Origin: Rhodothermus sp. | Lineage (GTDB): Bacteria; Bacteroidota; Rhodothermia; Rhodothermales; Rhodothermaceae | Assembly (NCBI GenBank): GCA_026989375.1 | Contig: JALSJJ010000229.1 | Coordinates: forward strand, 1 to 41,078 | Direction of reading: 5' to 3' | Length of the DNA stretch: 41,078 nt | Shown: positions 1 through 41,078 of the stretch, in pieces | How positions within the stretch are numbered: the first letter of the stretch is position 1 | Layout of the letters: each line of letters opens with the position of its first letter | The notes under the pieces: generated by a model | The model's input: the letters and a program-made list of their open reading frames with translations, nothing else | Told to the model about the DNA's origin: nothing | Databases searched by the model: none | Program-made: the position numbers and the translations under genes

Positions 1-115
1 GCGATGCTTTATGAGCACGAAGCTGAACGAAAACAGGCGGGATCTCGTTTCCCACGCACGCATTCGATGCATGCTATTCGTAGTTTAGGCAGCACCCTAA
101 CGACTCGGTAACGGC

Positions 116-943
116 ATGGCCACCCGACCACAACCCTTGATCACCCTGACCACGGACTTCGGCACCCGGGATGCCTATGTGGCGGCCATGAAGGGCGTAC
201 TGCTCGGTCTGGCTCCGCAGGCGCGCCTGGTGGACATCACGCACGAAATTCGACCGCAGGACGTCATGGAGGCCGCTTTTGTGCTCCGCGAAGCCGTGCC
301 GTATTTTCCACCCGGTACCATTCATCTGGTTGTTGTGGATCCGGGTGTGGGTACTGAGCGGCGCGCCGTGGCACTCCGGCACCATGACCACTGGTTTGTG
401 GGACCGGACAACGGGCTTTTTACGCTCGTGCTGGGCACCGAGCAACCCGACGAACTCGTCGAGCTCAACCGCCCGGAGTGCTGGCGCACGCCCACACCGA
501 GCCAGACATTCCACGGACGCGACATCTTTGCACCGGTTGCCGGCCACCTTGCTGCCGGACGTTCCCTGCAAGAAGTCGGAACACCACGGACCCGGCTAAC
601 CACCCTCCGCTGGATGGAACCATCGGCCAACAACGAAAGCATCCTCGGCTGGGTGGTTCACGTAGATCGCTTTGGCAACTGCATTACCAACATTTCGCGG
701 GAGCTGTTTGAGCGCTACCGCTCCGGGCGTTCGTTCAAATGCTATGTAGGCAGCACCCCGTTTACCCAAGTGCACCCCACCTATGGCGCCGTAGCCCCGG
801 GTGAAGCATTGCTGCTGTTTGGCAGCAGCGATTTACTCGAAATCGCTGTCAATGGAGGTAATGCAGCCGAATTACTCGGCATTCACCAGGGCACACCCGT
901 TCATATTATTTTTGAACAAAAACCGACACGCAAGCCTTCATGA
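116..943 (+). CDS. SAM hydrolase / SAM hydroxide adenosyltransferase (DUF62 family)
   Basis: The 275-residue product has the full length and motif order of the DUF62 (SAM hydroxide adenosyltransferase) family. These cytoplasmic enzymes use water or hydroxide to split S-adenosylmethionine into adenosine and methionine. Visible motifs are TTDFGTRDAYVAAMKG near the N-terminus, VVDPGVGT and GPDNGLF in the middle, HGRDIFAPVAGHLAAG, and DRFGNCITNI opening the C-terminal beta-barrel domain. Relatives include the halide-using fluorinase and chlorinase; nothing here suggests halide use, so hydrolysis is the default call. The ATG at 116 is the first in-frame start and has no strong Shine-Dalgarno site. 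Its stop overlaps the next start as ATGA (940-943), so the two genes are translationally coupled. Confidence 0.9.
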   Translation: MATRPQPLITLTTDFGTRDAYVAAMKGVLLGLAPQARLVDITHEIRPQDVMEAAFVLREAVPYFPPGTIHLVVVDPGVGTERRAVALRHHDHWFVGPDNGLFTLVLGTEQPDELVELNRPECWRTPTPSQTFHGRDIFAPVAGHLAAGRSLQEVGTPRTRLTTLRWMEPSANNESILGWVVHVDRFGNCITNISRELFERYRSGRSFKCYVGSTPFTQVHPTYGAVAPGEALLLFGSSDLLEIAVNGGNAAELLGIHQGTPVHIIFEQKPTRKPS

Positions 944-2115
944 ATGCCTCACAGGCTACCCCACAATCGCTGCTCGCCTACCTGGACGAGCTCTATCGCC
1001 TGGCGCAACTGTTAACATCTGAAGCAGAAACAGCTACCCGGTTGATCCGGGACGTGTACCGGGAAGCCCTGGCCTCGCCTCCACCTGCTGATCAGCTTCG
1101 GACATGGCTCATTGCACGGCTCCTTCAGCATGCCCGAACAACTACCGAAACAACTAACCAGGCTATCCTTTCAGCACGTCGAGAACTGGGCGAAAGCCTT
1201 CTGGGACGCGTGTTACCGGCTGCCCTCACGCTGCTTCCGGCACGGGACCGACTCTGGTTGTTCCTGTGCGACGTCCTGGAGCTGTCTCCTGAGACAGCGG
1301 CCATGCTCCTTCAGGAATCGCCTGCAGGCTACACACAGGCCCGCCATGCCCTGCATACAGCGCTGCGGCGATACCTTACGCCCGGACAGTTTGCGCTGCT
1401 GGAATTTGGCCTGTCCGACGCACAGCTCCGCCCTCACCTGCGGCAGGCATTAGGCCGTTTGCTCCAGCCTCCCCCGGGCCCGCTGCGCACCGAACTGTTA
1501 AACCTGGCCAGTGGGAAGCCATCCCTTGCCGAGGGGGCCCTTTCGTCGGCTACTCGCCCTTCCGCCACCCGCGTGCTTGTCGCCGTGCTGATCGTACTCC
1601 TGGCGGGACTGGTCGGCTGGCTGGTCTGGAAGGGCGCTCACCCCACACCGCCACCACCCACGACGGCCTCCGCTGACCTGATTCGCCGCTCTGTTGAACT
1701 AACCGCTTCGCTGACCGTCGAACAACCTTTTACGCGTCCAGCCGACGCCGAACGCTATCTGGCCCGCCAAGGCTGGCGCGTCGTCATCCCCGACATTGCT
1801 GACGCCCGGCTCATCGGTCTGGCCCGCGCCCCGGTACTGCCTGAATTAAGCGTGCCTGTACTGCTCTTTGAAGACCAGACCCGCGACCGCACCCTAGCCA
1901 TCTACCTCTATACCTATGCCCTGCTGGATCGCTATCGGGAGCAGCTGGCGCTCAGCCCCGACGTACTCCGCCAGATCGAAGAAGAGCAACACTTCGACCT
2001 GCACGTACTGGACCGCCAGCAGGTACTTATCTGGCGCTATCGAGACGATATCTACGTGGCTGTCACCGAAGGCGATGCGGCCGACCTACGCGAGCGGATC
2101 GCTTTCCCTTCCTGA
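940..2115 (+). CDS. Membrane-anchored ECF sigma-like / anti-sigma-like fusion protein
   Basis: The N-terminal half looks like a divergent ECF sigma factor. Residues about 12-65 follow the region 2 pattern (LYRLAQLLTSEAETATRLIR), and residues about 96-145 follow region 4 (LLPARDRLWLFLCDVLELSP, then a helix resembling the usual recognition helix). A single membrane segment lies at about 211-231. The remaining roughly 155 residues should be periplasmic and end in short strands such as VLIWRYRDDIYVAVTEGDA, resembling C-terminal domains of membrane anti-sigma factors. The acidic residues usual in region 2.2 are replaced by T, T and R, so core RNA polymerase binding may be weak or lost. It is coupled by ATGA to the SAM hydrolase gene. 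The domain reading is by eye; a plain hypothetical membrane protein is the alternative. Confidence 0.6.
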   Translation: MNASQATPQSLLAYLDELYRLAQLLTSEAETATRLIRDVYREALASPPPADQLRTWLIARLLQHARTTTETTNQAILSARRELGESLLGRVLPAALTLLPARDRLWLFLCDVLELSPETAAMLLQESPAGYTQARHALHTALRRYLTPGQFALLEFGLSDAQLRPHLRQALGRLLQPPPGPLRTELLNLASGKPSLAEGALSSATRPSATRVLVAVLIVLLAGLVGWLVWKGAHPTPPPPTTASADLIRRSVELTASLTVEQPFTRPADAERYLARQGWRVVIPDIADARLIGLARAPVLPELSVPVLLFEDQTRDRTLAIYLYTYALLDRYREQLALSPDVLRQIEEEQHFDLHVLDRQQVLIWRYRDDIYVAVTEGDAADLRERIAFPS

Positions 2116-2122
2116 GTCGGCC

Positions 2123-3457
2123 TCAACGTAATGGTAACGTAATGCGAAACGTTGAGCCCTTTCCGGGGCGCGATTGTACCAGCGCAATCGCCCCCCCGTG
2201 ATACTCCTCAATAATCCGTTTGGCCAGACTGAGACCCAGTCCCCACCCCCGTTTTTTGGTGCTGTACCCTGGTCGAAAGATGTTCTTCCACTGACGCCGC
2301 TCGATCCCTCGCCCGTTATCTTGCACTTCAATCTGCACCACATTGCCCTGCACACGCGCACGCACCTCAATCCAGCCGTCCGGTCCCTCAATGGCGTCCA
2401 GTGCATTCTTGAGCAGGTTCTCGATCACCCATTCAAACAGTTCGGCGTTGAGCGGCAGGCGGATATCTTCGGGAACCTGCACCGTCAACACCACCTGCTT
2501 GCCCAGGCTGGGCATGCGGCGACGGATGTAGTCAGCCGTATTCTGGATAACCGGCGCCAGCGACTGCACTTCCAGGCGAGGTAGGGAACCGATCTCTGAA
2601 AAGCGCCGGGCTACCCGCTTCAGGCGTGCGATGTCTTTTTCGATCTCTTCAAGGGCTTCGCGCTGCTGTTCAGGCCTCAGACTGCTGGTGCGTAACAGCT
2701 CGACCCAACCCATCAGGCTGGAAAGTGGCGTGCCGAGCTGGTGTGCCGCCTCCTTGGCCATCCCTATCCATAGGCTTCGCTGCTCGCTACGTCGCACGTA
2801 CGAAAAGCCCAGATACCCCACCAGAATGAATATCCCCATAACAAAAAGCTGCACATAGGGAAACACCCGAAGCTGACGGATCAACCGCGACTCGCCATAG
2901 TGGACGTACTGCACCAGCTCGGTATCGTCAAAGCGAATCCGAATGGGAATGGGGCGATGCACCTGATCCATTTCGGCCACCAGTTCGCGCAAACGTGCAA
3001 TGGCCTGCAGCGAATCGGCAGGCGACAGTCCCGTCAGCGAATCCGGTACCGGCACATTGCGCCAGAAGAGCGGCTGCAGGCCCGTCGAGTCGGTAATGAT
3101 CGCCGGAATATCGAAGGCACCTTCGAGCACAATCTCGCTGGCAAGCGTTACGTCGGAAGTAGGTGGCATCGTACGCGCCCAGGCCAGTGCCGCCTGATAG
3201 CGCCCAACGATCCCTTCATCGGCAACCAGCCGCGCAAGCTGCAACTCCAACTCCTGAAATACGTCGATGTAGGGATTTACGTGTTCGGTGGTAGCCAGTT
3301 GCTCCTGAGCGGCTGCCCAGAGATTTACCAGAAACTCTTCTCGCTCCCGTAGCCGGTTGGCCAGCCAGTTGGTGTAGGCAACCGAGGTGACAGCGATCGC
3401 CACGGCAGCGATCACCAGGCCCAGCTTTAAGTTCACCGAAAGACGGTAAGCCTTCAT
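2123..3457 (-). CDS. Orphan membrane sensor histidine kinase
   Basis: This 444-residue kinase has a first membrane helix at about 11-29, a periplasmic sensor of about 165 residues with no recognisable fold, and a second helix at about 203-220. The HisKA domain follows, with the phosphoacceptor His239 in KEAAHQLGTPLSSL, then a HATPase domain with N box NLLKNALDA (about 347-355), G1 box DNGRGI and G2 box GWGLGLSLAKRI. All catalytic motifs look intact. I use the ATG at 3457 because it directly precedes the membrane helix; the reading frame extends to 3601, but that extension looks non-coding and crosses the terminator region of the upstream gene. No response regulator is adjacent, so its partner must be elsewhere. 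It is convergent with the sigma-like gene, 7 bp apart. Confidence 0.88.
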   Translation of the reverse strand: MKAYRLSVNLKLGLVIAAVAIAVTSVAYTNWLANRLREREEFLVNLWAAAQEQLATTEHVNPYIDVFQELELQLARLVADEGIVGRYQAALAWARTMPPTSDVTLASEIVLEGAFDIPAIITDSTGLQPLFWRNVPVPDSLTGLSPADSLQAIARLRELVAEMDQVHRPIPIRIRFDDTELVQYVHYGESRLIRQLRVFPYVQLFVMGIFILVGYLGFSYVRRSEQRSLWIGMAKEAAHQLGTPLSSLMGWVELLRTSSLRPEQQREALEEIEKDIARLKRVARRFSEIGSLPRLEVQSLAPVIQNTADYIRRRMPSLGKQVVLTVQVPEDIRLPLNAELFEWVIENLLKNALDAIEGPDGWIEVRARVQGNVVQIEVQDNGRGIERRQWKNIFRPGYSTKKRGWGLGLSLAKRIIEEYHGGAIALVQSRPGKGSTFRITLPLR

Positions 3458-3599
3458 CGTGCAGATCGTTCGGTTAGCAAAGAGACGCGCGCCTGTTCCA
3501 ACCCCGGAATATGCCTCAAGCTCCGTGCGCATCCAACCGGACCGATCCTCCGGCAACGCGCAACCGGCCCCACCAGAGCTACCCGCTTCAGTAGCTAAC

Positions 3600-3627
3600 A
3601 AAAAAGCGCCCCATGCTGGAGCGCTTT
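3600..3627 (-). terminator. Rho-independent terminator after the CBM48 gene
   Basis: On the minus strand a 10-bp stem (arms 3618-3627 and 3603-3612, one G-T pair) closes a 5-nt loop and is followed by a run of six T. It lies about 20 bp after the CBM48 stop codon and separates that gene from the kinase downstream. Confidence 0.85.
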
Positions 3628-3647
3628 GATGAGGATAGCCGGCTGGC

Positions 3648-3941
3648 CTATGCTACATGCAGCAGGCAGTTCTCACTGAAGAACGGACTGGGCGTATAGC
3701 CGTCGGCCTGCTCATCGTTTACCCAGCGCTCGCCATCAACCAGATAGCGAAATTGATAGGTGCCGGGCTTGAGCACCACCGACTTGCTCCAGAATCCTTT
3801 GTTTCGGTACAGGCGCATGGGATGGGCCGACGGATCCCAGTTGTTGAAATCGCCCACAACGGCCACGCTTTTGTGGGCCACATCGGCCGGTAACCTGAAC
3901 GTAACGCTAATGCCCCGGCTCGTTTTCTTCTTTTCGATCAT
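3648..3941 (-). CDS. Stand-alone CBM48 (glycogen-binding/isoamylase N-terminal type) protein
   Basis: The whole 97-residue protein is one immunoglobulin-like CBM48 domain, the kind found at the N-terminus of glycogen branching and debranching enzymes and in AMPK beta subunits. Characteristic stretches are VAVVGDFNNWDPSAHPMRL (about 26-44) and GTYQFRYLVDGERWVND (about 60-76), carrying the aromatic residues that stack on alpha-glucan. There is no signal peptide and no catalytic domain. It should therefore be a cytoplasmic glucan-binding or glycogen-targeting adaptor; that role is inferred. It is monocistronic, closed by a terminator at 3600-3627, and no glycogen gene lies nearby. The 162-bp gap upstream (3942-4103) shows no confident promoter. 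Confidence 0.85.
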   Translation of the reverse strand: MIEKKKTSRGISVTFRLPADVAHKSVAVVGDFNNWDPSAHPMRLYRNKGFWSKSVVLKPGTYQFRYLVDGERWVNDEQADGYTPSPFFSENCLLHVA

Positions 3942-4103
3942 AGAACTTTCGGGTTACAGATAGTGGCAGGAATCGCTCCGTTTGTAAAAAAGAAGTGGAA
4001 CCAAAAAGTTGCCGATTGTTCGTTAGAAAGCCCTGCCAAGCTTCCGCCACAAGCGCTTTTCTAACCAAAAGCTAAAACAACCAGATTAGATGCAGCCGCG
4101 GTC

Positions 4104-5261
4104 TCAGACCGGCGATGGGTCTGCTACCTGATGCAAGCGTTCGCGAGCCTGTTCGAAGAAGGCATCGTCGCCCAACAGTTGAAGCACCAGTCCCTGTTCG
4201 AGACGCGTCTGGGCCAGGTGATAGAGCACGGCCATAGGCACCTGTTCCATCAACAGCACGACAAAGCGCACGCCGGCGCGATCCTTTCGGCGGGCATAGG
4301 CAGCCACGCTGACCAGTCCGGGAAACAGACCGCTTTCGACGGCCAGGGTCTTGAGACTGGTTTGCAAGGTGTCGGGAAGTGCGTGCTCCAGATAGCGACG
4401 CATGGTGTACCCCCAGGTAGAAGTGTCGGTTGCAATGCGTTGGAGCAGCAGGGCATACGCCTGTGCCGTACCCCGTGGAAAGGTTGCCTGCGCCCGCTCC
4501 CGTTGCGCCCAGAGGCTGAGCCCGGACCCCTGTCGGGCCAGCCGATGCGCCAGTACATTATGGAGACTCGTGTCCTGCACAACCTGCCGCGTCAGTGCGT
4601 AAGGTCCGGCATCACGTTTCGGCATTTCCGGCAGGGCATGCCAGCTCAAAAACAATCCCAGCATCGGAAGGGGCGGCTCCAGCGCCGTAATTCCGAGCTG
4701 TTCGGTCAGCGCGCTCAGCGACGAACGTCCCAGACGCAGCAGCAGGTAGTCATGGGCAGCAGGATCGTTACCTTCCAGCAGTAACCGCACCAGCTGATCC
4801 GTCTGCAGCGTGTCCGCTGTATTCGGCAGCAACGACAGCGCATGCTGATGCACCTGGTCGCCCAGCGAGGGTAAGACGTATCGATTCAGCACGCGGCGGG
4901 GCACCGGCCCGGCCGGATCCAGTCTGCCCTGTTCAATCGCCTCAACATAGCTGGCCAGCAGGAGCAGCCGTGGAAGTCCAGCGACCGGTCGCACGACCGC
5001 CTCTTGAAAGTACAGGCCGGAATCCGGGGCGGCCAGCTCGAAGGCTACCAGCGAAGTCCGATCGGGGTGCCGCTCCAGATAGGCGAGGAGATCCTGCGGA
5101 CTGCGGAGCGTCTCCGCCAGGGCCCGGCCCTCCCGCATGGCCCGCAGATTTTCCAGCATAATGCCAAACGTATCCCGGTAGCGCAGCACGATGATCGCAA
5201 CCGCTACCACCAGCAACCCGGTAGCGATCAGCAGATGACGCTTCAGATTAATTCCGGCCAT
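4104..5261 (-). CDS. Beta-lactamase-fold protein with degenerate active site (pseudo serine hydrolase)
   Basis: An N-terminal membrane anchor (about 8-26) is followed by a domain with the layout of class A beta-lactamase / D-Ala-D-Ala carboxypeptidase-like enzymes. All three catalytic motifs are changed. Where SxxK should precede the long helix the protein has AGLPR (94-98), so Ser becomes Gly and Lys becomes Arg. The SDN position reads GND (164-166), in a context (EGNDPAAHDYLLL) otherwise typical of the family. The K-T/S-G position reads ESG (309-311) before LFPGLVSVAAYARR. It is probably a non-catalytic envelope protein in the periplasm, perhaps a scaffold or peptidoglycan binder. The fold call comes from motif spacing by eye. 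It is not obviously co-transcribed with its neighbours. Confidence 0.6.
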   Translation of the reverse strand: MAGINLKRHLLIATGLLVVAVAIIVLRYRDTFGIMLENLRAMREGRALAETLRSPQDLLAYLERHPDRTSLVAFELAAPDSGLYFQEAVVRPVAGLPRLLLLASYVEAIEQGRLDPAGPVPRRVLNRYVLPSLGDQVHQHALSLLPNTADTLQTDQLVRLLLEGNDPAAHDYLLLRLGRSSLSALTEQLGITALEPPLPMLGLFLSWHALPEMPKRDAGPYALTRQVVQDTSLHNVLAHRLARQGSGLSLWAQRERAQATFPRGTAQAYALLLQRIATDTSTWGYTMRRYLEHALPDTLQTSLKTLAVESGLFPGLVSVAAYARRKDRAGVRFVVLLMEQVPMAVLYHLAQTRLEQGLVLQLLGDDAFFEQARERLHQVADPSPV

Positions 5262-5291
5262 GATCTCAGCTTTACTATTGCTGAAAAATAC

Positions 5292-5328
5292 AAAAAGGGG
5301 CGGCGGTACCCGAAGGCACCGCCGCCCC
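5292..5328 (-). terminator. Strong rho-independent terminator ending the acetate uptake operon
   Basis: An 11-bp perfect GC-rich stem (5318-5328 with 5297-5307) around a 10-nt loop is followed on the minus strand by five T. It lies 11 bp after the symporter stop codon and before the beta-lactamase-like gene. Confidence 0.92.
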
Positions 5329-5339
5329 GGGGGTCCCGA

Positions 5340-7016
5340 TCAGGCTGACTCCAGCTCCTCGGCCTGTAGAACACGCGGGTAGCGAATCTGCTCCACAAGC
5401 GTCTGCACTTTCTTTGGTGGAGGCGGAGTGCGGAGCGATACCAGAATCGTTACAATGAAGTTCAAAATCATGCCGATCGTGCCCACGCCCTGCGCATTAA
5501 TGCCCAGGAAGCTGCTCAGGATCGGCTCTTCGAGCCCCAGTACGCGGTCGGCTCGCATGAGCACAATCAGCGTAAACGTAAAGATCAGGCCGGTCAGCAT
5601 GCCGGCGATCGCACCTTCCTTGGTGCACCGCTTCCAAAACACCCCCAGCACAATGATCGGGAAGAAGCTGGAGCAGGCCAGTCCGAAGGCAAAAGCCACC
5701 ACCTCAGCCACAAAGCCTGGTGGGAAGATGCCCAGCAGGCCGGCGATGACGACCCCGATAAAGATCATCACCCGGGCCACGGTCAGCTTCACATGGTCAG
5801 GCGCGCTCGGATTAATGATCTGCCCGTAGATGTCGTGTGCCATGGCCGAGCCGATCACCAGCAGCAACCCCGATGCCGTCGAAAGCGCCGCCGCCAGCCC
5901 ACCGGCCGCCACCAGCCCGACCACCCAGGCCGACAGGTTGGCAATCTCGGGAGTAGCCAGCACGATGATGTCGCGGTCGATCGTGCTGAGCAATGCGGCA
6001 GCCGTCATACCTTCACTCCATTCGCTCGCACGAATCAGGCCCGTCTGTGCCCAGTTCTGGACCCAGCTCAGATCAAGCATGCCCGTCGGCCCCAGCTCGC
6101 TGAAGGCATTCAGGATGTAGTAGCGAGCGAACATGGCCACGGCTGGTGCCGTCAGATACAGCAGGCCGATGAAAAACAGCGCCCAGAAGGCTGACCACCG
6201 TGCATCCACCACACGACGTACGGTATAGAATCGTACGATCACGTGGGGCAACCCTGCCGTACCCGTCATCAGCGCAAGAGTCACGAAAAAGACATTCAGG
6301 AGGTCCCAGCTACCCTTAAAGGGTTGGCTGTAAAAATTGCCTACCAGCTCATACTGAAGTTGATCTAACTGGGGAAGTACTTTTCCTAAGGCCAGTTGTG
6401 GCAGGGGGATGCCCGTCAAGGTGTACGCAATAGCAAAGGCGGGAATCAGGTAGGCGATGATCAGCACAGTGTACTGGGCTACCTGTGTCCAGGTGATGCC
6501 CTTCATGCCCCCCAGCACGGCGTAGAGCGAGACGATGGCCATACCAATGATCACGCCCCAGACAATGTCCACCTGCAGAAAGCGACTGAAGACCACGCCT
6601 ACGCCGCGCATCTGTCCGGCTACGTAGGTAAACGAGACGAACAGCGCGGCAATCGCTGCCACCACACGTGCAGTGTTGGAATAGTAACGTTCCCCTACGA
6701 AGTCGGGCACCGTAAACTTGCCAAATTTGCGCAGGAAGGGCGCCAGCAGCACGGCGAGCAACACATAGCCGCCGGTCCATCCCATCAGATAGACAGCCCC
6801 GTCGTAGCCCATGAAGGAAATCAGTCCGGCCATTGAGATAAAGCTGGCCGCACTCATCCAGTCGGCGGCCACAGCCGCGCCGTTGGCGATGCTCGGAATG
6901 CCCTGGCCGGCCACGTAAAAACCGGCCGTATCCTTTACGCGACTCCAGATGGCGATCCCGATGTAGACAGCGAACGTAATCGCCACCCAGAAGAAAGTCC
7001 AACCGATAATACTCAT
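5340..7016 (-). CDS. Sodium:solute symporter, probable acetate (monocarboxylate) permease
   Basis: This 558-residue SSS-family (SLC5) transporter has about 13 hydrophobic helices, the usual number for ActP-type acetate permeases. Family signatures include VAADWMSAASFISMAGLISF (about 50-69) and ASGLLLVIGSAMAHDIYG in the middle. It should couple inward Na+ movement to uptake of acetate or a similar short carboxylate across the inner membrane. The substrate is inferred from context: acs, an outer-membrane barrel and a DUF4212 small subunit precede it on the same strand, and a CrbS-like regulator lies upstream. DUF4212 sits 35 bp upstream and a terminator follows directly, so this is the last gene of the operon. 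An AGAGG-like site precedes the ATG at 7016. Confidence 0.88.
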   Translation of the reverse strand: MSIIGWTFFWVAITFAVYIGIAIWSRVKDTAGFYVAGQGIPSIANGAAVAADWMSAASFISMAGLISFMGYDGAVYLMGWTGGYVLLAVLLAPFLRKFGKFTVPDFVGERYYSNTARVVAAIAALFVSFTYVAGQMRGVGVVFSRFLQVDIVWGVIIGMAIVSLYAVLGGMKGITWTQVAQYTVLIIAYLIPAFAIAYTLTGIPLPQLALGKVLPQLDQLQYELVGNFYSQPFKGSWDLLNVFFVTLALMTGTAGLPHVIVRFYTVRRVVDARWSAFWALFFIGLLYLTAPAVAMFARYYILNAFSELGPTGMLDLSWVQNWAQTGLIRASEWSEGMTAAALLSTIDRDIIVLATPEIANLSAWVVGLVAAGGLAAALSTASGLLLVIGSAMAHDIYGQIINPSAPDHVKLTVARVMIFIGVVIAGLLGIFPPGFVAEVVAFAFGLACSSFFPIIVLGVFWKRCTKEGAIAGMLTGLIFTFTLIVLMRADRVLGLEEPILSSFLGINAQGVGTIGMILNFIVTILVSLRTPPPPKKVQTLVEQIRYPRVLQAEELESA

Positions 7017-7051
7017 AGCTCGTGCCTCTGGGTTGGTTCAACGGGAGCCTT

Positions 7052-7342
7052 TCAATGCGCCTGTGAAGGTGGCGTTGTCGTGCCTGCATCTTCTTCGACA
7101 CCTGCTGCCCGGTCCAGCTTGCCCATCATAATGGCATAGGCCAGAATCAGCAGGATGAAGATCATGATGCTGCCCTGCTGGGCCATCCAGAACCCCATCG
7201 GGACGCCCGCTATCTTGAGCGTGTTAAGGGGTTCGACGAGAAAGATGCTGAGCACATACCCGACGATAAACCAGATGACCAGCAGCAAGGCCGTGCGCTT
7301 TCGCACCTCGCGCCAGTACGTTTTGCGATCCATTTGCTCCAT
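7052..7342 (-). CDS. DUF4212 small membrane subunit of the sodium/solute symporter
   Basis: This 96-residue protein matches the DUF4212 family ('putative solute:sodium symporter small subunit'), which almost always sits directly before an SSS symporter gene. It has a basic N-terminus (KTYWREVRKRT) and two membrane helices at about 17-36 and 54-72, joined by a loop with the family-like EPLNTLKIAGVPMGFWMAQQ. The C-terminal tail is soluble. It probably assembles with the next gene's permease, though its exact role in the family is not established. A strong GGAGGAAG Shine-Dalgarno sequence precedes the ATG at 7342. The gene lies 21 bp after the barrel gene and 35 bp before the permease. Confidence 0.9.
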   Translation of the reverse strand: MEQMDRKTYWREVRKRTALLLVIWFIVGYVLSIFLVEPLNTLKIAGVPMGFWMAQQGSIMIFILLILAYAIMMGKLDRAAGVEEDAGTTTPPSQAH

Positions 7343-7363
7343 GACTTCCTCCTCGGATGGTTG

Positions 7364-8593
7364 TTAGAAAAACAGAAACACGGTGAAATTACCTCGGATG
7401 TTGGTGGCGGTCTCTGTATCCCCGACCGGTTTGTAGCGATCGTCGAAGCGGCTGGCATAGACAGCCGAGGTCACTTCCAGCTCAAAAGCAAAGCGAACGG
7501 GGCCGTGGTTCAGGTTCAGCCGTGGCGCCAGCCGCCAGAGTTGCTTAATATTGGGGCCTCGAACGGCCGTGCCGATGACGGTGCCCTCCAGGTCACTACC
7601 GGCACCCTGGTTGACCAGGTAGCCGACAAAAAGCCCAGGAGCTACCCGGCCAGCACCATCAATATCTATCCAGCCCGAAAGCACCTGGAGCGGTTTAAAA
7701 GCGGCCGCGTAGTAGTCGTTTTCTCGGCCAGCTGCCGGCGCGTAGACGTAGCCACCTGTCATCAGATGGTCGGTTAGATCCCCCCCGTAGGTTACCTTAC
7801 CTCGCAGGGTCACCCCTTTACCGGCCAGCGTGAAGTATCCCTGCACAGCCAAGGCAAAAAAACGATCCCCGGTGGCAACGGGCCGCAGCGACTTCAGGTA
7901 GGCGCCTGCTCCCACCATACTACCGCCCTGACTGAAAAGCTGTAGATGCGTGTGGAGAGCCGGCAACGCTGCCATCTGTTGCTGTTTGATTCCGGAAACC
8001 CCGTTGAAGCTGATATCCTTAAAGGCATCGCGCTGCCAGGCCAGCGCTCCGATGAACCGAACATGCTGCCCTTTCAGGGTAACCCGCATTTGCGGCTGGC
8101 GAGCATACGGCTGAAATGGCGCACCAGTGGTGGTCGCGACGGTGCGCGGGAAAGCCGCCAGGGTAAACAGCGGCGACCACTCCTGGCCAAAGAGCAACTC
8201 GGCCTGTTCCCATGCCAGGCGTACAAAGCCCCGCCGCAGGCGGAAGGTACTCTCAAGCCCATTGTTGGGCCCGAAGAAGTCCGCCTCAAAATACCCGGTT
8301 ACCTGGGCTCCCAGCGCCTGCGGCAGATCGCCGATATTCAGGCGCAGTCGGGAAAAGAATACAAAGGCGCCAAAATTGTCCGTTTCCGTCGCCTCCGATT
8401 TAGGCAGCGGAAACAGAAGGAACTCCCCTTCTCGTGCGGCTACGACCTGTCTTGTGTCGTAAAGATACTCGACCTTGAGAAAGCCGCTGAGCCTAAACGA
8501 TTGCGCCCACAGTGTCAAGGGTGTAGCCAGCAGCAACAGCAGTAGGCCGAAACCACGGCCTCGACCTGGCGTACGATGTAGTGTGTGCCTCAT
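7364..8593 (-). CDS. Outer-membrane beta-barrel porin-like protein of the acetate operon
   Basis: A signal peptide (hydrophobic LLLLLLATPLTLWAQ, predicted cut near residue 31) is followed by alternating amphipathic strands from about FRLSGFLKVEYLYDT to the C-terminal strand GNFTVFLFF, which ends in Phe as barrel proteins commonly do. No TonB box or plug domain is visible, so a passive channel is likelier than a TonB-dependent receptor. It lies between acs and the DUF4212/symporter pair on the same strand, which suggests it admits acetate or other small carboxylates across the outer membrane; that substrate is inference. An AGGAGGTGA Shine-Dalgarno sequence stands directly before the ATG at 8593. 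The leader contains two copies of a 10-bp palindrome (8656-8689). Confidence 0.75.
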   Translation of the reverse strand: MRHTLHRTPGRGRGFGLLLLLLATPLTLWAQSFRLSGFLKVEYLYDTRQVVAAREGEFLLFPLPKSEATETDNFGAFVFFSRLRLNIGDLPQALGAQVTGYFEADFFGPNNGLESTFRLRRGFVRLAWEQAELLFGQEWSPLFTLAAFPRTVATTTGAPFQPYARQPQMRVTLKGQHVRFIGALAWQRDAFKDISFNGVSGIKQQQMAALPALHTHLQLFSQGGSMVGAGAYLKSLRPVATGDRFFALAVQGYFTLAGKGVTLRGKVTYGGDLTDHLMTGGYVYAPAAGRENDYYAAAFKPLQVLSGWIDIDGAGRVAPGLFVGYLVNQGAGSDLEGTVIGTAVRGPNIKQLWRLAPRLNLNHGPVRFAFELEVTSAVYASRFDDRYKPVGDTETATNIRGNFTVFLFF

Positions 8594-8655
8594 GAGTCAC
8601 CTCCTTGGTTTGGTTCTGCCGGGGAGGGACTCTCTTAAAGACACGGCGCTCCGCC

Positions 8656-8689
8656 GGTGGCCACCCCCCTCCCCCATAGGGTGGCCACC
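8656..8689. repeat. Two copies of a 10-bp perfect palindrome in the acs-porin gap
   Basis: GGTGGCCACC occurs at 8656-8665 and again at 8680-8689, separated by a C-rich 14-nt spacer. Each copy is self-complementary, and together they can form one 11-bp stem with the flanking C/G residues. The element lies in the transcribed leader of the barrel gene. It could be an operator pair, a processing or stability hairpin, or part of a partial terminator between acs and the transport genes; no T-run follows. Confidence 0.6.
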
Positions 8690-8712
8690 AGGATGCGGAG
8701 TCCGTGGTCATC

Positions 8713-8761
8713 AAACGGCGCTCGGTTCGATGGTTGGCAGCCTGGCAACCGGGCGCCGTTT
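8713..8761 (-). terminator. Long imperfect hairpin just after acs, possible attenuator
   Basis: Perfect 9-bp arms AAACGGCGC (8713-8721) and GCGCCGTTT (8753-8761), extended by a CGGTT/AACCG inner pairing, form a stem-loop about 10 bp after the acs stop codon. On the minus strand only a short T stretch follows, so it may be a leaky terminator or an RNA-stability element that sets acs expression apart from the transporter genes. Confidence 0.45.
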
Positions 8762-8771
8762 TGGTATCTTT

Positions 8772-10757
8772 TCAACGGTTGAGTCGGTTCTGCACCAGCT
8801 CTTCCACCACCGACGGATCCGCCAACGTCGAGGTATCGCCCAGATCCTTGTACTCGTTGGCCGCAATTTTGCGCAGAATACGACGCATGATTTTCCCGGA
8901 GCGCGTCTTAGGAAGCGCCGGGGTAAACTGCAGCAGGTCGATCGTGAAAATCGGTCCGAGCACGCTCCGCACGTGCTGGATCAGCTCCTTACGGAGCTGA
9001 TCGCTGGGCTCATAGCCTGCCTTCAGCGTCACAAAGGCGTAGATCCCCTGCCCTTTGATTTCGTGCGGATAACCCACGACGGCCGCTTCAGCCACCGCTG
9101 CATGCAGCACCAGGGCACTTTCAATCTCAGCCGTGCCCAGTCGGTGGCCAGATACGTTGATGACATCATCCACGCGTCCCACAATCCAGTAGTAGCCGTC
9201 CTCGTCCCGACGCGCTCCATCGCCCGTAAAGTACTTGCCCGGGAAGCGCGTAAAATAGGTCTCTACAAAGCGATCATGCGCTTTGTAGACCGTCCGCATC
9301 TGTCCGGGCCACGAGTCGAGAATGACCAGCATGCCGTCGGCCGAACCTTCCAGAATGTTGCCATCGTTGTCCACAATAGCTGGCCGCACGCCAAAGAACG
9401 GCAACGTCGCCGAGCCCGGCTTGAGCGGCGTGGCTCCCGGCAACGGCGTGATCATGATGCCCCCCGTTTCTGTCTGCCACCAAGTGTCCACAATCGGGCA
9501 GCGCTCTTCACCTACCACACGATAATACCAGAGCCAGGCCTCGGGATTGATCGGTTCACCCACTGTGCCCAGCAACCGCAGCGACTTTCGGCTTGTTTGC
9601 TTTACCCACGCATCTCCTTCGCGCATGAGCGCCCGGATGGCCGTCGGTGAAGTGTACAGGATGTTTACCTGATACTTGTCCACCACCTGCCAGATGCGCG
9701 ACGGGTCCGGGTAAGTCGGCGTCCCCTCAAAGAGTACCTCGGTCACCCCATTGGCCAGCGGTCCATAGACGATATAACTGTGACCCGTTATCCAACCGAT
9801 ATCCGCTGCGCACCAGTAAACGTCCCCCTCGTGATAGTCGAAGACGAGCTGGTGAGTCAGCGAGGTATACACCAGATAGCCGCCGGTTGTATGCACTACC
9901 CCTTTGGGCTTGCCCGTTGAGCCCGAGGTATAGAGGAAAAAGAGCGGATCTTCAGCATCCATCACCTCAGGCGGGCACTCAGAGGCGACCGTCTGGATCT
10001 CTTCATGATACCAGCGATCTCGTCCCTCTACCCACGGAATGTCACCACCTGTGCGGCGTACCACCAGCACGGTCTTCACATCGGGACAGCGCTCCAGCGC
10101 CTTGTCGGCATTGCGCTTAAGCGGCACGCGACGTCCAGCACGCAGCCCTTCGTCGGCCGTGATCAGGTACGTCGCTTCGCCATCGAGGATACGGTCGGCC
10201 AGCGAGTCGGGCGAAAAACCGGCAAAGACCACCGAATGGATGGCCCCGATCCGTGCGCAGGCCAGCATGGCATAGATCGCTTCCGGGATCATGGGCAAAT
10301 AGATGGTTACCCGATCGCCCTTCTTGACTCCGTGCTTTTTAAGCACATTGGCCAACCGGCAGACCTCCTCATAGAGCTGGCGATACGTGATGGCCTTGCC
10401 CTCTTCATTCGGATCGTCCGGCTCCCAGTAGAAGGCTACCTGATCGGCCCGTTTCTCCAGGTGCCGGTCAATGCAGTTATAGGCGGCATTCAGTTTCCCT
10501 CCCTCAAACCAGCGGATATAGAGGTTCGAGGGATCGAAAGAGGTGTTTTTGACGGTATGAAACGGCTCAAACCAAGTAATGCGCTGCGCCTGCTCGCGCC
10601 AGAAGCCTTCCGGATCCTGGATGGAGCGCTCGTACATTTCCCGATATTGCTCCATCGAGCTGATGAAAGCCTGCTTGCGAAACGCTTCCGGCGGTTGAAA
10701 AACCAGGCCACGCCCCGAATAGGCCGCGGTCGCATTGATCGATTCCTGAAGACCCAT
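8772..10757 (-). CDS. acs: Acetyl-CoA synthetase, AMP-forming
   Basis: This 661-residue protein has the usual length and motifs of cytoplasmic acetyl-CoA synthetase, which makes acetyl-CoA from acetate, CoA and ATP through acetyl-AMP. Visible are the N-terminal ACAS segment ([20 protein letters not shown]), the phosphate loop [15 protein letters not shown], the substrate-pocket stretch [11 protein letters not shown], the hinge region [21 protein letters not shown], and the C-terminal [11 protein letters not shown]. Its Lys622 is the residue reversibly acetylated in well-studied homologues. The AAGGGGAG Shine-Dalgarno sequence supports the ATG at 10757. It heads the run acs-barrel-DUF4212-symporter and lies directly downstream of the CrbS-like regulatory operon, with its own promoter region at 10758-10916. 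Confidence 0.97.
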
Positions 10758-10773
10758 GGCTCCCCTTGGTTAA

Positions 10774-10808
10774 TTATTCCTTTCAAAGAATAAGTTGTCG
10801 CTTATTCT
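10774..10808 (-). promoter_or_regulatory. Overlapping TTATTC/GAATAA inverted repeats in the acs leader
   Basis: Two alternative inverted repeats share a central arm. TTATTC (10774-10779) can pair with GAATAA (10788-10793), while AGAATAAG (10787-10794) pairs perfectly with CTTATTCT (10801-10808) across a 6-nt spacer. They lie 17-51 nt upstream of the acs ATG, downstream of the predicted promoter. They could act as mutually exclusive RNA hairpins near the ribosome site or as operators. Confidence 0.55.
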
Positions 10809-10848
10809 GCTCTACCTCATTCCTTCCTCAGTCAAATGGTTAATTTTA

Positions 10849-10877
10849 GTTATAAAAAAATTTCACGAGAGATGCAA
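10849..10877 (-). promoter_or_regulatory. Predicted acs promoter
   Basis: On the minus strand TTGCAT (10872-10877) and TATAAC (10849-10854) are separated by exactly 17 bp containing a T-rich run. Transcription would start about 85 nt before the acs ATG, giving a leader that holds the TTATTC/GAATAA repeats. Confidence 0.55.
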
Positions 10878-10889
10878 GAGGCTCTTAAA

Positions 10890-10907
10890 TATTCCTTTAT
10901 TGGAATA
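10890..10907. promoter_or_regulatory. Inverted repeat upstream of the acs promoter, candidate activator site
   Basis: TATTCC (10890-10895) and GGAATA (10902-10907) form a 6-bp inverted repeat with a 6-bp spacer, centred about 21 bp upstream of the predicted -35 element. That is a usual place for an activator. The half-site resembles the TTATTC arms in the acs leader, so one regulator could bind both. Confidence 0.45.
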
Positions 10908-10916
10908 ATCAGAGAA

Positions 10917-11864
10917 TCACCTGGCTGGTATTACCAGACGCAACCGGTGGCCGTCGGCATCGCACTGAACCCACAGATCGGCCTCATGCCAGGCCAGCAC
11001 TTCTGCCAGTGCTAATGAAAGGTGTTGTCCTTTTAGCGGGAGCGTCTGCGCCAGCCACCGTTGCAATCGGTCCGGTTGCAAACGCTGTCCCTGCCATTGC
11101 ACGTCAATCCATACCAGATGCTCATGTACGGTGGCGGCCAGCCTGATGCCTTTTTCTTTGCGGATAAACGGGCGTAGCTGGCGTCCCAGCCGCTCCCATA
11201 ACTGTCTCCAGAGTTGACGGTCTGCCCGAACAATAGCGGCCGGCTGTTTTTTCTCCACCTGCACCTTCTGAACCTCCTGTGCGAGCGCCGAGGCCATAAG
11301 CTCGAGCAGCTCGGCCACCGGCATGCGTTCCAGCGGCCAGTGTGCCTGCAGGTACCGAGTATAGGTCGCTACCGTCTGCTCTAACAACCGGGTTAGCGCT
11401 TCCGTCTGCTCCAGCAGGATCTGTCGAAACTGCGCAGCCAGATCGGGCGCCATATCGGGGTAGGCCGTCAGCGTTTCAATAGCCGCCCGAATGTTGGCCA
11501 CCGGGCGCCGTAATCCCTCCAATAGCTGCTGTAACATCAGGGGCTGCCAGTCCTTCGTCTGTTCATAAGCCGGCTGCAGTTGCACCACAAAGCCCGCCGT
11601 CGCTTCCAGGGGCCATGCCTGCACCGCCAGCAACTGGCCGGCCTTTCCCCGCACATGACACGTTTCGCTGGTGGGAGGCCAGGGAAGTCCGGGCAACAGC
11701 ACCTGCAGGCTATGCTCGGATCGGTCGGGTTCCACCGGTAGTGCCAGCCACTGCCGGGCTTTCTGATTTGCCCATACTGGCTTTCCTGCTGGATCGCAGA
11801 TGATCAGTCCGGCAGGCAACGCCTCCAGGGCGGCGGCCATCCTGGTTATTTCCAGGGTCTTCAA
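10917..11864 (-). CDS. PAS protein with degenerate histidine-kinase core
   Basis: This 315-residue cytoplasmic protein opens with a PAS-like domain (about 8-96, LEALPAGLIICDPAGKPVWA). A helical segment follows that matches the HisKA pattern around LLEGLRRPVANIRAAIETL, but the phosphoacceptor His of HELRxP is replaced by Glu116 and the next Glu by Gly. The C-terminal third keeps the outline of a HATPase domain, ending in HEADLWVQCDADGHRLRLVI, yet it lacks N, G1 and G2 boxes. It is therefore probably a non-catalytic sensor or adaptor. Its start overlaps the receiver gene's stop as ATGA (11861-11864), so the two are translated together. The C-terminal part resembles the middle of the exonuclease fusion at 15651-17501. 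Confidence 0.7.
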   Translation of the reverse strand: MKTLEITRMAAALEALPAGLIICDPAGKPVWANQKARQWLALPVEPDRSEHSLQVLLPGLPWPPTSETCHVRGKAGQLLAVQAWPLEATAGFVVQLQPAYEQTKDWQPLMLQQLLEGLRRPVANIRAAIETLTAYPDMAPDLAAQFRQILLEQTEALTRLLEQTVATYTRYLQAHWPLERMPVAELLELMASALAQEVQKVQVEKKQPAAIVRADRQLWRQLWERLGRQLRPFIRKEKGIRLAATVHEHLVWIDVQWQGQRLQPDRLQRWLAQTLPLKGQHLSLALAEVLAWHEADLWVQCDADGHRLRLVIPAR

Positions 11865-12259
11865 GGTTGTTCTGTCTGTCCAGATTGGTTCAACAAACGG
11901 CGAACGGTGTCCATCACGTCACGAATGGCAAATGGCTTGACAATGTAAGCATCAGCGCCTACGGCTTTTCCTTTTTCCAGGTCGGTTTCTCGACCGCGGG
12001 CGGTCACCAGTACCACCTTGACCGCACGCCCCTCTGCGCTGCTTTTAAGCTGTTGACATACTTCAAAACCACTGATGCCGGGTAGCATGACGTCGAGCAA
12101 CACCAGGTCAGGCGCTACCTGCTGGCAGACCGTCAGCGCAGCTTCGCCATCTTCCACCACTGCTACCTGATAGCCTTCCTGCTCCATGAGAAAGCGCAAC
12201 GAAAGGGCAATACTGGGTTCGTCTTCCACAATGAGTACGTAGGGCTTCGGGCGCATCAT
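11861..12259 (-). CDS. Receiver-only response regulator (CrbR position)
   Basis: The 132-residue product is a single CheY-like receiver domain. It has the acidic pocket VEDE (11-14), phosphoacceptor Asp56 in LVLLDVMLPGISG, the switch Thr86 in VLVTARG and Lys108 in YIVKPF. Only about 20 residues follow the conserved Lys, so there is no DNA-binding or enzymatic output domain. It sits 6 bp downstream of the CrbS-like kinase gene and overlaps the next gene by ATGA, which makes it the obvious phosphorylation partner of that kinase. In characterised CrbS/CrbR systems the regulator is a LuxR-type DNA-binding protein; here that half is missing. Confidence 0.92.
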   Translation of the reverse strand: MMRPKPYVLIVEDEPSIALSLRFLMEQEGYQVAVVEDGEAALTVCQQVAPDLVLLDVMLPGISGFEVCQQLKSSAEGRAVKVVLVTARGRETDLEKGKAVGADAYIVKPFAIRDVMDTVRRLLNQSGQTEQP

Positions 12260-12265
12260 CGTCTG

Positions 12266-15025
12266 TCAGATATCCAGCCTGGAAGTATCGCGCGTATGTT
12301 TGGGGGCACCGTCAGACTCCGGCAAACGTGGCAGGGTAAACGAAAACGTCGCGCCAGCACCGGGTTCGCTTTCGACCCAGATCCGGCCGTGGTGATGCTG
12401 CACAATGCGCTGCGCAATGGCCAACCCCAGTCCCGTTCCCGGCGGTCGCTTGCCGGTAGTAGTATGTACCTGCCGGAATTTATCAAAAATAGTCGCCTGA
12501 TCTTCTGGAGCAATCCCTGGACCGTTGTCTTCCACATCCACCTGTACCCGATCGGACGCACTCGTCAGGCGAATCGCAATACGACCGTTTTCCGGGGGGC
12601 AGAACTTAACCGCATTCGACAGCAGGTTCAGCAGTACCTGTACCAGCTGATCTCGATCGCCCAGTACATAGCAGGGGGCCTCTGGAACGGAGACCGTCAA
12701 CGCAATGTCGTTGAACTGCACATGTGGTTGAATGGCCTCGACGGCTTCTTCGATCACCTCCTGCATGCGCATGGGCTCCAGGTTCAACTCCACAGCGTCC
12801 GACTCCAGCTTCTGTAACGTCAGCACCTGATTGATTAACCGGCTCAGCCGCTCGGCTTCCTTGATGATAATGCCCAGAAATTCCTGTCGCTGCGCCTCAG
12901 ACAGTCCTGGATTAGCATGCATGATTTCACTGAAGGCCCGGATCGAAGTAAGCGGCGTGCGCAATTCGTGCGTGATCGTTGAAATGAATTCATCCTTGAG
13001 CCGGTCCAGTTCTTTCAAGCGCTCGTTGGCCGCCTGTAGCTCGCGCGTAGCCCGTTCCAGCTCGGCCGATTTGCGCTCCAGCTCATGGCTATAGGCAATA
13101 ACCTGCTGCGTCTCGTCCAGGATGTCCATGACTTCGCGCAGGCTCAGGGGCTCTTCCTTTACCACCGAAGCAATCAGCACCCGGGCCGACGCCGAGCCAA
13201 TGGCGCCGGCCAATAACCGCTCGGCATGTTGCACGACTTGAGCGGTCGCCGTGACGGTATTGGTTCCCGGGGCCAGCACCGACCGCAGCGCTTCATCCGC
13301 CTGCTGCTTGCCCAGAAAACGCCGCAGTAACTGTTGCAGATCGGACACATAGGCGGTCCCGCGCCACGTGGCCTCGCCCGGCCGCTCCGAACGCCGAAAC
13401 ACATCCACAAAGGCCCGAGCCTGCAGCAGTTCTTCTACACGCTGCTGCGTAAACAGGGACACGCCTACGTACAGCCCTGCATTAAAGAGCAGGCTCCAGA
13501 ACAGCGCATGCGAAACTGGATCGAACCCGTCCAGCCCGAACAGCTGATAGGGGCGCAACCAGCTAATTCCCCAGGGCCCCTTTTCGATAAAAGACACTGG
13601 CAGCAACCCGGCATCGACCAGCGACGGCAGCGGTAGCGTATAGCCCCAGATCAGAAAACCGGCCAATAGACCGCAGAGGGCACCCACTCGCGTTCCACGC
13701 CGCCAGTACATGCCCCCCAGCAAAGCTGGCGCAAACTGGGCCACCGCAGCAAACGAAATCAACCCGATCGATACCAGTGCATAAGCGTGGGCAATGGCAT
13801 GGAAGTAAAGATAGCTCAGCACCAGCACCAGCACGATCCCGCCACGGCGGATACCCAGCAGCAATCCCGTCAGTCGTCCGCGCTGCGCCAGCCGCAGCCA
13901 TTGGATGCGCAACAGAATCGGCATGATCAGGTCGTTGCTGATCATGGTGCTGAGAGCCACGGTGGCCACAATCACCATGCTGGTAGCCGCCGAGAATCCG
14001 CCGATAAAAGCCAGCAGAGCCAGAAGCTCCTGCCCGTGCGCCAGTGGTAGTGCCAGCACAAACGTGTCGGCGTCGACCTGTCCCCCCGGAAAGGCCATGA
14101 GTCCGGCCAGCGCAATAGGAAGCACAAACAGGTTGATTAACCATAAATACAACGGAAACAGCCAGATTGCCTTACGCAGGTGACGTTCATCTACGTTTTC
14201 CACCACGGCTACCTGAAACTGACGGGGCAGAAATAAAATGGCCAACATGGCCAGCAACGTCATCCAGAACCACTGACCATACGCGCCCGGCCCCAGCGCC
14301 CCTTCCATGGTGAGCAACCGCCGAAACTCTGGCCGAACCAGTGCTTGCCCGAACAGATCCGCCGGACCGTCATACAGACCAAAAGTGACGAATAATCCAA
14401 CCGCTATGAATGCTGGCAACTTGACCAAGGATTCAAAAGCAATGGCCGCCACAAGCCCTTCATGACGCTCAGTGGCATCCAGATGCCGCGTTCCGAAGAG
14501 AATGGAAAACAGCGCCAGCGCCAGGGTCACGTACAGGGCTGTATCGTCCAACAAATGCTCTGGCGAGCCCAGCAGCGGCTGCCCGCTCAGCACCTGGAAA
14601 CTGATCGAGATGGCTTTGAGCTGCAAGGCAATATAAGGTACACCGCCCGTTACGGCGATGATGGTCACCAGTGCAGCCAGCCCACTGCTTTTGCCATAGC
14701 GCGAAGCTATAAAGTCAGCAATTGAGGTGATACGATAAACCTTGCTGATGCGGATCATTTTTCGCAGCACCATCCACCAGAGTACGGCTGCCAGCGTGGG
14801 TCCCAGGTAGATGGGCAGATAGCCCACGCCACTGCTGGCTGCACGGCCTACGCTCCCGTAAAAGGTCCACGCCGTGCAGTAGACAGCCAGCGAAAGCGCG
14901 TAAATGTACGGGCTACTGATGATGCTGCGTCCCTGCTCGGCCCGCCGATCGCCATACATCGCAATGGCGAACAGCAGTCCGATGTACAGCAGCGCGATCA
15001 GAAAGATAATCCCACCCTGCAGCAT
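12266..15025 (-). CDS. CrbS-like hybrid: SSS transporter domain, STAC domain and histidine kinase
   Basis: Residues 1 to about 530 form a 12-13-helix sodium:solute symporter domain (SLC5 type). A STAC-like linker follows at about 555-622, then a coiled coil (about 640-675). The HisKA domain carries His686 in STITHELRTPLTSIRAFSE, and an intact HATPase has LLNLLSNAVKF, DNGPGIAP and GTGLGLAIAQRI. No PAS domain is evident, unlike many CrbS/CbrA proteins. In Vibrio and Pseudomonas CrbS-CrbR controls acs and acetate use, and the acs/symporter operon lies directly downstream here. The protein probably senses acetate, or its transport, at the inner membrane and phosphorylates the receiver encoded next. 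The ATG at 15025 begins 3 bp after the small membrane gene. Confidence 0.9.
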   Translation of the reverse strand: MLQGGIIFLIALLYIGLLFAIAMYGDRRAEQGRSIISSPYIYALSLAVYCTAWTFYGSVGRAASSGVGYLPIYLGPTLAAVLWWMVLRKMIRISKVYRITSIADFIASRYGKSSGLAALVTIIAVTGGVPYIALQLKAISISFQVLSGQPLLGSPEHLLDDTALYVTLALALFSILFGTRHLDATERHEGLVAAIAFESLVKLPAFIAVGLFVTFGLYDGPADLFGQALVRPEFRRLLTMEGALGPGAYGQWFWMTLLAMLAILFLPRQFQVAVVENVDERHLRKAIWLFPLYLWLINLFVLPIALAGLMAFPGGQVDADTFVLALPLAHGQELLALLAFIGGFSAATSMVIVATVALSTMISNDLIMPILLRIQWLRLAQRGRLTGLLLGIRRGGIVLVLVLSYLYFHAIAHAYALVSIGLISFAAVAQFAPALLGGMYWRRGTRVGALCGLLAGFLIWGYTLPLPSLVDAGLLPVSFIEKGPWGISWLRPYQLFGLDGFDPVSHALFWSLLFNAGLYVGVSLFTQQRVEELLQARAFVDVFRRSERPGEATWRGTAYVSDLQQLLRRFLGKQQADEALRSVLAPGTNTVTATAQVVQHAERLLAGAIGSASARVLIASVVKEEPLSLREVMDILDETQQVIAYSHELERKSAELERATRELQAANERLKELDRLKDEFISTITHELRTPLTSIRAFSEIMHANPGLSEAQRQEFLGIIIKEAERLSRLINQVLTLQKLESDAVELNLEPMRMQEVIEEAVEAIQPHVQFNDIALTVSVPEAPCYVLGDRDQLVQVLLNLLSNAVKFCPPENGRIAIRLTSASDRVQVDVEDNGPGIAPEDQATIFDKFRQVHTTTGKRPPGTGLGLAIAQRIVQHHHGRIWVESEPGAGATFSFTLPRLPESDGAPKHTRDTSRLDI

Positions 15026-15028
15026 GAC

Positions 15029-15235
15029 TCAGGGATTGTCTTCAGGGGGAGACGACCGACGCCCTTCCATTAACCAGATGAGCAGTCCGATCACCAGCGC
15101 CCACACCCCGTACAGATACACGTACAGCACAGGCAGCCCCAGTACCAGGTGCTCCCGACTGAAAAGCGACAACAGGGGAAAATTCATCAGCAACAGGGCC
15201 ATCGCAAAGAGGGCCGCCAGGCGTGCGCGCGTCAT
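15029..15235 (-). CDS. Small two-helix membrane protein before the CrbS-like kinase
   Basis: This 68-residue protein has two hydrophobic helices (about 5-22 and 31-56) and a short charged tail. Its start overlaps the ArsR-type gene as ATGA (15232-15235) and it ends 3 bp before the CrbS-like gene. The layout resembles small subunits such as DUF3311 and DUF485 that accompany SSS transporters, so it may assemble with the transporter half of the kinase. The family assignment is tentative, but the tight coupling on both sides makes it a real gene. Confidence 0.75.
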   Translation of the reverse strand: MTRARLAALFAMALLLMNFPLLSLFSREHLVLGLPVLYVYLYGVWALVIGLLIWLMEGRRSSPPEDNP

Positions 15236-15582
15236 GGTTGCTTCAATGATCCATCTGTTTCAGCCTCCAGGCTTCGGCACAACAACAAAAACAGGCCAGC
15301 CAGCGAAGGATCAGCCAGGCGATAGCGCACATGTACACCTTCTCGACGGCGTTCCACAAGTCCTTCACGGGCCAGCTGCCCCAGATGCTTGCTCACGTTA
15401 GGTTGTCGAATGCCCAGCGCATCGACGATTTCCTGCACGCTCAGCTCGCCTCGGGTGCGCAACAGGTTCAGCAAACGCAATCGCACCGGATCACCCAGCA
15501 CCCGTAGCCGGCGCGCTGCAGCTTCTAACAAGGTTTCAGGTACCAGTGGAGCCGGTTCCACTGCATGAACCCGGGTTGTCAT
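15232..15582 (-). CDS. ArsR-type winged-helix transcriptional regulator
   Basis: This 116-residue winged-helix protein has the ArsR pattern LRVLGDPVRLRLLNLLRTRG, then recognition helix IRQPNVSKHLGQLAREGLVE and the wing RREGVHVRYRLAD. The classic metal-binding motif ELCVCDL reads ELSVQEI, and only one Cys remains (in LLLLCRSLE), so metal or disulfide sensing by the known routes is unlikely. I choose the ATG at 15582 because GGAG stands 7 nt upstream; the frame could start at 15636. It heads the operon with the small membrane protein, CrbS-like kinase, receiver and PAS protein. A palindrome over the predicted -35 of its own promoter suggests autoregulation. Confidence 0.88.
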   Translation of the reverse strand: MTTRVHAVEPAPLVPETLLEAAARRLRVLGDPVRLRLLNLLRTRGELSVQEIVDALGIRQPNVSKHLGQLAREGLVERRREGVHVRYRLADPSLAGLFLLLCRSLEAETDGSLKQP

Positions 15583-15607
15583 TCCAATCTCCGACAATTT
15601 CGTTACT

Positions 15608-15643
15608 ATCTTACAGCGGAACGCGTTGAAAATCAAATATTCA
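15608..15643. promoter_or_regulatory. Divergent control region: arsR promoter with ArsR-like operator
   Basis: On the minus strand TTGATT (15631-15636) and TAAGAT (15608-15613) with a 17-bp spacer make a good promoter for the arsR-crbS operon. A 17-bp imperfect palindrome, TGAAAATCAAATATTCA (15627-15643), overlaps its -35 element. It resembles the AT-rich sites of ArsR-family repressors and ends 7 bp before the exonuclease start codon, so one bound dimer could affect both directions. Confidence 0.55.
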
Positions 15644-15650
15644 GAACCTC

Positions 15651-17501
15651 ATGCCGCTTTCCGGACACTTCTGGAAAACGTATGCCGCGTTGGCCTTGCT
15701 GGGGCTGTTGCTACTGGCTATGCCCAACCTGATCTGGTGGCTGAGCGCTTCACCTTTAGAACGTGCCTGGTTGCTTGCCCGCTATCCGTTTCTGCTGGTC
15801 CTGATTGTGCTGGTGCTGGGCGGTATCTATGCCCTCTGGTACCACGTCTACCAGACCCATGTACGTCCCATAGAACAGCTTACGGACGCACTCCATCAGG
15901 TGATGGCTGGCCATCCACTACCGCCTCTGCCCAGTGTCACTACCCAGGCACTTCGCAAACTGCAGGAAGCCATTACGGCCGTGGTATCCCCTCAGCGTCT
16001 TCAGCATACAGCCACCTCGGTTGGTCCCCTGCACCGCGAACGCGACCTGCTGGCTACCCTGCTCGGTGAACTTCCAGAGGCCGTACTGGTATGTCGGACA
16101 TCTGGCCAGATTCTCCTATACAACGAGGCCGCCCGCCGCCTGCTGGAGCCCCCGGACCATCCGGGTGCCATCGGACTGGGACGCTCTATCTTTCACAGTC
16201 TGGATCGTGAGCTGATCATCTTTGCACTGGATGAACTGGCCTACCAGCTACGCCATCAGCAATCCCATCCGGAAGTCCACGTCGCAACCGTCCTGTCTTC
16301 AGGGCAATTTGTTCGTGTACGCATGACGCTGATCCAGGAAGAAAACGATCCCTTGGAAGGATTCATTTTGATCCTGTCCCCCCTGGAACCGACACCCAGC
16401 CCCCTGGAAAACATTCGCAGTGCCGATCTGCTTCAGGCATTGCGGACGCGGCTGGCACAAGACGGGGTTACGCTTCAGCTTGAGCATGCGAGTGGTGCGC
16501 TCTGGATTCAAGCACGCCTGCCAGACGCTTTTGAGGTGCTCTACCGCCTGGCCTATCAGCTACACCAGGCAACGGCCTGCCCTCATCTGCAGGCCCGCAC
16601 TGCCCGGGCAAACGGACGCGTACATCTGTGGCTTCAGCCATGCGACAAACACCCGGCAGCCTCCGAACCGCTGGCTTCGTACATACAGGAAGCCTCCCTC
16701 CAGCGACTCCTTCAAGACCATCAGGCCAGCCTACAGGTAGAAGCAGACACCCTGCATCTGTCGTTCCCGGCTTCACCGCCTCATACAGGGGCCGCCCGAG
16801 CGTTCCTGTCCGGCCCATTTGTTCGTAAACGTCCAATTTACGTAGATCTCACCTTACTTGAAACGTTCGCGACAACCACGCCCCTTGATGACCGCCCGCT
16901 GGACCACCTGATCTATACGGTTTTCGACACAGAAACAACCGGCCTGCATCCCGAACGGGGCGACGAGCTCATCGCAATCGGTGCCGTGCGCATTGTGGGC
17001 GGCCGCATCCGCCCCGAAGAAACCTTTGACCAGTTAATCAACCCACACCGTCCCCTCTCTCTGGATTCGGTACGTGTGCATGGCATCCAACCCATTCTGT
17101 TACAGGATAAGCCGAGCATTGAAGCCGTGCTGCCCCGCTTTCACCGCTTCGCCGAACATACGGTCCTGGTCGGGCACAACGTGGCCTTCGATCTGAAGTT
17201 TATTCGTCAGAAAGAAAAAGCACTGGGCTTACGATTTGAACAGCCCGTGCTCGACACCATGCTACTGGCGGCGGTTGTCGATCCGGAACGCTCGCACTAT
17301 GGACTGGATGAGCTGGCAGCAGCCTTTGGGATTGAGCCTATCGGACGGCATTCGGCCCTGGGAGATGCGCTCATTACGGCGGAACTGTTTCTGCGTCTAT
17401 TGCCGCTGCTGAAGCGGCGTGGGATCTGCACCTTGCGTCAGGCCCGCGAGGCGGCCCAGCAGACCCGTCTGGCCCACATGCATTACGAACGTATCTCCTG
17501 A
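15651..17501 (+). CDS. Membrane-anchored PAS / degenerate kinase / DEDDh exonuclease fusion
   Basis: Two membrane helices (about 10-30 and 44-64) and a HAMP-like stretch (about 66-90) precede a PAS domain (about 128-245, LGELPEAVLVCRTSGQILLY). A middle segment (about 256-375) has the outline of a HATPase domain without its catalytic boxes. The C-terminus (about 420-595) is a complete DnaQ-like 3'-5' exonuclease of DEDDh type: Asp426 and Glu428 in FDTETTG, Asp514 in HNVAFDLKF, His567 and Asp572 in RHSALGDALITAELF. It should degrade single-stranded or RNA ends at the inner face of the membrane; the substrate is unknown. Related exonucleases occur in acetate-permease/CrbS clusters of Gammaproteobacteria. 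It is transcribed divergently from the arsR-crbS operon, 68 bp away. Confidence 0.85.
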   Translation: MPLSGHFWKTYAALALLGLLLLAMPNLIWWLSASPLERAWLLARYPFLLVLIVLVLGGIYALWYHVYQTHVRPIEQLTDALHQVMAGHPLPPLPSVTTQALRKLQEAITAVVSPQRLQHTATSVGPLHRERDLLATLLGELPEAVLVCRTSGQILLYNEAARRLLEPPDHPGAIGLGRSIFHSLDRELIIFALDELAYQLRHQQSHPEVHVATVLSSGQFVRVRMTLIQEENDPLEGFILILSPLEPTPSPLENIRSADLLQALRTRLAQDGVTLQLEHASGALWIQARLPDAFEVLYRLAYQLHQATACPHLQARTARANGRVHLWLQPCDKHPAASEPLASYIQEASLQRLLQDHQASLQVEADTLHLSFPASPPHTGAARAFLSGPFVRKRPIYVDLTLLETFATTTPLDDRPLDHLIYTVFDTETTGLHPERGDELIAIGAVRIVGGRIRPEETFDQLINPHRPLSLDSVRVHGIQPILLQDKPSIEAVLPRFHRFAEHTVLVGHNVAFDLKFIRQKEKALGLRFEQPVLDTMLLAAVVDPERSHYGLDELAAAFGIEPIGRHSALGDALITAELFLRLLPLLKRRGICTLRQAREAAQQTRLAHMHYERIS

Positions 17502-18310
17502 AGCGAAGGGGCTGGTATGCTCCATGGCGTCTGTTCTACCCCTGCCTTTTGATCCTGGCGAATGCGCTGCATCAGTTCGTCTGTGGCGTTCGCGTAGTCC
17601 CGCGCCCCGCGTGTATGGGGATCACGCGTAAACACGGTAGACCCGTCCTCAAATGAACGAGCCAATGCGGCACTGGTGCGAATAACAGTATCCAGTACCC
17701 GGTCACCATAGCGACGACGCAAATAACGCCGATAAAGTTGATGGGCACGCTTACGCGCATCGACCTGCGTGAAAAGAAATAGCGGGGGAAACAACGTGGG
17801 ATTCAACTTTTTGCGTACCAGTTGTATCGTCTGGGCTGTCTGCTCAGCCCCAAGCACTGGTTGATATTCAGGCGTTACCGGCACCAGCACGTGCTGGCTG
17901 GCCACCAGCGCATTCAAGCTGTAGACGGTAATGGCCGCTGCTGTGTCGAAGATAACCACGTCGTAGTCCAGCCCGCTTTGTTCCAGCGCTTCTTTTGCCC
18001 AGAGCACATCTGTAGGACGGTGAAGCTGACGCATGACGCGGGTCATGGCCGTTGACGAAGGCAACAGGTCGAATCCCCCTACCGACTGGCGGCGTACCTC
18101 CCGCAGAGAAACCGACGGGTTGAACAGCGCCAGTACCGAGGCCTCTTCAGGTGGCTCGGGTACGCCCATAACCCGCGTCAGAAAGCCCTGGGGATCCAGA
18201 TCGATCACCAGTACCCGATGACCACTCAGGCCCAGCGCCGCCGCAATGTGGATCGCCGTTGTGGTCTTACCGGTACCTCCTTTGTGATTGCAGACGGTCA
18301 GGACAATCAT
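17483..18310 (-). CDS. Orphan ParA/Soj-family ATPase
   Basis: The 275-residue product is a ParA-type ATPase with the deviant Walker A motif NHKGGTGKTTTAIH near the N-terminus, Walker A' DLDPQGFLTRVMG and the Walker B-like YDVVIFDTAAAI. ParA proteins place DNA or large complexes by ATP-dependent binding to the nucleoid. No parB or parS-like site is next to it, so it may place another cargo, as McdA or MipZ relatives do. The ATG at 18310 has GGAG 10 nt upstream; a GTG at 18325 is an alternative. The last 19 bp overlap tail-to-tail with the exonuclease gene. It is divergent from lnt, only 32 bp away. Confidence 0.9.
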   Translation of the reverse strand: MIVLTVCNHKGGTGKTTTAIHIAAALGLSGHRVLVIDLDPQGFLTRVMGVPEPPEEASVLALFNPSVSLREVRRQSVGGFDLLPSSTAMTRVMRQLHRPTDVLWAKEALEQSGLDYDVVIFDTAAAITVYSLNALVASQHVLVPVTPEYQPVLGAEQTAQTIQLVRKKLNPTLFPPLFLFTQVDARKRAHQLYRRYLRRRYGDRVLDTVIRTSAALARSFEDGSTVFTRDPHTRGARDYANATDELMQRIRQDQKAGVEQTPWSIPAPSLQEIRS

Positions 18311-18342
18311 GCGCAACCACTCCACTAAACGTCGCTCAGGTT

Positions 18343-19848
18343 ATGCAAATTAGGCTGTCAGCACGGTCCTGTCAAATACTGCGCCGTTACTGTTGGGGGC
18401 TCGCCGTCTTCAGCGGCCTTTTGCTGGGTTTGAGCTTTCCGCCGGCATCGCTTCCGGGACTGGTGCTGGGAGCGCTGGTACCTCTTTTTTTTGCCCTGAC
18501 GCATACAAGCACACCGTTGGAGGCCCTGCGGGCAGGCCTGACCACCACGTTGATCTGGGTCGGGATCACGCTTTACTGGACCCTGTACCATGCCATTGCT
18601 GCGGCAGCTTTTGCTTCGGCCGTCGGCCTTTTGTGCCTGGCCCTGCTCATGGCGCTACCGGCGGCCCTGGCAACATCCGTGCGTAGTCGTCGCGGAACCG
18701 CCGCCGCCCTGGTGGCCTTCGTGCTGAGCTGGATGGCCCTCGAAGCGTTTCTCACCTATGGTCCCCTGCCTTTTCCCTGGCTACAGCTCGGCTACGCGAC
18801 CCTTCCCCTGGAGTACCTGCAGGGATTCATCGCCACGCTGGGCACGCCGGGCCTTTCGCTATGGATCCTGGGGAGTAACGCCCTGCTCTACGGCCTGCTT
18901 CGCCGACCTCGCCTGCTACCCTTCTTCGCACTCGTCGGCTGGCTACTCCTCCCACGGATTTTCACCGCTCCAACAGGATCTTCCCTACCTTCGGTGGTGC
19001 CCGTGCTGGTCGTGCAGCACGGCGTGCCGGCTGCCACATGGGACCGGATGCCCGGACCAGCACGTCTGGCCCATCTGCTGCACCTGACCGAATCGGCGTT
19101 GGATACTTCACGCGTACGTCCTCTGGTGGTACTCTGGCCGGAAACAGCCCTATCGGATACCACCACGCTGGCGCCGCTCCGCGCCTGGGTAGCACGCACC
19201 CACCTGCCGCTATTGACCGGAGCCATTGTACCTGCCAATGGACCGCGTCCCTCCCGCTTTGCCTATACAAACAGCGCACTGCTATTGCAGCCAGGCCATC
19301 CTGTGGCCCGTTACGACAAGCAGCGCCTGGTGCCCTTTGCCGAGCAGGTACCCCTTGTTGAGACCTTCCCGGTACTCCAGGTACTGGCCGTTCCATCTGG
19401 CGGCGTATCCGGTTATCAGGCCGGTAAAACGCCCGCACGTTTTCAAATCGGCCCACTTCGTGCCGGGGTGCTTATCTGCTTTGAGAGTTTTTTCGGGAAC
19501 CTGGCTCGCCGCTCGACCGAAGAAGGGGCAAATCTTCTGGTGGTCCTTACACAGAACGGCTGGTGGGGGCGCCGTCCTGTTTACCTGCAGCACATACAGG
19601 CTGCGCGCCTGCGCGCCATGGAAACGGGCCGTGCCATCGTACAGGTAAGTGCCGACGGAATCACTGCCCTGGTGCTTCCTTCAGGACGCATTGCCCGGCA
19701 GTTGCCGCTGCAGCAGGCTATCGCCGACCTGATCATGGTTCCGCTTTATACGCAAACCACCCCGTTTGTACGGGATGGTGACCGCCTGACCCCTGCCATC
19801 CTGTTCTGCCTGTTGCTGCTACTGGGCTGGACTTTCCGAAAAAGATGA
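18343..19848 (+). CDS. lnt: Apolipoprotein N-acyltransferase
   Basis: This is the inner-membrane enzyme that adds the third acyl chain to the N-terminal Cys of lipoproteins. From the ATG at 18343 the protein has 501 residues: about seven N-terminal membrane helices, then a periplasmic nitrilase-type domain. The catalytic triad is visible as Glu267 (VLWPETALSD), Lys326 (RYDKQRLVPFAEQVPL) and Cys379 (GVLICFESFFGN). The frame is open further upstream, but those residues lie in the 5' end of the divergent parA gene and do not resemble Lnt. The stop overlaps the maf start as ATGA (19845-19848). Confidence 0.93.
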   Translation: MQIRLSARSCQILRRYCWGLAVFSGLLLGLSFPPASLPGLVLGALVPLFFALTHTSTPLEALRAGLTTTLIWVGITLYWTLYHAIAAAAFASAVGLLCLALLMALPAALATSVRSRRGTAAALVAFVLSWMALEAFLTYGPLPFPWLQLGYATLPLEYLQGFIATLGTPGLSLWILGSNALLYGLLRRPRLLPFFALVGWLLLPRIFTAPTGSSLPSVVPVLVVQHGVPAATWDRMPGPARLAHLLHLTESALDTSRVRPLVVLWPETALSDTTTLAPLRAWVARTHLPLLTGAIVPANGPRPSRFAYTNSALLLQPGHPVARYDKQRLVPFAEQVPLVETFPVLQVLAVPSGGVSGYQAGKTPARFQIGPLRAGVLICFESFFGNLARRSTEEGANLLVVLTQNGWWGRRPVYLQHIQAARLRAMETGRAIVQVSADGITALVLPSGRIARQLPLQQAIADLIMVPLYTQTTPFVRDGDRLTPAILFCLLLLLGWTFRKR

Positions 19849-20438
19849 AGCTACGCGTTCCGCTGATTCTGGCCTCCCGTTCTCCCCGACGTCGGAAATT
19901 ACTGCAACAGCTCGGGTTGGATTTTGAAGTGCATCCGAGCGACCTCGACGAAAAGGCGACGAACCATCGATTACCGGAGCAGCTGGTCGAGCAACTGGCC
20001 CTGGAGAAAGCTCGCCGGGTAGCTACCCGTTTTCCTGAAGCCCTCACGCTCGGGGCCGACACCATTGTGGTGCTTGAGGGCGAAGTGCTCAACAAACCTG
20101 CCGATGAAGCCGAAGCGCGGGCTATGCTGCGCCGTCTGAGCGGCCGTACCCATACCGTCTATACCGGCGTAGCGCTAATACACCCGGGCAGTCAGCGTGA
20201 AATCGTCGACTACGAAGCTACCCGGGTAACGTTCGCACCGCTGAGCGACGCCGAGATTGATGCCTATGTGGCTACTGGTTCTCCCCTTGATAAAGCCGGA
20301 GCCTATGGCATTCAGGATGACTACGGCGCCGTTTTTATCCGTCGTATTGAGGGCGACTACTACAACGTGGTGGGCCTGCCCCTGCATCGACTCTACTGCA
20401 TGCTCCGTAACTACTTTCCAGATCTGATCGAAGCCTGA
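19845..20438 (+). CDS. maf: Maf-family nucleoside triphosphate pyrophosphatase
   Basis: This 197-residue protein starts LILASRSPRRRKLLQQLG, the nucleotide-binding signature of Maf/YhdE enzymes. It also has LGADTIVVLEGEVLNKPADE (about 66-85), the metal-binding stretch, and DKAGAYGIQDDYGAVFI near the end. These cytoplasmic enzymes hydrolyse dTTP, UTP or modified nucleotides to the monophosphate and pyrophosphate, as house-cleaning or as a brake on septation. Its sequence is closest in pattern to the dTTP/UTP (YhdE) subgroup. It is translationally coupled to lnt by an ATGA overlap and is followed 3 bp later by the amidotransferase gene. Confidence 0.95.
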   Translation: MKLRVPLILASRSPRRRKLLQQLGLDFEVHPSDLDEKATNHRLPEQLVEQLALEKARRVATRFPEALTLGADTIVVLEGEVLNKPADEAEARAMLRRLSGRTHTVYTGVALIHPGSQREIVDYEATRVTFAPLSDAEIDAYVATGSPLDKAGAYGIQDDYGAVFIRRIEGDYYNVVGLPLHRLYCMLRNYFPDLIEA

Positions 20439-20441
20439 CCC

Positions 20442-21167
20442 ATGTCTGCAACCGTCCGGGTGCTCCTGATTCAGGCCCGCCGTCTTCCTGAAATCGAGCG
20501 GCAGGAGCAGCGATGTTTTCTGGAATGTGGCCGCCTGCGCCCGGAGCAACTCCTCTGTGTAAACGTTACGCGCGACCCCTTGCCTACCACGCTGCTCAAT
20601 GAGGTCGATGCCATATTGATCGGGGGCGCCAGCGAATTTTCGGCTGCTGAACAATACCCGTGGACCGACACCCTTCAGGATTTTTTGCAGGAAGCAGCCG
20701 CGCGTAACATTCCAATGTTTGGTTCTTGCTGGGGGCATCAAATGCTGGCCGTTACGTTTGGCGGACAGGTACAGTGCGATCCGGCCCATGCTGAATTCGG
20801 CGCCGGCGAGGTGCATCGGACCGAAGCCGGGGGTCAGGATCCTGTCTTTCAGTATCTACCGCCACGCTTCTTGGTCAACATGGGACACCGTGATCGCGTA
20901 GTCGCGCTACCGCCTGAGGGCATCGAACTGGCCCGTAATGCCCAGCCGTTTCAGGCCTTCCGTTTGAAGGATCGTCCTATCTACGGCACGCAATTCCATA
21001 GCGAACTCAACGCCCAACGCCTTCGCGAACGCCTTATCGCCTACCGTGATCTGTATATCGACGTCTTGGGACCTGAAGGCTTTCACCAAGCGATGCAGGC
21101 TGCCACCACTCCCGAAGCCGACGCGCTGATCTACCACTTCCTGTGCACCTACACCGCCCACCGGTGA
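20442..21167 (+). CDS. Class I glutamine amidotransferase-like protein
   Basis: This 241-residue protein is a single GATase1 domain with the nucleophile Cys96 in MFGSCWGHQMLA, and His186 and Glu188 in YGTQFHSELN, so the triad is complete. The pattern matches the stand-alone GMP-synthase-like amidotransferases of unassigned substrate. It begins 3 bp after maf and is followed 69 bp later by the agmatine-to-putrescine genes. A role in hydrolysing a gamma-glutamyl amine, as PuuD does in polyamine breakdown, is possible from that context only. No synthetase domain or partner gene lies nearby. Confidence 0.85.
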   Translation: MSATVRVLLIQARRLPEIERQEQRCFLECGRLRPEQLLCVNVTRDPLPTTLLNEVDAILIGGASEFSAAEQYPWTDTLQDFLQEAAARNIPMFGSCWGHQMLAVTFGGQVQCDPAHAEFGAGEVHRTEAGGQDPVFQYLPPRFLVNMGHRDRVVALPPEGIELARNAQPFQAFRLKDRPIYGTQFHSELNAQRLRERLIAYRDLYIDVLGPEGFHQAMQAATTPEADALIYHFLCTYTAHR

Positions 21168-21236
21168 AATCTTTGCAACACGAAACCCACAGGGCGATCG
21201 GGCATTGAGCAGCCCGCACAAAGCCAGCAGCCAGCC

Positions 21237-22136
21237 ATGCCGGAGACCATAAAAGTCGGCCTTGTTCAGATGCGCTGCGGAGCGGATCCCGCACAGAACC
21301 TGACGCGGGCTATCGCGGGCATTCGCGAGGCAGCCGCTCAGGGTGCTCGGATTGTCTGCCTGCCCGAGCTGTTTCGCACGCTTTACTTCTGCAAGCATGA
21401 AGATCCGCACCACTTCCAACTGGCCGAGCCCGTGCCGGGCCCGACAACCGAACGACTGGCCGCGCTGGCCGCTGAGCTGCAGGTTGCGATTCTGGCCAGT
21501 CTTTTTGAAAAGCGCACGGATGGTCTTTATCACAATACCCTGGCCGTGCTCGACCCAGAGCGGGGATACCTGGGCAAATATCGCAAGATGCACATTCCAC
21601 ATGATCCCCTGTTTGAAGAAAAGTACTACTTCGCGCCCGGTGACCTGGGCTTTCGCGTGTTCGACACGGCTGGCGTGCGCATCGGTACGCTGATCTGCTG
21701 GGACCAGTGGTTTCCTGAAGCTGCCCGGCTGACGGCCCTGCAGGGGGCTCAGGTGCTCTTTTATCCCACGGCCATTGGCTGGCTACCCGAAGAAGAAGCA
21801 ACTGAAGGAGCGATACAGCACGAAGCCTGGGAGCTGGTTCAACGTGCCCACGCCATCACCAATGGCTGCTATGTCGCCGTCGTCAACCGAACCGGCTTCG
21901 AGCCGGCCCCTCCGGGAGCTTCGTTTCAGGGCATCCGCTTCTGGGGCCAGAGTTTTGTCGCCGCGCCGGATGGCACCGTACTGGCACGCGCCCCGGTTGA
22001 CGAAGAGGCCGTGCTGGTCGTCTCGCTGGACCTGTCGGTGATCGATCGCTTCCGCACCACCTGGCCGTTTTTCAGAGACCGACGTATTGATGCCTATGCC
22101 GAACTTACCCGCCGCTTCCTGGACGACAACCACTGA
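21237..22136 (+). CDS. aguB: N-carbamoylputrescine amidase
   Basis: This 299-residue nitrilase-superfamily enzyme hydrolyses N-carbamoylputrescine to putrescine, CO2 and ammonia, the last step of the arginine/agmatine route. The catalytic triad is Glu44 (VCLPELF), Lys117 (KYRKMHIPHDP) and Cys154 (GTLICWDQWFPEAAR). The stretch PHDPLFEEKYYFAPGDLGF is typical of AguB rather than other nitrilases. The reading frame of agmatine deiminase begins inside its last 50 bp, so both enzymes of the pathway are co-expressed. The ATG at 21237 lacks a strong ribosome site. Confidence 0.95.
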   Translation: MPETIKVGLVQMRCGADPAQNLTRAIAGIREAAAQGARIVCLPELFRTLYFCKHEDPHHFQLAEPVPGPTTERLAALAAELQVAILASLFEKRTDGLYHNTLAVLDPERGYLGKYRKMHIPHDPLFEEKYYFAPGDLGFRVFDTAGVRIGTLICWDQWFPEAARLTALQGAQVLFYPTAIGWLPEEEATEGAIQHEAWELVQRAHAITNGCYVAVVNRTGFEPAPPGASFQGIRFWGQSFVAAPDGTVLARAPVDEEAVLVVSLDLSVIDRFRTTWPFFRDRRIDAYAELTRRFLDDNH

Positions 22137-23169
22137 GCAGACTCCGGCCGCTCAGGGTTTTCGCATGCCACCGGAGTGGGCGCCTCACCAGGCCACCTGG
22201 CTTTCCTGGCCGCATAACCAGGAGACCTGGCCCGACGAACTGGAACAGGTCGAACGCACCATGGCCGAAGTCGTGCGTCTGCTCAGCACCAGCGAAGCAG
22301 TGTATATCAATGTCAACGACGCCGCGCATGAACAGCACGTTCGGCGACTGCTTGACCGCGCAGGCGTAAATGGCCCGGTGCGCTTTTTTCATATCCCCAC
22401 CGACGATGCCTGGATTCGCGACCACGGCGCCATCTTTATCACCCATCCCCGACAACGCTTGCTGGCCGCTACGGTGTGGGGATTCAATAGCTGGGGCGAA
22501 AAGTATCCCCCCTGGGATCGGGATGCACAGGTAGCCCGCCGTATGGCCGCAGCTCTGGGCGTACCGGCCTTTAACGGGGGAATGATCCTTGAGGGGGGGG
22601 CCATCGACACGAACGGCGCCGGCACGTTACTGACCACGGAGCAATGCCTGCTTAATCCCAATCGCAATCCGCATCTAAGTCGAGAAGCCATTGAGCAACG
22701 ACTCCGGGATTTCCTGGGAATCCATCAGGTGCTCTGGCTGGGACGCGGTCTGGAAGGGGATGATACCGACGGACACATTGACGATCTGACTCGCTTCGTG
22801 GCCGAAGATGTGGTGGTAACCGTGGTAGAGCAAGATCCACAGGATCCCAACTACGAAGTGCTTCAGGAAAATCTGGAGCGTCTGCAGGCATTTCGCTTGC
22901 TGGACGGCCGCCCGCTACAGATCGTCGCCCTTCCCATGCCCGCTCCCCTGATGATAGCAGGCGAACGGGTACCGGCCACCTATGCCAACTTTTATATCGC
23001 CAACAGACTGGTCCTGATGCCCGCCTACGGCGATGCCCAGGACGAAACGGCCCGCCAGCTCCTGCAGCGTTGCTTTCCGGATCGGCCTGTAGTACCTGTC
23101 GACTGTCGCGCCATCATTCGCGGCCTGGGCGCTCTGCACTGCCTGACGCAGCAAGTGCCCGCGGTATAA
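22090..23169 (+). CDS. aguA: Agmatine deiminase
   Basis: This enzyme converts agmatine to N-carbamoylputrescine and ammonia. Pattern evidence includes MPPEWAPHQATWLSWPHN near the N-terminus, DDAWIRDHGAIFI, EGGAIDTNGAGTLLTTEQC, the catalytic His in DTDGHIDDLTRFV and the nucleophile Cys351 in GLGALHCLTQQVP close to the C-terminus. The start is uncertain: ATG codons at 22090 and 22096 and a TTG at 22087 lie inside aguB, while ATG 22165 lies just after it and directly precedes the conserved region. I give the 22090 start, which overlaps aguB by 47 bp. It ends abutting the convergent HDOD gene. Confidence 0.93.
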   Translation: MPMPNLPAASWTTTTEQTPAAQGFRMPPEWAPHQATWLSWPHNQETWPDELEQVERTMAEVVRLLSTSEAVYINVNDAAHEQHVRRLLDRAGVNGPVRFFHIPTDDAWIRDHGAIFITHPRQRLLAATVWGFNSWGEKYPPWDRDAQVARRMAAALGVPAFNGGMILEGGAIDTNGAGTLLTTEQCLLNPNRNPHLSREAIEQRLRDFLGIHQVLWLGRGLEGDDTDGHIDDLTRFVAEDVVVTVVEQDPQDPNYEVLQENLERLQAFRLLDGRPLQIVALPMPAPLMIAGERVPATYANFYIANRLVLMPAYGDAQDETARQLLQRCFPDRPVVPVDCRAIIRGLGALHCLTQQVPAV

Positions 23170-24051
23170 TCACCCATCCCTGTCCAGCGGACGCAACGCG
23201 TGAGCCAGTTCCTGCAGCGCCGATTCTTCCAGCTCCAGGTAAGCCAGCACCGAAGCACCGACTGCCTTCCATTCGGCCGCAGGCGGCTGCGCAGCGTAGA
23301 GCCGCAGGACATGCTGGGCGGTCAGCAGCAGGGCCAGTTTATCGACGGTGGGGTCAGGCTCCGCGCGTTGGTAGTAATCAAGCATATCATGATGGCGCAG
23401 AATGGCCTGGCATAAGTCGGCCGGCAGTTTCCAGGAGCGTGCCAGTAGAAAACCGGCCGCTGCGTGGTCGGTGTGCAAACGCTCCTGCTCTACCGCAATA
23501 AACGGGCGTAGCTCGGCTTCCCGCTCGGCCGCTTCGTAGATCTCCGGATAGGCCGGAAACTGCTGCAGCAGCAACGGGATGCCACAATCGCAAAAAAGCC
23601 CCAGCGCATAGGCCTCTTCGGGGAGCACGCGCGGACACCAGCGTGCAATTTGCACCATAACCCGCGCCATCGCCTCGGCCCGGCGCCAGAAACGATCCAT
23701 AAATGCGCCCCGCTTATTGCGAAACGCCTGATGCAACAGCAGCCCGGTAATCAGCGCAGTGATATTCTTCAAGCCCAGCATCCGCACCGCGTGCTTGATG
23801 TCCAATACCGGACGTGCAAGGCCAAAAAGGGGCGAGTTGACCAGCTTGAGCGTGCTGGCAGCCAGGGCCACATCTTCACTGATCAGCTCGGCGATACGGT
23901 CCAGATCAGGATCTGGCTTTCCCTGCTCCTCAAGTACCTCCACCAATAACGTTGGACGAGGCGGAATCAAAACGCCTCGCAACAATTTTTCGGTCTGGGC
24001 GACATCCAGAGCACGCTGTGCACCCAGCGACAACGTCGTCTCCGTAGCCAT
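23170..24051 (-). CDS. HDOD-domain signalling protein
   Basis: The 293-residue protein is mostly one HDOD domain, a non-catalytic relative of HD phosphodiesterases found in bacterial signalling. Typical stretches are VLIPPRPTLLVEVLEEQG, ISEDVALAASTLKLVNSPLF, and DIKHAVRMLGLKNITALITGLLL. Near the end is HTDHAAAGFLLARSWKLPADLCQAILRHHD, which keeps some histidines. No kinase, GGDEF or other output domain is fused to it, so its role is unclear. The ATG at 24051 is preferred; a TTG at 24063 would overlap the end of folB by ATGA-like coupling. It lies after folB and the PfkB kinase on the same strand. Confidence 0.88.
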   Translation of the reverse strand: MATETTLSLGAQRALDVAQTEKLLRGVLIPPRPTLLVEVLEEQGKPDPDLDRIAELISEDVALAASTLKLVNSPLFGLARPVLDIKHAVRMLGLKNITALITGLLLHQAFRNKRGAFMDRFWRRAEAMARVMVQIARWCPRVLPEEAYALGLFCDCGIPLLLQQFPAYPEIYEAAEREAELRPFIAVEQERLHTDHAAAGFLLARSWKLPADLCQAILRHHDMLDYYQRAEPDPTVDKLALLLTAQHVLRLYAAQPPAAEWKAVGASVLAYLELEESALQELAHALRPLDRDG

Positions 24052-24059
24052 GCTGGTCT

Positions 24060-24485
24060 TCAAGGTCTGACCCGGCGATAGCTATAGGTGACCTCAGCCC
24101 GGTCACAGGCTCCCCCTACCGGGGGGTTCGGCTTCCGAACCGTCACTTCGATGGCTTCAACGATCGGAAAAGCTTCCAGTACCTGGTGCGCAATTCGATA
24201 GGCCAATCGCTCAATCAGGTAAAATTTGTTTCCGGTGACCACCTTGCGTACCAGGCGATAAACGCCCTCATAATCCACTGTCTTTTCCAGGGCATCGGAC
24301 TGCGCGGCTTCCTCAATGTTAAGCTCCATCGCCACATCGACTTCATAGCGCCCACCGATGCGGTGCTCCTCCTGGGTAAGCCCATGGTGTGCGTAAAAAA
24401 CAGCGTTGACCAGACGCACAATGCCTCGCGACCGGCCCGGAGCTACAGAAATAGCAGACGAAGCTTGCGCAGATTCAGGATGCAT
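24060..24485 (-). CDS. folB: Dihydroneopterin aldolase
   Basis: FolB cleaves 7,8-dihydroneopterin to 6-hydroxymethyl-dihydropterin and glycolaldehyde in folate synthesis. The family start is seen in LVNAVFYAHHGLTQEEHRIG followed by GRYEVDVAMEL, then a DYEGVYRLVRKVV helix, LIERLAYRIAHQVLEAF with its conserved Glu, and VTVRKPNPPVGG near the end. The first 24 or so residues are extra compared with most FolB proteins and look unstructured, so a later start is possible, but none with a better ribosome site is apparent. The start overlaps the PfkB kinase stop by 11 bp. Confidence 0.92.
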   Translation of the reverse strand: MHPESAQASSAISVAPGRSRGIVRLVNAVFYAHHGLTQEEHRIGGRYEVDVAMELNIEEAAQSDALEKTVDYEGVYRLVRKVVTGNKFYLIERLAYRIAHQVLEAFPIVEAIEVTVRKPNPPVGGACDRAEVTYSYRRVRP

Positions 24486-25434
24486 GGTCCGATCCGGACA
24501 AAGCTAAGAGGGTCTGTATATCGCCATTTGGAAAGAAGGTCAGGCGCCGGAAAGCTGCTACACGCCGTGCAATTTCTTCCGGCGTAAGCCCCAGCAGGCG
24601 CTCTGGCCCAAAGCGTTCGACAACAAAAGACGCCAGGGCACATCCATAAATAACGGCCTGGCGCAGCGCTGTTTCATCAAAGCCCCGCTGCGTGGCCAGA
24701 AACCCGGCCAGCGCTCCTGCAAACGTGTCGCCTGCTCCGGTTGGATCAAACACATCTTCCAACGGATAGGCCGGTGCGCTGAAAATCTCCTCTTCATAAA
24801 ACAGCAGCGCACCGTGCTCTCCTTTTTTGATGATCACAATGCGCGGGCCCATTGCCTGAATCTTGCGCGCTGCCCGAATCAAATTGGGTTCGGTAGCCAA
24901 CTGACGCGCCTCGGCGTCGTTCACCACCAGGCAATCGACGCGACGCAGCACGGCCCGTAGGGCTTCCGGCGTCTGTTCGATCCAGTAGTTCATGGTGTCG
25001 CAGATCACAAAAGCCGGATTCTCCACCTGGTCGAGCACGCGCTGCTGCAACCTCGGATCCAGATTCCCCAGACAAACGATCTGGCTATCACGATAGGTCT
25101 GCGGAAGCACCGGATCGAACGAAGCCAGCGCATTCAGGTGTGTGTAGAGGGTATCCCGCTCGTTCAGATCATAATGATAGCGGCCGCCCCAAGCAAACGT
25201 GTCTTCCTGTTCGTTGACCATCAGCCCTTCCAGGTCGATGCCGGCCCGTTCAAGCACCGCTCGGTAGGCGGCCGGAAAGTCACGCCCTACCACAGCCACC
25301 AGACGCACCTCGGGCCAGAAGTAGCGGGCAGCCAGTGCCAGGTAGGTGGCACTTCCTCCCAGCAACCGATGCGCCGCGCCAAAAGGCGTCTCAACCGAAT
25401 CAAGGGCAACGGTTCCAATAACCAGAATGCTCAC
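24475..25434 (-). CDS. PfkB-family sugar or nucleoside kinase
   Basis: A ribokinase-fold kinase of about 319 residues. The N-terminal SILVIGTVALDSVETPFG and LLGGSATYLALAARYF carry the substrate-binding Gly-Gly, and DVFDPTGAGDTFAGALAGFL carries the anion hole and catalytic Asp. The substrate, sugar or nucleoside, cannot be fixed from the sequence. The start is doubtful: GTG at 25434 places Val-Ser-Ile-Leu first, as relatives do with Met, and I use it; GTG 25452 and TTG 25464 give extensions that would run toward the terminator of the preceding gene. It overlaps folB by 11 bp. Confidence 0.88.
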   Translation of the reverse strand: MSILVIGTVALDSVETPFGAAHRLLGGSATYLALAARYFWPEVRLVAVVGRDFPAAYRAVLERAGIDLEGLMVNEQEDTFAWGGRYHYDLNERDTLYTHLNALASFDPVLPQTYRDSQIVCLGNLDPRLQQRVLDQVENPAFVICDTMNYWIEQTPEALRAVLRRVDCLVVNDAEARQLATEPNLIRAARKIQAMGPRIVIIKKGEHGALLFYEEEIFSAPAYPLEDVFDPTGAGDTFAGALAGFLATQRGFDETALRQAVIYGCALASFVVERFGPERLLGLTPEEIARRVAAFRRLTFFPNGDIQTLLALSGSDHAS

Positions 25435-25463
25435 CGCTCGCTGAATATGCACGCGTTTACACA

Positions 25464-25493
25464 AAAAGCGAGGGCAACGGTCAGGTTGCCCTC
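25464..25493 (-). terminator. Rho-independent terminator after the DUF883-like gene
   Basis: A perfect 9-bp stem (GAGGGCAAC at 25470-25478, GTTGCCCTC at 25485-25493) with a 6-nt loop is followed on the minus strand by GC and five T. It ends the transcript of the gene at 25554 before the PfkB kinase. Confidence 0.88.
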
Positions 25494-25553
25494 TGGTTTA
25501 AGATACAGCAATTGTGCCGGAATTGCGTGCACTGCACCTATTTTTTTTGCAAA

Positions 25554-26258
25554 TTAGCGAAGGCGACGCATCCAGTCGTTTAGTTTTTTCAGCGTAGCCA
25601 CCGCAACGGCCGTGGTTGCTGCTCCCAGCAGCGTTTCGGCCGCGTCCAGCCCACGGCGCGCGCTGTGCTTCAGGCGCTTCGACGTATCACGCGCCGTTTC
25701 TTCAAGCGCGGTGGCCGTCTCCGCAGCCTGCTCGGCTAACATCTTGCTCAGCGTCTCAGCCTGTGCCCGAATGCGCTCGCTCAATTCCGCGGCCTGCTCG
25801 GGCAGCTCCTTACGTAGCGTACGCGCCCGTTCGGCCACCGTCTCTCCCAGCTCATCTACCTGCTCCACAAGCTGGCGGCTCAGCCGCTGGGCCTGTTTGC
25901 GTGCCTGCCGGGCCAGTCGCTCAGCCCGACGGCGTGCGCGCACGGTCAACGGCGGTGGAGCTGGCTGAAGCCCCATTTTTATCAGACGTCCGGCCAGCAC
26001 CCCGGCCCCCAGCGCCAGCAACAGCGCCAGCGTAGGATGTTCAACGATCCAGTTACGCGCATGCGCTGCCGCCGCCTGTGCATCCAGACGGGCCAGTTGC
26101 TCCCGCAGCCGCTGAAGCACTTCATTCAGCTCCTGCCGCGTCTTTTCATAAGCGTCTGCCAGCTCCTGCTGCACCTTTTCCGCACGGACCGCTTCCCCGC
26201 TATCAGAGGCCCTGGCTTCCGCTTGCCTTGCACGGGTATGCTTTTTCTGTGCTGCCAC
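25554..26258 (-). CDS. Coiled-coil membrane protein, DUF883/ElaB-like anchor with heptad tail
   Basis: This 234-residue protein has an Ala/Glu/Lys-rich N-terminal coiled coil (about 25-70). One membrane segment, ARNWIVEHPTLALLLALGAGVLAGRLI (about 66-92 without its flanks), is glycine-rich and resembles DUF883/ElaB C-termini. A long amphipathic helical tail (about 105-215) follows, with 11- or 22-residue-like repeats of Ala, Arg and Glu. Such proteins are linked to ribosomes, stress or membrane stability in other bacteria; no function can be fixed here. It starts with GTG at 26258 after a strong GGAGGAAG site, and its transcript is closed by a terminator. The gene before it encodes a shorter protein with a similar anchor. 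Confidence 0.72.
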   Translation of the reverse strand: MAAQKKHTRARQAEARASDSGEAVRAEKVQQELADAYEKTRQELNEVLQRLREQLARLDAQAAAAHARNWIVEHPTLALLLALGAGVLAGRLIKMGLQPAPPPLTVRARRRAERLARQARKQAQRLSRQLVEQVDELGETVAERARTLRKELPEQAAELSERIRAQAETLSKMLAEQAAETATALEETARDTSKRLKHSARRGLDAAETLLGAATTAVAVATLKKLNDWMRRLR

Positions 26259-26306
26259 GGCTGTCTTCCTCCAGTTGTTGGTTTACATAAAAGACTTCCT
26301 GGCGCT

Positions 26307-26516
26307 CTATCGACGCCAGAGAACCCCCAGAAACACCCCCACCGCAAAGGCGGCAACCATAGCCATTACCTGGTGCTCACGCACCCATGTTTTCACGGCC
26401 TCCATACCCGAGGTGGCCGTCTGTTCGAGCGTTTCCAGTGGAGTTGACTCCTCATGGGCGGAGGCTCCCGACGCTTTTGTGCCGGACGCCTGCGCCTTGT
26501 CAGCCGGTTCTACCAT
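26307..26516 (-). CDS. Small DUF883/ElaB-like membrane protein
   Basis: This 69-residue protein has a polar, acidic N-terminus and a single C-terminal glycine-zipper-like segment, VREHQVMAMVAAFAVGVFLG, ending LWRR. The anchor resembles that of the next gene, with the same (R/H)-x-W-(V/I)-x-E-H lead-in. ATG 26516 has GGAGG 8 nt upstream, and both genes share the leader pattern AACTGGAGGA, so they may descend from a duplication. It lies 48 bp before the larger relative and faces the TPR operon across 201 bp. In other bacteria ElaB/YqjD-type proteins are membrane-bound and stationary-phase related. Confidence 0.75.
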   Translation of the reverse strand: MVEPADKAQASGTKASGASAHEESTPLETLEQTATSGMEAVKTWVREHQVMAMVAAFAVGVFLGVLWRR

Positions 26517-26610
26517 GGTTGTCCTCCAGTTTGTAGCATTGTATGGACTTTTTTTGCAGAGGCTTCGCAGTATTTTTCTGCCACCGGTGCCAAACGTTCC
26601 ACAAGATTGC

Positions 26611-26630
26611 TGACAATTACAACATTGTCA
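26611..26630. promoter_or_regulatory. Inverted repeat between divergent genes, candidate operator
   Basis: TGACAAT (26611-26617) and ATTGTCA (26624-26630) form a perfect 7-bp inverted repeat with a 6-bp spacer. It lies over a possible minus-strand promoter (TTGACA 26626-26631, 17-bp spacer, weak AATCTT 26603-26608). It is also just upstream of an extended -10 for the TPR operon. Confidence 0.45.
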
Positions 26631-26653
26631 ACAGTGGTGCGTTTGTCCTGGAG

Positions 26654-26662
26654 TGGTATACT
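26654..26662 (+). promoter_or_regulatory. Extended -10 promoter element for the TPR-ExbBD operon
   Basis: TGGTATACT is a TGn-TATACT extended -10 element, 56 bp before the ATG at 26718. No convincing -35 element is seen 17 bp upstream. The following bases (TACTTTAG) are also one mismatch from the TAnnTTTG element of Bacteroidota. Confidence 0.4.
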
Positions 26663-26717
26663 TTAGGCAGCGTCTTCTGCGTTTGCTAATCAGCCCTGCA
26701 AAGTAAGCTTGCTGACC

Positions 26718-29714
26718 ATGCCACGTATCATTGGATGGAGCTGTTTGATAATCATCCTGTTGCAGCCGGCTATTCTTCGGGCTCAAACTATGTTGCCGGG
26801 TCCCATGCTGGATTTTGCACGGGCCCTGGCCTTGCACAGGGATGGTTTCTATACCCTCTCGGCACAGGCTTTTGTGCAATTTCGGCACACGTATCCGGAG
26901 AATCCTCGGGTAGCCGAAGCGCTTTTCTATGAGGCCGAAGCCCGCTTGGCCCTGGGACAGACCGACGACGCAGCGGCGTTATTGCGCCTGTTTGCCGCCC
27001 GCTATCCAACGCATCCGCTGGCTTCTGAGGCACAGCTTGCCCTGGGCAAGTACCTTTTCGACATCGGTCGCTACGAGGAAGCGCGTCAGGCTTTCGCTCA
27101 GGCATTGCGTCCAGGCGTGCCGGCAGCACAGGCTGCCCGCGCGTTGTTCTGGATGGCTGAATCGGCGCATCGGATGGAGCGCCCGAATGAAGCTATCGGC
27201 TATTATCGCCGGCTTGCCGACACGTACCCCAACACACGTCTGGCTCCTCAAGCGCTGCTTGCCATGGCCTATACGCAGGTAGAAACGGGTGCCTACGATG
27301 AAGCAGCCCGTACCTTCGAGGTGCTGGCCGCCCGTTATCCCAACGCTCCCGAAGCCCATCATCTGGGCCTGGCCCTCGCCCAAGTCTACTACGAACTGGG
27401 CGACTACCGCCGCACCATTGAAGAAGTGCAGCGCCGTCTTCCCGATCTGCAGGACGAAGAGCGCCAGCAAGCCTGGCTACTCCTGGCCGAATCTTACAAT
27501 CAGCTACGTGACAGCGAAAACGCCATTGTGTACTACCGGCGCCTGCTGGACAACCCTGATAGCCCGTACTACCGGCGTGCGCTCTACGGTCTGGCCTGGA
27601 ATTACTATTTCGAAGGCGTCTACCAGTGGGCAGCCGACCACTTCCGACAGGTGCGCGAAGGCCATCAAGACACGCTGGCCATGAAGGCGACCTACTACGA
27701 AGCCGTGTGTCGCCGCCTGGCCCGCGAACCGCAGCAGGCCCTGACGCTCTTCAAGACCGTGGTGCTCGAGTGGCCTGACAGCCCCCTGGCCCCCCACGCA
27801 CAATACGAGCTGGCTCTGCTACTCTATGAAATGCGCCAGTGGGAAGCCGCGTACGAGGCGTTCGACTTCCTCATTCGCACTTATCCCGACAGCGCGTTGC
27901 TCGGCGATGCCCTCCGCATGCGTGGCTACACGGCGATCGCGCTTGGGCGTTTCGACGAGGCCCTGACCAGCTTTGACCGTGCCATTGCCCTGGAAGCGGC
28001 TTCTCCCCACCTGCGCACTGAAATTGCCTTCCAGAAAGCCTGGCTCCAGTACCGCCAGCAAAACTACTCCGCGGCCAGCGAGGCCTTCATGAGCCTGTAT
28101 CAACAGGATCCACGCGGTCCCAAAGCGGGCGATGCCCTCTTCTGGGCTGCCGAAAGCTTCTATCAGCTGAACCAACTGAATCGGGCTGAATCGCTCTTCC
28201 GCGACTACCTGCGTCGCTTTCCTAACGGAGCCCACGTCGAGGCCGCCCACTACGCGCTGGGCTGGATTTACTTCCGTCAGCAACGCTACGAAGAAGCCAT
28301 TCAGGCCTTCCAGCAGTTTCTACAGGCCTACCGCCGCTCCGAGGAGGCCGTCCCCTACCGCCTCGATGCGTTGCTTCGGCTGGCCGATAGCTATTATGCG
28401 CTCAAACGCTATCCTGAAGCGATTCGCTACTACCGACAGGCTGCTACCGAAGGCGAAAGCGATTACGCACTCTATCAGATCGGCCAGGCCTATTACAACG
28501 CTGGTAACTACACCAACGCGCTACGCACCTTCAACCGGTTGCTTACAGAGCATCCGGAAAGCACCTGGCGCGAAGAAGCCCTCTACCAGATCGGCTACAT
28601 TCACTTCCTGAATCAGGAGTACGACCAGGCCCTTGCGGCTTACCAGCGCCTGCTTGAGATCGCCCCGAACGATCCCCTGGCCCCCAAAGCCCAGTACAGT
28701 ATTGGCGACGCGCTCTTTAACGCGGGACACCTGGAAGCCGCAGTCAATGCCTACAAACGCGTGCTGGAACGCTATCCGCAGAGCCCCTTCGTGGCCGATG
28801 CCGCTACAAGCATTCATTTTGCCCTTATCGCCGCCGGCGACGATGCGCGAGCTCAGGCGCTGATCGACTCATTCGCCACTGCCTATCCGAATTCCCGCCT
28901 GGCGGACGAACTACGCTTTCGACGGGCCGAAGCCCTCTATCGCAGCGGACGCTTCCCCGAAGCCCAGCAGGCGCTGGAAGCTTTTGTGCAGGGCTCCCAT
29001 GCCCCTGATCTGATGGGCGAGGCGCTGTACTACCTGGCGACTCTTTACGTCGAACAGGAACAATATGAGGCGGCCCAACATGCCCTGCAGCAACTGCTGG
29101 CCGCTTATGCCGAACATCCACGCGTCCCGGACGCACTGCTCCTCCTGGCCACCGTGCATCTGAAACAGACAAACTACGAAGCCGCACTGCAAAGCTATCA
29201 ACGCCTACTGTCGCTGGCTCCGGAGCGCTCCGACCTGCTGGCCCGCGCATTTTATGGCCAGAGTGTGGCACTGCTGGAGCTGGGACGCCTGGCCGAAGCC
29301 CGTCAGGTGCTGACGCAGGCGCTGTCCCGTTTTCCTGAAAATGCCCCGACTACTCTGCAGCTCGGCCAGGCCCGATTGGCCGAAGCCGAAGGCCGCCTGG
29401 AGGAAGCCGAACGTCTGTATCGAAACGTGGTAGGCCAGGCGCAGGACGAAACGGGTGCCGAGGCCCTCTATCGACTGGGCGCCCTGCTGCTCCGCCGCGG
29501 CGATCCGCACCGGGCCATTGAAGAATTAAGCCGGCTTCCTACGCTCTTTCCAGGCTATCCCGAATGGCTGGCACGCGGCTACCTGACCCAGGCCCGTGCG
29601 TTTCTCACACTGGGCCAACGCGGCGAAGCAGCCCGCCTGTACGATTTGGTCATTGCCGAATTTCCCAATACGTCGTTTGCTCGTATTGCTGCTCAAGAAA
29701 AAGCGGCCCTGTAA
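26718..29714 (+). CDS. Exported giant TPR-repeat protein
   Basis: A signal peptide (hydrophobic WSCLIIILLQPAILRAQ) is followed by almost 1000 residues of tetratricopeptide repeats. Roughly two dozen helix pairs recur with patterns such as Y-E-A-A-x-x-x-F-x-x-L and YP-x-x-P. The 33-36-residue spacing is clear from about 40 to the C-terminus, and no enzymatic domain is seen. The protein should sit in the periplasm or on the outer-membrane lipid leaflet and act as a scaffold, like YbgF/CpoB in the Tol-Pal system but far larger. It leads an operon with an outer-membrane barrel, HU-like proteins and ExbB/ExbD. The ATG at 26718 is preferred over TTG 26709. Confidence 0.88.
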   Translation: MPRIIGWSCLIIILLQPAILRAQTMLPGPMLDFARALALHRDGFYTLSAQAFVQFRHTYPENPRVAEALFYEAEARLALGQTDDAAALLRLFAARYPTHPLASEAQLALGKYLFDIGRYEEARQAFAQALRPGVPAAQAARALFWMAESAHRMERPNEAIGYYRRLADTYPNTRLAPQALLAMAYTQVETGAYDEAARTFEVLAARYPNAPEAHHLGLALAQVYYELGDYRRTIEEVQRRLPDLQDEERQQAWLLLAESYNQLRDSENAIVYYRRLLDNPDSPYYRRALYGLAWNYYFEGVYQWAADHFRQVREGHQDTLAMKATYYEAVCRRLAREPQQALTLFKTVVLEWPDSPLAPHAQYELALLLYEMRQWEAAYEAFDFLIRTYPDSALLGDALRMRGYTAIALGRFDEALTSFDRAIALEAASPHLRTEIAFQKAWLQYRQQNYSAASEAFMSLYQQDPRGPKAGDALFWAAESFYQLNQLNRAESLFRDYLRRFPNGAHVEAAHYALGWIYFRQQRYEEAIQAFQQFLQAYRRSEEAVPYRLDALLRLADSYYALKRYPEAIRYYRQAATEGESDYALYQIGQAYYNAGNYTNALRTFNRLLTEHPESTWREEALYQIGYIHFLNQEYDQALAAYQRLLEIAPNDPLAPKAQYSIGDALFNAGHLEAAVNAYKRVLERYPQSPFVADAATSIHFALIAAGDDARAQALIDSFATAYPNSRLADELRFRRAEALYRSGRFPEAQQALEAFVQGSHAPDLMGEALYYLATLYVEQEQYEAAQHALQQLLAAYAEHPRVPDALLLLATVHLKQTNYEAALQSYQRLLSLAPERSDLLARAFYGQSVALLELGRLAEARQVLTQALSRFPENAPTTLQLGQARLAEAEGRLEEAERLYRNVVGQAQDETGAEALYRLGALLLRRGDPHRAIEELSRLPTLFPGYPEWLARGYLTQARAFLTLGQRGEAARLYDLVIAEFPNTSFARIAAQEKAAL

Positions 29715-29717
29715 ACT

Positions 29718-31454
29718 ATGCGCTATCAGAAGCTCCTCATCTTTTTCCTCCTGAGCTGGACGGCTACCACTGCCGTGGTGGCCCAGGTGCCTGATACCGC
29801 CCAGGTTGTTCTACCCGACCTGGCACCCCGTGAAGTAGAGATTCGAGGCACCCTAGAAATTGCCTTTCCGTCGCTTCAGCGTCAGCCACTCATTGGCTTT
29901 AATCCTCCCCCCCTGGTTCCACAGATTCCACCGGATCGACAACCCTATGTCGAACCCTACCGGCAAGCGGCCGCTTCACCGGCTCCGGTGGCACGCCAAC
30001 GGCCCCAGCCACCATCCATTGCGACTATTGGCCGTGGCCACCCAGCTAACGGACTGTTCGAAAGCACGCTGGGACGCTACCTTACCCGTACGTTCAACGG
30101 CTTTCTGGAATATTCCCTGAACGAAAAGGTAACGCCTTATGCGGCCCTGATCTATACCGGTAGCAGCGGCTTTCAGCCGTTTGCAGCGCGTCCAGAAGTG
30201 GCAACCCCCTACGATCTGCTTACAACCCGAACCGGATTGATCTATACTGGACGCCTCCAGGCCACGCTGGAGGTGGGTGGCGCTTTCCATAGCTATCGGC
30301 TGTACGGTCTGGTGCGTGAGCTCCTCTACAGCGCCCCCCGTCGCGAAAATCAAAGCGGCTATGTCGTGTTTCATCTGGCTCCCACTGTACAGGATGACCT
30401 GGAGGGCTATCTAAAGCTGCGCCTGAGCAGCAGTCGTTACGCTACAACCTATCCAGCCGGCTTCTTCCGAAGAACCCGCGCGACCGAAGTAGCCACCCTG
30501 GAGCGACGGTTGGACCTGAACGGTGTCTTTAGCTATCCATTGGCCACCGGCACCCTGCATTTTAACCTGCAGGGCCATATCGCCGGTGTCAATCCGCAGG
30601 CATTTCTGGAGTCAGACGTGCGCTCAATCGCCGTTGGCTTCGCCTGGCAGTTTGCTCCTGCTCCCACACTGCAGCTACAGATAGGTGGACGCCTGCTGGG
30701 CCTGAAGGCCACGCCCACAGGAACCCGTGCCCTCTACCTTTCGCCGCTTGTTGAACTGACGCTATTTCCGGCACCCGGCACCCGATTGTACATTCGCCAA
30801 CGGCCTTCCCTGCAGGCCTATCGCCTTGATGAATTACTCCAGGAAATTCCTGTGCTCGATGACCACATCATGCCCCAGCCTGCCCTGCGCAGTATCGATC
30901 TGGAAGCTGGCGGCGAATTCTTCCTCGGCGTATTCCGACTTCGGACAGCGGCCGGCTTTGTAGAAGCGCCACTGGAACGTTATGCCTACCGGAGAAGGCG
31001 ATCGTTTGCACCAGTCGCTCCGGTTACATGGCTGAGCTACGCCAGGCAGCGTCGCTTTTACGCCGACGGCGAAGCCTCCCTCACCTTACCCTCCGGTCTG
31101 CAGGGTTCTCTGGGACTGCGTCTCCAGCACGTAGTCCTGACGGAAACCAACCAGCTCAGCTCGTATGAGCCGGGCGTGCAGGCACACCTGCTTCTGAGCT
31201 ACCGGTTTGCCCGTCAGCGCGGCTTTATCCAGGTACTCGGGCGATATGAAGGCGTTCGGTATGCTGCCTTGAACAGCCAGTACCGACTCCCCCCCTATCT
31301 GGATCTTGATCTTCAGACCACGTACCAGCTTACGCCGGCAATCGGGCTGGTTGTACGCCTGGAAAACCTGGCACCTGCCCGTTACCGCACCCGATGGTTT
31401 GATTATCCCGAACCCGCAGCGATCCTCAGTGCCGGTATGAGAATTCGCTGGTAG
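29718..31454 (+). CDS. Outer-membrane beta-barrel protein (TonB-receptor-like barrel without plug)
   Basis: This 578-residue protein has a signal peptide (LLIFFLLSWTATTAVVAQ), a Pro-rich periplasmic stretch (about 30-105) and then a long run of amphipathic strands. These include FNGFLEYSLNEKVTPYAALIYTG minus its ends, and the run closes on the C-terminal strand ILSAGMRIRW, typical of an outer-membrane barrel. No plug domain is obvious, so it may be an orphan barrel or an adaptor driven by the ExbB/ExbD pair encoded downstream. It starts 3 bp after the TPR gene stop. Confidence 0.78.
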   Translation: MRYQKLLIFFLLSWTATTAVVAQVPDTAQVVLPDLAPREVEIRGTLEIAFPSLQRQPLIGFNPPPLVPQIPPDRQPYVEPYRQAAASPAPVARQRPQPPSIATIGRGHPANGLFESTLGRYLTRTFNGFLEYSLNEKVTPYAALIYTGSSGFQPFAARPEVATPYDLLTTRTGLIYTGRLQATLEVGGAFHSYRLYGLVRELLYSAPRRENQSGYVVFHLAPTVQDDLEGYLKLRLSSSRYATTYPAGFFRRTRATEVATLERRLDLNGVFSYPLATGTLHFNLQGHIAGVNPQAFLESDVRSIAVGFAWQFAPAPTLQLQIGGRLLGLKATPTGTRALYLSPLVELTLFPAPGTRLYIRQRPSLQAYRLDELLQEIPVLDDHIMPQPALRSIDLEAGGEFFLGVFRLRTAAGFVEAPLERYAYRRRRSFAPVAPVTWLSYARQRRFYADGEASLTLPSGLQGSLGLRLQHVVLTETNQLSSYEPGVQAHLLLSYRFARQRGFIQVLGRYEGVRYAALNSQYRLPPYLDLDLQTTYQLTPAIGLVVRLENLAPARYRTRWFDYPEPAAILSAGMRIRW

Positions 31455-31515
31455 GCTTGGATTCTATGCCGATTTGGTTGTAGTTTTAAGCGATTGAAGG
31501 TCAACCCATAAGCCC

Positions 31516-31722
31516 ATGGAAAACCCCACGCCCGAACAGGTGGCACAGGCGCTTGCAGAGCTGGTGCAGGATGCCCTGATGCGAGGCGAGTCGGTAGAGA
31601 TTCCCGGTCTGGGAACGTTTTACGTAAACCATCGCGGCAGCACAACCGAACGTCTGCCCGATGGGCGCGTAGTACTGCACCCGCCGTGCGATCTGCCTGC
31701 CTTTACCCCGGAAGCTTCCTGA
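31516..31722 (+). CDS. Mini HU/IHF-like protein
   Basis: The 68-residue product resembles the core of an HU-type DNA-binding domain. An N-terminal helix pair (about 6-24) is followed by the HU signature-like VEIPGLGTFYVNHRGSTTER and a short strand segment ending LPAFTPEAS, as in the HU flank where the arms begin and return. It is shorter than HU (about 90 residues) and lacks the long beta arms, like the reduced HU domains that accompany SPOR proteins in Bacteroidota. Its partner is probably the HU-TM-SPOR protein encoded 23 bp downstream, or it is a small nucleoid protein. Confidence 0.72.
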   Translation: MENPTPEQVAQALAELVQDALMRGESVEIPGLGTFYVNHRGSTTERLPDGRVVLHPPCDLPAFTPEAS

Positions 31723-31745
31723 CCTGCCATTAACCGCACGAACAT

Positions 31746-32786
31746 ATGCCCGAAGCCCTGATCAATCGGTTGGCTGAACGTCTTGGCTGCTCCCCGGAAG
31801 CTGCGGCAACTGCCCTGCGTCAGTTTGTCGAACAGCTCCATCAACAACTGGAACAGGAAGGCCAGGCCAATGTGGCCGGATTGGGTCGTTTCATTCGAAC
31901 GGAACAAGGGCTGCAGTTTGAACCCGATACGTCGCTGGCGCAGGCCGTCAACCACCGCTTTGCCGGCCTGGAGCCGGTCACTGTGGAACCTCCCGCCACC
32001 CAGCCCTACCGAAAGACAGAAGTTGTACCTCCTGAAGAAGAACCAGCCGAAAAGGCCTCGCCCTTCTACGAAGTAACAGGTGAGCAAGAAGCAGAACCAG
32101 TTTCCCCTGAAGCGGTCGCTCAGGAACCCGAGCCTGCTGCAGAAGAGCACCACCCAGAGCCTGCCCCTGAACCGGAACCGGTTGTCGATACCCCCCAACC
32201 AGCTCCGCAGCCAGACGAACCTCCGCTGCGCCCTCCACGTCCACCGCGTATCCGGGTCGAAGAAGATCGACGTCGGGGATTGCCTGTGTGGATTCCGGCT
32301 GCGCTTCTGATTGTCGTGTTTGGCGTAGTGGCCGTCTGGCTCTTGTTCTTTTCGCAGCCTTCACCCCGAGAAGCGGTTCCCCCTGCCCCGGTACGCGCCG
32401 AGACAGAACAGTCCCCTGCACCGGAAACAACCGTGACCGCTACTGCTACTCCAGCCGTAACCGATACGGTCAGCGCAGCTACTGAAGCGCCGCCTGCCGA
32501 AACGTCGGCGCCGGTGCCTCCTCCGACTGACAATTATGCCCTGATCGTCGGCTCGGTAACCAGCCAACGTGCTGCCGAGCAACTTGCAGCACGCTTTCGC
32601 CGTACGCTGTCCGAGCACGGGTTACCGGTAACCATCGTTACTGTAACCAGCAACGGAATTACCCGATACCGGGTAGCTGTTGGTCGGTATAGCTCGCCTG
32701 AAGAGGCCCTGGCTGCCAAACGTCAGCTTGGCGAAGTGTTGCCTCCGGACGCCTGGGTACTACGGCTGCCTTCAACGATGCAATGA
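31746..32786 (+). CDS. HU-like / transmembrane / SPOR-domain protein
   Basis: Residues 1 to about 78 form a reduced HU-like domain (helix pair, then VAGLGRFIRTEQGLQFEPDT and LAQAVNHRFAGLE). A Pro/Glu-rich linker follows (about 80-175). One membrane helix, LPVWIPAALLIVVFGVVAVW, lies near 178-200. A periplasmic Ala/Pro/Thr linker leads to a SPOR domain (about 262-346, YALIVGSVTSQRAAEQLAAR). SPOR domains bind denuded glycan strands at the division septum, so the protein would link a cytoplasmic HU fold to peptidoglycan. This architecture is common in Bacteroidota. It overlaps exbB by ATGA (32783-32786), so its synthesis is coupled to the ExbB motor. Confidence 0.88.
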   Translation: MPEALINRLAERLGCSPEAAATALRQFVEQLHQQLEQEGQANVAGLGRFIRTEQGLQFEPDTSLAQAVNHRFAGLEPVTVEPPATQPYRKTEVVPPEEEPAEKASPFYEVTGEQEAEPVSPEAVAQEPEPAAEEHHPEPAPEPEPVVDTPQPAPQPDEPPLRPPRPPRIRVEEDRRRGLPVWIPAALLIVVFGVVAVWLLFFSQPSPREAVPPAPVRAETEQSPAPETTVTATATPAVTDTVSAATEAPPAETSAPVPPPTDNYALIVGSVTSQRAAEQLAARFRRTLSEHGLPVTIVTVTSNGITRYRVAVGRYSSPEEALAAKRQLGEVLPPDAWVLRLPSTMQ

Positions 32787-33514
32787 CCCTGACGATCATG
32801 GTGCTGTTACAAGCCGTCTCGCTACCAGCCGATACGCTTCACATGGCCACCTCACCCGCCGCCTCTATGTCGCTGCTCGACATTCTGGTACAGGGTGGGT
32901 GGATTATGATTCCCATCGGGCTTCTGTCGCTGCTCACCATTTACCTGATCGTCGAGCGGCTCATCACCGTACAACGCGCCAAGATTGATCCACGCCAGAT
33001 CATGGAGCGTGTGCGCGACTACGTGGAAGCCGGCGACATTCGAGGGGCGCTGGCCTACTGCGAGGCCCAGGACAAACCCATCACGCGCATCCTACGCCGC
33101 GGACTGGAACGCCTGGGCCGTCCCATTTCGGAAATCCGGGATGCCGTGGAAGCTGCTGGCAAATACGAAGCCTTCGAGCTGGAAAAACGCATGGATATGC
33201 TGGCCAGCATCGCGGGCATTGCGCCCTTGCTGGGCTTTCTCGGTACGGTCACCGGTATGATTGAAGCCTTTCAACAGATTCAGAATCTGCAGGGCAATGT
33301 AAACCCCAGCGTACTGGCCGGGGGCATCTGGGAAGCCCTGCTCACAACCGCGTTTGGTCTGGTGGTAGGCATTCTGGCCCTGTTTGGCCATAACTTTCTG
33401 CTGACACGCATCAACCGGCTTGTGAACGACATGGAACGCTCCGCGACCGACTTCATCGACCTGCTCCAGGAGCCCGTGCCGCGCCCACGCCGCCAGCCGG
33501 AAACACTCCTCTAA
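32783..33514 (+). CDS. exbB: ExbB/TolQ-type proton-channel motor subunit
   Basis: This 243-residue MotA/TolQ/ExbB protein has an N-terminal membrane helix (after SLLDILVQGGWIMIPIGLL). A cytoplasmic stretch follows (about 60-135), then the paired helices ASIAGIAPLLGFLGTVTGM and GIWEALLTTAFGLVVGILAL. With ExbD it uses the proton gradient to drive TonB- or Tol-type work across the periplasm. ATG 32783 overlaps the SPOR gene; ATG 32867 is a possible later start, as the first 28 residues are atypical. ExbD follows 16 bp downstream. No tonB, tolB or pal gene is visible in the window. Confidence 0.92.
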   Translation: MTLTIMVLLQAVSLPADTLHMATSPAASMSLLDILVQGGWIMIPIGLLSLLTIYLIVERLITVQRAKIDPRQIMERVRDYVEAGDIRGALAYCEAQDKPITRILRRGLERLGRPISEIRDAVEAAGKYEAFELEKRMDMLASIAGIAPLLGFLGTVTGMIEAFQQIQNLQGNVNPSVLAGGIWEALLTTAFGLVVGILALFGHNFLLTRINRLVNDMERSATDFIDLLQEPVPRPRRQPETLL

Positions 33515-33530
33515 AGGATACCCGCAAGCC

Positions 33531-33944
33531 ATGCCATTAGACTTTTCCACCGCACGCAAGCCGTTGGCCACTTTTGCCCTGGCCGGACTGGCTGATATTG
33601 TGCTGTTGCTGCTCATTTTCTTTCTGTTGACCTCCAGCTTCATTCCCCAGTTCGGTATCCGGGTCAACCTGCCCCGCGTCGAAGCCGGCGCGCCCACGCA
33701 GGCGCAATATGTGACCGTTGTCATTACCGAAGACGGCCGCTTCTACGTCGAGCAGCAACAGGTGGCCCGCGAAGACCTGCTCAGCACACTACGGGCAGTG
33801 AAAGGAGATCGGACTACCCTGGTGCTTCGTGCTGATCGTAAAGCAACCGTCGAACAATTTGCCTATGTAGCCAGCACAGCCAAAGCCCTGGGCATGACCA
33901 TTCTCATGGCCACCGAACGCCCCGACGTAAGTCCCCGCCGCTGA
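33531..33944 (+). CDS. exbD: ExbD/TolR-type motor subunit
   Basis: This 137-residue protein has one N-terminal membrane helix, LADIVLLLLIFFLLTSSFIP, whose Asp22 matches the essential protonatable Asp of ExbD/TolR. A periplasmic domain follows (about 48-130), with FYVEQQQVAREDLLSTLR and LVLRADRKATVEQFAYVAST typical of the family. It completes the ExbB-ExbD motor and ends the operon started by the TPR gene. Its stop codon lies 3 bp before the convergent comM gene. Confidence 0.95.
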   Translation: MPLDFSTARKPLATFALAGLADIVLLLLIFFLLTSSFIPQFGIRVNLPRVEAGAPTQAQYVTVVITEDGRFYVEQQQVAREDLLSTLRAVKGDRTTLVLRADRKATVEQFAYVASTAKALGMTILMATERPDVSPRR

Positions 33945-33947
33945 ACC

Positions 33948-35489
33948 TCAGCGCAAAAACCACGATTCGCGATCCAGCGAGCGGTACTGGATCGCTTCGG
34001 AGAGATGCTCGGGGCGGATTTGTTCACTGCCGGCCAGATCAGCGATGGTGCGTGCCACTTTCAGGATACGGTCGTAGGCCCGTGCGCTCAGCCCCAGGCG
34101 GTGGATCGCCATCTTCATGAGCTGCTGGCCTTCGGCGTCCAGGGGACAATAACGGCGCACCAGGCGCGCCGGCATCTGCGCATTACAGTAAACCCCCGCT
34201 ACCTCCCGAAATCGCTCCGCCTGCCGTTCCCGCGCCGCCACCACGCGCGCCCGAATGGCTGCCGAAGGTTCTCCCTCCTGCTTACGACTCAACTCCTCAA
34301 AGGGCACCGGCGTCACCTCAATATGCAGATCGATACGATCCAGCAACGGACCGCTAATTTTCGACAGGTAGCGCTGCACCTGCGGCGGCGTGCACACACA
34401 CGTGCGCCGTGGATCGTTCAGGTGCCCACACGGACAGGGATTCATGCTGGCCACCAGCATGAACCGCGCCGGATATTCGATGGAGAAACGCGCCCGACTG
34501 ATCGTAATACGGCCTGCCTCAAGCGGTTGCCGGAGCACCTCCAGCACCTGGCGCTTGAACTCCGGTAACTCGTCCAGAAACAGGACCCCGTTGTGGGCCA
34601 GTGAAATCTCGCCAGGCATAGGATGTGCCCCTCCCCCACAGAGCCCGGCATCCGAGATCGTATGATGCGGCGCCCGAAACGGCCGCCGGGCAATCAGCCC
34701 TATGCCATCCAACTGTCCCCCCACCGAATGAATCTTGGTGGTCTCCAGGGCCTCTTCAGGAGACAGCGGTGGCAAAATGGTCGGCAGCCGTTTGGCCAAC
34801 ATGGTCTTGCCGGCACCAGGTGGGCCGACCATCAGTACGTTGTGCCCACCGGCAGCCGCCACCTCCAGCGCACGCTTGACGTTCTCCTGTCCCCGCACGT
34901 CCGCAAAATCCACATCGTACGTCTGCGCTTCGGCAAACAAGGTCTTGAGGTCCCGCCGAAATGGAGGACGCGTCACAGCCCCCGTCAACAAATCTACCGC
35001 CTCCTGTAACGAAGCGACGGGATAAACCTCCAGTCCCTCCACCAGCGCCGCTTCTTCCGCATTGGCCTGAGGTACAATCACCCCACGGCGCCCCTCACGC
35101 CGAGCCTGAATGGCTATGGACAGCACGCCTCGTATCGGCCGCACCTTGCCGTCCAGGGCCAGCTCCCCAACGATCACAAATGGAGCCAGTGCTTCCGGAC
35201 TCGGACACCCTTCGCTGGCTGCCAGTAAGCCCAGCGCCATGGGCAGGTCGAATGCTGAACCTTCTTTGCGCAGATCTGCCGGCGCCAGGTTCACCGTAAT
35301 GGCCCCCCGCGGCAGCGGCAGCCCACTGTTGCGCAACGCCGCCCAGATACGATCTCGGCTCTCTCGCACCGCCCCGTCGGGCAACCCGACCACCGTGTAC
35401 CGTGGCAACCCAGACTCGATATGTGTTTCAATTTCTACGGGAATGGCCTCAATACCCAGTGTTGTGCTGCTCCAGACCCGGCTTAACAT
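33948..35489 (-). CDS. comM: ComM/YifB-family Mg-chelatase-like AAA+ ATPase
   Basis: From ATG 35489 the protein has 513 residues, the usual ComM length. It starts with [20 protein letters not shown], then a ChlI-like N-domain with [20 protein letters not shown]. The AAA+ Walker A is [19 protein letters not shown], with the Walker B region [11 protein letters not shown] and a Cys-rich stretch, [20 protein letters not shown], seen in the family. ComM is a hexameric helicase that drives branch migration during natural transformation, so its presence suggests possible DNA uptake; that is inferred. The frame extends to 35549 but the extra 20 residues do not match relatives. It is convergent with exbD and divergent from nadK. 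Confidence 0.95.
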
Positions 35490-35566
35490 GGCCGCGTACA
35501 CTCGGTTTTTGGTCTTTTTTGGTAAGACACCACGAGCTGTTGGCTGCAACGCTCATTTTTCTGAAT

Positions 35567-35586
35567 AAACTTTTGCCGAAAAGTTT
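35567..35586. promoter_or_regulatory. Perfect inverted repeat in the comM-nadK divergent region
   Basis: AAACTTTT (35567-35574) and AAAAGTTT (35579-35586) form a perfect 8-bp inverted repeat around GCCG. It lies 71 bp upstream of the nadK start and 78 bp from the comM start. No T-run follows on either strand, so an operator or a hairpin is likelier than a terminator. Confidence 0.5.
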
Positions 35587-35656
35587 GTCGAAATTGCGGC
35601 GATTTGTTGGCTTACCTGTACTTTTTCAGAGGCAGCAGGAGAACCCTGACATCGCA

Positions 35657-36529
35657 ATGATTTACGGCATCACGGGCAACACCCAGAAGGAACAGCTCTG
35701 GCAACCGGTCGCTGCCTTACTTCGGTGGCTGGAAACGCAAGGCCTCGAAGCCCGTCTGCATCCCGCGGTGGCCAGTGGTCTGGTCGCACGCGGTCTGCTA
35801 TCTGAAACGGAAGCAGCTTCCCTGAAGGCCCAGGACCTGGCCGCTGAAGTAGATATTCTGCTCTCCTTTGGTGGGGACGGCACATTGCTACAGAGTGCTC
35901 ACCTGGCGGGCCGCCGAGGCACTCCCGTCCTGGGTATCAATATTGGCCGCATGGGCTTCCTGGCCGATGTGGAAGTAGAGCAGGTACGTGAGGCCATCCG
36001 GATGATCGAAGCGGGCAACTATCACCTGGAGGCGCGTATGGTGCTCGAAGCTGAGCTGGAAGATGGCCCTCTGGCGGAGCTTCCCTGGGCCCTGAACGAG
36101 TTCGTGATTGATCGCAGTGGTCTGGCCGGACTGATTACTATTGATGTCACCGTTGACGGTGTCGTCCTGAACCGCTACTGGGCCGATGGGCTCATCTTCT
36201 CTACCCCCACCGGCTCCACCGCCTATTCGCTGTCGGCCGGTGGCCCTATCGTTTCTCCAGCCTGCGAAGTGGTGATCTTAACCCCCATCGCCCCACATAC
36301 CCTGACGTTGCGTCCCATCGTGCTTCCTGCGTCTGTAGAAATCGAAGTCCGCGTGTATACGGGCGGACAACCCTATGTGCTGGCCGCCGACGGTCGCAGC
36401 CAGCTCATCCACCGTGAAGGCCAGCGCATCACCATTCGAAAAGCAGCCCATACCGTCAATCTCGTCAAACTACCCGGCCAGCATTACTTCCAGACACTGC
36501 GCACCAAGCTGATGTGGGGCGCTCGTTAG
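35657..36529 (+). CDS. nadK: NAD kinase
   Basis: NadK phosphorylates NAD to NADP using ATP or polyphosphate. The 290-residue product has the diagnostic FGGDGTLLQSAHLAG (GGDGT motif) and the second conserved region GLIFSTPTGSTAYSLSAGGP. VLTPI-like residues and VLAADGRSQLIHR lie nearer the C-terminus. The ATG at 35657 starts MIYGITGN, as in relatives; an open frame further upstream overlaps comM and does not resemble NadK. An AGGAG sits about 17 nt upstream, somewhat too far for a clear ribosome site. Its stop overlaps the convergent LacI-type gene by 4 bp. Confidence 0.95.
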   Translation: MIYGITGNTQKEQLWQPVAALLRWLETQGLEARLHPAVASGLVARGLLSETEAASLKAQDLAAEVDILLSFGGDGTLLQSAHLAGRRGTPVLGINIGRMGFLADVEVEQVREAIRMIEAGNYHLEARMVLEAELEDGPLAELPWALNEFVIDRSGLAGLITIDVTVDGVVLNRYWADGLIFSTPTGSTAYSLSAGGPIVSPACEVVILTPIAPHTLTLRPIVLPASVEIEVRVYTGGQPYVLAADGRSQLIHREGQRITIRKAAHTVNLVKLPGQHYFQTLRTKLMWGAR

Positions 36530-37584
36530 CCAGCCGTGGGACGTTCGGTTGCCATGCGCACGGCAAACCGGCGCAGGTAATCCTCTGGCGTGATTAGCTC
36601 GGTCTTAAGCACCACCTGCCGGGGCTCCAGCTTGTCTTCACTTTCAATAGCTTCAATAAGTAACTCGACCGCCCGTCGCCCGATCTCTCGCGCTGGCTGG
36701 CGGATGCAGATATGGGGATAGACGTAAAATTCGCTCAATCCGCCTTCGCTGAAAGAAATCAATTGAATACGGTCCACCAAAGCCGGGTCACTTTCCCACA
36801 TGGCTGCCCGGATGCCCAGCGCTACCGGAAACGTAACGGCAAATATCACTTCAGGCAGTTCCTTTCGCTGCAATAGGCGCTTGAACGCATAATAGCCATG
36901 CCATTCATCAAACCCTCCTTCGACGACCCATTCAGGCCGAACCGGAATGCCGGCCTCACGCAATGCCGCCTCATAGCCAGCACGACGCTCGCGACCAATC
37001 AGTACCGTCGAGGGCCCTGCCACGTGGGCAATCCTTCGATATCCTTTACGGATCATATATGCAATGGCCTGATAAGCGCCTTCCCGGTCATCCACAACCA
37101 CACGACTGAACCCCATCCCTTCGATAGCACGGTCGAAAAACACAAGCGGCACCCCCATCTGTTGCACCCGTTCATACACTTCATGCTGAAATACTTGCTG
37201 CGAGACCGACACCAGCAGCCCGTCAACCCGCATAGCCAGCAGCCGTTCAATATGCTGGCGCTCCCAATCGGCCCGTTCCTGGGAGACAGCCAGCACAATG
37301 CGATATCCTCGCTGCATGGCGGTCTCCTGAATGGCCTCAACCGCCGTCGCCATCAACGCATACGTAAGCTTTGGCACGACGACACCCAGCATGTAGGAGC
37401 GCTGCGACGAAAGGGAGCGAGCCAGCAGGTTGGGCATATACCCCATCTCAGCGGCCGTCTTCTTGACCAGCTCACGCGTTTCTCTGGAAATGTCTGGATG
37501 ATCGCGCAGCGCTTTGGAAACGCTGACCTTGCTCAGGTTCAACCGTTCGGCAATATCGGCCAACCGGACCCGTTTTTTTGACAT
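36526..37584 (-). CDS. LacI/GalR-family transcriptional regulator
   Basis: This 352-residue repressor has an N-terminal LacI helix-turn-helix, VRLADIAERLNLSKVSVSKA, and a hinge helix in MPNLLARSLSSQRSYMLGVV. A periplasmic-binding-protein-like effector domain follows (about 65-340), with VDGLLVSVSQQV, VFFDRAIEG and ISFSEGGLSEFYVYPHICI. The effector is probably a sugar, but no sugar gene is near and the gene is convergent with nadK, so its targets lie elsewhere. A TATAAT-like -10 (37614-37619) is upstream with a poor -35. Confidence 0.93.
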   Translation of the reverse strand: MSKKRVRLADIAERLNLSKVSVSKALRDHPDISRETRELVKKTAAEMGYMPNLLARSLSSQRSYMLGVVVPKLTYALMATAVEAIQETAMQRGYRIVLAVSQERADWERQHIERLLAMRVDGLLVSVSQQVFQHEVYERVQQMGVPLVFFDRAIEGMGFSRVVVDDREGAYQAIAYMIRKGYRRIAHVAGPSTVLIGRERRAGYEAALREAGIPVRPEWVVEGGFDEWHGYYAFKRLLQRKELPEVIFAVTFPVALGIRAAMWESDPALVDRIQLISFSEGGLSEFYVYPHICIRQPAREIGRRAVELLIEAIESEDKLEPRQVVLKTELITPEDYLRRFAVRMATERPTAG

Positions 37585-37786
37585 AGACAGGCATGCCGTT
37601 GGTTTTGCTTTTCATTATATGGAATTTATTACTACCGTTGCGATAGACGCCAATGGAATCAGTCGCCTGACTGTATAGGCCGGCATGCCACCGTACCACC
37701 TGATTGACATGAGGCACCCGCCTGCCCTACATGACCAGGCGGCTGCTTTCAAACCTTCGTGAAACCCACAGACCAACGCGTCGTTT

Positions 37787-37819
37787 GTTGCCTCTGGCAA
37801 CGTAATCGGTGTATATTTG
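37787..37819 (+). promoter_or_regulatory. Bacteroidota-type promoter of tRNA-Phe
   Basis: TATATTTG (37812-37819) is a perfect TAnnTTTG -7 element. GTTG (37787-37790) stands 21 bp upstream in place of the -33 TTTG, with TTTG itself at 37784-37787. The expected start is 5-7 nt beyond, just before the tRNA at 37831. This is the clearest lineage-type promoter in the window. Confidence 0.7.
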
Positions 37820-37830
37820 AGCTCGCTGCT

Positions 37831-37903
37831 GGTCAGGTAGCTCAGTTGGTAGAGCACGGGACTGAAAATCCCGGTGTCGGCGGTTCGATTCCGCCCCTGA
37901 CCA
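37831..37903 (+). tRNA. tRNA-Phe (anticodon GAA)
   Basis: The 73-nt sequence folds as a complete cloverleaf: acceptor GGTCAGG/CCTGACC, D arm GCTC/GAGC, anticodon stem CGGGA/TCCCG with loop CTGAAAA (anticodon GAA), a 5-nt variable loop, and T arm GGCGG/CCGCC with TTCGATT. Discriminator A is at 37903 and CCA is not encoded. The gene is monocistronic, with its own promoter and terminator. Confidence 0.98.
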
Positions 37904-37936
37904 CTTCGGAAATGCCTGGCGGAACCTTTACGAAAA

Positions 37937-37967
37937 GCCCTGACAGAAGGCCTGTCGGGGCTTTTTT
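37937..37967 (+). terminator. Rho-independent terminator of tRNA-Phe
   Basis: A 10-bp stem with one G-T pair (GCCCTGACAG 37937-37946, CTGTCGGGGC 37952-37961) and a 5-nt loop is followed by six T. It lies 33 bp after the tRNA. Confidence 0.92.
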
Positions 37968-38257
37968 GCTGGATGAGCCATAACGTTCAGTTCTTCCGAG
38001 TAATCTTTTTCCCCTCCCTAAGCCTACGCGCCTGAAACCTTGCGCCCCAATATCCGCACAGAGACCCTTCGCCGCTTCAGTTCGCACTAGCCCGCGTTCT
38101 CACAACCTGCCTGACGCTCTCGCTGGTCCTTCTGTGGGCTTCTTGATTTCCTGGAAACAGAACCCCACCCTGCAGCCTGTTTTCTCTCAGTGAGATGCTA
38201 CTGCCCGGGCGCTTCTCGCCTGTCAGGGTATGTCTCTGTTCCCGACCGCTCCCATGC
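37968..38257. other. Gene-free stretch between tRNA-Phe and the glycosylase
   Basis: About 290 bp without a supportable gene on either strand. Short open frames here have no recognisable protein signal, and no RNA gene or repeat was seen. Confidence 0.6.
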
Positions 38258-38893
38258 TTATCGCTGCCGGGGAGCCGGCGACACGTAAGGATTACCGCGC
38301 ACAAAAAAGCGCCAGTGGCGATCAGTACCACGCGACAATCCGATACGAGGCGAGGTGGCCACCTCGGCCTCCGAGACCGGATTGCCGGCCGCAAAGTAGA
38401 GTGGCGGTCCAGTCAACGGCCGACGATGGTAGCTTCCATCGATGCCAAAGGCCATGGTAAGCCGCCCCGGTCCACCGGTCAGCTCATAGGGCTTGCGAGC
38501 GCTGGGGCGTCGCGCCTGTATAAAGTGAAGTCCCGCTATCGGCTCCACCGCACGGATTAGCACCGCTCCCCCCACGCCTTCCGGCTCAGTTACCACGTTG
38601 AGCAACCAGTACATACCATAGTTCAAATACACGTAGGCTGTGCCCGGCGCTGCAAACAGGTCGTAGGCCCGTCCTTCTGGCAGCACCTTCCCGGTGCTCG
38701 GATTAACCAGCCGCCAGCCATGACACGCCGGATCATCCTGCCGATAGGCTTCGGTCTCTACGATCCGTCCTACCAGACATACGCCACTGGGATGCTCGTG
38801 CACCAGCCAGCGTCCCAGCAGATCCCGGGCCACTTCCAGCGTCGGCCGCGCAAAAAACGATGCTGGTAGCGGAACAATATTATTCAGTTCCAT
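38258..38893 (-). CDS. 3-methyladenine DNA glycosylase (Mpg/AAG family)
   Basis: This 211-residue base-excision repair enzyme removes alkylated purines such as 3-methyladenine. Family patterns are ARDLLGRWLVHEHPSG, the catalytic Glu in GRIVETEAYRQDDPACHG, GTAYVYLNYGMYWLLNVVTE with the base-flipping Tyr, and LTGGPGRLTMAFGIDGSYH near the C-terminus. The length is typical for the bacterial AAG family. I start at ATG 38893 (MELNNIVPLP); the open frame continues to 39094, but those 67 residues have no family resemblance. It stands alone, with no operon partner. Confidence 0.93.
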   Translation of the reverse strand: MELNNIVPLPASFFARPTLEVARDLLGRWLVHEHPSGVCLVGRIVETEAYRQDDPACHGWRLVNPSTGKVLPEGRAYDLFAAPGTAYVYLNYGMYWLLNVVTEPEGVGGAVLIRAVEPIAGLHFIQARRPSARKPYELTGGPGRLTMAFGIDGSYHRRPLTGPPLYFAAGNPVSEAEVATSPRIGLSRGTDRHWRFFVRGNPYVSPAPRQR

Positions 38894-39454
38894 CGACCAG
38901 ATAGATTTTCTTTCCTGAACCTGCCCGCATATCGCCCGGCAAAACCAATCCGTATAGCCCTGCTCGTGGGAGGCCCGGTCGACTGACCGCTGGCGCTGTT
39001 CGTCTATGCTACGCGGCTTCAAGTAGCCGGGCGCTACGCCAGGCGCACCATGAGCCGAAGAGGTACGGAAGCTGCCCCGTGCAGGGGCGTGCAATCTAAG
39101 CCAGAGCTTGCCGGTCCAGTGCTACACGCAGGTGGAAAAAAATACGGCGAAGCAGAAGCGTCTCGGAGGCGTGCGCCAGCTCTCCAGACAGGTGGTCTGG
39201 CTCGCAATCGCGGGCGGATGTCCGGATGCTGAACAACCCTACCCGCCTGCCACTGGATCGCGGGTAGCCAGCACAGGCCGCCTCGGTACAGCGGGTAGCG
39301 TTTGCTCGTTTCGAGAAGCTTGCCGGCCTGAACGCTTGCGCCCGGGCTACACTGCTGGTCCATGCCTGATCGAGCTCCAGGATGTTTCAGCAAAGCCCGC
39401 CCGTGTGCGGCATGCGCGGCGCAGCTTCCGCCGCGTCCCGGTCGCAGTCGTAGC
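38894..39454. other. Unexplained 561-bp gap without a supportable gene
   Basis: Open frames of 100-190 residues cross this stretch on both strands but read as compositional noise: Arg/Ala/Ser-rich, no family motif, and some run into the thiolase in the wrong frame. One small hairpin (CCAGAC/GTCTGG near 39184-39200) is visible. I see no tRNA, rRNA or known RNA motif, but an uncharacterised structured RNA cannot be excluded. Confidence 0.5.
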
Positions 39455-40648
39455 TCACTCGATTCGTTCCACTGCGACTGCCGTCCCACCACCTGTACCA
39501 TGGCAGATCGCAGCCAGCCCCAGCGTGCCGTCGTGCTGGCGCAGCGCGTGTACGAGCGTAACGATGATGCGAGCGCCCGAGCAGCCGATCGGATGGCCCA
39601 GCGCAATGGCGCCGCCATGTACGTTCAGCTTCTCGTAGGGCACGCCCAGCATGCGGTGAAAGAGGATGCTGTTGATCGCAAAGGCTTCGTTGTTCTCAAA
39701 AAGATCGAAATCCTCGACGCGACGCCCCAGTCGATCCAGCAAGCGGCGTACGGCCGGCACTGGTGCTTCCGGAAAGCGCCATGGCTCACCAGCCGCCCAG
39801 GCACCTCCCAACAGTCGCGCAAGAGGCTGAAGTCCGTAGCGTTCGACGGCTCTCTGGCTGGCCAGCAGTAGCGCGGCCGCCCCATCGCTAATCTGGCTAC
39901 TGTTGCCGGCTGTCAGCACGCCGTCCTTTTTGAAGGCCGGCCTCAGTGCAGCCAGCGCTTCGCGCGTCGTATCGGGCCGGATGCCTTCGTCCCGGTCGAG
40001 CGTCTTTGTCTCCCGCCGCTCGCGGTAGGTAAGCGGCACGATCTCGTCGGCAAAGTAACAGCGTTCGGTCGCCTCAGCCGCCCGCCGATGCGACATCATC
40101 GCGATTTCGTCGAGCTCCTCGCGGGTGATGCCATGTTCGGCGGCCAGGCGCTCGGTCTGCTCGCCCATCGCTTCGCCGCTCATGGGGTCGGTCAGACCGT
40201 CATAGAGCAGCAGATCGACAAGCTGCTCGGGGGCCCCCAGCAAAAACTTGTAGCCCCAGCGTGCCCGCGCCGACAGATAAAACCCGGTCTGCGACATCGA
40301 CTCAACCCCACCGGCCAGCAGCAGATCGGCCTCTCCGGCCCGGATCATGGTGGCTGCCGTCATCACGCTCATCATCCCCGACGAGCAGACCATATCGACG
40401 GCCAGCCCGTCTACTTCTCTGGGAATACCGGCCTTCAGCGCGGCCTGGCGCGGAATAAGCTGGCCGTGGCCACCGCGAAGTACGTTTCCGAAGACGTATC
40501 CGTCGAGCGCCCCACCTTCCACACCCACACGTTCCAGCGCCGCTTTCATCGCATGCGCGGCCAGATCGACCGGGCTGTAGTCCTTCAGGGCACCGCCAAA
40601 CTTGCCGATAGGCGTACGCACAGCGGCAACAATATAGACATCCTGCAT
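39455..40648 (-). CDS. Thiolase (acetyl-CoA acyltransferase)
   Basis: This 397-residue thiolase starts MQDVYIVAAVRTPIGKFGGAL. It has the acyl-accepting Cys in AVDMVCSSGMMSVMTA (about residue 89), the signature GGVESMSQTGFYLS, FENNEAFAINSI, and the catalytic His in GGAIALGHPIGCSGAR. The C-terminal Cys is in ICHGTGGGTA. Such enzymes condense two acetyl-CoA or cleave 3-ketoacyl-CoA; which direction dominates cannot be told without neighbours, and no other beta-oxidation or PHB gene is in the window. It is divergent from the DUF2231-type gene. Confidence 0.93.
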   Translation of the reverse strand: MQDVYIVAAVRTPIGKFGGALKDYSPVDLAAHAMKAALERVGVEGGALDGYVFGNVLRGGHGQLIPRQAALKAGIPREVDGLAVDMVCSSGMMSVMTAATMIRAGEADLLLAGGVESMSQTGFYLSARARWGYKFLLGAPEQLVDLLLYDGLTDPMSGEAMGEQTERLAAEHGITREELDEIAMMSHRRAAEATERCYFADEIVPLTYRERRETKTLDRDEGIRPDTTREALAALRPAFKKDGVLTAGNSSQISDGAAALLLASQRAVERYGLQPLARLLGGAWAAGEPWRFPEAPVPAVRRLLDRLGRRVEDFDLFENNEAFAINSILFHRMLGVPYEKLNVHGGAIALGHPIGCSGARIIVTLVHALRQHDGTLGLAAICHGTGGGTAVAVERIE

Positions 40649-40741
40649 GGGTCGGCTCAGGTTGATCGGAAGCGATTTCGATGAGCAAGGAAACGATCCC
40701 GCCAGAAAGCGTGTTTCGGTTCGATCAGGCCTTTATGCGAG

Positions 40742-40803
40742 CTTAACGAATTTTAAGGAAACGCACAGGATAACCGGAGGGGGCACCCCTTAAAATTTTA
40801 AGG
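40742..40803. promoter_or_regulatory. AT-rich palindrome pair between thiolase and DUF2231-type gene
   Basis: CCTTAAAATTTTAAGG is a perfect 16-bp palindrome at 40788-40803. A degraded copy lies at 40742-40758 (CTTAA, 6 bp, TTAAG), and the shared AATTTTAAGG is repeated 45 bp apart. Both copies lie between divergent starts at 40648 and 40825, so they look like a regulator's two operators. Confidence 0.5.
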
Positions 40804-40824
40804 TCAACCAATCCTGCAAACGCT

Positions 40825-41078
40825 ATGCTTCCTGATTGGGCTCCGAATCTACATCCACTGGTTGTACACTTTCCCATTGCGCTGCTATTTCTGGCCGTGG
40901 GTTTTGATCTGGTTACCTGGCTGTTGCGTCGGCCTGTAGTACTGACCCGGGTGACCGCCATACTTTACGCCCTCGGGGCACTTTCGGCGCTGGTGGCCTT
41001 CCTGAGCGGACGTGCAGCGGCCGACGGTCTGGATCTTCCTTCGTCCGTTATTCCGGCTGTCTCGGCCCATGCCGACTG
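40825..41078 (+). CDS. DUF2231-type membrane protein, 3' end outside the window
   Basis: Translation from ATG 40825 gives MLPDWAPNLHPLVVHFPIAL, then membrane helices (FLAVGFDLVTWLL and TAILYALGALSALVAFLSG) and SVIPAVSAHADW at the window end. The start NLHPLVVHFPIALL with its two His residues matches the DUF2231 family of predicted haem- or metal-binding inner-membrane proteins, often near cytochrome genes. The frame stays open for the 84 codons visible. Its function is unknown, and the gene is divergent from the thiolase gene. Confidence 0.75.
   Translation, partial: MLPDWAPNLHPLVVHFPIALLFLAVGFDLVTWLLRRPVVLTRVTAILYALGALSALVAFLSGRAAADGLDLPSSVIPAVSAHAD

Follow-up and report, generated by a model that had tools for sequence, protein, structure and literature searches.

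Several proteins that join a sigma factor to its membrane regulator, or that carry a sigma-like fold, have been described. IutY of Pseudomonas putida (ECF243), which belongs to a TonB-receptor iron system, carries a working ECF sigma factor that is released by Prc and RseP (PMC5411451, PMC8999054). In the Actinobacteria, the ECF48, ECF52 (SCO4117) and ECF53 proteins have an ECF sigma factor fused to a membrane anti-sigma-like extension (PMC8999054, PMC5826349). PhyR of the Alphaproteobacteria, a soluble response regulator that contains a receiver domain, acts as an anti-anti-sigma factor by titrating NepR (PMC8103513). A single-chain sigma/anti-sigma protein as such is therefore not new, since IutY and ECF48/52/53 precede the one described here. 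In the literature that we searched, we found no sigma/anti-sigma fusion and no membrane pseudo-sigma factor from Rhodothermus.

The window, meaning the whole stretch of 41,078 nt that was analysed, is one contig (C229) of a Rhodothermus sp. genome of 3.07 Mb in 257 contigs. Near its left end lies a 391-aa open reading frame with the following features and neighbours (AF2, AlphaFold2).

116-943, + strand: SAM hydroxide adenosyltransferase (SAM hydrolase) gene (PF01887, 2.1e-62; PF20257, 9.5e-28), translationally coupled upstream of the fusion gene
940-2115, + strand: fusion protein gene, 391 aa, with a degenerate ECF sigma part, anti-sigma-like helices, a membrane helix and a periplasmic domain (basis: open reading frame and conservation)
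961-1137, + strand: residues 8-66, a domain like sigma region 2 (residue table, AF2, hhalign to true ECF sigma factors), with core-binding and -10-binding residues lost
1138-1203, + strand: residues 67-88, a rapidly evolving linker that joins sigma 2 to sigma 4, with the poorest identity and dN/dS constraint in several pairs
1204-1380, + strand: sigma region 4-like domain, residues 89-147 (Pfam, hhalign, residue table, AF2), with a recognition helix four residues shorter and basic residues lost
1381-1509, + strand: residues 148-190, helices like those of an anti-sigma domain but lacking zinc ligands, a tentative remnant of such a domain
1567-1638, + strand: residues 210-233, the only membrane helix (AF2 helix 210-233; hydropathy peaks at residue 212)
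1666-2112, + strand: residues 243-391, a periplasmic domain of alpha/beta type with homology to the periplasmic part of anti-sigma factors in the sister groups
2123-3457, - strand: convergent sensor histidine kinase gene (PF02518, PF00512), a neighbour at most loci of the order

The stretch 940-2115 is a real gene because homologs are found in all seven genomes of the window's family (one genus) and across much of the window's order. In the family, the homologs are 58-91% identical, nearly full length and free of stops and frameshifts; the protein of one Rhodothermus sp. relative is 74% identical to the window's. The start ATG overlaps the TGA stop of the SAM hydrolase gene (ATGA), and the gap to the convergent histidine kinase gene is 7 nt. 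The kinase reading frame extends to 3601, and its start is probably the ATG at 3457, judging from homologs that begin MKAYR. At nearly all loci of the order that we examined, the fusion gene is preceded by the SAM hydrolase gene on its own strand and is faced by the histidine kinase gene. Neither neighbour is found beside the sister-group anti-sigma genes examined, indicating that the coupling arose together with the fusion or later; it goes back to the order and, as far as sampled, has the same age as the fusion. The coupling to a SAM hydrolase gene, which an earlier note had called unexplained, is thus real and conserved in the order, and we found no mechanism that links SAM hydrolysis to the fusion protein.

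Farther along, a 97-aa protein (3651-3941, - strand) contains little beyond a CBM48/AMPK glycogen-binding domain (PF16561, 6.7e-10), and a 385-aa exported or membrane-anchored protein (4107-5261, - strand) has a sub-threshold Beta-lactamase2 match (PF13354, 5e-4). Between the genes of the 97-aa protein and the histidine kinase lies a terminator-like hairpin of 11 pairs that ends in a T tail (3603-3627, - strand); promoter-like and terminator-like sites in the region are no more frequent than expected by chance.

The sequence of the window protein is too diverged to be recognised alone. Searched as a single sequence, it gave no significant Pfam or PDB match and one weak match to a sigma model (E 0.0056), so that profiles were needed for recognition. 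We therefore built a family profile from 24 diverse members of the fusion family, and this profile is recognisable. Over positions 9-155 it matched solved ECF sigma factors, namely Mycobacterium tuberculosis SigE (6.9e-11), SigL (1.5e-9) and SigH (7.2e-9), and it also matched the sigma-like domain of PhyR (2lfw, E 8.5e-8), more weakly than the true ECF sigma factors. Further PhyR matches were NF006623 in NCBIfam and 3t0y in Foldseek. Pfam Sigma70_r4_2 was matched by 9 of the 24 members, and others match NCBIfam ECF sigma models, with E-values down to 2.4e-11. When the family was aligned with true ECF sigma factors by hhalign, regions 2 and 4 were matched in order over 151 columns (98.8% probability, E 9.5e-17).

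The AlphaFold2 model of the full protein (mean pLDDT 80) has helices at the positions expected of a sigma factor: 8-12, 15-25, 29-45 and the start of 50-98 in the region 2 part, and 101-112, 117-124 and 129-145 in the region 4 part. Foldseek with this model returned ECF sigma factors (SigE, SigH, AlgU, BldN, sigma E) and PhyR, at E-values of at least 0.006 and with low TM-scores because the multi-domain model was matched as one rigid body. A search of 40 genomes of the order with the true sigma profile gave a best match of 5e-29, among ordinary ECF sigma factors, and the fusion protein was absent among the matches listed. Such an absence is to be expected if the functional residues have been lost, and the reverse search therefore adds no support.

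The C-terminal half is homologous to membrane anti-sigma factors of the sister groups. Residues ~212-391 aligned with the membrane helix and periplasmic parts of these proteins in hhalign (99.7% probability, E 1.8e-25). The periplasmic domain alone was modelled by AlphaFold2 with a pLDDT of 93 and a pTM of 0.89; by sequence it had no match in the PDB. Its best Foldseek matches were RseB structures, with a TM-score of only 0.40 (E 0.006), and an RseB-like fold is a lead only, as this score lies below 0.5. Upstream of the membrane helix, the model contains three further helices (148-157, 160-174 and 180-190), and the whole-family profile matches sister anti-sigma genes from positions 121-186 onwards. 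Compared with the N-termini of sister-group anti-sigma factors, the helices 148-190 gave an E of 1.9e-4 at a probability of only 48% in hhalign, with the zinc motif absent; they may be the remnant of an anti-sigma domain. The positive-inside rule places the N-terminus in the cytoplasm, with homologs carrying, for example, RRRLRP or RRPRRRPLR just before the helix.

The earlier note had read this gene as a single-chain ECF sigma/anti-sigma fusion with the region 2 and region 4 layout in its N-terminal half and a membrane helix with an anti-sigma-like periplasmic tail in its C-terminal part. This architecture is borne out: hhalign, profile searches and Foldseek agree on the sigma layout and point to no unrelated fold, both halves are homologous to separate genes in the sister groups, and no topology was found that places the N-terminus outside.

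To compare functional residues, we used positions conserved in both the class-wide sigma factor described below and the other ECF sigma factors of the window's genome, in the numbering of the L062 sigma factor. Among the 24 fusion proteins, the conserved residue is retained in 17% at D34, 21% at Q37, 17% at N66, 8% at Y72, 4% at R73, 17% at R160 and 21% at R163, while positions of the hydrophobic core are retained in 92-100%. The lost positions, from D34 to R163, are those which we take to be the usual core-binding, -10 and -35 contacts of the ECF sigma structure; for region 2.4 and the linker, positions were mapped through an alignment with many gaps, and ECF sigma factors themselves vary. 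The window protein has arginines at both the D34 and Q37 positions of region 2.2, which are core-binding residues of the D-L-V-Q type, and in its genus the recognition helix of region 4.2 has a 4-residue gap.

The loss of acidic residues from region 2.2 had been noted before, rightly, and it extends to regions 2.4 and 4.2. From this family-wide loss, we infer that the sigma part is transcription-incompetent and has lost DNA binding; binding to core RNA polymerase is probably lost as well. The suspicion that the sigma part is inactive is thereby supported at the level of sequence. The other proposal of the earlier note, a sigma factor that works only after cleavage, is not supported, as a released fragment that lacks these residues should not direct transcription.

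These features set the protein apart from the closest known systems. With IutY it shares the arrangement of one chain, an N-terminal cytoplasmic ECF sigma part, one membrane helix and a periplasmic anti-sigma-derived domain. However, its sigma part lacks the functional residues, and its gene is flanked by SAM hydrolase and histidine kinase genes without an adjoining TonB receptor gene; the neighbours found were these two and the CBM48-like protein gene. Proteolytic release in the manner of IutY would here yield a fragment unable to bind promoters. The ECF48, ECF52 and ECF53 proteins contain a ZAS (zinc-finger) domain, and their sigma factor is apparently functional, whereas the Rhodothermus protein has neither zinc ligands nor the functional sigma residues and carries a different extracytoplasmic domain. 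PhyR is alike in keeping the ECF fold with degenerate DNA and core contacts, but it ends in a C-terminal receiver domain where the Rhodothermus protein is membrane-bound with a membrane helix and a periplasmic domain. In the sister family, the class I anti-sigma factors (L061 and L062) are homologous in their membrane and periplasmic parts and differ in having a zf-HC2-type anti-sigma N-terminus and a separate, intact sigma gene adjoining. RseB/MucB, the periplasmic regulators of RseA/MucA, give the best fold match of the periplasmic domain, although RseB is a separate soluble protein.

The history of the fusion can be followed in the sister groups, on the basis of profile scores, presence or absence and gene order. 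In class genomes outside the window's order, the family profile matches two separate genes, at positions ~8-156 and 171-394. One ECF sigma factor is found in the sampled class genomes outside the order at E-values of 1e-63 or better, except in two genomes (G170 and G190). The same search inside the order gave nothing better than 1e-24, and those matches are other ECF sigma factors. With a profile of the N-terminal part of the fusion, 28 of 28 class-wide sigma factors (50-76 bits) outscored all eight ECF sigma factors found in the window's genome (12-49 bits). In the sister family f15, the genes of the ECF sigma and the anti-sigma factor overlap by ~20-55 nt, and the anti-sigma proteins begin with a zinc-type domain with zf-HC2-type cysteines (CRQAQELITAFVDG...HLAGCRNC). 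In other sister families, the two genes lie apart. The anti-sigma N-terminus takes a cysteine-free version in families f16, f17 and f20; their loci (L066-L070) have an orphan anti-sigma-like gene with a homologous periplasmic domain and no ECF sigma gene adjoining.

The overlapping gene pair of f15 likely represents the state before fusion, and fusion of such a pair in the ancestor of the order would be the simplest history. An ECF sigma gene and the adjacent gene of its membrane anti-sigma factor would have been fused in frame, after which the sigma part would have lost DNA binding and, probably, core RNA polymerase binding. The anti-sigma domain would have lost its zinc ligands and shrunk to a few helices.

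In the window's genus, the sigma domains are under purifying selection close to that of the periplasmic domain. In seven species pairs, dN/dS was 0.06-0.32 for sigma 2, 0.07-0.21 for sigma 4 and 0.03-0.19 for the periplasmic domain, with most values in the sigma part at 0.06-0.2 and with relaxed linkers. Because dS is saturated in distant pairs, the close pairs carry the weight (G000/G006, G002/G005 and G003/G005), and they gave 0.11-0.17 for sigma 2 and 0.07-0.16 for sigma 4. Such low values within one genus indicate constraint, the purpose of which is not given by dN/dS.

Elsewhere in the order, the sigma part has been lost. It is absent in members of families f10, f12 and f13, of which f10 and f13 have N-termini that are short or rich in proline, and it is hardly recognisable in some members of f4. 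The f12 proteins, 198 aa long, begin just before the membrane helix, so that the sigma part and the anti-sigma helices are both gone; their genes are flanked by that of the SAM hydrolase and that of the histidine kinase.

L044, 4263-4859: gene with membrane helix and periplasmic domain only
L058, 1528-2124: gene with membrane helix and periplasmic domain only
L059, 4374-4970: gene with membrane helix and periplasmic domain only

The anti-sigma-like helices are missing wherever the sigma part is missing, and this joint loss is consistent with the two folding together as a single module. In Roseithermus sacchariphilus (CP030158.1; L112, 2635-4284 and 2799-4154), the sigma part and the membrane/periplasmic part are in two reading frames, which would reflect a frameshift, a gene that was split again or an error in the sequencing. 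In a second genome (G037; L064, C1 560186-561429), the halves abut in different frames near the membrane segment.

We consider it probable that the protein is a transcription-incompetent fusion, retained as a sensor in the membrane that carries a pseudo-sigma module. It would span the membrane once, with a sensor domain in the periplasm and, on the inner side, a folded module of pseudo-sigma and anti-sigma helices, and the module may be kept as the cytoplasmic protein-interaction part of the sensor. In class I anti-sigma domains, helix 4 packs on sigma region 2, and the anti-sigma-like helices may pack on the sigma part in the same way (PMC7406223). A putative decoy role of the sigma part is possible. 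A tethered, functional sigma factor that is freed on a periplasmic signal by site-1 and RseP cleavage, as in IutY, is a very unlikely alternative. The domain order, the similar length (374 aa in IutY), the cytoplasmic N-terminus and the site-2-type M50 proteases in the genome would suit it, but these proteases are universal (14 of 14 control genomes) and carry no weight as evidence of cleavage. Moreover, the sigma domain of IutY works, whereas here the -10, -35 and core contacts are lost family-wide, the genus has the gap in its recognition helix, and several families discard the sigma part altogether. That a helical domain came to resemble sigma regions 2 and 4 by chance, as an independent invention, is hardly credible. 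The near-empty single-sequence searches are what it has in its favour; against it stand the profile evidence over both regions in order, the independent fold matches to ECF sigma factors and the sigma/anti-sigma operon of f15. The hhalign alignment to ECF sigma factors and the profile matches to solved ones refute it for practical purposes.

The preferred reading, a sensor that keeps its pseudo-sigma module, has to be weighed also against decay. The sigma part could be a relic that is being lost, persisting by inertia or as an aid to folding or topology, with only the periplasmic domain and its anchor of importance. The families without a sigma part, the poorly recognisable f4 members, the two genomes with split frames and the higher conservation of the periplasmic domain all speak for this; repeated loss and the frame splits argue that the module is dispensable, which counts against the preferred reading. 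We nevertheless regard decay as unlikely, because both sigma domains are under purifying selection comparable with that on the periplasmic domain in the seven species, no stop or frameshift occurs in the genus, and the hydrophobic core is kept in the 24 diverse members. By analogy with PhyR, the trapped sigma part might also have been recruited as a membrane-bound sigma mimic that works as an anti-anti-sigma switch: a signal in the periplasm would expose or hide the pseudo-sigma factor, which would so capture or free the anti-sigma factor of another ECF pathway. Candidate anti-sigma genes adjoin other ECF sigma genes of the window's genome (L082 and L083); we think such a switch quite unlikely.

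Sigma/anti-sigma fusions and a sigma-like mimic were each known already, and what is new here is the combination of both in a fusion that is found order-wide and yet appears transcriptionally incompetent. An ECF sigma factor that is conserved elsewhere in the class is absent from the whole order, where it would survive only as a transcription-incompetent domain joined to its anti-sigma factor. The steps from gene pair to fusion to lost sigma part can be read in living genomes, from the overlap in f15 to the families without a sigma part. Annotation pipelines that name such proteins sigma factors would be wrong. The family offers a clean case for asking whether signalling can make new use of a dead sigma domain, and, if the switch described above were true, it would be transmembrane sigma mimicry, a counterpart of the soluble PhyR.

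Follow-up and report, generated by a model that had tools for sequence, protein, structure and literature searches.

How does a transporter-like sensor kinase pass on its signal when the response regulator encoded beside it is a receiver without any output domain? This question is raised by a locus of Rhodothermus sp. in which genes for such a kinase and receiver lie upstream of the acetyl-CoA synthetase gene acs. The DNA studied, referred to as the window, is the whole 41,078-nucleotide contig G000:C229, which is part of a 3.07-Mb genome. To our knowledge, DNA-binding regulators serve all SLC5-STAC kinases that have been studied to date (CrbS, CbrA and RpuS). A preliminary description of the window viewed the locus as a CrbS-like, rewired acetate switch, whose output would run via the ArsR-type protein of the operon, via the PAS protein encoded next to the receiver, or via an unlinked regulator.

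On the minus strand, the genes follow each other in the order arsR, a 68-aa peptide gene, SLC5-STAC kinase, receiver and PASp and then, after an AT-rich gap of 159 bp, acs, a porin-like gene, a DUF4212 gene and a gene for a VC_2705-family symporter. The exonuclease gene EXO is divergent from the arsR operon. The coordinates and the minus strand originally given for kinase, receiver, PAS protein, ArsR and acs are right; the peptide gene (15029-15235) was absent from that gene list, and the EXO gene (15651-17501) had been left out of the related genes. The features are as follows.

15651..17501, plus strand: EXO, 616 aa, with a membrane part (2 helices), a PAS domain, a degenerate kinase-like region and a DEDDh/DnaQ-type exonuclease (RNase_T, E 3e-38)
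15232..15582, minus strand: ArsR/SmtB-type winged-helix regulator, 116 aa (HTH_5, E 3e-13; NF033788)
15029..15235, minus strand: CbrX-like two-helix membrane peptide, 68 aa (sequence; alignment A2; weak PDB match)
12266..15025, minus strand: SLC5-STAC-DHp-CA sensor kinase, 919 aa, phospho-acceptor H686 (Pfam SLC5, HisKA, HATPase)
11861..12259, minus strand: stand-alone receiver, 132 aa, phospho-acceptor D56 (Pfam Response_reg; alignment of 95 receivers)
10917..11864, minus strand: PASp, 315 aa, TTG start, with PAS, pseudo-DHp (E116 at the His position) and degenerate CA
10890..10907: putative operator 1, TATTCY-N6-RGAATA, upstream of the acs promoter-like block
10849..10877, minus strand: promoter-like block TTGCAT-N17-TATAAC between both operators (conservation in five genomes)
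10775..10792: putative operator 2, TATTCY-N6-RGAATA, 17 bases before the acs start codon
8772..10757, minus strand: acs, acetyl-CoA synthetase (Pfam ACAS_N, AMP-binding, AMP-binding_C)
7364..8593, minus strand: outer-membrane porin-like protein, judged from its sequence and conserved beside acs in the genus; no family in Pfam or NCBIfam
7052..7342, minus strand: DUF4212 small symporter subunit (PF13937, TIGR03647)
5340..7016, minus strand: VC_2705-family sodium/solute symporter, acetate-symporter-like (TIGR03648, 748 bits)

For comparison, 296 genomes of the phylum were searched for the kinase, of which 32 were positive, and 26 neighbourhoods were taken. A further 80 named loci came from GTDB genomes, many of which are metagenome bins; they represent Beta-, Gamma-, Alpha- and deltaproteobacteria, bins labelled as Chloroflexi, and Pontibacter and Spirosoma, among others. 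Genes were called on all 106 loci. The arrangement of kinase and stand-alone receiver recurs in about 90 loci of several phyla and is thus more than chance.

The 106 loci contain 94 receivers of the window receiver's family, and D13, D56 and K108 are invariant across the 95 aligned sequences. In the window, Response_reg covers residues 8-119 of 132 and Pfam finds no domain after it, so that the view of a response regulator without an output domain is borne out; it was not correct, though, that the protein ends right after the conserved Lys. It extends 25 residues past this Lys, which is the normal length of a full receiver, and 93 of the 94 relatives likewise stop 16-30 residues after the KP motif, while the remaining one (L121) runs into masked bases. 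A truncated or decayed response regulator is ruled out by the full length and by the catalytic residues that are invariant across phyla. Hence, the output-less stand-alone receiver is a general rule of this kinase family and not a local oddity. Its gene overlaps that of the PAS protein by TTGA (the latter with a TTG start), an overlap kept in five genomes, and not by ATGA as first stated, which is instead the overlap of arsR and the peptide gene.

The presence of a STAC domain in the kinase is supported by the match of the family profile to the SLC5-STAC structure of CbrA (10ed_A; profile positions 5-619, E 7e-106) and by an IG-x-x-SA/LGPASA version of the STAC motif LGPx(x)A (PMC4834066). Neither a PAS domain nor a receiver was found in this protein by Pfam, and the chain ends after HATPase_c. 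Of the SSS-STAC-kinase hybrid proposed earlier, the SLC5-STAC, HisKA and HATPase parts are retained and the label of a hybrid is dropped. The H-box is intact in 104 of the 106 kinases of the related loci. Directly upstream of the kinase, 94 of these loci encode a two-helix peptide. In the window, the start of the peptide gene overlaps the arsR stop, and the gene lies 3 bases before the kinase start. Pfam and NCBIfam assign no family to the 68-aa product, and its best match among 177,635 PDB sequences is CbrX (chain 10ed_X), a weak one (E 0.17). The CbrX peptide binds CbrA according to cryo-EM (2026 preprint, PMC13022988).

The relationship of this kinase to CrbS is clarified by Pseudomonas aestuarii, which has three SLC5-STAC kinases together, namely CrbS, CbrA and a kinase of the window type. 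CrbS (1158 aa) carries PAS_7 at 642-756 and Response_reg at 1040-1150, CbrA has a PAS domain and CbrX upstream, and the gene of the window-type kinase adjoins those of EXO and of a receiver that stands alone. To this last kinase, the one in the window is 61% identical over the whole length; to P. aestuarii CrbS, the values are 43% for SLC5-STAC and 24% for the kinase part. A CrbS ortholog is ruled out by the architecture and by this genome, where CrbS and CbrA are present in addition. The reading as a CrbS-like, rewired switch has to be given up accordingly: the kinase is a paralogue in its own right, found alongside CrbS in one genome, and a stand-alone receiver is the rule of its family.

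In the related loci, the gene after the receiver was taken as the next recognised gene on the same strand within 250 bp. This gene is EXO in 42 of 94 cases, an acs-type synthetase in 16, PASp in nine and DUF294/CBS in six, so that a pseudokinase of the PASp or EXO type directly follows the receiver in 51/94. About 11 loci (e.g. L090, L093, L107 and L128) keep the pair of receiver and EXO (or PASp) with the kinase elsewhere or on the opposite strand. In the loci compared from Bacteroidota proper, kinase and receiver are present and no PAS-pseudokinase protein was found; the receiver must therefore have another target there, and the EXO pseudokinase is ruled out as a universal output.

The surroundings of the module vary. 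In Bacteroidota loci (L062, L067, L072 and others, including L067 11548-13083), genes for two acyl-CoA synthetases come after it, which differ in type and one of which is probably propionate-type; in L070 and L099, both apparently form one open frame of about 1285 aa. An MFS transporter often precedes the module in these loci, in place of the SSF symporter. In L056-L058 (family f3), a kinase-receiver-PASp unit stands after PTS enzyme I- and HPr-like genes and not with acs, which suggests that the substrate is a different one or that the unit is connected with the control of sugar use. Some Betaproteobacteria (L081, L083, L087, L095 and L103) encode OmpR-type response regulators near the module. 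A DUF294-CBS-cNMP nucleotidyltransferase, elsewhere a frequent neighbour, is unlinked in the genome studied here (G000 C246:483-2417, L178) and lies beside an SNF-family sodium symporter gene.

PASp itself is a degenerate histidine kinase (PAS-pseudoDHp-pseudoCA) without the phospho-acceptor His. It is homologous to the EXO family over 318 columns (hhalign 100%, E 4e-51), corresponding to the PAS-kinase-like part of EXO without its membrane and nuclease parts, and it also aligns with DHp-CA of the real kinase (hhalign 98%, E 8e-14). The phospho-acceptor position is occupied by E or D in all nine aligned PASp sequences (E116 in the window); in EXO, E is found in 18 of the 26 sequences that have the DHp segment, and H in none. 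Structures matched by the AlphaFold model of PASp (pLDDT 86) include those of PAS-kinases, HK853-RR468 kinase-receiver complexes and DivL (4q20), and Foldseek relates the AF2 model of EXO to DnaQ exonucleases and PAS-kinases. All catalytic residues of the nuclease (D426, E428, D514, H567 and D572) are invariant in the 29 sequences of the EXO alignment A3. In the same alignment, the DHp columns are gapped in EXO of the window genus, and PASp carries exactly those columns. The ancestral pseudokinase-exonuclease hence appears to be split between the PASp and EXO genes in this genus. From gene order and structure, the likely target of the receiver is a kinase-like pseudokinase, which is often fused to a nuclease. 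The PAS protein thus seems to be the best-supported candidate partner of the receiver, by virtue of its type being encoded directly after it in so many relatives. Two of the three routes proposed at first thus gain support, for different tasks: the PAS protein as this partner, and ArsR as the candidate for acs control.

The system is present in five genomes of the genus and missing from two others. The latter two also lack PASp and a PAS-type EXO, and both keep acs with 92-95% identity. In one of them, G006 (L242, C15), acs (95%) directly follows parA at the same chromosomal site as window positions 8772-17501, and EXO, arsR, peptide, kinase, receiver and PASp are absent as one block; no porin or symporter gene of the window type follows acs. 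It follows that acs is kept without the signalling unit and that EXO belongs with this unit. The five genes singled out initially cohere in part, in that kinase and receiver recur together and the block is gained or lost as a whole in the genus; ArsR was found in only 6 of the 106 related loci, the window aside, and PASp stands next to just nine of the 94 receivers.

ArsR scores 87.4 bits against NF033788 (cut-off 55) and is, by Pfam, the sole DNA-binding protein encoded in the operon. Among the loci compared, it was found in the five genomes of the genus and in two others of the order; tblastn located arsR in G002 and G005. Each of the five genomes that have the system carries exactly two palindromes TATTCY-N6-RGAATA at acs, 115-116 bp or eleven helical turns apart, and the pair is found at no other promoter of these genomes. 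Upstream of acs in the two sister genomes without the system, no such palindrome was detected. By composition, about 0.2 matches are expected per genome; none of 200,000 shuffles of the acs gap yielded two palindromes, and a reversed-pattern control of the operator search gave zero matches. Just two further matches exist: G000 has one within an apparently coding stretch (C57), and G003 has one at C7:36859 (L225). The latter stands directly upstream of another arsR-family gene, which is divergent from an MFS transporter gene and has a metal-ATPase-like gene after it. For SqrR, an ArsR-family regulator, the site deduced is ATTC-N8-GAAT (PMC9774250).

Bracketed by the two palindromes is the TTGCAT-N17-TATAAC block conserved in the five genomes, which was not picked by a consensus promoter scan and is assigned as a promoter solely from its conservation. 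Because the twin palindromes bracket the acs promoter and the pair occurs at no other promoter in the five genomes, the operon's ArsR is the best candidate to bind them and to regulate acs, as judged from the DNA sequence. Two observations speak against this. The palindrome is absent from the arsR-exo intergenic region, where the promoter of arsR itself would lie. In G035, which has acs and an ArsR that is 60% identical, TATTCY-N6-RGAATA is absent at acs, although the sequence there allows a palindrome ATTAC-N6-GTAAT with this geometry. ArsR is ruled out as a universal output, being confined to the five genomes of the genus and two of the order. Of the suggested route via ArsR, the putative control of acs is thus kept and a general role in output is not.

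Taken together, the best explanation, to which we give an even chance as a whole, is that the window locus belongs to a third, widespread SLC5-STAC lineage beside CrbS/R and CbrA/B and distinct from both, in which the receiver docks in trans on a pseudokinase, with acs under the control of ArsR. The transporter-like kinase and the CbrX-like peptide would sense acetate or a related carboxylate, and the kinase may then phosphorylate the stand-alone receiver on D56, as the intact catalytic residues suggest. The receiver could find its output in trans by docking on the degenerate histidine kinase as DivK~P does on DivL; the DHp helices of this pseudokinase would keep a receiver-binding shape without the phospho-acceptor His. 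In most relatives outside Bacteroidota, the putative target is fused to a membrane-anchored DEDDh exonuclease and encoded right after the receiver. In the window genus, PASp would keep the pseudo-DHp, coupled to the receiver gene, and EXO the membrane helices, PAS and nuclease. Transcription of acs would most likely be set by the operon's ArsR at the two operators where, as regards the direction of regulation, we infer that it is perhaps a looping repressor. A bolder extension, which we consider rather unlikely, is that the phosphorylated receiver directly gates the membrane-anchored pseudokinase-exonuclease and thereby connects a carboxylate-sensing kinase to RNA or DNA/nucleotide turnover, instead of or besides transcription, with gate (PASp) and nuclease (EXO) split in this genus.

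Conceivably, albeit with somewhat less than an even chance, the operon serves two parallel inputs. ArsR alone, with its own ligand, would repress acs via the twin operators, and the kinase, receiver and pseudokinase would control something else, such as RNA/nucleotide turnover by EXO or transport; no acetate switch would then run from the receiver to acs. The confinement of DNA binding in the operon to ArsR, the specificity of the operators for acs and the absence of ArsR from most relatives are in line with this scenario. In P. putida, pp_0354 (CBS-protein) and pp_0353 (RNase_T) are targets of MxtR/ErdR, and pp_0353 has been tied to pyruvate metabolism rather than growth on acetate (PMC9927547), which also favours separate inputs. 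This gene may link such an exonuclease to carboxylate use, in a different system and with a likeness to EXO by RNase_T domain type. However, arsR overlaps the peptide gene, which in turn abuts the kinase gene, and all come and go as a block, suggesting joint action.

The remaining alternatives concern the partners of the kinase. PASp or EXO could be a trans regulator of the kinase, forming a hetero-dimer and providing a PAS input, which in CrbS and CbrA is part of the kinase itself, with the receiver as a phosphate sink or feedback element. We regard this as unlikely: the kinase does lack the PAS domain that CrbS and CbrA carry, PASp and EXO do have PAS and a DHp-like dimerisation region similar to that of the kinase, and the in-cis receiver of V. 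cholerae CrbS is dispensable for growth on acetate (PMC5436829), yet the pseudokinase gene mostly adjoins that of the receiver and stays with it when the kinase moves. Still more improbable is the unlinked regulator mentioned at the outset, a LuxR/NarL-type equivalent of CrbR that would be the true output and render the local receiver accessory. CrbR and RpuR are LuxR-type regulators, and the window genome has LuxR-type response regulators as well; however, all four orthogroups of this type are shared with a sister genome that lacks the kinase, and none is linked to the locus or tracks the system.

On the preferred reading, that is, a third lineage with a receiver acting on a pseudokinase, several consequences are of interest. 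The lineage is widespread over several phyla without a transcription factor as partner, and the conserved gene order of receiver, pseudokinase and exonuclease makes the output route directly testable. If the receiver controls the pseudokinase, central metabolism would join the control of the cell cycle as a field in which the logic of DivK-DivL is used. From the acs promoter with its twin operators follows a concrete prediction of where ArsR binds. Both the SLC5-STAC class and the individual domains are already known; no description of a receiver-only, pseudokinase-linked SLC5-STAC module was found in the open literature searched, and this lineage is apparently undescribed.

Compared with known systems, the locus combines traits of several. 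With CrbS/CrbR (MxtR/ErdR), it shares the SLC5-STAC kinase and a genomic or regulatory connection to acs and to genes for an actP-like symporter and for CBS and RNase_T proteins. In contrast to CrbS, the window kinase has no PAS between STAC and DHp and no C-terminal receiver, and instead of a LuxR-type DNA-binding regulator there is a receiver-only protein, along with a CbrX-like peptide. CbrX-CbrA/CbrB likewise has a helix-hairpin peptide gene directly before that of an SLC5-STAC kinase without a receiver, whereas CbrA contains PAS, and its signal goes to CbrB, a sigma-54 activator, rather than to a receiver-only regulator. The predicted ArsR branch recalls ArsR/SmtB proteins with SqrR/BigR/YgaV-type operators in the winged-helix fold and in the ATTC-N8-GAAT palindromes at the likely target promoter; it differs in the single Cys of the window ArsR, with none in the recognition region, and in the location within an acetate operon. 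The closest working precedent for the receiver branch is DivK-DivL of Caulobacter, in which the PAS-bearing pseudokinase DivL reads phosphorylated DivK (PMC4211667). Both systems pair a single-domain receiver that has an intact site with a PAS-containing pseudo-histidine kinase lacking the phospho-acceptor His. Here, however, this position is E/D instead of Tyr, the pseudokinase usually forms one protein with membrane helices and a DEDDh exonuclease, the kinase has a transporter-like sensor, and the binding of receiver to pseudokinase is predicted.
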